Program-made: the position numbers and the translations under genes
In this document: positions 1 through 64,000 of the stretch, piece by piece
How the letters are laid out: every line of letters starts with the position of its first letter
How positions within the stretch are numbered: position 1 is the first letter of the stretch
Assembly: GCF_021155765.1 (NCBI RefSeq)
Contig: NC_060110.1
Span: 3,472,001-3,536,000, forward strand
Direction of reading: 5' to 3'
DNA length: 64,000 nt
Origin: Diprion similis
Taxonomy: Eukaryota > Arthropoda > Insecta > Hymenoptera > Diprionidae
Notes under the pieces: generated by a model
Databases searched by the model: none
What the model was told of the DNA's origin: nothing
The model's input: only the letters and a program-made list of their open reading frames with translations

Positions 1-21
1 GAGAGAATGATTTTGTTTTAG

Positions 22-1057
22 CAAATCGAAATGATTCGACATCTCTGGTCTTACCGTTTCGGACAAGTTTGTCCTTTAAAAGAACAGATGCCTACATGTA
101 TGCCTTTTTGTACGCGTGCCAAATGGAGGCATTGCTTCAGATATTTTTTGGATATGTCGGCACCCATGCATTACTCATGACTCTGATGATGCACATATGT
201 GGCGAACTGTCGGTTTTATCCGAAAGAATAATTAATTTAAAAACGGATATGGAAAATGGTCAACAACGCGAAATCAAAAAGATAATAATGCGACATGTAC
301 GTTTAATATGGTGAGTGCGTCTGACCAAATCATCGGTTACGAAAGGGGACCAAAAGTATCAATTGTACCTTTGATCATGAAACGAAATTTTCAGGATGGC
401 GAAAGAAATAGACACCGCATTCACCGTCGTCTTGTTGACTCAAGTTATATGCTCTGAAATCATGATATGTGTCGCTGGATTTAACATGATTGTGGTAAGC
501 TGTATGTGCACACTGTTTTTGCCTTTTGAAAGATTTAAAAAAAGATATATATATATACTAATTGATGGTGAAATCTCATAATATCTGTAATAGAATTCCG
601 CAAACAGTGACAAGACAGCTTTTATAACTTTTGCTCTGTACGAGGTTGCGGCATCGGTCGATTTGTATGGTTATTGTTTAATCGGTGAATGTCTGATATT
701 GGAGGTAAGGATATTTGAACTTGCGTTAAAGGAGTCTGAATCGAATAGATGCTGCCAGTACGAAATTTGTTTTCAGAGCCAACGCATCTCCGATTCCATT
801 TCTGACTGTGCTTGGTACGAGATGCCACCATCCCAGACGAGAGATTTGATACTAGTCATGGCCAGATCTCAAAAGCCACTTCACCTCACTGCCGGAAAGG
901 TTTTTGTTTTCTCCTTAGAGATCTTTTCTGAAGTAAGAGTGTTATAGTATATCAAGCACAAGCAGGTATGTCACATATGATGATTAACAAAGACTGTACG
1001 TTACAGTTCATGAAGACATCAATGGCATATTTATCAGTCCTCAGAGCTATGACTTGA
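22..1057 (+). CDS. OR-A: odorant receptor (7tm_6), 3' part only
   Basis: Exons 22-310, 395-494, 594-704, 777-932 and 1007-1057, with AG/GT borders and TGA at 1055-1057; the frame is open throughout. The 5' exons lie left of the window, so this is about the last 235 residues. Membrane-rich segments include HALLMTLMMHICGELSVLSE, the HVRLIW exon junction, LYGYCLIGECLILE, the family-typical LHLTAGKVFVF, and the C-terminus MAYLSVLRAMT. Insect odorant receptors are seven-helix cation-channel subunits with an intracellular N-terminus that assemble with Orco; the conserved C-terminal helices line the pore. Exon lengths (289, 100, 111, 156, 51) match OR-B exactly, and OR-B is clearly its closest relative here, also in the 3' flank. 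Ligand unknown. The family call is secure. Whether the gene is intact upstream cannot be seen. Confidence 0.93.
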
Positions 1058-4000
1058 GTGAGTTTGTTCAACGAATTTGAGGGTAACTTGGTGCGCTAAG
1101 AATCTTGGAAAAAACTTATTAACAATTCAATTTGGTTTTCACAGCAATGCATGAACTCATCTATCCACGAGGTGGGAGTCGAACCCAGTGGTGGTGTAAT
1201 TGGGCACTTCAATAGTCTTACTAGTCTTAGAGAAATAATTATAAGATAATATATATATAGACCTCGTCATTTCATAGGTAGTTGATAGCTTTGGCCAAGT
1301 TACACGTTAGCTCTTACCAATAGACTTGATTAAAAATGAACGGAATTATTATAAAGTTGATGTACGTTGTCTTTTCACGACATTGTCTTAATGAGAAAGT
1401 TAGATCATAAATTGTGACAAATGTAATACATTATAAGTAAGAATTTTACGCGAGAAAGTTACGTCACTGGTGATGAATGACACAACGTATCAATTAAATT
1501 ACTCCAATATTATGCACATCATATGGAATAAAGTCTGGTACAAACGTGGAAGGTTACTGTGAGGCCCCAAAGGTTGGCAAAGTACGCAATCCCTTCTTAC
1601 GATGGTTTTGAGACAAATGTAACAATGGAATCTAATCTAACAATAGAACAGTGAGAAGACATCGTGTAAAACAAACAAATTATGTACATAAAGTTGCTAT
1701 TTAGGTGATTGGTCAATGATATGGCATTTAGGTATTCGACGGCTCTGGTCACGTTATTAGCTTTGTCTGTTCATTGTAAAATGATCGGAATTTAAATTCA
1801 GATGATGATCTCTGACAGAAATTGTCTCTTCGGGAGATTATCGCATTGTCTTTTGAAGACACCAGGGGGACGCGGACAGGTAAAATCAGATATTGCTATA
1901 CACGTAACACTAGTAAAAACGTATGAACTAAATCACTTGAAGATTGTGCGCATCGTATGGAAAATCTGATACCTACGGGCTGGATATTTATTCGTATCCA
2001 TTTTCTCGTTCGGACACTTTATTATCCAAGCCACTTTCTCGTCTCGAACACGGCATTGTCAGAATACTTTTTCCGTTCCGTATGGTACGCATACCGTCAC
2101 AAGTGTTATGTTTTCTAATACTGCGTCTCATTGGCCGTCGATTACCCGTATTTCCGGAAAATTCTGTCCGCAGACAGCGAAGAGCAAAAGGCCTACAATA
2201 GGGTCAAACTTAGGTAACCAGTATACATCGTATCATATCTGATTTTTCTCTGTCTCCCATATTTGTTGTAATGGATCACAGGGAAAAATCTACTTTTTTT
2301 ATAAATTGTTTTCAAACTTCAACTATGCTTCGTAAATTTAGCTGAGCTAACAACTTTCGGAAATGGTATAGTTCAATTTCTAATTATTTGTGTAAAATGA
2401 AGCAATGCTATACTTTTTTTGAATCCAAATTCATGTGTCGAAGGTACACTATTGGCTCAATACTTTTTGACAGGAAATGTCAGGGGATTTTATTTGACCA
2501 AAATTGTCGCCACTCTGTTATGGAAATTTGAATATAGTTTACAGGCTTAGTAATTTCAACAAATTTAATATGATCTGTGCCTAGGTTTACTTCAGAATAG
2601 ATAGAAAGTATACATTGAGATTGTCTAGTTTCATTTTCACCCGATTGGTCACTAGAACACTGAACACCAGCGTTAATGGACATAAAAAAAAATTGGACGC
2701 TGTTCTGGGCACGATATTAATTAGAAACAATATGATTAGATAGTGCAGTGATTTATCAGACTGTGCATATTTGAGATTTTTGGTCAATATTTCGAAAATA
2801 TGGTTTCGTAAAACAAAAGATTTCTCAGATGCGACACGTAACCCAGCAAACAAAATTTTGTGTCTTGTTTTTCTTAATAAAATCAAAAGAATAGTGAAAA
2901 GTTTTATAGAGCTTTATCATGACTCAACTCAATGATTTCCCAAATCACTTATAGGTATGAAGACTCGATATATATGGAGTTTGCACACATAGTAACATCG
3001 AACTATATGAGGGGGGTGGAGGTACAAAAACGCGAAAGACCAAAAAGTCGACCGGACGGAATCCCGAAAGTCAAATTATCAACAGCTTATAACATAGAAA
3101 AACCATAAATACAAAAAGTTGTCTTGTAGAAAATTCAATTTTGCAAACACAAAAAAGTATAAATAAATTTGTAGAGAATTTGTTTTTTTTTCAGAATAGG
3201 CTAGATTATGAAAGGTAAAATGCTGAATTGCGAAAATATCGAATAGTCCAGAAGTCACCTTTTCAAATGTCAGACTCCTGCCTTTTTCGAAGATGTACGA
3301 ATCCGAAACCCAATAAGACAGAATGGACAAGGTGCTGAAAGGTTGCAAGACGTCGGAAACACATTTGCACGTATTCTTACCAACGTCACCAGTTGCAGCT
3401 AATAGATGGCGTTACGTTTGTGAAGTGACCCTGATGAAAATGGATGTGCAATAAGATGTCCAAGAGATCTTTGGGAAGTGTCCGCACGCTTTACGAAGTG
3501 TTTCGTCACATTTGCAAACATTTTGAACCATGACCACTTCCGCACACTTTTGACTCTTGATTCGTACCCAAAGAACATCCGTTCAAATTCCCAGCACATT
3601 TAGTGCCACCTATTCCACACATTCTAGTGACATTTCTGATCTTTGTCGCGTAAATTATTTGAAAAAAAAAAAACATAAAAGAAATGCTATTAAAAATATT
3701 TTTTCAAGTTTTCATAATTTAAAATTTTTAAATTGGAGGCCCACTTTCCAAATTCATTTAAAAAAAAACAACAGTTTTTCAAAGAGTTATTCAAAAAATA
3801 AGATTGGGCTCTCCTTTCTCACAGGCGGCGAAACATTCCAAAGTGTAGTGTACGACAAAATTTTAGGGCAACTTTTTTTTAGGCATATGTGTATTTCTAT
3901 CGTGCGTGTGAGCGTAGAGATATATACATCCTCAGTCCAAGCTCTCAATAAGTTCCCTCCGTATAAGTTCATACAAGTAACAAGCATTTGTCCAGTTCAT

Positions 4001-5034
4001 AGGTGCAAATTGAAAGATTTTTCATAATTTCTTCGAACGTTTCTGTGATTCGCTTAAAAATTTAGACATCGAAAGACGGTTTTATAGATTTTCAAGAATT
4101 TGATAGTTCCCCAAGAGCCAAATTTAAGTGAATTTTTTTATCATAATTATTTAAATATGTATTATTCGAAGTGACATTTTTCTGAATTCCACTGAATATT
4201 ACGAAATAAGTAATTATTATTGAATCATCACGCAGTCTGATCATAAGAATGTATTAAAATTTAAAATGAACTGAGGTACGATTGATTATTAACAGAGTTT
4301 AGAGTTTCAAATCACATATTGGGATATTCGAAATTCTTTGCATTGAGAGCATCTTGTTAATATTTTATGTTTTTGGTTGTTCAGGTGATTCGGGACAATC
4401 AGCTAAGACGCCATATTAGACCGAGAGTAGTCATTTTATCAAGCCGTCTTCGCAAATTACATTAGTCGCGGTTCACTATTGCCATCATAAAGATTTTGTT
4501 ATTACCAACATAATTATTTCTTAACACATCTTTCCTGTGAAACTATATTATCAATATCACTGATGATGCGAACTATGTCTATGAGCATGGTGTTATTGCG
4601 TGATATTGTGATGGGCTACACGTGTCTACTATCTATTATATATCACTTACGAGATTCTACTTGTCTGTGAATATATCGACTCTTACACCATTTGTTTTTC
4701 TACTATTTACTTTCGAAAAAAAATATATTAACCTTTGATATATTTCTACCTGTAACATTCGTTGCACATTTCCTGCAGCATTCGGGTACATTTCCAGCCT
4801 GCACATCTTGTCGCACGATTCTTATCCCAATTTACGTTTCCATCACATCCGACCGAAGATTTCTGTCACATTGTACTCACATCACCAAACGTCTTTATTA
4901 AACCTACGTTCACATTTCGATTAACACTTTATTTTTATCAGGGAACTCGAACTCTAAATGACAGTGGCTCGCGAGGGCGCGTAACTGAATGTCGAACCCG
5001 ATTTACTTTGTCTTCGCGTCCAAAATATGCGTCA

Positions 5035-5050
5035 GCGCCTCTAGTGGCGG
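5035..5050 (+). promoter_or_regulatory. Candidate CTCF-like site
   Basis: The sequence GCGCCTCTAGTGGCGG matches the pattern GCGCCYCTRGYGGCRG. It resembles the core of the animal CTCF motif (GCGCCMYCTRSTGG) but is one base shorter. A second copy in opposite orientation lies at 5790-5805. Insulator function is inferred from motif resemblance only. Confidence 0.3.
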
Positions 5051-5789
5051 AGAGCGGAACTCGTTACAGGCAGATTGGCGATGTGCTGCCGCACAGGAGT
5101 TCACAGGCGTCGGGGATTCAGACGTGAACAAACCTAACTGAACCGACTGGGATACACTGATACAAAAATATCTCACAGAATGTCTACAATGGGGGCAAAA
5201 ACGGAGGCGACGAAAGTTTCGGAGGAACCCGGAGTGTCTTCTGCTCCCAAAACAAGAGGAGAAAATTCCAGTTACTGTTCTCTACCACAACGGAGTATCT
5301 ACTCAAGTGCGGGATTGTGGTTCCAGCACTTTCCTAGGGACAAACCCTCTCGTAAGGTCTGGAAAGTCGTCCTCGAAGTAGGAAAGCCTGTCACAGACTA
5401 AGGTTGTGTGTGTTTTCAAGACTTTTTGACGTCGGATTACCTATCTCAAGGTAAGTGTCGTCGGCTCTCTTGATTTGGATTTTCTCTAGTATTATCCGAA
5501 GTAACTTGATGAAATTATTCGGCGTAAATTGGTTGAAGATTATGAAACGATTCGTTGGTCTAACCTTCGCGTATCAGACAGCCTCAAACTTCCCACCGTC
5601 ACTAGAATTTTTGCGTATAATAAACGCTCCCTATCAACGAAACTCTTGGTACCGTCGTTGGTGGCGTCAATAACATCGGAGATACTCACTAGAGGCATAT
5701 TTCCTGAGGATTTCATTCAGTACCATAACAATAGGCCAATATTTATATTGTTGCATTGCTACTCTTATGCCTTTAGCTGGTTCCGTGCG

Positions 5790-5805
5790 CTGCCGCCAGG
5801 GGCGC
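5790..5805 (-). promoter_or_regulatory. Candidate CTCF-like site, opposite orientation
   Basis: On the minus strand this reads GCGCCCCTGGCGGCAG, the same 16-bp pattern as 5035-5050. It sits in a short CpG-rich patch. The two copies point toward each other over about 740 bp. Function is speculative. Confidence 0.3.
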
Positions 5806-7580
5806 TCGCGCATTTGTTTCGAACGCGAATAATGTCTTGAATAAATTGAACGTACGGGTGAAAAGATGTATTGTTTAAGTGTTATTAAAAATATGTTGCC
5901 TGATTCTTGGCCTTCTTTTTTCCTTTGATGACACAGACGACTGTCCAACAAAATGAGATTATATTGATAAAACTAGCATCGAGTCGATGAATTTCACAAA
6001 TTCCGAACTTTCAGGAGGTCTTTCTGAACTTTGATTTTTGACAAATAATTTTTTTGGCTTTTTAGCTGATCGAAGTATCGTCGCTCTCAGTTTTTAATTC
6101 CGGAACGTTTGTTTTTTTATACCTTTACATTCTGTACTTAGTTTATTCGGAATGGCGACATGTTTGAGAATACTTTTTCGGATGAAAGAGCGTACGGTTT
6201 AATAAACTTTCCGGAAAAGAGTTATTCTACCGCACCGAGAGAAAAAAGTTATGAAATCAACTAAATACATGTATGTGGTCACGAGCGGGGAGGTAAATAT
6301 TTATTTGTCTCAATTCAAGATCTATCGGTCTGTCAAAATCTTTAGTTGATTCAACTAAGTTTTGTTAGACCAACAAAAGTATTTTGTTGAATTGAGTAAG
6401 TATATTGTGTTCGCCGCATTTAGTTCAATCGGACGAATATCACTTGACTTGAACAATCCTTTCCCTCCGTGTCTGGGTGATTTATCTAAAATCCCAATTT
6501 CGAAAGACTGATCATTCGTTATTTCAAAATTCGTATGTCGAAATTTTCGGATTTTTAACCACTCGACTTTCTGGTTTTTCGGGATTTTCACCGCCACCCA
6601 GTAACAGAACTGTGTGAGGTGAATTTCATACGAGAATTCTACTCTTCTGGCTGCATAATACTGCGGTGTGTGTGTTACACAATAGTTACAACACAATGCG
6701 TGATTTCAATTTCATGTATCAATTGTGCTCCCGTAATAACACGATGCCGTGATCCAGGTGTGATATTTTCATAGATACGTCAAGGTTGTGAAATGCACAA
6801 AGAGTGAGCAAGATGTGACATAAAATCGACATAGATTTGTGCTGGTTGCATGATGTCACAATGTTGTGAAACAACTACAACGCTGGTATGTTGAGGGACG
6901 AGCGAATTGCCAGTTTTTCCAAGTATTCATATAACAGTCGAAACGTACAAGTTCAAAAATTTTCCGAACGTTTAAAGTCTTCTGCGTTTACTGAATCATT
7001 GTTCGTTACTAATTTTTTTGCACCCATTGTACTTGACTTTGAAGGAATTTCTCTTCTATTATCTTGACTCACCTACCGCTTCTGTGAAATTTTTCACTGT
7101 AAGAAAATCCTACTTTTCAAATATTGGCCAATCCTAATACTCCATCAATCCGAATACCTAACTAATGGTGAAAATCAACGAATCAGCGAGGTTCAGGAAT
7201 CTCCTACCTGGACAAAATAAATTTTTTTTCACTCCAATTAACGCCAACCATCAAATTTTGCAACTGACCCAAAATCTGTCTACCGCCAGATTTTAAAATC
7301 TATTCACACTAACAAATCTGAATTTAACTTTTCTAAGATTCTATTGATTTAACATTATTTTTAAATTGATACCTATCGTGAATCCAAAACATTAAAAACA
7401 TTCAGTCAAACAATGTGTACCTAGTATGTAGTGATGTTAAGATATAGAGGATAGCTTCATTGAATGTCCTCAAAGAAGTGTAGACAAATTGTTTTTAACT
7501 ATAATTTCCCTCGAACTATAGTCACATAAAGACGATGCTCATGTGTGTGACTCTACGTACGATATGGAGGGTTTAATGTC

Positions 7581-7747
7581 CTCATGAATTCGAAAAACTA
7601 TGAATCAGATTGTCTTCGTATGCGCTATGATTGGGTTGCTATCTATGCCAATCGCCAATCAGGAGCGAGAGACGACTTTTCTAGGTTTCACATCGTTTCA
7701 ACTTGCAGTTTATCAAGAACCTTCGACTGAGACAAATCGACTCTACC
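7581..7747 (+). promoter_or_regulatory. OR-B core promoter and 5'UTR
   Basis: It shares the conserved block found upstream of the other receptors: a GAATTCG-AAAAACTATGAATC stretch at about 7585, ATTGG at 7630, and CCAATCAGGAGC at 7655. An initiator-like GCAGT has its A at 7707, which is 52 bp after the CCAAT box (53 bp in OR-C to OR-F). The first-exon ATG follows at 7748. Relative to OR-C to OR-F there are about 10 extra bases between ATTGG and CCAAT, and a 41-nt instead of a 29-nt leader. The promoter role is inferred from conservation and position. Confidence 0.55.
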
Positions 7748-10700
7748 ATGCAGGTGAGGGATCAAGTTTCATCTCTTCAACACACGATTGTCAGTTCAAA
7801 ATAGTCCCATTACTGCACTGTGAATAAAAAATGGAACTTCAAACTTATTCATTTCTTTATGCGCAGTACATAAAAGAGCATCGAATAAATAAAGATACAT
7901 ACATAATCCTTGTGAGTTGAAATTCTTCTGGTGTGTAGTTTTTCAATTATCACAGATTCAACTCGTTCTTTTCTTTCACTAAATCGAAACACGGTTAAAA
8001 TAATACGAGTTCGTCACGTCAGTTGCTCAATTGCCAATGAAATAAGGGATATTGTTTATCAAATCCTCGATTTATAGACACAAAATATCAGCAAAAAATA
8101 TTTAGTGTATAGCCTACTGATCATTTTCGGAAGGAAACTACGTTATTCTATTATGCGTGCAATTTGGCCGTTGTCACGTTTCGTTTGAAATGGCTTACGA
8201 TTAGGCAAGTGTTTAGTATTGAATTAACCTCATTAACTGTATGGCATCAACTAAAGTGAATGAAAAAAGTATCTTTTGGTGGGTTTGTAAGAATTGTTCT
8301 TTTCAACAAAGTAACTCATCATTGAGTGAAATCCAACAAATCAATGAGAGTTGTTATCATTTTAAAGGGCTTTAATACAAAGGATTGGTACCCAAGCTGT
8401 TGTTTATAACTTTAGTATTGTGATTTTTTTTAATTCCTACGATAATCGCCGTAACTTATCAAAAATGGAGTGGAACTTCATTTCTCATTTTGAGACTTAT
8501 CCGTTTTTCCATTTTCACCGATAAATTATGTAAAAGATTTCATCTAGATAGATTATTCGTTTATTATATGTTTTTCTCAGTTGTACGCCACTTAATTCGG
8601 TTTCTCGAGACTCTCACTAAATTTTGTAAACCACTTTTTACCCAAGAAAAACTTAAACCACTCTAATTCTTCGAAAAAAAAAAATTTCATTACGTGGACA
8701 GGAGTGTGATGTTACTTGTGAAAATTTGAAGAACTCCGTATTGTCTAATTTTTTTTTTTTGTTTAGAAATTTTCTGGAGTTGAATGTTAATAGTATTGCA
8801 ATGGTTCGGTTTACCGTCCACAGAATGTAGATAGTTCATGTCGATGTTTCATGTGCCAAGCACTAGATTTTACAATCAGTGAAAAGATCGATACAAATGT
8901 TATAGATCTACTACATCACAAATGTTACTGATGTCTATTGATTTATAAAAATTTCAACCAGTTATTTATCTGCATTTTATCGTTTTACCTCGAATATTTG
9001 TTAGAAATGTAAATCCTAGCCCAGGCGACTGAACTATAACCAAGCGATTCAAAAACATAAACCAGGATGCAATGCGATTTGAAAAAAATTAAAATATTTT
9101 AGAATTTCACTTGAACGTTATTCATACTTTTGCGCCATAATTGCCATACCGTTAAAAAATAAATAAATCTTTTTTTGCTGTTTAGTAACTCGATCAATAC
9201 TTAATGTGCAATTGCCTTGTGATAAAACTAACAATAAGTATGATCTTGTAGGTTTGATTGTTGATCAGGGCAACAGAAAGTTCTATTCTTTGAATTTGTG
9301 TTAACAATGCAACCCCCACATTCGAAAATATAAATTTGTTTTCTATTTTACGCACATCTATTGAAAGGACGGATTCAAGATGCTCAGAGTTAAGTGCAGA
9401 TCAGTCTGGTTGAAATGAACTGCTCAACCTTGTGCGAAATACAAAACTTGAGAAATTTGTTAATTGTGGAAAATTTCAATTTTTAAAAAATGCTGCACCG
9501 CCTTGAAAATTGTTTCTAACGTTACTTGTTGATAGACATTACCGTTATTTCCAAAATCTTTTTTCAACAGGGGTATGAACTCACAGAAACAACCGATTTT
9601 CATGCTCTTACCGAGCGCCTCTTGAATATAGTTGGCATTTGGCCAAAGAATAAAACCAACTTACGGTTCTTCCTGAGCTTTGCTTACATGTTTATTCACG
9701 TGGTTATGCAGTGGGCGTACTTTGTAAGTCACATCGATGATCTTCAAGAAATTACTGACATGCTGGCTGAGGCCATTGTTTGCACGATGGTTGTTATAAA
9801 GCTACTGGTTTTTCACAAAAATCGAACATTGAGTAAGATAATCGATGAAATGAGCCAAGACTGCCAAGATAACAAGACTCGCTTCAGTCCAAGCGAGAAA
9901 AGGATTTACGCATCTTCCAATTTGAGGGCAAAGACGTTTGTCAAAATTTTGGCATGTTTGATCGGTTTTGCGGTTACTTTTTGGTACGCCAAACCTATCC
10001 CAACAATGGCATTTGCAGGTAAGATTACCTTATCGTGCTCAAGGAAAAATAGTAATTCATTATTTCATTTCGGACCAAACTAGCTGCACGGGGTGGTTTG
10101 ATGGACTTTATAAATCACGACATTCCAAAATATTTCGCTATCTGATGGGAAATTTGTTTGGAAACTCAGTATCCTGAAGAGATTTCACTCTGTTAACATT
10201 GAAAAAAGTATTATTGCTGTAAGAAAATATAAGTAAGGAACTGAAATCAGGGTGGCTGAGATCCATACCGATGTTATTACAAGATCGTTGTACGTTGAGT
10301 GTTGATCAAATCATTATGATTCTGGAGAGTTACGAAGATATTTTTAATAATACTGAAATAAGAAATAACGGAATTATTTAAAAAAATGTAAATCTCGATG
10401 CTTCATTCAAAACCGCTTATAAACCTTTAAAAATCTACTGAATTCATACAATTTTACATTTAATTTCACCACACTTGATGTCTTATTTATTTCACACGCG
10501 ATGACTGGAACACTTTTCTTTCTCTTATTGACGCCTCAAACGTTTAATTTTATGATATTGCACGGATATTAATTAGGATCAACAAATTACAATATAGATT
10601 TAACTACTGAGAAAAAAGAAAATTTGATTGAGTGACTGTAGAAAATGGTTTTGTGAACAAAATAAAACATCACAGGGTGAAATCGAACTAATCGTCTAGA

Positions 10701-12003
10701 GTTCCAACGATTGTGAAACGATCTCTGATTACCCACCGATATCTAAGCTTTTGTTGATTATCCGAGCATTTTCTATTTTGTATTTCTATACAGGCATTTG
10801 TAGCTTATAAATACAACAATTGATAAGCACTCAATGTACGACAGACTAGGAATAAAATTCATAAAACCATTCATACTTGCCAGTCAATCACCGTGAGGAA
10901 GAAAAATACTAAGACATAAATTCTCATCAAGAAATACGTACATCCAGACGGAAAGAATGACTCTTTTTCAGGAAATCGAAATGGTTCGACACCCCTGCTG
11001 TTACCGTTTCGTAGTCATTTGTTTTTTGAAAGAACGGAAGTCTACATGTATGCCTTTGTGTATGCGTATCAAGCAGGGGCATCGTGTCAGATATTTGTTG
11101 GCTTTGTGGGAACCCATGCATTGCTCATGGGTCTGATGATGCACATATGCGGGGAACTATCGGTTTTATCTGACAGAATAATAAACCTAAATAAGGACAT
11201 GAAAAATGATCACCATTATAGAATACGAGAGATTATCACGCGACATGTACGTTTAATACGGTAAGTTGGGATCATTGCATGATTATTTGAGTAAAGGGGG
11301 CGGATGTGGTGGATTATGACTATATGATCATGCGACAAAATTTTCAGAATGGCAACGGAAATTGACACCGCATTCACCCTTGTATTGTTGAGTCAAGTGT
11401 TCTGCTCTTCTATAATGATATCTGTCGCTGGATTCAACGTGATTATGGTAAGCTGAACGTGTTGGCTGTTTTTCACTTCAAACGAGAAGTAATTTTGTTA
11501 AGGACATGGGAAATGACGACAGAATCTCATATTTTCTACAGAATTCCGAAAGCAATGAAAAGACTGCTTTGACAACTTTTGTTTTCTTTGAGGCTTCGGC
11601 ACTGGCCGATTTGTACGGTTATTGCTTCATCGGCGAATGTCTGATAGCGGAGGTGAGACTATTTAAGCTTGCATCGGAAGAAATATGAATTGAATAAATT
11701 CCGATATCAAGGAATTTATTTTCAGAGCGAACGGGTTGCCGATGCTGTTTATCATTGTGCTTGGTACGAGATGCAGCCATCACAGGCGAGAGATTTGATC
11801 CTGGTTATGGCCAGAGCTCAAAAACCACTTTATCTCACCGCCGGGAAGTTTTTTGTTTTTTCCTCAGAAGCCTTGGCCGAAGTAAGTGGGTTACATATTC
11901 AAGCGCACGACGTATGTAGCACATGATTGTTAACGCGACGTATGCCTTGCAGATAGTTAAAACATCGATGGCATATCTATCAGTGCTCAGAGCTCTAGCG
12001 TGA
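7748..12003 (+). CDS. OR-B: odorant receptor (7tm_6), complete
   Basis: Join of 7748-7753, 9571-10018, 10972-11260, 11348-11447, 11542-11652, 11726-11881 and 11953-12003, totalling 1161 nt or 386 aa plus TGA. Exon 2 has no in-frame ATG near its start, so translation must begin upstream. The 6-nt exon ATGCAG followed by GTGAGG, just below the conserved promoter block, supplies Met-Gln in phase. This is the least certain part; the other exons are clear. Exon 2 holds the N-terminal region (TERLLNIVGIWPKN, then TM1-TM3). Exon 3 has LPFRSHLFFERTEVYMYAF and HICGELSVLSDRI. Exon 6 has LYLTAGKFFVF and exon 7 ends MAYLSVLRALA. Intron 1 is 1817 bp. Nearest relative in the window is OR-A. Likely an Orco-dependent olfactory channel subunit; ligand unknown. 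Confidence 0.92.
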
Positions 12004-12209
12004 GTGAGTTTGTTCGATGAATTAAAGAACAACTTATTCACATTTGAATTTGGCTTCAAAACACTTGATGCGTGAACTCGTTGGATCACGATCTATTGGA
12101 AGTGGAACTTTCATTGGGATTTAGCGAAGCCAGTATGCCAGCAAGGATCACTCGTTGGTGTCACTACGACTGTATCTTATTTTAATTGCAATAGATATTG
12201 ATTTAATGT

Positions 12210-12215
12210 AATAAA
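12210..12215 (+). terminator. Candidate poly(A) signal of OR-B
   Basis: AATAAA lies 207 nt after the OR-B stop codon, a plausible 3'UTR length. No other support. Confidence 0.35.
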
Positions 12216-14108
12216 ACCAAATGATTCATCATAGTTTGTGAATTGATAAGCGATGTATCGATACCTTCTGCAGCACCATAAATTCTTATTTTTAAAAGTC
12301 ACCCTCGGATCTAGAAGTTTTCCCATTCGAGTTTACCACTCATGGTCAGCCGCTGCATTGATACACGAACTTGGTGCTGAGGATATCAGACAACAAATTG
12401 AATTTTGTATCAATAACTCGTTTGAGTTTTTGTTGTGAAGTCAATAATCGACTCACCCCAGAATCTTCGGTAAAAGGCCTGAAAGATTCGTAATACGTAG
12501 AAACCTGTAGAATGTTTTCTCACATGAAATGATTGACATTATTATACACACATAGGAAATCAAATTCATGTTTTCTAAATTCTTCATCCTTATGCAATGT
12601 CTATAATGGACTTTTTTCTGCTCATATCAAACTAATACAACTTACTAATATCAAGGTGAAGACAATCTATGGTTGGAATCATGAACATTAAGATAGAAAT
12701 AAATGCCCAGAGCAGCAAGGTAGCAAGTGGCGATCGATCATAATACTCCTATGGATATTATTTTACCATATGATCGGCTGGTATCTGGACGTAATTTAGC
12801 AATTTACTATGCACCCTAATACGCAGCGAAGGTATCATGCACGTAACGAATTTGTTCGGTAATTCGAAAATGGAATTGAACAAACTTTCCATGATTCAAT
12901 TGCTTCACATTCCGGATCGATTGTTCATTCCAACGTAACGAATAAAGGTGTCGAGTATCCAATTTGAGGTAACGCTTTACTGCGTATGGAACATGAAGTT
13001 ACTTCATGGTATGGAATTACCACCATCCCTTTGTCTTTTGAGTTTACTGGTGCTCTACGAAATTTCAGTGAGATCCAGTGAAGTCTCAATTTACAGGATT
13101 TTGTCAAATTATTCTGGAAAATTCACGAGTTTTACGGGGTGTTTAATATAAAATTTCAGTGGTTCTCATCGTATTCCAAAGAAAAATGTAAACCCCCATG
13201 CAATGAAAGTCGAAACTACCAAGAAAAATTTACTCCGCAACTTAGAAACCACCAAAATGATAATGTAAATTCGAGTAAGTAGCAGCAACAATACCCTTAC
13301 CTAGAAAAAATACTAAAATCAAAATCCTTACTGCCAAGTTCACAACTTTTCCGCAAAAACAAGAAATCAAGACAAAAAATGTAGAATTAGGAGTAAAAAA
13401 AAAATTCGTTAGTTCTACTTGGTGTACCATTTTGGAAAAATATCTTGACGACTGAATGAAATTTTATCATCGTTGTAAGCATATGCACATATCTCAAAAA
13501 CACATATGCAATTGTAGAGGTGAGTTTTGTTAACTGGATTTAAAAAACAAAATGGTATACTTGAAATTTGTGATACGAAAGATTGGCTTGGATCACCTAT
13601 GCTACACGAAAGAAATTATCGTGTGCCAAAGTAACTCTGACATGATGAATGAAGCATTGATATTCTGAGCGCGAATCTCACGTTTTGTACGTAAGTAATT
13701 ATAGTATACAATAATTTCCAATAAATAGTTTTCTTTTTCATGAAAACTATCGGACCTGAATACTAAGGCGGTTGATGAAGAAACTTAGAATCCATCGACC
13801 AACCACATGAAAAACTTGCAGCAATGCCAAAATATAAGTCCCTCTATTAATATTTCAATATTTTTGGTAGGTCAGGATATTGTTGCTGCTACTTATTTGA
13901 TTGCACACTTTGAACAGTGACTTTGAAACGCCTAACTTTTTGGCTGAGTCAGTATTACGTTTACAATACATAATCCACCATAATCAGCCCGCAGCGCCAC
14001 CGCCGGTTGGCCGCGAAACACGCTCAATCTTCGTAAACGTAACATAACCTATTCAAATTTTGCATTGTCGAATACGTATCAACGCACTATACATTTTACG
14101 CATATTTT

Positions 14109-14110
<2 letters not shown>

Positions 14111-14147
<37 letters not shown>
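14111..14147. repeat. (TA)n microsatellite
   Basis: Uninterrupted alternating T and A for about 36 bases in intergenic DNA. Confidence 0.95.
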
Positions 14148-14148
<1 letters not shown>

Positions 14149-15845
14149 CTTTATAGCTTGCAGCATGTCGCTCTAAAATTTCCAACCAGTATGATGATAA
14201 ATGAATGAACAGAAATTGTATGAGCAATATTGCTAAGTGTATCTGATAGCTGATCGAAACGTTACACACGATTTTACAATCTCTCGCCAATATCAGATAT
14301 TATCTTTTAAACAGTATTCTCATAACCTAGTTAGATTCCATGACTCTGTGAAATGCATTTACTACATGATATGCGCTAGAATTTAGCATTAATAAAGATC
14401 TGATCACGTTATCATCAATATCATACAACAGTGGTCATATTCTGTAAATCTAACTTGTTTTTTCTGAACTAACGTCAATGAGGTTGAACACTTCATCAAA
14501 ACTACAACGCAAAGAAGCTGTTGAATTCATCTCACTCAAGTTCATTACATAGAATATTTTCATCACCGGCCGCTTCCTGAATTTATTTACAATTAGGCAT
14601 CGAGGTTATTTTTGAGATTACATGGAAAGCAAGCATGCTAACGCAGAATGAATGGAAATATATTTCTGCACATTTTCTCATATCAAGTTGAAAATATTCG
14701 CTTGCCGGTTGGACTGGACTTGAAAGTGGATTAATTTTCTAAAACCTTACTCATAGGCAAATCTTCTTTTGTATAAAATATCCCTCATAAAATTTTCACA
14801 CCTACGTTTCAGAGCACGTTCTGATGCTTTCGTATCGATTACCACGATTACTTCAACATTTTAGGTGTCATAACCTGAAAACGGAGGTATCATCCTCCAA
14901 AGAAGCGAAGCTAACTAAATTCGCTGCAATTTTTACACCGCGAGATTTATGCATTGTAGATGAAAATCGATGTAAATTTTAATAATACATTCACAAAATA
15001 TTCAACACAGGCTGTGATTTTCTTTCCGTTCGTTCATTTGCATCATGTATCACGCAGCTTCATCGAATCATTTACGAATTTGAATAATATGTATACCCAT
15101 AGACTTATAGCTCATTTCAAAGACATAGATAAAGATAGACAAATGGATGATGTTTATTTATGCCTCAAACTGATTCCAAATCTTGAGGCAAAAGAGAGAG
15201 AGAGAGAACAATAGCTGGGTCGTTCCTTCTAGAGGAGATACCAATTGAAGTCTGCAAAATGTGAATAGAAATCAACCGGAATCCAAGAGGCCCGAGATGA
15301 GAACGACGGAGAGAACGTTTTAGATTTGTCAATATTTCGTGTGATTCCGCGTATAATTTCATACCATTCGGTTGCTCTTATTTAACTTGTTCTTATTAAT
15401 CATCGGAAATCATAGACATTTTTGTAAAATTTGTCGCTTCAGGTATGGAGTTAGTTTTTTATTTCTCCATTCAAGAAAGATTTATCTAATTTTCCTTTGC
15501 TTGCAGTAGAACTTTTACGAACCCGTATGGACTTGAAAACACACTTGGCAATATCTTATTGAATCACCATGTGCTTACTGTTGGAAGTTTCGTATCTGAA
15601 GGATCCAAGATATTCGGGTTGTCTTTGAGACTATGAGATTTTTGATTTTCTTCAATAGTGTTTTAAAACCGATTCTACTGAACTATTTCTCCCTGGAACA
15701 CGAAGACACAAGTGTGAAGGCAAATGCAAAAACTGTGCACCAGTTTTTTTTAGCCTTGAATTAATTATACGTTGATCACGACGGTTGTTGAAACAGACCA
15801 TGGTAATAAGTATGCACACTGCCAGTTTAATGGATGGTCGAGATA

Positions 15846-16007
15846 TCGTAAGCATCTGCAATATATCCATTAATTTGAAAACACTGTATCGATTAAAACT
15901 TCCCATTGTGATTGGCTCACGCTGGCCTATCAGAGCTTTGCTAATGTTTACTACAGAGCAGAAGGCACTCCCTTCATCAGTTTGTTGTGCGTCTTGGACT
16001 GTACATC
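15846..16007 (+). promoter_or_regulatory. OR-C core promoter and 5'UTR
   Basis: Conserved receptor promoter block: AATTTG at 15872 (-107), ATTGG at 15911 (-68), CCTATCAGAGC at 15926 (-53), TGTTTAC at 15945 (-34), TCAGT initiator with A at 15979 (+1), and start codon at 16008 (+30). All offsets equal those of OR-D and OR-E. No TATA box is seen; TGTTTAC occupies the usual TATA position. Confidence 0.65.
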
Positions 16008-18754
16008 ATGGATCCAGCTACCTCGGTGAACCAGGTGAAAACCCATTCTTACAACTTGGAAATTGAACGTGAATCTTAAACGATTTAATCAAAACGTTCC
16101 ATTGATGTGTACTACAAATGAACTTCCAGTTGCATCTAGAATCTTTTATCGAAGTATCTGAAAAAGTCTTGGTTACCCTTAACGAATACAATTCCCTCCT
16201 GTTGTAAATATTTCGGAAATGACATTTTCTCTTCATCCATTTCTAGATGGGGATGGCACACGCTGTTCAAGTTCTCAAGTGGAACGAGAGCATTTTAACG
16301 CCGCTAGGTATCTGGCCTACCAATCCAAACAACATGAGGTTCACCCTGGCTCTGAGTTGTCTCGTAATTCAAGTGGTTTTAGAATTCGCAGATCTTTTCC
16401 AATCCGGTAACACCTTAGAGCATATCGTCGCGAATCTCACGGAAAACATTACATTCACAACAATTACGTTCCAAGTAATTTTACTACGTTTGAACTGTCG
16501 ACAACTTAAAGAAGTGATCGATACGATGCGCGAGGACTTTCATGAGGAAAATTACAAAAGTTGTGAAGAAAGAAAAGTATTCTTAGCTTACTACAAACAG
16601 TCCAGGATGTTCTTTCTAACTGCAGTGCCAATGGGACTTTCTACCGCTGTCACCATGTACTTGGTACCGCTCGCTGGTATACCAGGAATGAGTAAGTTCT
16701 GTCAAATGCTTATTGAGCCATGATATAAAACGATACGAAAAGGTCATGCTAAATCAACATTCTTTTTTTAAAAAGTACGAATTTCCACGGTAAAGTAAAA
16801 TCAAAATCGCCAAATCTTATCGATCATGATCTTCGATTTGAGATTTCCGATGTCCTTAGAAGCCACAAAGTATCAGCATTAAATCAGATAGTTTATGCGT
16901 CAAAATAATTGATCATGAGTTTCTAACTTTAGTAAGTTCATTAATAAATGTTTCAGTCAATGTTGTCGTTCTAATATATCGGAGATCACATGAGATGCAT
17001 CTTATAAACGTTATAGCAATTTTACGCAACGACTCTGCTCAATTAGTATTCGAAATTTTGGGGTAGCTGATTTTCTTCGTTGTTAAAGATAATCGCAGAT
17101 GACTACAATTTTGTTGTATATTTAGTAGTTTTCCATTTACTTGTAGATTAATCGAAGTCTGACAAAGAGAAAAAGTTCAACTTGCCGTTTGGGATTTGTT
17201 CAAAACTTTTGAAAACCCATTCGGTCCGACAAGTTTCCTAAAACGTGTTATTGCATTCCGTCAAGATTATCTAGATGAACTATTATGCAAAACAATAATC
17301 GTTTCACAGAGAACAGAAATGAGACCGTGAGATTGAGTTTGCCGTATCAAACGCGGATGTTTCACGACGTCTCGGAACTTCACTCTTACGTATTGACGTA
17401 CGCCGCTCAGCTTCCGTTTGTTTTCATCTCAGCTTTCGGCCACGTTGGTCCCGATTGCCTGATCTTAACCTTGATGCTTCATCTTTGTGGCCAGCTGTTC
17501 GTCCTGGTGGAATGCATCAACAACGTGGGCACTGACTATCGAGAATGCGGCCTAGCGATAAAGAAGTGCGTCCAGAAGCACGTTAGGCTGATACGGTGAG
17601 GATTTTCAACGACATTCACAAAATAATACCTACTCGGCTTGGAAAACAGATTCAGAAGCTACCAGTAATTGTGAATCTGATAAAGATTGTCGGAGAAATA
17701 TTACACAACTAATGATATTCAGGGTGGCGAAGAACTTGGAGGAGTCGTACAACGTTATCCTATTGATACAACTCAGCGGGGGAACGATACTCATTTGCAT
17801 CCTGACCTACAATGTCTTAGCGGTATGACATCTGTTATGCGCGAAGGGTTAACTCTATGGTCGAAGTCGCCTGTGCACTTGTTGAAAAGTCACTTGAATT
17901 ATTTTGCAGTCGTCTTAAGTAATGTCGTTGCACTTGAAGTCAGGCGGATTCGTAAGGTCTTAAAGTCAAATGTGTTGCACTGCATTTTCGAATAGCTAGC
18001 TTTTCAGTTATAATATAATCTCTATATTATGAAATCTTTGGCTTCAGAATATAATGAAAGTGAAATTTTAACCCTGTGACGATATTTTTTGCATAGAATA
18101 CTGGAGCAGGACAAAAAGCTCACTTCCTTAATTCCTCGTTGTACGTCCTCACCATCTCGTTTTTGATCTACGTCTATTGCTTTATGGGCGAATGCCTTAT
18201 TCAAGAGGTGAGTGTAACTGTACTTAAAAAAAATCACTTCATCCTCGGGTGGATGGCATAAGTAGATAATCAATTTCCAGAATAGACGTACAAGCTGTTA
18301 GGATAATCGATCAAAATTCTACAATCAACGGTATTACAGTAGTTCATGTGCCACTCGGCGAGTTTGACTTGATTGAACGTTGCTTACAGAGTACGAGAGT
18401 GCATCATGCCCTGACTCAGCGCGATTGGTCCGAGATGCCACTAAAATATAACAAAATGCTCATCATATGCATGGGGAGAGCCCAGAAGCCGCTAACACTG
18501 ACGGCAGGAAAATTTTACATATTTTCTATGAGGAGCTTTGTCGTTGTGAGTACACACACTTACTTTTTAGCTGTTGCATAATCCACTACAGAGTAGGCCA
18601 TCGGAAATGGTGGATGTTCTACTCTAGAAATATCATGAACGTTCCGCTGGCACCGTATAGTGTAACGGTAATTTTTTGGGGAAAATTGCTTTTTTTTTTG
18701 CAGATATTAAAAACTTCCATGGCTTACCTTTCGGTCCTGAGAAGTCTTTTGTGA
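16008..18754 (+). CDS. OR-C: odorant receptor (7tm_6), complete
   Basis: Join of 16008-16034, 16247-16691, 17310-17595, 17723-17822, 18097-18207, 18390-18545 and 18704-18754, totalling 1176 nt or 391 aa. Exon 1 encodes MDPATSVNQ; exon 2 itself begins ATGGGGATG, so a second in-frame start exists at 16247. Residues 10-157 carry VQVLKWNESILTPLGIWPTN and TM1-TM3. Residues 158-253 include SYVLTYAAQLPFVFI and LHLCGQLFVLVE, ending HVRLIR. Residues 287-323 end GECLIQE. Residues 324-375 include LTLTAGKFYIFSM. The C-terminus is MAYLSVLRSLL. It groups with OR-D, -E and -F by 5' structure and sequence. It is the most compact gene of the array, with no large repeat in its introns. Orco-partner receptor by family; ligand unknown. 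Confidence 0.95.
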
Positions 18755-19787
18755 TCATTAGTGAGTATACCTGCCAAGTCGAAGTGACATCCCCCTTCAG
18801 ATGTAACACTTGGTTTAAAAAACACAATAGAACCGACGAAATATTTATTGAACAATAATCACCAATGTCTAGAATTTTTCGACGATAGACTGAATTCAGA
18901 ATCAGATAATAGATTACTTTAGACGACTTACCTGTCCAAACCTAAAATAGCGCAGTAACACGAAGTGTCGTTTCGACATTTATTCTAGTAAATTTAATCA
19001 GTAAATCACGGGGTTTGATACAGAATATCGGTAAAGCGCATACAGCATTTTGTTAATAATAATTATACGTCTATCGTACGAAACTGTAATAAATTACATG
19101 TTAGATAGTACATACTCAGAGAAAAAATAAATAGAACTGTACTTCTACGCGATTTTTACGCTTCTGATCCTATCCTCTCATTTAAACGTGCAAGATAAAA
19201 AAACGCAAATCGGTGGAAGGAATGACTCGGGCGGGAAAAAGAGATCCGTTGATAAGGTAGAAAGAATGACGAAAAAATATGCATTCAAAATATGAATACT
19301 ATCTCCAGACAATGCGACAGGGTACATGATCAACGTAAATATTGGAGGAGAATGGAGACCAATGTTCACAGATTCAGGGGCAAGCTGTAATTTGGTGAAT
19401 AAATGAATGCGCCAAGATTTTGAAAATAAAAATGCATCGTCGATTGTACAAGTCAAGGAAGATCCCAAGGAGAAAGAGAAGTGTCTCGAATTATTGGATA
19501 CACCAGCCAAACGCTATCATCATTCGGAAGGAGGTATACTTTCAGACAGAGAATGAAGAAGCTTTTCTTCTCAAATTGAAAAGGAGTTCCTTTTAATTTT
19601 TCCATTAATTTAAAATCCTTCCACTAGAAGGATAAATCAAGTCACAGCGTTCGTGCTTGCAAAAAAGGTCAAATGCTATAATGTGACAGATTTATGATTT
19701 TTTGTTGTAAGATGAGTCAATTATTGACCTTACGTAGGCGTATGTAGTATGGCAACAAATACAAAAACTCCTCGAGTTCATGCAGCC
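18755..19787. other. Intergenic region OR-C to OR-D
   Basis: AT-rich 3' flank of OR-C, then a degenerate retrotransposon protease fragment (listed separately), then AT-rich sequence up to the OR-D upstream block. No other gene seen. Confidence 0.6.
19280..19545 (+). pseudogene. Retrotransposon protease fragment (Ty3/gypsy-like)
   Basis: One forward frame reads YAFKI, a stop, then MINVNIGGEW and FTDSGASCNLVNK, a second stop, and a charged tail. The DSGAS catalytic triplet context preceded by an IGG strand is the hallmark of retropepsin domains of LTR retrotransposons, and the YAFKI lead-in is typical of gypsy-type Pol. At least two stops interrupt it and no reverse transcriptase follows, so it is dead. 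The class (gypsy rather than another retroelement) is inference. Confidence 0.6.
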
Positions 19788-19800
19788 GTGAATTAAATAT
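19788..19800 (+). promoter_or_regulatory. Distal conserved block upstream of OR-D
   Basis: GTGAATTAAATAT, also found upstream of OR-E (33203, and a duplicate at 33001) and OR-F (39596), each 214-229 bp above the predicted start site. It contains a TAATT-type homeodomain core. Possible enhancer element. Confidence 0.45.
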
Positions 19801-19869
19801 AGGCTCTTTCCGAGGGTTAGCGAATAAAAGCGATACGATATCTATGTATGATGCTTGCTGTGCACGTGG

Positions 19870-20039
19870 TCAAGGCATTACGCGCATCTATGATACGTTC
19901 ATTAATTCGGTAATGCCGTATCGATTAGAATCTCACGGTTTGATTGGCTCGCATCAACCTATCAGGGCTTTGCAACTGTTTACCTCGAGACGAAGAATGC
20001 TTGTTTGGTCAGTTCATTGCTGCTCTCAGACGAGACAGA
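19870..20039 (+). promoter_or_regulatory. OR-D core promoter and 5'UTR
   Basis: AATTCG at 19904 (-107), ATTGG at 19943 (-68), CCTATCAGGGC at 19958 (-53), TGTTTAC at 19977 (-34), and TCAGT with A at 20011 (+1). Upstream, CGCGCATCTATGATACG matches OR-E almost exactly and OR-G partly. An ATG at 19997 lies upstream of the predicted start site and would not be in the mRNA. Confidence 0.65.
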
Positions 20040-20066
20040 ATAAATCAAGCGACTTCTCTGGTCAAG
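20040..20066 (+). other. OR-D exon 1, start codon lost (noncoding)
   Basis: This 27-nt stretch aligns without gaps to the MDPATSVNQ exon of OR-C and the MDQVTSPAQ exon of OR-F and ends in a splice donor (AAG then GTAGGC). Its first codon is ATA instead of ATG. It is probably still transcribed and spliced as leader. Confidence 0.6.
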
Positions 20067-20302
20067 GTAGGCATTCGATTAACGCAATAGACATTAGATG
20101 ATGCTGGAATAGTTCTGATAATTTATTTTCTTGAAAATTGAAACTTTTAAATTAACTATAGGCATAGGCGTAAAAACAACAATACGAGATTTCCTTTAGT
20201 TTCATCGAAATGAAAGATGCTTTTTCCCACCCTCGATCAATCGCATATGTACGAATTCCATTCCTCACGTTTCTTTTGCCGATGGTTCTCTCTTTTGTAT
20301 AG

Positions 20303-23300
20303 ATGGAAATGTCATCTGCCGTTCAACTTCTGAAATGGAACGAAAGACTCCTGTCCTTGCTGGGTCTTTGGCCACTCAGTGCTAACGATACGCGGTTTAC
20401 TCTCAGCCTGAGTTGTTTACTGATTCATGTAATCTTAGAATACATAGACCTTTACCAATTCGGTAACAATTTTGAACACGTCGTGGCGAATCTATCGGAA
20501 AACATAACGTACACGACGATCGTCATTCAAGTGATTCTTCTACGTGTTAACAGCCGGCAACTCGGACAAATAATTCGGGCGGTTTACGAGGATTTTGTCG
20601 ACAAAAATTATAAAACATCTGTAGAAAAAAAATTCGTTTTAGATAACTATAAGAAGGCCCGGATATTCTTTGCAATAGCAGTACCGATGACACTTTCTAC
20701 GGCAGTTAGTTATTTCCTAATACCTCTCGTTAATCTGCTAGGAACCAGTAAGTCGCTTTCTCAATACATCTTTTAACTGAATAAATGAGAGAATAACTTT
20801 CAACTATTTCGATAAATATATTCGCATTATACATAGAGAATTTTGTTTGGCTACAGTTTCTGACAGTAAAGTTCAAATCCCCATACCGCAGAAGCATAAT
20901 TCTCTGAATTACGCCCTAGAATTTATACTGCAGATGGTAAAATGCAATTGCTGTCACAGTGAACAGAAATTCAACAGTGGAATTAAAACTACCGTATCAC
21001 ACGTATATATTCTATGATGTGTCAAACGTTCAGTCTTACGTACTGACATACGCTGCTCATCTTCCGTTCGTATTTTTCGCGTCTTTTGGATACATCGGCC
21101 CCAATTGTTTTATCGTCACCCTGACACTCCACGTGTGTGGACAACTGTCCGTCCTGGTGGAACGAATCAAAAATATAAATGCCGATGGTCAAGAGTGTGG
21201 TCTGGCAATAAAAATTTTTGTTGAGAAGCACGTGCGACTAATACGGTGAGTTCTTTGATCACGAATCTAAAATATCAGTCTCTTAATGAATCACTAATAA
21301 TGATGGTAAAAGTAAGTATGTAAATTTTAAATTAATAAACTCTAGAATAACACAGACTCTGGAGGAGGTGTATAATGTTATCCTATTGTGTCAACTCCTT
21401 GGAGGAACGATTCTCATATGCGTCCTGTCCTACCACGTTTTAGCGGTAATCCGGTGCTCATATACTGAGTTTCTACTCGAACATAAAGCTTCATCAGAAT
21501 ATGATGAATAGAATGTGATACGTTCTAAATTCGATTTATAGAACGCTGATGGAGAAAAAAATTCTGATTTCTTCAGTTTTACGTTGTACATCCTCAATGT
21601 GATACTTTACATCTTCGTTTACTGCAAAGTGGGTGAAAACCTTATCAAAGAGGTATTCGAAAAATATTAAGTAGTTAACTATAAAGAATACAGTGTTACG
21701 TTGAAATGTATTTGTTCAAATTGCGTAACTCTAATTATGGAAATGCTATTTAAGGTGCATATAAAGACCCGTTGTACACCTCGAAAACGCGGGGATGCAA
21801 AACTCTTATACCGCTCAAGCGATCAGAGTGAAACTTGGGCAGTTAATGCCTTATTTTGGCAAAAAGTGGAGCGTCTTTTTACTTTTTCAAAATTTTGAAA
21901 GAGATTTTACAGATTGGTTACCACTCACAAAAATTGCCCAAATTTTCACAGTTGCACTGAATGGATCGACCTATCCGGTATGATGCCACTCGGCGGTGAT
22001 GAAACACACATTTTGAGCCCAGTTCCATGAGGTTTGATGGTAAAATGACGAAATGGCAGCTGATCTAGTTTTCGATTACGAAGTACACCGAAATCTCATT
22101 TTGGCGACATTTGTTACCGATATTAAACGCATGCCGGCAATGTATGCGTGTAATGTCGGTAAAAAATTACCGGCATGCATGAAAGGTCGGTAACAAATGT
22201 CGCCAAAATGAGATTTCGGTGTTCTTCGTAATCGAAAACCAGATCAGCTGCCATTTCGTCAATTCACCATCAAATCTCATGGGACTGGGCTCAAAATGTG
22301 TGTTTCATCACCGCCGAGTGGCATCATACCGGATAGTTCGATCAATTCAGTGTAACTGTGAAAATTTGGCCAATTTCTGTGGGTGGTAACTAATCTGTAA
22401 TTTTTTTTTTTCAATTTTGAAAAAGTAAAAAGTCGCTCCTCTTTTTGCCAAAATAAGGCATTAACTGCCCAAGTTTCACTCGGATCGCTTGAGCGGTATA
22501 GGAATCTTGCATCCCCGCGTTTTCGAGGTGTACAACGGGTCTTAATATGCACCTTAATGGTAAATGTTATTCGATTAATGTTGCTTTTAGAGTACTAAAG
22601 TACACGACGCATTGAGTGCATGTCGCTGGTATGACATGTCATCAGTTCACGCCAAAATGCTCATCATATGCATGGCCAGGTCTAAGCAGCCGCTCATACT
22701 AACGGCTGGAAAATTCTACACATTTTCTATGGGCAGTTTTGCAAATGTGAGTTTTCTGGATGTTTGTAATTCGTGGCGTATGGCCTGTGAGATTTAGTAG
22801 GAAGACTTTGTTTCATCTAAAGCTCACAATTAGATAATCGTTTACCTCGCCACATCATTTTCTAACGTAATCGAATGCGCCTCTCATCAGCTGATACTGT
22901 AATAAACGCACTCTCCTCCACGTACTCATAAACAGCAACATGCTGCCTATATACAGGGTGCTTTAACGACCCATTCGCATCGGTTGCATCGTACTATAAT
23001 TTTTTTGCGAGGAACCATACTTTATTTCTCAGACCTCGTGAATCCTGGTTAATTTTGCACTCACGATTCGCAAACTTGAATTATTAGACTTGCGGAATTG
23101 GAGTTTATTCCAAAATTTCCTGCGTTTCGGGATTAGTTGTTTTGGTTAGTACCAACGGCCTATGAATCACTAATAAAGTCTTGTCGAAAGTTCCATTTAA
23201 CGATACGGAGTGTCCGGATATACTTTAGTCTCTAACCTAACTACTCGTCTGGCGGATGGTAGCATATCCTTCTAGTGTTCAATGGCAAATGGCTTGAATA

Positions 23301-26300
23301 GAAAACAGCCGGTCTCATTCTAGATATGGAGAGATAAGAAGTTCGACTGTGACTTCGTCTATCTGCGAACGTCTCTTCAGGACATGGTTAAGTCGTACAG
23401 GTCGCGGGGGACCGCGGTAATGGCCAATTGAGCCTGATCCCGTGGGAGTCACGAAGGATCTGTCAAAGCGCAGTCCTGATTACGATCCATTCGAGGATCG
23501 TTCACTGCGCAATCGAGACGCCTTTAGGAACGACAGTTAAGTCGTTGGAGAATAAACGCCCATACAAATCGGCACCAGGAAGATATCAATGAATCTGAGA
23601 ACCACATAATGTAGGTCCACGACGCTAATACTCGGAAAATGCGGCCAATCCTTAAAAGGGCGCTGAAAAACATGCCAGAGCAAGACAACAGACACCTTCG
23701 AACTCCCTGGAGTAACCTCGCACTTTTGAATCAGGGGCTAGACCCGCTGATTGTAGAGACTGAAGTGTTTGTTTTGAACGAGATAAGCCTGGCATTTGAA
23801 TGAAGGTGATGCTGAAAGGACTCACTTCTGACCCAGGATCTATTAAAACCTTTCGCTGTAGATGAGTACATGCCACCCACAGAGGGTGTGACATTCTCTA
23901 CAGCAGTTTTTTGAAGACCACTTATCACAGCGGTTGTCGGGTTGCATGTAGTTGAAACACAGGTTTGAACGATTCATGGAGTTTAAGCCACTTCGGACAG
24001 CGTCTGATGTAATACTACCTCCCACGCACCTCACAGGTCCCATCAGTGGTTGGTCTTGCCATGCGAGCCTCCGCTTTCTATGGCTTGGAACAGTCCAGAC
24101 TTGGGATCCATGTAGACTCTGATCGTTCTCCGGGATCGATCGTCTTTAGAGTACTGATAGGACCTCGTAAGAAGAATGTTGAATCTTCTTAAAGAGTGGT
24201 TTCTTGATGGCGAATGATGTAAGTCACTCAACCCAGTAGTCCACTAGACAATCGATCGTTCGAAGTGTTTCCCTTTCCTTGCCGATCCGGTCCAGGAGAG
24301 CTTGGAAGCTATTTACGCTCTTTTCTTTTAGTTGTTGCGATGATAACAGCTTGACCATGTGGTAGTGAATGAACAAGCATTCGTTATCGTACCTTTCAAA
24401 TAAAAAGCTCGAGGTGGTGTTGTCATTTACCTCAGTGATGGACAATCTTTGACCGCGTTCTTGGCCTAGCCCTGAACTAAAGTTTCAGGCTTCAAGTAGT
24501 GAAGTAGTGAAGTGGTGAAGTTATCGCACCAGTGTCAGTTACGTTTCCGACTGATTGAAGCATCAAAGCATATACCTGAATGGTTCCAGATCATCTCACG
24601 GGTCAAAGAAAGTTGGTAAATAATTTCTTGGTAGATGTAACTAAGGAACGGGCGAATGTCCTTCTGGGTGTGATTGCTTTCAAAGTCTCATCACAAGCCG
24701 AATTGTTGTGAACTCGATGCAATTTAATCCAGTATCTCTCGACAAGTTTGATATAACTTCGCATATGCCCAGTAGTAAAATCCTGCTTCTTGGTCCGCAG
24801 CGTGTTTTTCGTGAAGTGATGCATATTATTCGAATCACATAGGCTTACCCTCCACGATCGAGTCGAACCCTCTTCAATGCACTACAAGATTCACTCCTAC
24901 AAAGTGCAAATCTACATGACTCAGTTCCACACTTTGTGAACACAGCCAAGCAGAATCGTATTTTTTATCATTCCTTAGAATTAGTTTGGCTTCTGGTGTA
25001 CCGTCGCTATAGTTTTTAAAAATGATCGTACTTCGTCGCTATCGGAAACTGCACGGACACAGAAGGCTTGTGCTTCTAATTATATAGGGTGTCATTCAAG
25101 TAAAGGGAGGGCTGATATTTTCTCAGGTAAGATATTCTTCAAAAAGGCCAAGATCATTCTTAAAGTAACTTTTAACGAGGAATTCATTGGTGACCTTGAT
25201 TTTGACCTTGACCATGACCTTCAATATTATTTCAGGGTCAACAGTATTTTCAAATCGAAATCTCCTTTTTCGACCGCGCTAGTCGATATAGAACGAAATT
25301 TTACATTCAAATATGCACTTCAATCATTAAATCAGGTAAATTTTGACCGTGAAGGTTACTTTAAGGTCAATTAAACTTAGACAAGGTGGAAATAGAAAGT
25401 TTTCAAATTCTTTCGTATTGAACAAAGTTATTAATTTTAACAAGTCACATTTAGTAATGACCTTGATCCATGAACTTGACAATGACCTTCAAGATCATTT
25501 TAAGGTCAACTTTTTTTCTAATGAAAACCTGTAGTTTTTTACTTTTACACCTGTATTCTTGCGCGAAATAACTTTGCAGGTTATTGTCAAGGTCATAATG
25601 AAGGTCACCTTTTGATTCCTCGTTGAAAGTTACTGTAAGAACGACCTTGAGCTTTTGGAAAAATATCTTACCTGAGGAAATATTCAGCGGTCTTGTTACT
25701 TTTTTGACACCCTTTATGTAGCTCGAATTACGCGTAGAACATTTTTATGAAGGCTGGAATGTGTACGAGAGAAAGGCTTCCCGATGCAAATAAAAGTAGC
25801 TGTGAAAAATTATCTTTCTGGAGAATAATTCATTTTCTTGCGAATGGTCTTTTTCAACTTGATGTAATTAACTATTGATGGATTATATATAATTGAAGGA
25901 TGTATTCTTCATATAAATGTGACAGCTCACAGGTATTGATCAAAATTTTAATTTGCCCTGAATTTTATATCTTGTTTTTAGTGGAAATGTAGGCAGACAA
26001 AAAGTTTAAGTATTGTGCTGGGGAATCCATTGTATTACTGTGCCGAAATTCTAATAAGTACGTTCGTAAAATTTTTATTTTCATGTTTTATAATCGAGTG
26101 AAACAGAATTTTGAAAAAGTTTGAACCCGTCTTTATAATCAATTTTCCAATTAGTAATACAAGGCTATAAATGCCGATTAATTCAGAAGTTCTCTTCAAT
26201 ACTCAAGGATCTGGTACACGAGGCGACCATAATTTTGAGTGCTCATCACTTTTAAATGAAGAAATATCAGCAGTTAAAAGTCATTTGAATCAGAACTTTC

Positions 26301-27960
26301 CAAAGTTCAAAATTTCAGAGAATTTAATGGATATTGATAATAATCATCGCTCCGAAAAAACTTGCAAGTCATTTTTAGCCATTAATTAAATTTTTTTGAG
26401 TTATGTACATAGACTTAAGGTTCAGTCTTTTCTTAATAAGTATTTTCAATCAAGTTATCATGTGCAAAATTTCAACGATCATTGTTAATTTAGTGAAATT
26501 ATTGTCATAGTCAACAATTCCAATAAAGGTCTTCTTCAACAATGAAGAAGCTGACAATTCATTTGGCGAAAATAATGACCATCGGACATCCCTTAATCAA
26601 GCTCAATTACTGTAGCGTACGTCCCTGAGTTTGCTTTCATTCACAGTTTTTTACATCTCCCACCTTACAAGACACAATCAAGAACATTCTTAGTACAAAA
26701 AAGAAAATAACATATTCACATCACTTGAAAGAATTTGCTTGTACCTTGATCTTTAATTCATGACCTGCATATAATTACGTCAGAAACTTATTTATAAAAT
26801 ATTAACCACACCCTCAAACAATTGGAAAGTGGTTCACAAAAAATTATCTGAGTCCTGGCATCAGTGAGCAAGTGTTAGATAACTTGAAAAGAATGATTGA
26901 GGAATATATGCATTCAATGTATACGAAAACAAAGAGTCATTTTCTCCAATTTTTTTAAGAAAAATGAATGAACATTTTTTAATTCTGTTTTTCATAGATG
27001 TCTTGAAGTATAAGAAAAATTTTCTTCATCAACAGCTGAATTCTGCAGTAATGTTAACGCTGTATTCGAATTTTTAAACTCAAGGAGAAAGTTTTTCAAA
27101 AAATGAATCCCAGAAATGTATAAGTAAAGTATCGTATTATGTATAAGTATTACAGAACATTTACAGAACATGACGAAACGAAGATGAGGGCTCGTGGGTA
27201 TATTGATTATATAAAATCACTACATATTATCGAAAACGGCCAGAAGATCTTCATTATGAGGTGCAAACGTAGAATCGGATGTTGGGAGTTGATTGTTGCC
27301 GTAAAAAGTTGTTTGAGATTAGTTAAATTTTTGTTCGATGAACAATACATGACGATTTTAGTGACTTATAAATTGAGTCAAGACCGTCTAGAAATGTTCT
27401 TTTCTTATATGAGACGAATGGTGAATATGAGATGCATTTAACACCCATGAATCATGCAGCTGCAAATATGGCAAAGTTTGAACGAAGATTTATGGTAATG
27501 TGCAAAAAAAAAAAAAACTTTCCCAAAGACATATTTCATTCATGCAAAGCAACATCATTTGGTACACCTGAAAATGGTTAGAACAACCATTTGTGTTAGC
27601 AAATTTAATCATATCTGGGCATTCGAATTCCATTGAATATAAGTGCAACAATTGATTGCATCATTTGTGTTTACTATACCTGAATTTCACAGGTATGATA
27701 ACTTCTAACTCATAAAAGCAGTGCCATCGCTACTTTATGTATTATCAGAAAGTATCAAGCATCTCGAATAGTTGCTAAATATTGAAATGCCATAATCAAA
27801 GGTATTGACGGTGAATTGATATTCTTGCGCTGTCCATTATAATACATGTTATAGTCTGAGCGGACAATTTTATATTGGTGCCAAATCGACAATTTGTTTG
27901 TTCTTACAGGTAATGAAATCCTCGATGGCGTACCTGTCAGTGTTGAGAAGTCTCCTTTAA
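20303..27960 (+). CDS. OR-D: odorant receptor (7tm_6), complete
   Basis: Join of 20303-20747, 20960-21245, 21346-21445, 21542-21652, 22591-22746 and 27910-27960, totalling 1149 nt or 382 aa. The start is the ATG at the first base of exon 2, because the upstream microexon lost its ATG. Landmarks: VQLLKWNERLLSLLGLWPLS, SYVLTYAAHLPFVFF, LHVCGQLSVLVERI, HVRLIR, LYILNVILYIFVYC, LILTAGKFYTFSM and the terminal MAYLSVLRSLL. Intron 5 carries an 800-bp fold-back element. The last intron is 5163 bp (about 1.1 kb in OR-E) and is filled with transposon debris. The 51-nt last exon is supported by its C-terminal motif, by phase, and by a 3' flank matching that of OR-E through the poly(A) region. Olfactory receptor subunit; ligand unknown. 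Confidence 0.93.
21750..22557. mobile_element. 800-bp fold-back element with TTAA duplication (OR-D intron 5)
   Basis: The two halves (21754-22160 and 22160-22553) are near-complete inverted copies, with outer ends GGTGCATATAAAGACCCG and its complement. TTAA flanks both ends (21750-21753 and 22554-22557). The homologous intron of OR-E has a single TTAA at 35737-35740 in otherwise alignable sequence, i.e. an empty site. TTAA targets are typical of piggyBac-type transposition. There is no coding capacity, so it would be non-autonomous. The piggyBac link is inference. Confidence 0.8.
23150..24840 (-). pseudogene. BEL/Pao-like retrotransposon remnant
   Basis: Minus-strand frames read, in order, LVERYWIKLHRVHNN (about 24750), ERYDNECLFIHYHMVKLL (about 24380), NILLTRSYQYSKDD followed by YMDPKSG (about 24150), and further down NWPLPR (about 23430). 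The order resembles the gag-like (DUF1759) region, the DSGS-type protease and the integrase tail of BEL/Pao elements. It has many stops, a changed protease motif, and lacks most of pol. The region is also more GC-rich than the introns around it. Homology is by eye only. Confidence 0.45.
25086..25713. mobile_element. MITE with long inverted repeats and nuclear-receptor half-sites
   Basis: Ends AGGGTGTCA and TGACACCCT; the outer about 150 bp of each side are inverted copies (shared TCAGGTAAGATAT, AAAGTAAC/CAGTAAC and AACGAGGAAT stretches). The interior has at least nine TGACCTT/AAGGTCA half-sites in both orientations, four as the full TGACCTTGA/TCAAGGTCA nonamer. No ORF of note. Target duplication unresolved. 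Confidence 0.75.
26960..27445 (+). pseudogene. P-element-like transposase fragment
   Basis: Around 27020-27110 one frame reads TAEFCSNVNAVFEFLNSR followed by a stop. From 27139 an open stretch reads RGYIDYIKSLHIIENG and ends LVTYKLSQDRLEMFFSYMRR. The TYKLSQD-LE-FFS-R signature with an upstream TA-F-N-LNS block is characteristic of the C-terminal half of P-element/THAP9-type transposases. The frame is broken and the protein is severely truncated. A 72-codon ORF at 26171-26389 may belong to it but I do not recognise it. It lies inside the last intron of OR-D, same strand. Confidence 0.65.
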
Positions 27961-28277
27961 TACGATTAATCGGAAATGATCTTGATTTTGAAATCGTGAT
28001 GAAATACGTGAATGAATGTAGTGAACCTGATATACAGAAACAAGTACATTCAGAGATTCAAAACTTCGATAGCAAGTTTTGATGTATGAAAAGCAGTGCA
28101 CTCTGAATCTTTTTTTCAGTGCCATCCTTATTAGCATAAGAAACGTGCATAAATTCTTGTTGCATTTTTTCCATAAATTTTGGTCACTGATTGATTATTT
28201 TCATGTAATATCACGAATGTTTCCTCAATCGAAGCCTTGGATTATAAAATAATTGCAAATTATGTAAGTATTGAGAG

Positions 28278-28283
28278 AATAAA
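28278..28283 (+). terminator. Poly(A) signal of OR-D
   Basis: AATAAA about 320 nt after the stop, at the same relative place as AATAAA in OR-E (37429). Both are followed by a conserved TTTTCGCT-AGAATCTTT-type stretch. Confidence 0.6.
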
Positions 28284-29499
28284 AATTATTTTCGCTCAAG
28301 AATCTTTTTTCTTTTATCGTAAGTATCCAAGTATATTTTGATGACGAATATTGATTCTTATTGATCTGAGAAATCTTATTGAGCTCAAGATGCAAATGGT
28401 GCTTCTTGCTTGATATCAGACATGATATTGAAGTTACATTTTATTTGTATCATTTTTATTATTATATTATTTTTTATGTTCATCATTTTCTCAATCTACC
28501 TGTCAAACGGAGCGTTCCCGATTATTCTCGAAATAATCATCTCAATTTATATCTCGGTGATTAATTTGAAAAAAAAATTCCTGCTACAACTAATCAAACG
28601 TGTAAAACTCGAGAAGAAAATTAGGTATTGATCAAATCCAAAACATTTTTTTCTGTCGTGTTACGTCCTCCTGATCTCAGATTCTTTTTTTCTGCTTTTC
28701 TCTTTAACTTTTGCAATAAATCGATTATATAATAAAACATTCAACTCCCGCAATATCAATTCCATTCACCTTTCCTCATTTCCTGGAAATCGCCGACTTA
28801 TTTGAATTTTCATTATAAAAAAATTGTTTTATTTGAGAATATCTTGAAAAATATTGCTTTTTCATGAAATTTGACCCAAGTATCATTATGGGCCAATCTG
28901 CAAAGGATTGAATCCCGCTAAACCAACTTCGGATGGATGCCTACCCAGATTGCGTATAGGGTCGTGCGTGAAGCACACAATGAAGACATCCGATCATACA
29001 TGGCTGTGCATCAAAAACACAAAGAAGTCTCTCATCGCAGTACTTATCAGCCTGGAGCTGAACTAGCCGAAACATCCATTGTTCCGCCTGCTATAAAACA
29101 GAATCATGATTGCCTAAAACCCCACAGTTTACTTGGTGGTCCACGTCGAATTGGTGGACTCACGATCGGAACCCAGTATGTGAATCATCGCCACCAGAGT
29201 GTCTCACAACAGTACGTGGCTTGGCGTTAAAAAAACGTCGACTGAGCTGCAGTGCCAGACAAATAGCCATCGCGGGAAGTACCAGCATTGCAAAAAGTTG
29301 GAGCCTAATTTGTCCGATTTTTTTACGATATTGATACCGCTAGAATGTGAGTAAGATCATTATTATCTTCGAGATTATCGTCGTTGTTCCTCGAAGTATC
29401 TTCTCTCACGATAATTCGATCGAGAATTCAATATAAGTTAACAAGAGAGGAAAAGACGTTAGAAGATGGACTACCGCCTGTTTACACCTGTTGATTTGT

Positions 29500-29556
29500 G
29501 CCACGTGACCTGCTGGCCCAATCAGCGATCGCCAAAACGAGGAGAGATCACGTGAT
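29500..29556. promoter_or_regulatory. Two CACGTG E-boxes around a CCAAT box
   Basis: CACGTG at 29502-29507 and TCACGTGA at 29548-29555, with CCCAATCAG at 29517-29525 between them, just ahead of the pyrimidine-rich tract. Could be the promoter of an unidentified transcript. Confidence 0.3.
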
Positions 29557-30163
29557 AGCAGTACGCCGAAAATCCGCCAGGATTGCTGGGATCGTCGCTC
29601 GTTGTTGACCCGGCACATTCTACGTTCAACTAATCCAGTTGGCAGACGTGTTTTCGATTTGTTGATCACCTAGTTATCTCTATCACTTCTTTTCTCGAAT
29701 CAGTTCCTTCATTCAACAACTGTCTCTACGCTTCTTCTCTACCTGCTTTCTACACCTGTATCTACGCTTTCTACTATTTTCGTAAGTGATGTTTTCTTCT
29801 CTATTTTGTGAAGCGACAAATTTACTTTTCTCGCAACTTGCTCTGCGTTAGCCACGTGGGCGCATATCTTATTCTTTTTTTTTCATCTAATATACTGCAA
29901 GTAATTTCGCGACTGGTTAGCTTACTTATTTAATCTGTAGTGACCATTGCTTGTTTTCATCATTTTATCTCGTTTGAATAATTTTCGAATATCGCTGAAC
30001 AAATTCTGTGTATACTTTGCTTCACTCGAATTGCGTATCTATTGTTCTCTGTAGTGATTGATGAATTAATTAGTTTATAAATTTTCTCATGTTGTCTCAT
30101 ATTCTACTTCTTGCTATCTGACCTCCATTTTCTCATTTTAAACACTGATTACGATTTCGCTAT

Positions 30164-30372
30164 CAGATTTGCGAAATTCATGATGGCGGATTCAAGATGG
30201 CGGCGAACAATTTAGGAAATCGTGAAATTTTGCTGAAATTGACACTTTGGGGGTTCTTCGGTTTGCTGATTACGAATCCAAACGCAGATTTGCGCAATTC
30301 ATGATGTCGGATTCAAGATGGCGGCGAAAAATTTAGGAAATCGTGAAATTTTGCTGAAATTGACACTTAGGG
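30164..30372. repeat. Tandem duplication, about 122-bp unit
   Basis: CAGATTTGCG followed by AATTCATGAT, CAAGATGGCGGCGAA and GAAATTTTGCTGAAATTGAC occurs at about 30164 and again at about 30286 with few changes. The second copy is shorter at its end. Confidence 0.8.
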
Positions 30373-31025
30373 GATTTTTCTCCCATTCTTTTCTTCAGTG
30401 ACCCCGAAAACTTCCGAGAAAAAATAGTTATGGATATTCTTCAAGATTGAAATTTCAGTGTCCACCATCTTGAATTCGCCATTTTGAAAGTTGAAATCCT
30501 GAGTTCGGATTCATAATCAGTTTAGACAAAGTCACATTTACTAAACTTCAAGTTATTTCCTTGGATAGATTCTTCAAATGTGAACTTTTTAGAAAAAAAA
30601 ACCTCATTTTTTTTTAGTTTGTTTATTTATAAATCTTATATTATAACCCATTATGCCAATTAGACTGTATTTTTATGTTCGTTTATTACTAAAGTAACTA
30701 AACAGTGCTAAAAATCGGATCTGAATGTGTAAAAAAGTAAATACATTAGAAAAATTCAATAAAATCGAGGTTCCCACCATGCTTCAAAGGGTTATAAGAT
30801 TATTTGATTGATTTGTATTTCATATTCTATCGAATCATTATCTTTCCTCCGTTTCAATGCCTCATTATAATATTTCTCATTCGCTTTCTCACCTGTAATA
30901 CTTTTTAATTCTTTTATCAATTGTAGTATTTCTTGTCTTCTCTATCAATTTTAGTATCTTACTGTTTCACCTTCGAATTACCTCGATTATTATTTCTTAA
31001 TGTGATTATACCATTCTCGCAATAT

Positions 31026-31066
31026 TAGACTAGCATGCAATAGATTCTCCATTGCATGCTAGTCTA
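31026..31066. repeat. Perfect 16-bp hairpin
   Basis: TAGACTAGCATGCAAT (31026-31041), 9-base spacer, then its exact reverse complement (31051-31066). It is isolated, with no longer inverted repeat around it. Confidence 0.9.
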
Positions 31067-32854
31067 TTTCACCTGCTATTGTAAACCTCGCTGATTGTTA
31101 TACCAAGTAATAGTATCGCGAACACACCTGCTTTTATACCGCTCATCACACGAATAATTGTTTCGCTAATTTGTTAACTCTCACTCATATGTCTTTCTCT
31201 GGCTGTGTTGAATATTCTCGATTTGTCTAATTGTATCTAAATCCTTCTCTTGCTTGATTGTAATCACTTCTCTGCATCTTCGTAATACACTTGAGACTAT
31301 TGCCATTTCATCTAATTCTTGTGTCTTATCTAATTGGATACGACCTCTCCCCTCTATCAGTATCTAGTATCTACTGAGTAAGCCGTGCAAAATCGTCGTA
31401 GAATCTGATCTTTTCTTCTCTTTTCTATTTTCTATTTATCTTATATCTGACGGTAATGCGTTTGGCGCCTAAAATTTTTATCGTTCTCTTTAATTATCGT
31501 TTCTTATTTCATTGATCGAGTCAGTAACTGCGCCGTAAGATAACGTGATTTTTCTCCCTCAAAGTTAACTCTTTCGGCAGATAAAGTATATCATTTATCG
31601 GTTTTCTTTTTCTTAGAAAAACGCCAATTTCACGTTACACTGGTTATGAATTAATTTTTTAGATTAAACTTATTAACGTTAACGTAAGGAGACATTGAGA
31701 AGAAAATCAATATTTTACAATCTCAGAAAGACTTCAAGGCTCAAGTTTTCGAAATGTAAGCATGATCAGCTTAGTTGAAGTTAATTGAATTTGAAAAAAT
31801 TCCTGAATTTGCGAATTTATGACTTTTCCAAACATGCTTCGTTACAGTATATTCATTTTATGAAATTTGTAGATTACGCAATATACTTTTCGAAAAAACT
31901 TTTTGTCTAGAACGAAGAATTAATTTGGTCCGTGAATTATGGCTCGGTCAACTACAACACTTCATGACACGAATTTATGACTCGGCAATAAACAAATATT
32001 ATTTGCAGGTAAACCGACAAAATTCAAATTTGATTCGATTTAATAATATAACGAGTGGTTAGCCTATAACGATACTTTGTTTAAATATCGAAAAAACCTA
32101 ACAATTTTCAGGATATTTCTCGCGAGAAAATAAAACGTGACCATCGTGTCGTAAAACGAATGACTTTGTTTAGAACTTAAGAAAGTTGGTGATTTCCAAG
32201 AGATTTGATTGCTTCGCATTCTTTCCATGAATCCGTGGTTTAAAACGAAAAATCCTGTTCTGAATTTTATCATTATGTCTTTTCGTTCTCGAATCGTATG
32301 CATTTGAAAAGTTGAATCACGAATTTTTTTGAAAAATTTGTCGTTGAAGAACAAATCTAATTAAGAGTTTGAAAAATTATTACTCATTCTATCGAAATAT
32401 CAATTTGAGATCAGGTATTGACTGTTTTCGTACTTGTTTTGAAATTCCTCCAAAAACCATATTTTCCGTCACTTATACCCTTTTCTTCACGTTTATTTTC
32501 TCAAACCAAGTCGGCAGTAAATTTTTTATTCCATCATATTTCATAAGTTTATTTATTAAAAAAAAAATTTCAAAAGCGTATAGCCACTATCGTATTTCAT
32601 CTTGAGAAGTTAGGAGAATATTTTCCGATAAATAAAAACCGTCATTCACTGTAAAAACTCGGTTTCTCAATTTTGAGGTCGAGGTTAATTCTTGTGAAAA
32701 TTTTGTAAGTATCTCAAGTATTTTTTATGGTAAACGAAAACTTTGTTTTTTTAACTTTGATGATCCGATTTGATGTTTACACATGTACCTTCGTGTAGTT
32801 GAGTCAACATACTGTACCGATCATGTCGATCATGAATCATGTAACAAACTTTTA

Positions 32855-33232
32855 ATTTTCTTTGGCCTCTTTTTCTTCATTCTGTTCTCTTTTTCCTCTC
32901 CAGTATTGTTGACGATCGAGAGTAGATTGTATTGCACTTGTCACACAGGCTTATGCGGTATGCCGACACATAAAAAAATCGTATTCCAGTTTTTGCATTC
33001 GTGAATTAAATATGGGCCAATTCTAAAGCTTATGTAACATAACAGGCTCGTTATTTCCTTTGTCATCTTTTTCTTCATTTTGTTCTCTTATTTTTTTCCT
33101 TCATGTATTGTTGACGATCGAAAGAAGATTGTATTGAGGTTGTTACACAGGCTTATGCAGTATGCCAACATATGAAAAAACCGTATTCCAGTTTTTGCAT
33201 TCGTGAATTAAATATGGGCCAATTCCGAAGCT
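32855..33232. repeat. Direct duplication upstream of OR-E (two copies of about 180 bp)
   Basis: Copies at about 32855-33033 and 33050-33232 share TTTTTCTTCATT, GTATTGTTGACGATCGA, ACACAGGCTTATGC, CGTATTCCAGTTTTTGCATT and the conserved GTGAATTAAATAT block. Only the second copy abuts the OR-E promoter. Confidence 0.85.
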
Positions 33233-33289
33233 TATTGTTGGCGAATGAGGTTCGTATGATGGGTATGCATACAGGTTGCTGCACAGGTG

Positions 33290-33460
33290 GTTAAGGTATC
33301 ATGCGCATCTATGATACGTTTATTAATTCAGAAATGACGTATGGAATGGAATCTCAAAGTTTCACTGGCTCGCATCGACCAATCAGAGCCTTGCAATTGT
33401 TTACCTCGAGCCAAGGAATACTTGTTTGGTCAGTTCATCGTGGTTCTCAGATACGGCACA
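33290..33460 (+). promoter_or_regulatory. OR-E core promoter and 5'UTR
   Basis: AATTCA at 33325 (-107), ACTGG at 33364 (-68), CCAATCAGAGCC at 33379 (-53), TGTTTAC at 33398 (-34), and TCAGT with A at 33432 (+1). About 85% identical by eye to the OR-D block over 170 bp with no gaps between the boxes. Confidence 0.65.
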
Positions 33461-33487
33461 TTGAATCAAAGGACCTACCTGATCAAG
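33461..33487 (+). other. OR-E exon 1, start codon degenerate (TTG)
   Basis: The 27-nt equivalent of the first coding exon of OR-C and OR-F begins TTG instead of ATG and ends AAG before a GTAAAA donor. Probably leader only. A near-cognate TTG start would be in frame with exon 2 and cannot be excluded. Confidence 0.6.
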
Positions 33488-33791
33488 GTAAAATTCCAAT
33501 TCGTCAAAACTTATTACACTGTATTAAAATTTTGCCTCAGGCATACGTGTTCATTACTCTAAAGTCAAGAATCCGTTTCTAAATTGCTTTGCTCGTGGAG
33601 CAGAATTACCACACCTATTTTGAACTTCATCTTTCCATCATTAAATTGATCTTAAATCATGTACCTAATTCAGTCAAAGATTTTCATTCCAATTCTAAGC
33701 TTCGTTGTGAATAGGTATTAACACTCTTGAAATATCAACACATTCCATAATCAATTCCAAATGTAAGAATGGCCGACGGTTCTCTCTCTAG

Positions 33792-36700
33792 ATGGACATG
33801 TCATCCGCCGTTCAAGTTCTGCATTGGAACCAAAAGCTGATGTCCATTTTGGGCCTTTGGCCACTGGATAAAAACGACAAGCGGTATGCCTTCGGCATAA
33901 TGTGTTGTCTGATTCATTTAACTTTTCAACAGGCAGACCTTTACAAATTTGGAACAACTTTTGAACACGTTGTGGCGAATCTCTCGATAAATATGGTTCA
34001 CTCGTCAGTCACGATTCGACTAATTACTCTACGTATCAATAGCCGAACACTCGGAAAAGTAATGCGGGAAGTTCAGGCGGATTGTATCGAGACAAATTAT
34101 GAAACATTTACGGAAAGAAAAATCTTTTTACATTACCATAAGATGGCCCGGCTTTTCATCATGATATCAGTACCGATGACTGTCGTTTTAGTCTTTCTCG
34201 TCTACCTGTTACCTCTCAGCGGTGTGCTAGGGACCAGTAAGTCGAAAGCTCAGAGTAACCTGTCGTTTCTTGACAAAGACACATTGCAATCCTGAATTCG
34301 AACAAACACATATTCTAAGACTGAACACAAATTTCAATTAATATTAAGCTGCTTATAAAGACGCGTTGTACACCTCGAAAACGCGGGGATGTAGAAATCC
34401 TATACCGCTCAAGCGATCAGAGTGAAACTTGGGCAATCGATGCCTTACTTTGGAACAAAGTGGAGCGTCTTTTTACTTTTTCAAAATTTGGAAAAAAAAT
34501 TTACAGATTGGTTACCACCCATAGAAATTGGGCAAATTTTCACAATTGCACTGAATGGTTCGAACTGTCCGGTATGACGCCACTTGGCGGTGATGAAACA
34601 CACATTTTGAGCCTAGTCCCATGAGATTTGATGGTGAAATCACGAAATGGCAGCTGATCTGGTTTTCAATTACGAAGTACACCGAAATCTCATTTTGGCG
34701 ACATTTGTTACCGACATTACGCGCATGCCGGTAATGTATGCGTGTAATGTCGGTAAAAAATTATCAGAAAGTACGATCTATTCATCCTGCACAGCATAGA
34801 ACATGGGTGGCCTTAAGTTGACTAGAAAACCAACTTGGGAAGTGTATAAATTTTGACCACCTCGACTTTGTCCTCAAATTTGTACTGACATTGGTGAATT
34901 ACGATTCTAGTCATAGTGACCCGAAATACAACAGTGGAGTTAAAATTGCCATACCACATGTATGTATTCTATGACGTGTCAAAAGTTCGACCATACGTAC
35001 TGACATACGCCGCTCAGCTTCCGTTCGTCGTTTTCGTGGGTTTTGGAAGCGTTGCCCCCACTTGTTTAGTCGCTAGCTTGACATTCCACATGTGTGGTCA
35101 GCTGGCCGTCCTGGTGGAACGAATCAACAATATAAAGACTGATGGTCAAAATTGTGCGCTGGCAATAAAAATGCTTGTCAAGCAGCACGTGCGGTTGATA
35201 CGGTGAGTTCTTTGACTAAGAAACGAAAACAACAGTCTCCAACTTGATCAAGGAAAATATTATGAATCTATTGACAATCACCCCGATAATAATTGATACA
35301 TCAATCTGTAATTGATAAATTATAGGTTGACGAAGTCCGTGGATGACGTGTTCAACATTTGCATGTTGTTTCAACTCGTTACAGATATGATACTTATGGG
35401 TATTCTGACCTTCTACGTTTTGGCGGTAATCCAATGCTTACTTACTGAGTTTCTGTTCGATCATAAAAGCTCAATCAGAATTTTATCAACAGAATGTCAT
35501 ACGTCTTATGTCAAATTTTATTTATAGTCTGCCATCGAAGATCAAACTACTGGTTTGGTTACCTTTCTGCTGTACGTTGTGGTTGTGACAAGTTATATCT
35601 TCGTCTTCTGCTGGGGGGGTGAAAAACTTGTTGAAGAGGTATTTGAAAAATATTAAGACGTTCGCAATAAAGGCGTACAGTAGATACGTTGAAATGCATT
35701 TATTCAAATCACGTCAAATCAATTGTCGAAATTCTATTAACTGTCTAATTTTATTCGATTAAATGTTGATACTAGAGTACTAATATACATGACGCATTGA
35801 GTGCGTGTCCATGGTATGACATGCCATCAGCTCACGCCAAGATGCTTATCATATGCATGATCAGGGCGCAACAGCCGCTCACGATGACAGCTGGAAAATT
35901 CTACGAATTTACTCTAATCAATTTTACAAATGTGAGTTTGTTGCCTGTTTGTGGTTCTTATCATATAATGTATGCGTTTTAGTAGTAAAACTCAGCTTTA
36001 TTTGAAGCTCTAGATCAGGTAAGGGACCATTCATTAACTACGTAAGGAAGATTTTACCCATTTTTAACCAACCCCCCCCCCCCCCCCCCCCCTCCCCCAT
36101 GTAAGAACAAATAAGATTTCTTGGACTTCACACTTCTTACGTAGCTAGTCACAACGGATGACGATTTTTTAGAAGGACGCAATTTGTAGGTACATTAGTT
36201 GTTTTCACCACACCTGCACGGAAAGTACAACTTTCGACCCCTTGCATAAACGGGAAGTTGTACTTTCCGATGCATGGGGTGGTGAAAAATAGCTTACGTC
36301 ACACGGGAGTGAAAAAGGCTTTCCCAAACTGCGTTCTTACCACCCTCACTTTTGGCTCGGATGTCAATCTTGCACGCAGTTTGGAATAGCCTACTTTCCC
36401 ACCCTAGGTGCGGAATATACTGTTGGTTCACATTTGACTTTACAGCTCGTGGTGCTCGTGGTACTTAAAACTTACATAAATATGGTCCATAGAGTATATC
36501 ATCGACGTAAAGTGATGCCGTTAAAAAAACAAACCTTTCACAGCATTATGGGCTGCAGTGCGTAATTTTTTTCGATTTCACAGTTTAACTCCAGCAGTTG
36601 TTGAGCATTTAGTTAGCATTACTTTCACACCATTTCTAGTGATCCGTACAATTTTTGGAAGCAAAATTTGTTCGCCGTAGTTGTTCGCTCACTGATTTCG

Positions 36701-37084
36701 GAAATATTATTTATTGCAGATGTGAGTTTACAGTTTTTTTCTTCAAAATAAACCGTGTGGATCGCTAACTTTTCAATTAACGTCGATTACGAAAAACAAC
36801 ATTTGAAGGAGCTTGTAAAAAATTTCAAAAATGGACTTCGGTAGTCGGGATTACTGACTATATTTGACTGATATGATAATTCTTGACTAGCAAAACAAGC
36901 CCAATCATTCCTTTTCGCTCTGTCACAAGTTGTTTAATTTACCGAATGATCGTTAAATCTTCAAACGACGTCCCATAATGATCTACTTTTACGTATAATG
37001 GAATTAATTTTCCTAATTGGTGTGTTTTTTCAGATTTTAAAAACGTCGATGGCATACGTGTCAGTGTTACGAAACATGATTTAA
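33792..37084 (+). CDS. OR-E: odorant receptor (7tm_6), complete
   Basis: Join of 33792-34236, 34917-35202, 35326-35425, 35528-35638, 35776-35931 and 37034-37084, totalling 1149 nt or 382 aa. It starts at the ATG opening exon 2, directly after the acceptor. Landmarks: VQVLHWNQKLMSILGLWPLD, PYVLTYAAQLPFVVF, FHMCGQLAVLVERI, HVRLIR, LTMTAGKFYEFTL and MAYVSVLRNMI at the C-terminus. It is closest to OR-D. Exon 5 is relatively divergent (EDQTTG, CWGGEKLVEE), suggesting a relaxed or shifted extracellular/TM5-6 segment. Intron 2 holds a half copy of the fold-back element seen in OR-D. The last intron holds a poly-C tract and nested hairpins. Ligand unknown. Confidence 0.93.
34344..34762. mobile_element. 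Half copy of the TTAA fold-back element (OR-E intron 2)
   Basis: After TTAA (34344-34347) the sequence follows the left half of the OR-D element (21754 onward) up to its fold axis (GTCGGTAAAAAATTA) and then stops. No second TTAA or right end. Confidence 0.75.
36017..36150. mobile_element. Short inverted-repeat element with poly-C core
   Basis: CTACGTAAGGAAGATTT on the left and ACTTCTTACGTAG on the right frame a 21-base C run (36072-36092) followed by T and CCCCC. It looks like a small MITE expanded by slippage. Confidence 0.45.
36200..36412. repeat. Two adjacent hairpins in OR-E intron 6
   Basis: Hairpin 1: TTTTCACCACACC with GGAAAGTACAACTT on the left, complement on the right ending GGTGGTGAAAA (36285), 10-15 base loop. 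Hairpin 2: AGGCTTTCCCAAACTGCG (about 36319) pairs with CGCAGTTTGGAATAGCCT (about 36378). Probably the two ends of a small transposon family. Confidence 0.65.
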
Positions 37085-39590
37085 TGCAAATGATTTGAAG
37101 CGGTTACTAGTTTCAAATCTTGCTTACTTATATGGATGAATACGGTTTAGCATCAGGAACAAGTACAGTCAGGAGCGGTAATATTCGTTGAAAATTATTG
37201 CTATGTCAAGAATCTACTCAGAATATTTTTTTCGCACTAACCTTATCTGGACAAGACACACGCATGAATTCTTATTGCATTTTGTCCACAGATTTTTGTG
37301 AATGATGGGTTATTTTTGTGCAATATCACGTGCAATTTTTCAATCGATACACGTAATATTACGTAGCTGAATATGAAAATGTTGAAGCTGTAGATTACAA
37401 AAATTTCTAATTATGTGTCTATTCTAAAAATAAACAGTATTTTCGCTTACGAATCTTTCTTTATTTATCGTAAATAACAAACCTTATGGATATTTAAGAT
37501 TCCTTTGATATCATTGAAAAAAACTTGACGTTTTTGTCTCTCGAGATCTTGTCTGAACTCTGCGATCTCGAAAAGGTATATAAAATTAGTCTTAGAACAA
37601 TGTCTTGTTTCCTTAACGTTATAGGGTGAAAATTGTTCAATACAAAATTAACGGTGATAAAATTCTCTAGAAATAAAGGACCTTTACTCTCGTAGTAATA
37701 GTCGTGCAAAGTTGACCAATTTTCCGTTACATCCAAAAATACCCGATTCTCTTACAGTTTCACACCCTCGGACATTGACGTCTGCTGCTTTCCCAGCAAT
37801 AGTGAGTATATTACGTTACAAGTGCGAAAAGTGGCCAATTTCCAATGAGCGTGAAGTTTACAGCGCGAACTGTAAAGGCAAGTGCTGCAATTGCACGGGT
37901 ACTAGTGTGAACACAGCATGAGCCAAGGTGCCTATCCACACGTGTGACAGACGTTAGTTTTCCAACACCTGTGAAGGAAAGTTTGAATTGAGAAGCAGTG
38001 GGGACGCCATTGCCAGTGCGTAAAATTTATGTGTTCGAAAGTGCGCATGCGTCAAAGAAAGTCCCAGCATGTGTAATCGAGTAATTCAGCTATGCGCATG
38101 CACCAACGTCGTTTTGAAGTGGAGCACTTTACATACGCTCTACAGACCTTCGAAATCGAACTTTCGAAGCAAGTATTGAAAAAAATATACTATTTCAAGC
38201 CGTAATTGAAAACTCTTGAGAAAGCTTGAGAATTTTACACATATTGTATGCTCAGTGTTTCAAACGTCAGCTTACTAAATGCTTTCGTGGTACTCCAATG
38301 GCGCTGGGTACAGACTAGAATGAACGGCACTAAAAGTAACTCTACAAACAATGTCAGAGGAATGAAGCTTTACATTATAATCATTGCAGAATTATTGATT
38401 TCTAAAGAATATCAGGCATGATTGGAAAAATACGTAATCCACAGTAATCGGTGTATTCCATGATAGTTGACTGAACTCATCGTATCGCGATGCAGACTCG
38501 CAGTGTTGGGTTAATTTGTGATAAATATACTGCAAATTTCAAATTACACGTAGATCCAAACGTAGAAATTTTAATTAGGCAATTCACGATAAACTACAAA
38601 TAACAATTTTTATTGATCATTGATTTCGTTGGAATTGAATGTTACTTTTGTAATTTTTAATTGATTTTATATAACATGAGCATGTTTCACAGTTAAAAGT
38701 GGTCTTTTCTGTACTGCGCGCATGCGCTTTTACGTGCAAATCTGACATCACGCGATCCTAACCTCAATTTCGTGCAATGCGTGCTCACCTACGACTTCTC
38801 ACGTTGCAATTTTTACGTTCGGCCCGAAAATACCGAGTTTGCCTCCTTGTTACACAATACTATAGTTCATAATTACGAAAATGATTTCAGTTTGTGATTG
38901 ATTTCATTGAAATTTCAAGTTACTTGTGATGGGGAAGCTTCTAATTTGATTTTGCACCCCCGTCACGTTATCAGATTCTAACTGCTATCTATTCTGGTTG
39001 CTAGTCTGGTATCAGTTCAAATTTGTAACAGCAAAATTGGAGTAATCGTAATTTAATTTTCTGCATTTTGCATTTGCATAGTTTTTCCCAGAAACTTTTT
39101 TAATTTTCATTTGAACTGAACTTGGTACACGTTTTTTTTAAATTTAGTTTCATTTATTGGTACGTTGATATACTACGTTCTCAGAAGATCCTCCAATTTG
39201 GTGAAATCTTTAAATCCAACCGTCATGGCTCGTATCTTAAATTAGTAAAATGATAAAAGTATGAATAAAAAAAAAGCGTGATCTCATTTATGGCACCAGA
39301 AAGTTCAGCAGTTGTTTGTAAAAAAATTTCCAAATTTTTTACCTTGCTCAGAAGCCGGAACTTTTGAAGTAATTGAAAAAAGTCTCCAGGATAAGTGTCT
39401 AGAGACACGTGTTACGTGTACGATCCATTTTCTGCTACTAACGATTCTTTGCGCCTACTTTTTAATATTTGTAGATTGTTCAATTTTTATTTTTTCGTTC
39501 CTTGACAATAGAAGTGCAGCAGTGTGAAGATTATTCAACTCTTAAAACATCAACATAAAAAATTGCAAAATTGCTATTCGCTTTCCTGGA
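37085..39590. other. Intergenic region OR-E to OR-F
   Basis: Begins with the OR-E 3'UTR (AATAAA at 37429-37434). Later parts contain TGCGCATGC-type palindromes at 38041, 38092 and 38714. No gene recognised. Confidence 0.55.
37429..37434 (+). terminator. Poly(A) signal of OR-E
   Basis: AATAAA 345 nt after the stop, in a flank alignable with that of OR-D. Confidence 0.6.
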
Positions 39591-39595
39591 AGTAT

Positions 39596-39838
39596 GTGAA
39601 TTAAATATATCCTCCGACGACTCGGAGGAAATAGCAAACGTCGTCGGCATAATAATTGTGAATACTGGTATTAGCCTTAGACGCGGTCAGAAAATCACAA
39701 GAATGTATATTATGTGCATTCATTTTGAAAAAGCTATCTCGATTGGTTCGTGTCGGCCAATCAGAGCTCAGGAAATGTGCACCTTTAGGTAGGAGTCGTT
39801 TATTTCTCCAGTATATTGCTGCTCGTGGTCTGAGCACA
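39596..39838 (+). promoter_or_regulatory. OR-F upstream block, core promoter and 5'UTR
   Basis: GTGAATTAAATAT at 39596, ATTGG at 39742 (-68), CCAATCAGAGC at 39757 (-53), TGTGCAC at 39776 (-34, in place of TGTTTAC), CCAGT initiator with A at 39810 (+1), start codon at 39839. The region above -90 is shortened by about 16 bp relative to OR-C to OR-E. Confidence 0.6.
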
Positions 39839-42800
39839 ATGGATCAAGTTACCTCACCGGCACAGGTAAAGATTTATCATTTCTTTGAAAACTTAGAACA
39901 TAAGATCTTGAAGTGTGATTCTCAAAATTCAAATCGTGCTTAGGAAGAAAGAGATTCTATCAGTTTCCTCTTCTAATTTTAAGGGAAGAATTATTTGAAA
40001 GTTTTATAGTGACATCTCCGTTTTTTTTTCAATCACTTTTTCTTACAATCATACGCATTTTTTACTTCTCGATACTACTTGTAAAGTTTCGTATTCATGT
40101 GTATTTTTAAAACTCAATCAATCAATATCATAAAGAAATAAATATGTATCATTGTATAGACAAAACATTGTCGTTTTTCTTTGCTGTCTTTATTTTGTAA
40201 ACTTAACATTGCTCTGGAGTTTTATGCTCATTTAATAACATTTGACACTTGGAAGTATAGAATTAAGCCATATATATTGCACGAATCAAAATTTGATCCA
40301 CACAAAGCGAGACTCGACTTGACTTGTATTTTGCGAAAAAGTGAAAATAAAATCGTTTTGCTCAGTTGAAAAGAATACAATGTGTGAATAACACATTTTT
40401 GGCACTGTTGTTAATATAAAAAGTAAAAGAAAAGAGACGACATCAAAAAAGGAACATAAGGCGAGACAAGCAATTCGCATAAAATGCATATAATCTCGAA
40501 GAAAAAAATAATAATCGGCTGAAAAATTCGATCCTGCATCAAATAATGCTTGGCTATCCTTTGTGATGAGTGAAACCTCCAAACGGTTGATTTGGCTTAC
40601 AAAAAAGATTCATGGATAAATATCGATTAATTCCATCATTATTGTCGGAGTTCAAAATTTATCGGCAAGTCGAAAAGAAACGCCGCTGAGATGACACTTA
40701 ACATTGAAAGCGAAACGAAACTGAATATTGCATTCGGTAGAATATTGATTGCAGATACGGTAATAAAATACAGGAAAGTCGATCATTTTTAAAACTCCCA
40801 ATTAGACACAAGAAATTGATGAATATATTTGAGGCACAAAATCTGTTAGACGCAAGAAGAGAGTCAATGATTAGGAAAAGGGAAAAAAGCGTTAAAAATA
40901 ACTTTAGTGTCATTCGCGCCGATAATACTGACGGCGAATGAAACAAATGTAATAGAAATTAATCCGATAAAATTCGAATATCACAAGCTAAAAAATTATA
41001 TTTTTCAATTTAAAGCTGTCATTCAATATGTTATAAAATAAAAAACGTAACGTTTTTTTGAAGAAATGGAAATTAAGCCTTTAGAAATTGCATCTAACGA
41101 TTATAATACCAAATGCACATCACTTTAACAGTTTTGAACGATTCTATTTTACTACATCTTAAGAGAAATTCGCAATAATAATGTCTCACATTAAAAAAAT
41201 AAATTCTAATGTCTGAAAATGACATAAATCATTGAAAAAAAAAACACTCGTTTTTGAGTCCTACGATCCCTATACATATGAACCGATTACAATGAAACCT
41301 CTTGGAATCGCTCTCATTATGAATTATCTGTACGATTTTAAACGAACAGCTTTGAATTCGAGAATTCAATTTTTTGGTACAATCTAATAAGAATACTCAA
41401 AAAATGGCCGTTTCTTCAACGTGCGAAATATGCCACGTCGGATGGTGAAGGCTTGGACCATTTTATGTCCAGCATTGCTTGCATCCAGTTAAATACTCTC
41501 CACACGATCCATCCTAGTCTGTCAACACATTGCTCGAACACGAAATGGAAAAAATTCTCGAAGCGCAGAACTTGAATGAAAATACTTTCTTCATTTAGAC
41601 GGAAGCGGTCCGAGCTGTTCAACTTCTACGCTGGGTGAAAAACATACTGTCAATTGTAGGCCTTTGGCCGCTTGATATCAACGATAGGCGGTTTGTCTTC
41701 AGCCTGATCTGCATGGTGGTTCACATAAGTTCGGAATACGCCGACTTGTTCCATTTTATCGGCAGTCTTGAACACGTCGTGACCAATCTCACAGAGACAA
41801 TAGCATTCATGGTGGCCACGTCCCAACTGGCATTTCTCCGTATAAACAGTCGGGAGTTCAGAGAAGTGATCTGCACGGTTCAGGACAACTTTCAGAAGGA
41901 AAATCACCAAAGTTCTAAGGAGAGAAGAATTCTCGCGAAATACCATGATAAAGCTAGGATGATCATTCAGCTCATGGCGTTAGTGCAAATTTCCTCCGCT
42001 GCCATCTGCTATCTCGCACCCATTACTAACATCCTAATCACAAGTAAGTCACACTTCTTATATTATGCAACTGGCGAAGATTCTATCTATGGAAAGAAAA
42101 AATGACATCTTGGGACTACGTCTTATTGCACATTTTTAAGGATGTATCGGTAGTAAAACGTATTCAGGAAAAGTACCATGTGTGCAAAAATAATGAAACG
42201 AAGTGATAAAGTTATTCGAGAGTTACGTAATTTAAGGAGGTTAGTTGATCAAGGATTGATACTTTTTACTAATTTTATCATGAAATAGTCGTATGACGTT
42301 GGAAATTTATTGAATTATTAGATTTACTACTTCTCCGGCAAAATGAGGAACTGGCGCAGTTTTTCTTGATGTTAATTACTGTGTAAGTTACTGCAGAAAT
42401 TTGAACATTGTAATTCTCTACAAAGTCGCTGAAATAAACTTTCTTCTTTTTACCACATTTTTATTAGCTCGCTTTTTTTCTCTCTGTTTGTTCGTTTGTT
42501 TGTTTGTCTGTTCGGTACAAATTTTGCAATCGATTTAAAACTAGCTTCCCGATGAGTTATAGACTTAAACCTTTAAGCATAGCTCGGAACTGGATGACAA
42601 TGCAATATCATTTGTTTGTTTGTTCGGTAGAAATTTTGCAATCGTTTTTTTTAAACTATAAGACTATGAGGTGACTTTGACATGACGACGATACGACGAT
42701 CACCGACGGAGACCGAAGCTAATGGAAGATGTTAGATGAAGACGGTCAACGACAGATAACTGTGGCAGATCAGTGATGCTCACTGACAAAATAAATGATA

Positions 42801-45800
42801 GATAATTTTTTGAATAAAAATAAAATTTTCAATTTTCACGTTTTTAAAATGGACTAAATTGTTCAATTTTTTTCAGCCACGTACAACAGATTGAAAACGA
42901 AAAATGTGGGGCGCGTGCAATAAATTATTGATGGATGAATAGTTCATCTAACAATTTTATTACACTGCAAATGATGTGAACGTTGTGTCAGTTTTCTCAA
43001 CTACATCTGCTTTCTACACCCTAAACTATTATCTATTGCATGATCGATTTTTGACCAATTAACCTCCTTGAATTTCTAGTAACACATGCAGTTCTTACAT
43101 TCACACGGTACGCCTACATTGTATTATCCAACTCGTTTCAAAGCGGAGACAATAAACTATAAATGGTATTACGCAGTGAATAGGAATGGAACGTCAGAGT
43201 TGAATCTTCCGTATTACTCACGTACTTTCTACGACCTGTCAAAAATCCATTCATACGTATTGACGTATGCTGCTCAGTTTCCCTTCACCGTTGTCATGTC
43301 TGTGGGCCTGATCGGTCCCGAATATCTGATAGTATTCCTGATACTTCATGTCTGCGGCCACTTGTCAAGCTTGGTGGAACGCATCAACAACATTCGTACG
43401 AACTGTCAAGTATGTCATCAGGAAATAGAGGAACTTGTGAGGAGACACATTCGGCTGATATGGTAAGTGACAGACTAAAATGAACATGGAAGACGCCAAC
43501 GGATTTGAAAACAAATTAGTAGAATGGATAAAAAAGCAAAAAGGTACGACCGTATCACGTCGACAAGAACTATGACAATGTATAGAACGCAAATAATGAA
43601 AGTTTCAAAAGTTGTTTGTCTCAACAAATATTGAACGCGATTAGTTTGGCTGTTCATCGTTCCAAAAACAAAAGCCCGCATATAGTATGATCTATTTATC
43701 TTCGATCGTGCTAGAAAACGATTATATACCGTGTGTCCATTAGGGAAGTGCGCACCTTATGCGCGTGCGCCAAGTCGTTCGAATTCTATTGGTCGATAGT
43801 TACCGTCTGATTGAGCGGCCGAAGCAATACCAATCGCGACTGTCATAAAATGTCCCTAGGAGCCCATAGCTAACGGTAATTATCCCTAGATAAAGTTTCT
43901 TTTTATTCTATTTTTTACTGAAAGGAACCATCATTAAGTATAAATTCAAAGATAAGTTTCTTATTCGAAAATAAGAAGAAAAAAAAAACAATTATTGAGC
44001 ACTTTCATCCCGTGACATTTAAATCGTGATGAAAAATGTGTTTTCGAATCTCTGCTTTTGCTAAAAAGTTTCAACGATTTAAAAAATTTCCATTTTCATG
44101 TCAAGGATAATTTGGGTCGCCACACTTTTACAAGATAGCGGAAAAATTTGAAAAAATTAGAGATATCATTTTTGACCGAAGCAAACCAATAAATATATTG
44201 GATATCAGAATCCTAGGGGCTGAGGTCGATGACCCGCTGGTTTGACGTCGAATGTCCTTTATATACACATACTAGTACTTGATGAAATATGTTTTCTGGT
44301 CGAAACGTTTTTTTCTTCTGAAGATAACGTTTCCATTGTAATAAATTTTTCAAAGATTAAAGCAAACAAAATTACTAAAGTATGAATATTCACCGCTTAC
44401 GGAATACAGGACGGCGATGACTTTGAAGAAGGCCTGCAGCGTTCTCTTATTGACACAACTCATCGGAGGAATGCTTAACATATGTTTCGTGTCCTACCAC
44501 GTTTTATTGGTAATAGCAGTAGTAACATTCATGTACCTTAGAATGTTCCAAATTAGGGCAATGTGTGTATGCGTATATATATATAGATATATATATATAC
44601 ACACTTTTTTCGCCGGAACGATGTCTAAACATTACTTTGTGACGTACAAAAAATTTTCCCGAAGTACAGGATTTTTCACTCAAACCGAAAAGGTGCCTGA
44701 CAGCATGTAACCTTTTCGCATTCAAATAAAATCTAAAAAAAAAACATTCGGATTCCAGATTCTTTGCGGATTTTTCCAAAATAATTATGAGTACGATCTA
44801 AATCTGAATAAAATATTGTAGATATTAACATTATCGTAAAAAATGATGATAACTTTTCTTTTTACATTAGATCGTGAAGCCAATTTGAATACCAAAAAGT
44901 GAGATCAAATTATTATGTGAATTCCAGGCAGAAATTGAAATGTGAATGATTGTTTACAATTTTTTAGAAATGTGAAAAAGTCAGGTGAAATGTTGCACCC
45001 CTCAGACTTGAGATGAAAATCCCGTATTTCGGGAGAATTTTCAGTTCGGCAAAAACTATGACATTTAGATCGTTTATTGCACCAAAAATGAATACACGAA
45101 ATAATCAAAAATTTACGCAGAATGCTGCGGAAGGACAAACATCTAGTTTTATCAGTTTTACGGTGTACATACTGTGCACGATGTCCTTCGTATTCATCAA
45201 CTGCTACGTTGGCGAGAGTCTTATTCAAGAGGTAATTGTGATGCATATTGGGGCCGTCCTTGAATTACATAAAAGTAATTGGGATGAGGATAAGGATAAG
45301 AATAATAATGATAAGGATAAGAATAGAATTAAAAAAAAATAATAACTGCGACTCAGCCCACCATATCCTTTTTGGTTTATCTCCACAAGCGATTAGCTTG
45401 CGTGGTATGAGGGATGGTGGGTTAGTGACCATCGTTATGGGTCTGCAGTTGTTAAAAGATATTCAATAGAAACACCCACATCTTTGTTTTAACAGGTGAA
45501 ATTACTTGTAAAGAATTCCTCAAAAGTATCGTCAGATTATGAAAACTACCCTCACTGAGTGTACTACTTAAGCCTTACATTGCATACCGGGGTCAAAGTG
45601 ACCCCAAGACATGTTCACCGTAAATTCTGTATGAAAAATATCCAAAATAATCTGATTTCATCCGAGATAAATAATGAAATATCGTGGATATAGTTAATTC
45701 ATTTTTTTTTCAAAAAATTCGACTTCGCTCACTCAAATAAATACCTTTTTTCCATCGCGAAGTATCTCCATACATTTGTTCTTAAATATTCATGTCTGGA

Positions 45801-48363
45801 GAGTCAAGGTCAGTAGATAGAGGATGGTACTCGCATATGGAATTTTTCGTAGGAACAAAAATGTCGAATGCGTTGTCAGACGGTGGTATAAAACTTACAT
45901 ACTATACAGAAATTGAAACAAAAATGGCAACCATGGGAAGAGATTCTCTTGCCACGCGTTTATAGAGGGTAGAAGTAAAGAGAAGTATCACATGTGGGTT
46001 TTCAACTGGAAAAGAATCCGCCAAAAAGCAGCAAATAGTGGTTCAATAAGTCACCGGGAGGGTGCTGATAACCAATAAGGGTTCAATCTGAACTTGGCCG
46101 TTATAAATGAAGAGCAGTATGTCAAAGGGAAGTAGCAAAATACAGAAGTAGTTGTGATGACTAAATTATTTGATAAAAGTGTCTCAAATGTATGCTCAAC
46201 TTCTAAAGTAGTGAAGAAATAAGTATAGGATTTATAATAAGTGAAGGAATAAATAAAAAAGAATATCCTGTGTATTTTTCAAACCAACGGTATGTTAATA
46301 TAATTCAGCATTATTATTTTGTAAGACAATTTAAAAAATGTAATTAATTTTTCATAAATTAAGTTAATTATTTGAAAAAATTCTATTCTGACAATTTTTT
46401 GACTGAAAATTTGATTACAAATTTTACATTTTGAATAAATATTTCAATCCTTAATTTCAAATTGTTTAGGGATAGGTTTAATGAATGGAACAAATGACTT
46501 TATTCGAATTCGAACTTTATTGGCCGATAGTTAACGCCTGATTGAGCAGCCGACGCAATACCAATCGAGAGTGTCAAAAAATTTCCCTAGGAGCTCACAG
46601 CTAACGATTTAATACCGAAAATGACTTGGAAATCAGCAATACGTCGAACATCTTTAATCGTTTCGGAAACACTATTTTCTAATAATGGAAATTAACAGGA
46701 AATCACTTGTGCAATCGTTGATATTTCAAAGCGCGTAGCCCCTTTGACTATCGTCGTGGAATCTGTCCACAGATTTCTTTTCACAACTTCAATGTCCATG
46801 AAAAGTAGTTTGATAATATCGCTTTAGAAAAATTTGAAACTTTTAAACATTCAGAATTCAATTTCGAGTGTAACTTTTAAAGATCAAGTCTTGCGCTATG
46901 TGACGTTTGTTAACCAAATTTTTTATTTCAAAGTGCCTGATTCAGAAACTAGATTCACATGGAATTCCGATAGATCAACTTTAATCAAAAACTCATCTTG
47001 GCGTTGATATCGGGATTCCATGATAAATATTTGAATAATTAAAGAAACTTGGCTACCTCGAAACTCTGTTAATAAACTCACCCGATGAAAACTTCAAGTA
47101 TATTAAACGATGTACATACGTAGTACTGAGTGCTCAGAGTACCGAACATGGTCAGGTGGATAAAGTCGAACTAACAAAGTATATCTTGCCAATTTTTTTT
47201 AAAAGGTTTTTTTTTTATAATTCCCAATCACGTGGGTCGATGTAAAAGTTTTTTATAGGGTGAATTCCAGACAAACTGCTAAATCGCTCATACTTTGTAC
47301 TTAATTGTAAATTGAGGATGACCCCATTTATGCTATAAAATGCATGTTCACATCACAAGATACGCATGAATTTTTTTGTTGAACTGTAATTTTGTTTTTC
47401 AAGGATAAACTGGAAACTCCTAGAAATGCACGTTTTAAATCAATCATTAACTTCACCCTCAATAAAGTAACTTTGGTTGAATTCTATCCTGTAAATGTAT
47501 TTACTAGGCCCGTGATTTTTTGTTACATATCATTTGACAAGAAATTCCCTTACAGAGTGACAGAGTACATCAATCATTCAGCGAGTGTCGATGGTACGAA
47601 ATGTCAACCAAGCATGCGACATGGATGGTAATATGCATGGCCAGAGCGCAGCAGCCACTTGTAATGACAGCTGGGAACCTCTACACGTTCTCTTTCGCCA
47701 GCTTTATGGAAGTGAGTTAGCAAATAATACTGCGCAAAAGAAAAAAGGAAAGTGAATTTTTTCGAACACTTCGTTTTGGTCATTTTTCAACAAAATGTTA
47801 TTATTTTACTCGTTGCTTTTATATGTTTACTTTTTACTTACGGTTAAAATAAAATATCACCATAACTTTCGCTATTTAGATACTGTCTGAATTTTCAAAA
47901 ACAGACCAAATGACGATGTGATAAATCATAAAATGTTTTGCAAGAATTCAGCGTGTAATTTATTACACGATTCATTTTGTAAATTCGATAACGTGTATAT
48001 CAACTCAGATAATAAATGACAAAAACACGAATTATCAGGTATACTAGATCAAAAATCATATAGTCAATTATTATATAGTTCAGATCGTGGATTTGGCATA
48101 TATTATGTGGTTTCTTTTATATTTTATCGAATTTATAAGATAAATCGTGTAATAAATTACACGCTGAATTTTTTAAAAATGTTTTATGATTTGTCACATC
48201 ATTTTTTTCAGTAAGGCTTTACCTGCCTTATGGTATAGAATAATAATCTATTACCATACGAAACTTTATACTAATTGAACTAATTTCTGTCTTGTATCTT
48301 TCTTTCTTGCAGATAATCAAAACATCAATGGCATATCTGTCAGTGCTGAGGACCCTCATCTGA
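39839..48363 (+). CDS. OR-F: odorant receptor (7tm_6), complete
   Basis: Join of 39839-39865, 41599-42043, 43177-43462, 44410-44509, 45121-45231, 47556-47711 and 48313-48363, totalling 1176 nt or 391 aa. Exon 1 encodes MDQVTSPAQ. Exon 2 starts ACGGAAGCG where OR-D has ATGGAAATG, so the microexon start is obligatory. Landmarks: VQLLRWVKNILSIVGLWPLD, SYVLTYAAQFPFTVV, LHVCGHLSSLVERI, HIRLIW (Trp as in OR-A, where most have Arg), LVMTAGNLYTFSF (Asn replaces the usual Lys-Phe of GKFY) and MAYLSVLRTLI. It is the largest gene of the array because every intron is expanded by repeats. The frame is clean, so it is probably functional. Ligand unknown. Confidence 0.93.
43741..43876. repeat. Dispersed repeat, copy 1 (OR-F intron 3)
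   Basis: Shares TTCGAATTCTATTGG, CGATAGTTA, CTGATTGAGC, CAATACCAATCG and CCCTAGGAGC in order with 46500-46611. Also contains a GCGCGTGCGC motif. Confidence 0.75.
44575..44602. repeat. (TA)n microsatellite in OR-F intron 4
   Basis: Alternating TA interrupted by one GA, flanked by GTGTATGCG and CACAC. Confidence 0.8.
45282..45331. repeat. Imperfect (GATAAG)n tract in OR-F intron 5
   Basis: About eight hexamer-like units of GATAAG and AATAAT variants directly after OR-F exon 5. Confidence 0.8.
46500..46611. repeat. Dispersed repeat, copy 2 (OR-F intron 5)
   Basis: About 80% identical by eye to 43775-43876. A shorter, more diverged relative (CCAATCGAACTCTGTTGGTCGGTAAG region) lies at about 48571-48600. 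Confidence 0.7.
47915..48200. mobile_element. MITE-like inverted repeat in OR-F intron 6
   Basis: The outer about 90 bp of each side are inverted copies, sharing AAATCATAAAA, the 23-base core around CAGCGTGTAATTTATTACAC, and AAATTCGATAA. About 286 bp in all, no ORF. Confidence 0.75.
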
Positions 48364-49400
48364 TGTAATGCCTTTAATATCTTGTAATTATTGTAGTTCA
48401 GGGATATACCGATGAATGGTAACATAGAAACAGTGAGCAGCTGTCTTTCGAAAATGTAGACATTTTTTAAATACTAAAATACAGATGATTCAGGTCCTGC
48501 AAACCTTTGTTCAATATACCGAGAAGAAACGGTGAAACTTGACAGGCTGAGTAATCGAATGCGCATGCGCAATCCAATCGAACTCTGTTGGTCGGTAAGC
48601 TTAACTCCTAGGAGTTAAAACTGGCGCTTTCTGCACTACGCGCATGCGCATTCGCAAAGTCATTGTCCCCTCACAGAAACGAGTACGTTGTGAACAGAAC
48701 TTGTTTATCTTTTCAGAGAAATTTTGTTTGATTGAATGTTTGTTGATTATTAACCTTTCTGAAGAAAAATTTTGTCGATAAAAAACTTTAGATGATAAAT
48801 GCAATATTGAGAAGGAACTAGTGAATTGATCGTCACTTCGATCACGAAAAAATCATCTCTTTAACCAAGAGAGCATTTAGCTGAAAGTTATCGACAAAAG
48901 TAAAATCAAGAACAAACAGGATATGGTGATTTAAATAAAAACTGAGATTACAGAATTACTCTAGAAATTGAGAAAACTGGATTCACAGAGTTAATCTATC
49001 ACCTACAATCCAATCTTTTCTCTACGATTCCAGTATTTATTATTTTTATATTTTTACCTGCAACTTTTTCAAAATATGTATCCAATTTTCAAAATACAAG
49101 AGATAAAGCTTCTTCGACCCCTTATTCAGCACTATAATGTACACGACACGTATCAGATATTCACAATTTCCAGGACTCCTGGAACGTGAATACCTCTCGC
49201 AGGTTTCTTCCAAGGCAATAAATTATTTGTATATGATGTCACGTACGTCAATTTAAGCTTTCGAGTTCTATTCAATAATGCATATAAAAATGCATACGTT
49301 TAGCGAACATTTTCTATGCTGTACGCTTCACCCCAGATTGCAGTGATGTGATCTATATAAGTAATGCACGTCGCACATCCGGTAACTGAGAATCAAGAAG
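48364..49400. other. Intergenic region OR-F to OR-G
   Basis: 3' flank of OR-F, then two ATGCGCATGCGC-type palindromes (48559, 48640) around a perfect 18-bp palindrome (48601-48618), then AT-rich sequence. No gene seen. Confidence 0.55.
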
Positions 49401-49406
49401 TAAAAC

Positions 49407-49568
49407 GGTCAAGACGTCTTACGCGCATGCGTGATACGTTTATCAATTTGAAAATAAAATCGATACAATTATTGATAGAACAAAAGAAACCCGCTATTCG
49501 CACGGGAGGTGAAAATTTTCGCAGTTCGCATCAATCTTTCGACGGGAAAACTTCCGCTTCCTGCTACA
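49407..49568 (+). promoter_or_regulatory. OR-G upstream region (diverged promoter block)
   Basis: GTCAAGACGT, ACGCGCATGCGTGATACG and TTTATCAATTTGAAAAT align with the distal block of OR-D and OR-E. GCAGTTCGCATC at 49521 matches the initiator area (OR-D reads TCAGTTCATTGC). The CCAAT-like box is not clearly retained. Confidence 0.45.
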
Positions 49569-52500
49569 ATGAGCGTAAGAATTTTTCACGCTCATTTTAC
49601 AGTAATTAATTCTCAAATAATTCTTGCGTCGAAATTGCAAAATCATTACCGTCCGCGGAAGCTTTCAATATAGAGAAACATTTTAGATTTAAAAAATGCA
49701 CTGTACATGGAAATTGAAAGACACCTTTTATCTTATGTTTCGGGCAGAGTTTCGGAAGGATTGTTGTGCGGCAAAAGCTAATGTTTGGACTCTGTTTCGG
49801 CAAAAAAAAGACACAGTGTATATACGGGGCATTCCATGTCAATTCGAATAGGGTTTGATCCTCTTGGATTTGGTCCGTGATTTTTTATATTGTTGTTTCA
49901 AATCTAGAAAGCGTGCCAAGATTTTTTCACAGTTTTCCTTACCCTCCTTAGCGTCCCCAGAGCTCCTTAAAGGATGATCTTTGACAATGACTGCGACATT
50001 TTTTTAAATTATTAAATAAATTACGTAAATTGTGTGACCAAAATTATAAATACATATGTCAACTAGAATTAAAATTTTTTTTCAGTCATTTCGATTTTTT
50101 TTTTTTAAGATTAAGGGTTTGATATATTTTTCCTAATAAAACAACAATCCGTAAATTTTTATTGGAATGAAAAAAAAAAAAAATTAAAATTTCAAATGCA
50201 TCTTTTTTTAGTTATTTTGATTTTTCAATTTCGAATTTTAATAAAAATTACCAAATTTCCGTATCAGGGAAAATATGACTGTTTTGCCTACCCATTTCAA
50301 TTTTGGTTGGAATCTTTCTGATTTTGGTCACAAAATTCATATAATTTTTTTCATAATCTTTAAGAATAACGCAATCATTATCAAAATATCATGATCTGAG
50401 CTCTGGAGACGTCAGAGGGCAGGAGAGGATCGAAAAAATCTGAAAAAAAACTGAAATGATTTTCAGAGTTGAAACAATAGTGAAAAAAATCGCAGATCAA
50501 ATCCAAAAAGGTGAGGATCAAACACTAGTCGAATTGACGTGGAATGCCCCATACATAATCCTCTAATTTTAAACAGTCTAATGTGTCAGCTGTGCTTAGT
50601 TTGTCTGACAGCTAAGTTTTCTCTCAATTGCAGTTGAATCTTGCTTCAGCAGTGGACCTGATGAGTTGGAATCAGCGAATACTTGGTATTCTGGGTACTT
50701 GGCCGGATAAGAATTCAAGAATCCTTCGCTTCTCGCTTTTCATAAGCTATCTCTTGATCCACATTACTCTCGAGTACACTTACCTCTATTATAACATTCG
50801 AAAGTTGGAAACCGTTGTAGTTAGTATGACAGAGATTATCCCCTTCACGGTAGTCCTGCTTAAGGCAATCGTGACGCGTAAGAATAACAGACTTCTGTGT
50901 AAAATCATCGACAATATGGAAGAAAATTTTTCTGTCCAAGATTACAGAAATCAGGAAGAGATCCAGATTTTTCTCAGGTACAACGCAATGGCAAAGAACT
51001 TCATTCGCGTTATCGTACCTCTTGTCTTTTCCTCATCCGTCGTGTACTTTGCAAAGCCTCTCTTTGTCCACTTTACGTCAAGTAAGAAAATGGGAAAATT
51101 TATTCTTCGAAATTCAAATCACACGATAACTTGAATATTATTATTATATTATTTTTTCAAGAATAACACAAACAGATAAAAAGATGCACAAATAAATTTG
51201 ATCATTTAATCAAATCAAACTGAATGCTGATTGCTTTGAACACACTTTCACTTTCGATTAAAAGGAGGAATTTGAGAAAAAGATTTTTACTGCAATAAAT
51301 TTCTTCTCTAACTGAGTAAATTACGCAAGTTTGGTTCCAATGGATCCCAAAGCTTTAAATAAAGTTCCGACGTCTCCTTTTCAAGTTCAAGAAAATGACA
51401 CGATTGCTTTCAACCTGCCTTACCGCGTTCATTTGTTCTACAACATCTCGAACGCAGCCGTCTACACACTGATCTACGCTCTTCAAGCTCCATTAGTCCT
51501 GATTGCAACATGTGGCTACACGGGGTCCGATTGCTTGTTGGTAACCTTGACGCTCCATGTTTGTGGCGAACTATCCGTTCTTGCCAATCGTGTGGAAAAC
51601 TTGAACTGCGATACCCAAGGATGTAAGGAAAATATAGGAGCTCTTGTCAGGAAGCACGTTCAATTAATTAGGTAGGTATATAAACTTGACTTGCTCAATC
51701 ATGCTTACAATAATAAAATTATCAATTACTGTGGAAGTTGAATAAACGGTGAAAACTCGCCTTGATTACACGATGCGAATTTTTTTATACTGATCACTTT
51801 TCAACAGGATGACAAGGTCCTTGGAAGAAGCTTTCAATACCGTTCTCCTAGGACAACTGTTTGGTGGCACCTTTCTGATTTGCTTTCTTGGATACAACGT
51901 ACTCGCGGTAAAAATTTCAAATGTCTCAACTTTCTCACCATCAATATCACTTGATAGGCTATCCACGATTAAGAACAAAGGAACAAACGGTACTGATTTA
52001 AAAATTTTCGATTCTTTTTGAAGAAAATTTCTCGGTCAAAAATCGACACTTTTCATTAATTTTATTACGAGATAGTTGTACGTTGAGGATTTGCCGAATT
52101 ATTATATTCGCAGTCTACGAAGATCTCTTTGAAAGTATAAGAATATGGAATACTTGAATTATAAACAAAACCTTAGATATCGATGCTTCGTTCGAAATCG
52201 TTTCAAAATCGTTAATCATATAAGAGATTAAACCGATTCTACTCTACGATATTTCAGAAAATAAAAGGTTGGTCTGTGGTGTTGATGATTTCTCGGAGAT
52301 GGTTAACTTGAAACCAAAAAATCGAACGATTTTAAATTCAGCATGTTAATGCCGTTGGAATGAATCATACAAGTCTTGATATTTGCAAAATCCACAAAAT
52401 GACGGCTATTTTTTGAAAAAGTTGAAAAAACCGCTTTTTCGGTTGCCCTTTTTGCAAAAAAAAACCACAGTTAAAATCAAAATTTCAAAAAACCTTTAAT

Positions 52501-55500
52501 TCATTCCAAGACCATCCACATGCTGAACCTGAAACCAATCGATTTTTTGGTTTCAGGTTAGCCATCTCCAAGAAATCATCAACACCGCAGACCTACCTTT
52601 TTTCAGACTGATTTTCAAGTACGATTTTCGTGTATAAAAAGTGTTTAAAATTAATAAAAAAAATTTTCGTATGTAATTCGAGAGTGTATTTATTAAGCCG
52701 AACAAAGCCATATCAATATTTACAGTTAAAACTTATTAAAAAAATTCTTGAAAAAACAGTCGGGTAGACCCCTTAAAGTAGATTAAAGTACTATGTACGA
52801 CCGAAATCAAAAGAATAATACAGGAACTGAAGAAAAAAAATTATAATTCCATACCGTGATAATCAGTGCTCGCTACGCAGGTTCTATTCATTTTCGTGCA
52901 GAATTACATATTTTCTCTCCATGATGAACGGTAATACACAACAGCCTGAGTCCCGATGTAAATTACAAAACACAATCTCCGATTTGCACAACACCAAGGA
53001 AACGATAAATAATTATACGTCAAGAGCTAATTATAGCAGTAGTAAAATGTTATACCTGTACCAGTATGACTGATAGAGAAAAACAATTCTAAGCCCCGGT
53101 ATAGATACTGTACGTTGACCTCTTTCCAGAACACAACCGAAGGCCAAGAGACGGACTTACTTAATTTTTCACTTTACGGCTTCTCGGTGGTCGTATTACT
53201 CTTCGTTTATTGTTACATCGGCGACTGTCTCACGAACGAGGTGAGTCGTGAGTACATAAAATACTGCGAGAATCGCAGTGCACTAATAATCTATTATTAA
53301 ACAATCTCCAAGATTTATCGTCGACACAAACATACGATACCATTATCTATGATTATTGACATACTCCGTTTATCGCCTTTTTGCTGTTCTCCAATATGGT
53401 TGAGTAAATTTGCAAAGTCATTTCTCAAATTAATCCACGTTATTTTTCAACCTGACTATCATTTTCAGAACGTTAAATTACGGAATGCATTTTTCAACTG
53501 CCGGTGGTACAACCTCACAACTAAAGAGTCGATGATGTTTGTTACATGCATCATCCAGTCCCAAAAGTCGCTCCACCTCACCGCTGGAAAGTTCTACGTC
53601 TTTTCCTTGGCAAGATTTTCCGACGTATGTGGAAATTTTTTCAAACTTTCGTATCTTAATAACACAATTTGATAGATTCACTTTTTATGAAACACTGAAA
53701 ATCTTTGCGAAATTTATATAACTTGGCTTTAAAACTATAATGCTTGAAAAACTTGACAAAAACCTGACCCTGGGCACCATAAAGATGCGTTCAAAGTGAG
53801 GTATATGTACGTACAGAGAAAAAGGAAGAGTATACCTTATAGGTATCTAAGATCTATCACAATTTTTCACAATTTCATACATACGTTTGTGTACTATTAT
53901 ATGTATATTATAAAGAGATTACGAACCGATTTTCATTACATTTTAACAAAAGTGACTGTAAAATCTTTAAAGTGTCATATAAGAAGACATAAACTACAGT
54001 TAACTAATCAGGTGTTTTGAGTGCGGGTTCACGTATCCAATACACGCGTATTTACAACAATCCATCCCATTTTCTCGTAGAACATCGGTTTTTTAAAAAC
54101 GCGAAATGATTTATAATCGAATCTTTTTGATGTTGGGAAATAAGTTCTGGTCAGCTAGAAACGATAAATATATCATATGGATGGATAATCGAATAATTTG
54201 CAAAATATAATCTCAAAATCCGTCTTGTAGTGAAATATATGGATCAAAAATTTATACCGTATTTATTCGGCCCTAAGCCGACCAGAGTGCACTTTCTGAC
54301 AAAAGCACGAACATTTTACGTAAAACTCGAAATTGAATCCAAGTTTTAGTACAAAATTATCTAGATTCTCGTCAAAACCCTTACATCGTCATGGGATATA
54401 AACTTGAGGAAATTATGTGAACAAGTTAATTTGGTTTTAATGATAGAAATGCATGATTCCAAAATCTACGTGCAAATATTACGAATATAGTTGCAAAGAG
54501 AGAGGCTATTTTTTTAATAAACAATAAAAAAATTTTGATGTTCTGGTAACGTAAGTCAGGACGAGTGTCAACAGGGTTTCAATAGAAACCGTTTATTCAT
54601 TGAATTGTTGACCGTCTTGCAAGACTATTCACTTCCTACATGCAGAACATGACATTCATTTTACAAGTCGAGTCTATTTACCTCAAATACTTTGTACGAA
54701 AAAAAAAATGTCAGTAAACTTATTCCATGAATTATTTTTATACAGAGTGAAATTTACTCTTCTGGGTATTTTTCCGCAATCGCCATCTTGCCAAGGAATA
54801 AAGCGATCTTAAACTCGAGATATCAAAGGAGAATATTCTTGCGAAACGAATAGGATAAATATTAAATATAGAATATGTTAAGTCAATATTGAACGCCACA
54901 CAACAGGCGTAAGAGTTGACGTATCACGTACATGTACGATTAACGTTATTTTGAGTCATCTCTTGCACCATTGCTCTGTCGACTACCGTATAATTAAGGA
55001 TATACCAGGATTAATAGTCTGAACAAAAAATGTTTCAACAAAAATTACAAAACAGAGGCTAAGAAGCTTCACAGCGCATAAAGTTCATTAAGGCGGATTT
55101 GATTTGAAAATGTAATTCTTCAACGTCGACGAAATTTGGAATATGTATAAGAATTTCAACGAAGGGGGTTCAATCTTTTTAAATGATTTTACACCAGCTA
55201 GATTATTGTTTAATCATTTTTAGTGTTGAAAACCATCTTGTTCTTGTGTTTCAATGAATTACAGCTCATTTCGCCTGGGTATGATTTCTATATAAATCAT
55301 GTAACATTAAATGCATTTCTCAACTTTAGAGTTAATTCAAAAAACCTTCCCGGAGTGAAATAAATGGACCAAAAATCAAAATACGGTAAATACGGTAAAA
55401 TCATCGACGGTTGTAATTGTAAATATGCATATGCTTTATGGAAAAACGTGTTAAATTTTCGGTTTTTAACTTTTTTCATCTCGAGAGTCAATAGTTAACT

Positions 55501-56143
55501 GAATGTCAGTCAATTAGACATTCACCGATATCTGCCAGGTTGTGAATTAATAGTCAATGGTATACAAATCAGCTGTAAATCGATTTATCGTTATCAAGAA
55601 ATAGTCAAGCGAAAGTTTTGCTTTATCGTTGTCTTGATTTTTACATTTTTGAGGACATTCGCTCACATATGGTTTGCACAGCAGCGTCTTTCAGCTTATT
55701 AAAAGTCATCAGCACATCTCAGGCTAAAAATCGGCGTTCTGCCGAATTTCCGACACCTCTAAGTTGAATTTTTCATCTACCGTCATTTTGCTACCTTTTA
55801 ATTTGTCAAATCATAGCCGACATTTCGACAGATTTGCAATACCTTGGTAGGCTTTAATATAATACTATTGTAATCAAAACAAGTCTCACTGCTATAGTTT
55901 GCGGTGCAGAAAAAGTAAATTATTCTAAATTTCAATAAATTTTACGTTACATCGCGAATCTATTTTTCATTAACCATCAAATCCAGTCCGTGAAAATTGA
56001 CTCTAGCAAACCAGCCGATTCTGGCGTCTAGATGACGCGACGCTTACGCCGTATCAGCGTGCATATTTCAAAACGGATGTACATATTTACAGGTAATAAG
56101 AAGTTCGGCGGCTTACCTGTCGGTGTTACGGAATCTCCTGTAG
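49569..56143 (+). CDS. OR-G: odorant receptor (7tm_6), complete
   Basis: Join of 49569-49574, 50634-51081, 51386-51671, 51808-51907, 53130-53240, 53469-53624 and 56093-56143, totalling 1158 nt or 385 aa, TAG stop. Exon 2 (448 nt, as in OR-B) has no ATG at its start. The 6-nt exon ATGAGC before GTAAGA, 46 nt below an initiator-like GCAGT, gives Met-Ser in phase; this assignment is moderate. Landmarks: VDLMSWNQRILGILGTWPDK, YTLIYALQAPLVLIATCGYT, LHVCGELSVLANRV, HVQLIR, LHLTAGKFYVFSL and AAYLSVLRNLL. It is the most diverged complete member and the last before the satellite. Introns 1 and 4 contain MITE-like elements. Ligand unknown. Confidence 0.92.
49822..50554. mobile_element. 725-bp MITE with ATAC duplication (OR-G intron 1)
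   Basis: The element 49826-50550 has ends GGGGCATTCCATGTCAATTC and GAATTGACGTGGAATGCCCC and is inverted-repetitive for at least 80 bp inward. ATAC flanks both ends (49822-49825, 50551-50554). No coding capacity. Confidence 0.8.
52263..52604. mobile_element. MITE-like inverted repeat (OR-G intron 4)
   Basis: The outer about 62 bp pair almost perfectly (GTGTTGATGATTTCT, GAGATGG, GAAACCAAAAAATCGA and complements), and homology continues inward with TTCAGCATG and TTGGAATGAAT. No ORF. Confidence 0.8.
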
Positions 56144-56756
56144 GATGACTCAGCCACCGATTGTAAGTACGTGAGTAAATATTGATGCGCTGTACGATGT
56201 TTGCAAAATTTGGTACAATGCACTCTGTGCATATACAGTACCGTGTGACCTTGTATGTCATGCACATAAGCTGATATTTAATTAAAGTCACAACTGATGA
56301 GCCTCAGACCTACAGAAGATTTGAAAATAGTTTGACTCTCCACCAGCAACGAGGACACAGTGATTAAATATCTAAAATAATTGTGTCATTTCTTCAACGA
56401 AACCTGGATAAATGTGTCATTCATTGTGGAAAAAATGCAACATCTACAGCAAAACGTAACAGTTAGATTATTTTTTCTCGAGAAAATAGAAAACACATAA
56501 TACCAATAACATAGGTCTACAATAAAATTATCTTTGAAAATAAAATAAAATATTATGTTATCGATATGAAGGTTTTAATGATATAGATATGAAGATTTTT
56601 TTTTATTATTGTTCAAAAATCAGAATTTATTGTGTTTTTTTTTGTATTTACACTACTTAATATATTCAAATAGTATCTGTACATACAAATCCCACCAAAG
56701 AGCACCTCTAGTGCAAAAACTTTTTGCCAAATGTATTAAAAATGTGTTCTCATCCT

Positions 56757-57110
56757 TTATGAAAAAAGATTCACAATAAAGGCATGATTGAAACTTAACC
56801 CTTGGCTTCCATTTTTTTTGGAATCTGTAGCTTCGTTGTCTAGTTGAGTAGCAAGTGTCTCCAATTGCGTGTCGAACTCTTCGTCTACGTCTAGAGTGTC
56901 CTGTTTGATTTCAATGTTAGTACAGGACTGGCCTCTACAACTTCCACAAACTTTCGAGCAGCGTAGTCCACTTTTTCGCAGCTGCAAGCTACTTTACAGT
57001 CCTTTTTACAATTATAGGAAATTGTTCAGGAGAGTTTCTGCAGAACAGCGTCCTTCAAAGTAGAATAATTTGTACTTTTCCAACCCCAGTCTAGCGGATT
57101 TTTTTCAATT
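56757..57110 (-). pseudogene. Degenerate Cys-rich C-terminal domain of a multicopy or mobile-element protein
   Basis: The minus strand reads WGWKSTNYSTLKDAVLQKLS, a stop, NCKKDCKVACSC, a one-base frameshift, then RKSGLRCSKVCGSCRGQSC and an acidic tail. This follows a pattern I know from many repetitive insect hypothetical proteins: WGW, then a CxCxxxC...CxC...CxxxCxxCxGxxC cluster resembling CXC/tesmin-type zinc-binding motifs. One stop and one frameshift show decay. The parent element class is not identifiable here. Confidence 0.5.
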
Positions 57111-57296
57111 CCATATCAATGCTGAATCTAATGGTAGGTTCTGAATGAATGGTGCCGTGTTGCGAATTCGGTCGGAGGCAAAGATGCGAGCTTGTAAGCA
57201 CTCTTGGATGTAGATTTTGTGAAGCATCGAAACCTGCACTCATTCAATGATGTAACTTTACTTATTCCGTACACTGTTTTAATAAAGGCGGCGTAC

Positions 57297-57584
57297 ATAT
57301 TTTATTGTGAGAGTAGTAATATTGAAACAAATCTGTGACTGCAAAGTTTTTTTTAGGCATTAATGTGACTATCTGAGAAAAAATTCACATTGTAATACCA
57401 GGCAGTCTAGACGGATGCACTTCCTCTGAACAAAATGAAGTCATACTTCAAGGGTTTGCAATTCGTTGGGATTGCATGGTATGATAGTGTGAATTTTTTC
57501 TCAGATAGAAGCACTAATGCCCACTGAAACCTCGCAGTGACAGATTTTTTTTTGCGGTTATTACTCTCACAATAAAATATATAC
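57297..57584. mobile_element. Fold-back element upstream of the satellite
   Basis: Left arm TTTTATTGTGAGAGTA, AATCTGTGACTGC and ATCTGAGAAAAAATTCACA have inverted partners up to 57584 (TACTCTCACAATAAAAT). Arms of about 100 bp, spacer about 70 bp. Confidence 0.75.
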
Positions 57585-58324
57585 TAAGAATGTATCGGAA
57601 ACACATGTATTTGGAATTGAGGAATCCATCCTGTTGAAGAGAGGGGATGAGGTTGAGGTAAGAATCTTAAGAAATGGAAGAATTATATCTGAATTATTTT
57701 GAACCGACTTCGGAGGTGGGATGGGCGGAATTCGAACATGACATTTTTGAGGACCACCCTGAATACAATACGAATGATCTCTCTACATCTGATTGCGCTA
57801 TATTTAACATTCAAACTTGAAAAGTAATTACTAGATAAATATCTGAAATAAATTGGAAGTATGGAATCACTCGGTTCTCGACGGAGGAAGAGGAAAACAG
57901 AAACCATACCACGTCTAATTACTCCCCTGCCGTTCTATCTTCGTCTTCTTCCTTACTCATTGGATAATGCCACAAGTCTGAAAGCCATGCGAACCTCAGA
58001 AGACCGCCGGATACGTAACGCGAAAAAACTTGCGCCTGCTTTCCGGATTTGAAAATTATTTGGATCTGATTTGAGTAACGTTTAGCAACCCTGCATCAGT
58101 AAAATTTTTGAAGGTAAAACGTTGGCATATGGTCTGAACATACAGCAAACAGCAGGTAGGCGCACACACGGCAAAGAAACGCTGCATTTTCATCGTACTG
58201 TTTGAGCAGACTGTCTAACTATTTCGAAAAATTTTTCGTGTATTCCGGTGATTGATATAGTAAACAAATGGAAAGCGATTCTCAGAGAGAATGTGTCGAT
58301 TGTCTGAAAATCAAGAGAAAAACG

Positions 58325-61300
58325 GCTAGCCCTTTGCTATTTGAATAAGGATTTTGACGATTTGGGAAAATGCTGCAGACTATTTTTGAATGCACTATTC
58401 CGGCGTAATTTTGCAGGAGAAATCGCATGTGCGCAGTATTATTAGGCTGCGGGCAACAGGTCGAAAGATACAGCCGAAAAATAGAAGACGCATTTTCTCC
58501 ATTTTTTTGCTGGTGGTTTTTGCGTTGCAATTTTTCTGCTGTTGGTCCGACGCTTTTTGAGCTGTGTTTTGTAAGTTTCTGAGCGTCTAATTGATCAAGA
58601 AAGGGTCGATCAAATCGATTCCACAGCGAAAAATTTTTGGGTCCAAAAATCAAAAAAAGTTAGGCTAACCCCTTTGGATTTTTGGCGGAAATTTCAACAA
58701 CTTTGAATATTGCTGCGATCAGATATTTCCGGGACTATTCCGACGTAATTTTGCAAGAGAAATCGAATAAGCGCAGGCCCAATACGCTGCGAGCAACGCC
58801 TGCAAAATTACAGCCAGAAAACTGAAGATTTTCGTCGTCATTCCTCTGCTGTTGGTCCTACGCTATTCTCCATGTCTTATTTGAGTTCCTAAGGGTCGAA
58901 TTAGTCTAGAAAGGGTCATACGAAAAGATTCCAAAACGTGAAAGTTTCAGCTCGGAAATTCACGAAAAAGTAAGGCTAACCCCTTTGGATTTTTCCCGAA
59001 AATTTCGACGACTTTGAAAAGTGCTGCAATTGATTCTGTAAGGCACTATTCCGACGTAATTTTGCGAGAGAAATCAATTAAGCGCAGGCCCAATACGCTG
59101 CGGAACTCGCCTGCAAAGTTGCAGCCAAAAAAGTGGAGATTTTCGTCGTCATTCCTCTGCTGTTGGTCCTACGCTATTCTCCATGTCTTATTTGAGTACC
59201 TGGGGGTCAAATTAGTCTAGAAAGGGTCATACGAAAAGATTCCAAGACGAGAAATTTTCAGCTCAGAGATTCACCAAAAGAGTAAGGCTAACCCCTTTGG
59301 ATTTTTCCCGAAAATTTCGACGACTTTAAAAAGGGCTGCAATTAATTCTGCAAGGCACTATTCCGACGTAATTTTGCGAGAGAAATCGATTAAGCGCAGG
59401 CCCAATACGCTGCGAGCAACGTCTGCAAAGTTACAGCCAAAAAACTGAAGATTTTCGTCGTCATTCCTCAGCTGTTGCTCCTACGCTATTTTCCATGTCT
59501 TATTTGAGTTCCTGGGGGTCGAATTAGTCTGGGATGGGTCATACGAAAAGATTCCAAGACGACAAATTTTCGGCTTAGATATCCACTAAAAAAGTAAGGC
59601 TAACCCGTTTGGATCTTCTGCGATAATTTCGACGACTTTGGAAAGTGCTGCAATTAATTCTGTGAGGCACTATTCCGACGTAATTTTGCGAGAGAATTCG
59701 ATTCAGCGCAGGCCCAATACGCTGCGGACAACGCCTGCAAAGTGACAGCCAAAAAACTGCAGATTTTTATCGTCATTTCTCTGCTGTTGGTCCGACGCTT
59801 TTTCTAACGTCTGATTTAAGTTCCTGAGGTTGCAATTAGCCGAAAAACGGTCATACAAATCAATTCGGAGACCAGAAATTTTCGGCTCCAAAAATCGCAA
59901 AAAAAGTAAGGTTAACCCCTTTGGATTTTTGTCGAAAATTTCAACGACTTTGAAAAGTGCTGCAATTAATTCTTTAGGGCACTATCCCGACGTAATTTTG
60001 CGAGAGAAATCGATGGAGCACAGTCCCCATACGCTGCGAGCAACGGATCAAAAGTTACGGCCAAAAAACTGCAGATTTTCATCGTCATTTCTCTGCTGTT
60101 GGTCCTACGCTCTTTTTGATGTCTTTTTTGAGTTCCTGAGGTTGCAATTAGCCGAAAAACGGTCATACAAATCAATTCGAAGTCCAGAAATTTTCGGCTC
60201 CAAAAATTGCAAAAAAAGTAAGGTTAACCCCTTTGGATTTTTGTCGAAAATTTCGACGACTTTGAAAAGTGATGCAATTAATTCTTCAGGGCACTATTCC
60301 GACGTAATTTTGCGAGAGAAATCGATTGAGCGCAGTCCCAATACGCTGCGAGTAACGGATCAAAAGTTACAGCCAAAAAACTGCAGATTTTCATCGTCAT
60401 TTCTCTGCTGTTGGTCCTACGCTCTTTTTAATGTCTTTTTTGAGTTCCTGAGGTTCCAATTAGCCGAAGAACGGTCATACAAATCAATTCGGAGACCAGA
60501 AATTTTGGGCTCCAAAAATCGCAAAAAAAGTAAGGTTAACCCCTTTGGATTTTTTGCGAAAATTTCGACGACTTCGGAAAGTGCTGCAATTAATTCTTTA
60601 GGGCACTATTCCGACGTAATTTTGCGAGAGAAATCAATTGAGCGCAGTCCCAATACGCTGCGAGCAACGGATCAAAAGTTACAGCCAAAAAACTGCAGAT
60701 TTTCATCGTAATTTCTCTGCTGTTGGTCCTACGCTCTTTTTAATGTCTTTTTTGAGTTCCTGAGGTTTCAATTAGCCGAAAAACGGTTATACAAATCAAT
60801 TCGGAGACCAGAAATTTTTGGCTCCAAAAATCGCAAAAAAAGTAAGGTTAACCCCTTTGGATTTTTGGCGAAAATTTCGACGACTTTGAAAAGTGCTGCA
60901 GTTAATTCTTTAGGGCACTATTCCGACGTATTTTTGCGAGAGAAATCGATTGAGCGCAGTCCCAATACGCTGCGAGTAACGGATCAAAAGTTACCGCCAA
61001 AAAACTGCAGATTTTCATCGTCATTTCTTTGCTGTTGGTCCTACGCTCTTTTTAATGTCTTTTTTGAGTTCCTGAGGTTCCAATTAGCCAAAAAACGGTC
61101 ATACAAATCAATTCGGAGACCAGAAATTTTCAGCTCCAAAAATCGCAAAAAAAGTAAGGTTAACCCCTTTGGATTTTTGTCGAAAATTTCGACGACTTTG
61201 AAAAGTGCTGCAATTAATTCTTTAGGGCACTATTCCGACGTAATTTTGCGAGAGAAATCGATTGAGCGCAGTCCCAATACGCTGCGAGTAACGGATCAAA

Positions 61301-64000
61301 AGTTACAGCCAAAAAACTGCAGATTTACATCGTCATTTCTTTGCTGTTGGTCCTACGCTCTTTTTAATGTCTTTTTTGAGTTCCTGAGGTTCCAATTAGC
61401 CGAAAAACGGTCATACTAATCAATTCGGAGACCAGAAATTTTCGGCTCCAAAAATCGCAAAAAAAGTAAGGTTAACCCCTTTGGATTTTTGGCGAAAATT
61501 TCGACGACTTTGAAAAGTGCTGCAAATAATTCTTTAGGGCACTATTCCAACGTAATTTTGCGAGAGAAATCGATTGAGCGCAGTCCCAATTCGCTGCGAG
61601 CAACGGATCAAAAGTTACAGCCAAAAAACTGCAGATTTTCATCGTCATTTCTCTGCTGTTGGTCCTACGCTCTTTTTAATGTCTTTTTTGAGTTCCTGAG
61701 GTTTCAATTAGCCGAAAAACGGTTATACAAATCAATTCGGAGACCAGAAATTTTTGGCTCCAAAAATCGCAAAAAAAGTAAGGTTAACCCCTTTGGATTT
61801 TTGGCGAAAATTTCGACGACTTTGAAAAGTGCTGCAGTTAATTCTTTAGGGCACTATTCCGACGTATTTTTGCGAGAGAAATCGATTGAGCGCAGTCCCA
61901 ATACGCTGCGAGTAACGGATCAAAAGTTACAGCCAAAAAACTGCAGATTTTCATCGTCATTTCTTTGCTGTTGGTCCTACGCTCTTTTTAATGTCTTTTT
62001 TGAGTTCCTGAGGTTCCAATTAGCCAAAAAACGGTCATACAAATCAATTCGGAGACCAGAAATTTTCAGCTCCAAAAATCGCAAAAAAAGTAAGGTTAAC
62101 CCCTTTGGATTTTTGTCGAAAATTTCGACGACTTTGAAAAGTGCTGCAATTAATTCTTTAGGGCACTATTCCGACGTAATTTTGCGAGAGAAATCGATTG
62201 AGCGCAGTCCCAATACGCTGCGAGTAACGGATCAAAAGTTACAGCCAAAAAACTGCAGATTTACATCGTCATTTCTTTGCTGTTGGTCCTACGCTCTTTT
62301 TAATGTCTTTTTTGAGTTCCTGAGGTTCCAATTAGCCGAAAAACGGTCATACTAATCAATTCGAAGACCAGAAATTTTCGGCTCCAAAAATCGCAAAAAA
62401 AGTAAGGTTAACCCCTTTGGATTTTTGGCGAAAATTTCGACGACTTTGAAAAGTGCTGCAAATAATTCTTTAGGGCACTATTCCAACGTAATTTTGCGAG
62501 AGAAATCGATTGAGCGCAGTCCCAATTCGCTGCGAGCAACGGATCAAAAGTTACAGCCAAAAAACTGCAGATTTTCATCGTCATTTCTCTGCTGTTGGTC
62601 CTACGCTCTTTTTGATGTCTTTTTTGAGTTCCTGAGGTTTCAATTAGCCGAAAAACGGTTATACAAATCAATTCGGAGACCAGAAATTTTTGGCTCCAAA
62701 AATCGCAAAAAAAGTAAGGTTAACCCCTTTGGATTTTTGGCGAAAATTTCGACGACTTTGAAAAGTGCTGCAGTTAATTCTTTAGGGCACTATTCCGACG
62801 TATTTTTGCGAGAGAAATCGATTGAGCGCAGTCCCAATACGCTGCGAGTAACGGATCAAAAGTTACAGCCAAAAAACTGCAGATTTTCATCGTCATTTCT
62901 TTGCTGTTGGTCCTACGCTCTTTTTAATGTCTTTTTTGAGTTCCTGAGGTTCCAATTAGCCAAAAAACGGTCATACAAATCAATTCGGAGACCAGAAATT
63001 TTCAGCTCCAAAAATCGCAAAAAAAGTAAGGTTAACCCCTTTGGATTTTTGTCGAAAATTTCGACGACTTTGAAAAGTGCTGCAATTAATTCTTTAGGGC
63101 ACTATTCCGACGTTATTTTGCGAGAGAAATCGATTGAGCGCAGTCCCAATACGCTGCGAGCAACGGATCAAAAGGTACAGCCAAAAAACTGCAGATTTTC
63201 ATCGTCATTCCTCTGCTGTTGGTCCTACGCTCTTTTTAATGTCTTTTCTGAGTTCCTGAGGTTCCAATTAGCCGAAAAACAGTCATACAAATCAATTCGG
63301 AGACCAGAAATTTTCGGCTCCAAAAATCGCAAAAAAAGTAAGGTTAACCCCTTTGGATTTTTGTCGAAAATTTCGACGACTTTGAAAAGTGCTGCAATTA
63401 ATTCTTTAGGGCACTATTCCGACGTATTTTTGCAAGAGAAATCGATTGAGCGCAGTCCCAATACGCTGCGAGTAACGGATCAAAAGTTACAGCCAAAAAA
63501 CTGCAGATTTTCATCGTCATTTCTCTGCTGTTGGTCCTACGCTCTTTTTAATGTCTTTTTTGAGTTCCTGAGGTTTCAATTAGCCGAAAAACGGTTATAC
63601 AAATCAATTCGGAGACCAGAAATTTTTGGCTCCAAAAATCGCAAAAAAAGTAAGGTTAACCCCTTTGGATTTTTGGCGAAAATTTCGACGACTTTGAAAA
63701 TTGCTGCAGTTAATTCTTTAGGGCACTATTCCGACGTATTTTTGCGAGAGAAATCGATTGAGCGCAGTCCCAATACGCTGCGAGTAACGGATCAAAAGTT
63801 ACAGCCAAAAAACTGCAGATTTTCATCGTCATTTCTTTGCTGTTGGTCCTACGCTCTTTTTAATGTCTTTTTTGAGTTCCTGAGGTTCCAATTAGCCAAA
63901 AAACGGTCATACAAATCAATTCGGAGACCAGAAATTTTCAGCTCCAAAAATCGCAAAAAAGTAAGGTTAACCCCTTTGGATTTTTGTCGAAAATTTCGAC
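58325..64000. repeat. 312-bp tandem satellite array
   Basis: The anchor GTTAACCCCTTTGG (GCTAACCC in the left copies) recurs at 58664, 58975, 59287, 59599, 59911, then every 312 bp (60223, 60535, 60847 and so on to 63655), and one base early at 63966. The first recognisable copy starts near 58325 and is 339 bp long. About 18 monomers are seen and the array runs off the right edge. Left-edge monomers are the most diverged and internal ones nearly identical. Confidence 0.97.
60847..63654. repeat. Higher-order (936-bp trimer) zone in the satellite
   Basis: Monomers starting at 60847, 61159 and 61471 are each matched almost exactly by those at 61783, 62095 and 62407, down to private variants (GCAGTTAATTC with GACGTATTTTTG; GATTTACATCG; GCAAATAATTC with CCAACG). 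The first type returns at 62719 and 63655, again 936 bp apart, but with other monomers between. Confidence 0.85.

Follow-up and report, generated by a model that had tools for sequence, protein, structure and literature searches.

Our analysis indicates that seven of the eight receptors found in a tandem odorant-receptor array probably share an inherited core promoter held by selection, which, as read from the sequence, is TATA-less and built of CCAAT boxes, the presumable sites of NF-Y, and an initiator. The initial annotation had proposed a selected core promoter in front of four of these receptors (OR-C to OR-F); its conserved, TATA-less core is real, but the forkhead box, the inverted CCAAT pair and the idea of a general receptor grammar are not upheld. 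The individual parts are ordinary, and the interest lies in the rigidity of the promoter across a diverged array and in the privacy of the OR-C to OR-F arrangement.

The window, i.e. the whole 64-kb stretch of DNA that was analysed, holds a tandem array of insect odorant receptors, all in one direction; the insect is probably a relative of wasps, and the label "hymenopteran" of the initial annotation is plausible. Splicing of gene models yielded complete receptors of ~380-390 aa with canonical splice sites for OR-B, -C, -D, -E, -F and -G. The 3' exons of OR-A lie in the window; flanking DNA of the same genome adds OR-A exon 2 and one further receptor, OR-Z, and eight receptors (Z, A, B, C, D, E, F and G) were found in 124 kb. 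In a Pfam scan of six single-exon translations, OR-C exon 3 matched PF02949 (7tm_6) with 26.1 bits against a cut-off of 25.8, OR-D exon 2 matched 7tm_7 under the cut-off and the remaining four gave no match; a PF02949 search of the genome returned 103 exon-level matches, in this array and elsewhere. The genes belong to the odorant receptors (7tm_6) and have an intact multi-exon structure. At four-fold coding sites OR-D and OR-E are young relative to the other pairs (70/96 sites equal), and the five other pairs among OR-C to OR-F are far diverged (42/96 to 42/84, or 44-50%), so that the likeness of their promoters is not merely a matter of recent duplication.

The probable core promoter of OR-C to OR-F

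Positions are numbered from the A of YCAGT as +1 (Table 1). As had been claimed, OR-C, -D, -E and -F carry at identical offsets ATTGG (ACTGG in OR-E) at -68, CCWATCAG at -53, TGTTTAC (TGTGCAC in OR-F) at -34 and YCAGT at +1, and AATTYR at -107 is common to OR-C, -D and -E. With up to three mismatches the spaced pattern matched four times in the 64-kb window, compared to 0.00 matches expected from 100 shuffles, and in a leave-one-out profile the held-out gene scored 42-77 and the best other position 2.5 (both strands, 64 kb). From -68 up to the exon-1 splice donor at +57 the four sequences line up gaplessly, over a longer distance than was initially claimed, and in-register identity drops in the intron beyond the donor. 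Between -68 and +29 a total of 36/97 columns are invariant (20,000 random 4-tuples: mean 2.2, maximum 10). The named blocks contribute 20/25 invariant columns, a count that was reached by 34 of 400 permutations of the 97 columns; the clustering into four blocks is thus marginal, and the core as a whole is securely conserved while its exact block boundaries are not certain.

That the intergenic DNA around the blocks has otherwise diverged holds only in part. Invariance falls to 10/200 columns in the adjacent intron 1 and to 5/300 at -600 to -300, but between the blocks it amounts to 16/72 and thereby resembles that of four-fold coding sites (8/37), and OR-D and OR-E are 80% identical over the 198 bp of promoter and exon 1. 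Region-wise global alignment of gene pairs had no discriminating power, as shuffled controls aligned with gaps likewise attained ~60%, and gapless in-register counts were used instead.

Exon 1 measures 56 nt in OR-C to OR-F and 47 nt in OR-B, and the same 47 nt in OR-A and OR-Z by homology with OR-B. A start codon at +30, claimed for all four genes, is present in OR-C and OR-F only; OR-D has ATA and OR-E has TTG at this place. Exon 1 of both latter genes keeps its length and donor and lacks any ATG; in both, exon 2 opens with the earliest ATG that is in frame. Judged from these exons, the predicted start is moved to exon 2 in OR-D and OR-E, with loss of the exon-1 ATG. An in-frame exon-1 ATG was found in OR-B, -C, -F and -G, and in OR-Z, -A and -B (3/3) an ATG is located at +42.

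Farther upstream, a distal block missing from the initial annotation, TGAATTAAWTAT, is located 213-228 bp upstream of OR-C to OR-F. All of its five matches in 124 kb lie upstream of these four genes (Markov expectation 0.05 per 64 kb), the fifth being a second copy in OR-E within a 202-bp tandem duplication (32855-33235). Another block, GCATNNRTGATACGTTYATYAATT, occurs genome-wide as an exact match only at OR-G, OR-D (19884-19907) and OR-E (33305-33328), despite the differing core of OR-G.

Table 1. Promoter features and first exons in the window (positions count from the first letter of the window; offsets from the predicted start)
Feature	Position	Strand	Remark
OR-C distal block TGAATTAATTAT	15757..15768	+	-222
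OR-C ATTGG, inverted CCAAT box	15911..15915	-	-68; AGCCAATCA on minus strand
OR-C CCTATCAG	15926..15933	+	-53; CCAAT core is CCTAT
OR-C TGTTTAC	15945..15951	+	-34; taken to be forkhead-like
OR-C TCAGT, initiator-like	15977..15981	+	A, +1 = 15979, predicted start
OR-C exon 1	15979..16034	+	56 nt; ATG 16008 (+30); donor GT 16035
OR-D distal block TGAATTAAATAT	19789..19800	+	-222
OR-D ATTGG / CCTATCAG / TGTTTAC	19943..19983	+	offsets as OR-C
OR-D TCAGT	20009..20013	+	+1 = 20011; exon 1 20011-20066 without ATG; coding from 20303
OR-E distal block	33204..33215	+	-228; second copy 33002 (-430)
OR-E ACTGG / CCAATCAG / TGTTTAC	33364..33404	+	offsets as OR-C
OR-E TCAGT	33430..33434	+	+1 = 33432; exon 1 33432-33487 without ATG; coding from 33792
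OR-F distal block TGAATTAAATAT	39597..39608	+	-213
OR-F ATTGG / CCAATCAG / TGTGCAC	39742..39782	+	offsets as OR-C
OR-F CCAGT	39808..39812	+	+1 = 39810; exon 1 39810-39865; ATG 39839 (+30)
OR-B second-class promoter	7630..7662	+	ATTGG 7630; CCAATCGCCAATCAG 7648-7662, second CCAAT -52
OR-B exon 1 from GCAGT	7707..7753	+	A 7707 = +1; ATG 7748 (+42); donor GT 7754
OR-G upstream block GCATGCGTGATACGTTTATCAATT	49425..49448	+	common to OR-D and OR-E; no CCAAT at OR-G
OR-G exon 1 from GCAGT	49523..49574	+	A 49523; ATG 49569

CCAAT boxes and a probable second promoter class

Within 130 bp upstream, at least one intact CCAAT was found in each of seven promoters (~0.34 expected per 140 bp). OR-C and OR-D have the inverted box only (AGCCAATCA), OR-E the direct one only, OR-A two direct ones, and OR-F, -B and -Z have boxes in both orientations. 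That every one of the seven keeps a CCAAT, with different ones lost, is the pattern expected if a CCAAT factor, for instance NF-Y, acts redundantly. The NF-Y consensus has purines before CCAAT and C or G plus a purine after it. In seven of the eight genes an intact CCAAT is followed by CA or CG, with 5' flanks RR in OR-C, -D, -E and -F and mixed in OR-Z, -A and -B, and by this sequence count the same seven promoters are candidate CCAAT/NF-Y promoters and OR-G is not. The CCTAT at -53 of OR-C and OR-D should, we assume, not be bound by NF-Y. By a domain search, the genome codes for an NF-YA domain.

An inverted CCAAT pair as a fixed feature had to be given up: both boxes are intact in OR-F, -B and -Z only, and they are 15 bp apart in OR-C to OR-F versus 25-27 bp in OR-Z, -A and -B. 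Nor is the forkhead-like box supported as a defining element. A forkhead-type site reads GTAAACA, and we take TGTTTAC to be forkhead-like; it is present in OR-C, -D and -E, reads TGTGCAC in OR-F and is absent from this place in OR-Z, -A, -B and -G, of which the first three carry ACTTTTCT or ATTTTTCT at the position and OR-G carries neither. Because the box is altered in OR-F and replaced in OR-Z, -A and -B, a forkhead factor is unlikely as a common component. Absence of a TATA box was confirmed: none of the eight genes has a TATAWA in the interval from -45 to -15. CAGT is located at the predicted start in 8/8 genes, CAGT itself having been used to choose the start, and a pyrimidine precedes it in OR-C, -D, -E, -F and -Z only.

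OR-Z, -A and -B, none of which entered the initial annotation, have a second promoter in common that can hardly be aligned with that of OR-C to OR-F; OR-B gave no significant alignment with any of these four. CCAATCA is placed -53 (OR-Z), -52 (OR-A) and -52 (OR-B; 7655, a related promoter missing from the earlier description) from CAGT, and CCWATCA at -52/-53 is a property of 7/8 array receptors (Z and A to F). The spaced motif CCWATCR-NCAGT occurs seven times in 124 kb, all in sense orientation and at the predicted exon 1 of OR-Z and OR-A to OR-F, whereas the Markov expectation is 0.85 on average and three at most (60 runs). Since OR-C to OR-F form one duplication clade and OR-Z, -A and -B another, these are two independent observations and not seven. 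For comparison of the two classes, +1 served as the common reference, and slides of up to 60 bp in either direction were the controls (121 positions). At slide 0 the segment +4 to +28 ranks 3/121, -45 to -5 ranks 15 and -60 to -40 ranks 27; for the latter a 1-bp slide, at which the CCAATs coincide, ranks first. Slid controls are thus nearly as good or better, and inter-class likeness beyond CCAAT and CAGT is weak. Several genes have GAC at about +19, noticed by eye, which looked like a downstream element common to both classes; it is not claimed, slid controls being nearly as good (rank 3/121).

OR-G is the exception. The gene is intact and has a CAGT, a short exon with an in-frame ATG and the upstream block common to OR-D and OR-E, and no CCAAT was found within 130 bp upstream. 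Its core may have been replaced, and its predicted start site is the least certain of the array. CCAATCGCCAATCA is found as an exact match in the genome in OR-A and OR-B only, and with up to one mismatch it has 69 matches genome-wide, nearly threefold the 24 of a reversed control, a hint at possibly wide use in this genome of tandem CCAAT boxes at a distance of 7 bp.

Competing explanations and known promoters

Under the inherited core promoter, transcription would start at CAGT. NF-Y would bind the CCAAT boxes in either or both orientations, open the TATA-less promoter and position the polymerase machinery at a fixed distance; the -34 block may help to place the start site in OR-C, -D and -E, and receptor-specific information could reside in the upstream blocks, which vary more (TGAATTAAWTAT at about -220 in OR-C to OR-F, GCATNNRTGATACGTTYATYAATT in OR-D, -E and -G).

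The likeness might also stem from the common descent of tandem duplicates or from gene conversion, without any selection on promoter spacing, a scenario we regard as unlikely. The genes lie side by side in a single array, OR-D and OR-E are young both at four-fold sites and in their promoters, and between-block conservation equals that of four-fold sites. Ancestry alone, however, does not account for the fall of conservation in intron 1 and farther upstream, for a core that stays gapless in pairs with diverged four-fold sites (OR-C and OR-F 30/66, OR-E and OR-F 27/61), or for a CCAAT-initiator distance kept in OR-Z, -A and -B with little alignable sequence; and a recent gene conversion would leave near-identical tracts, whereas pairs besides OR-D and OR-E are only moderately similar. 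An inverted CCAAT pair could also signify a two-way promoter, giving the receptor transcript together with an upstream antisense RNA and transcriptional interference as in ants. In ants, receptor promoters are described as having paired start sites, one sense and one antisense (PMC12393541), and both boxes are intact in OR-F, -B and -Z; this reading is nevertheless rather improbable here, because the eight genes have no antisense CAGT at a common upstream offset, only three promoters keep both boxes and box spacing differs between the classes.

The rigid arrangement at four receptors might instead exemplify a promoter code that the insect uses for its receptors in general, made of a CCAAT pair and a forkhead box. 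Genome-wide scans make this very improbable. ATTGGYTCN7CCWATCAGRGC, allowing one mismatch, matched four times in the 269-Mb genome, only at OR-C to OR-F, and CCWATCAGRGCN8TGTTTAC, allowing two, matched 17 times, four times at OR-C to OR-F and 13 times elsewhere, which is also the number obtained with the reversed pattern (13). In such a scan, which the initial annotation had proposed, the first pattern's hits thus do sit at receptor 5' ends exclusively, but as a general grammar the arrangement was not found beyond OR-C to OR-F; being private to one array it is not the general receptor promoter code, and the changes in the forkhead-like box described above argue in the same direction. CCWATCR-NCAGT was in addition looked for at other receptors, the search covering nine stretches that total 70 kb and eight short loci. 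The 130.5 kb of comparison DNA outside the array gave one match, which lies inside an open frame and on the gene strand of one receptor stretch (C12), and the eight short loci (28 kb, partly overlapping) gave none. The idea that the conserved stretch belongs to a longer, protein-coding first exon is extremely improbable: OR-C and OR-D share a stop-free frame from -150 to +60, OR-F has an open frame in another register, and mismatches at codon positions 1, 2 and 3 (142, 141 and 170 over six pairs) show a slight third-position excess, but this excess is weak and absent between OR-C and OR-D (22, 27, 21), OR-E and OR-F have stops in the frame open in OR-C and OR-D, and that frame differs from the frame of the receptor start position.

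TATA-less promoters of the CCAAT-box or NF-Y type with an initiator are a textbook class. The array resembles it in having CCAATCA or CCAATCG boxes in either orientation ~50-80 bp upstream of CAGT and no TATA box, and differs from it in an unusually exact spacing to the initiator, 52-53 bp in seven genes, and in the CCTAT at -53 of OR-C and OR-D, two genes whose sole intact box is the inverted upstream one. Among the open-access papers retrieved by search, no title or abstract opening named a CCAAT or NF-Y promoter of insect receptors. For ants, two-way transcription from odorant-receptor promoters in tandem arrays has been described (PMC12393541). The array here is alike in being a tandem receptor array with an own promoter per gene near the first coding exon; the ant text describes two-way transcription, whereas our array was read as sequence and has no common antisense CAGT offset, and the main text of the preprint makes no mention of "motif", "core promoter" or "TATA". 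According to a review, Drosophila receptor cis-elements are located within a few 100-1000 bases (PMC8481607), so regulatory DNA close upstream of the gene is a further likeness; CCAAT and forkhead are not mentioned in the main text of that review, and "promoter" is absent from the available text of a sawfly gene-family paper (PMC10542623). The title of a paper on mammalian olfactory receptor promoters names O/E and homeodomain sites and no spaced CCAAT-initiator unit (PMC3247239); homeodomain sites close to receptor promoters are a loose parallel to the AT-rich TGAATTAAWTAT of the array, but these receptors belong to a different superfamily.

A more far-reaching interpretation, which we consider rather improbable, is a private core-promoter code of one array, in which a CCAAT-initiator unit with near-exact spacing is kept through deep receptor divergence in two array-specific classes (OR-Z, -A, -B and OR-C to OR-F) and receptors are chosen by array position. 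The wider question is by what means an insect neuron selects a single receptor out of a tandem array. If such a code were real, a near-ubiquitous factor pair at fixed distance would mark the array receptors as equivalent start points, and the choice among them would be made by array position (e.g. by transcriptional interference) and not by different promoters; position-based choice would need promoter sequences common to array members. The analysis supplies candidate start sites to the base for eight genes.

Additional repeats in the window

Intron 5 of OR-D contains a fold-back repeat (21750-22571) with 392-nt arms 24 nt apart, which by its structure looks like a mobile fold-back element, and a single arm-like copy with 89% similarity is located in intron 2 of OR-E (34330-34735). 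A tandem array with a repeat unit of 312 bp (17.5 copies, 93% matches) occupies 58530 to the window end at 64000, and open frames 235 to 311 codons long are preserved in it.
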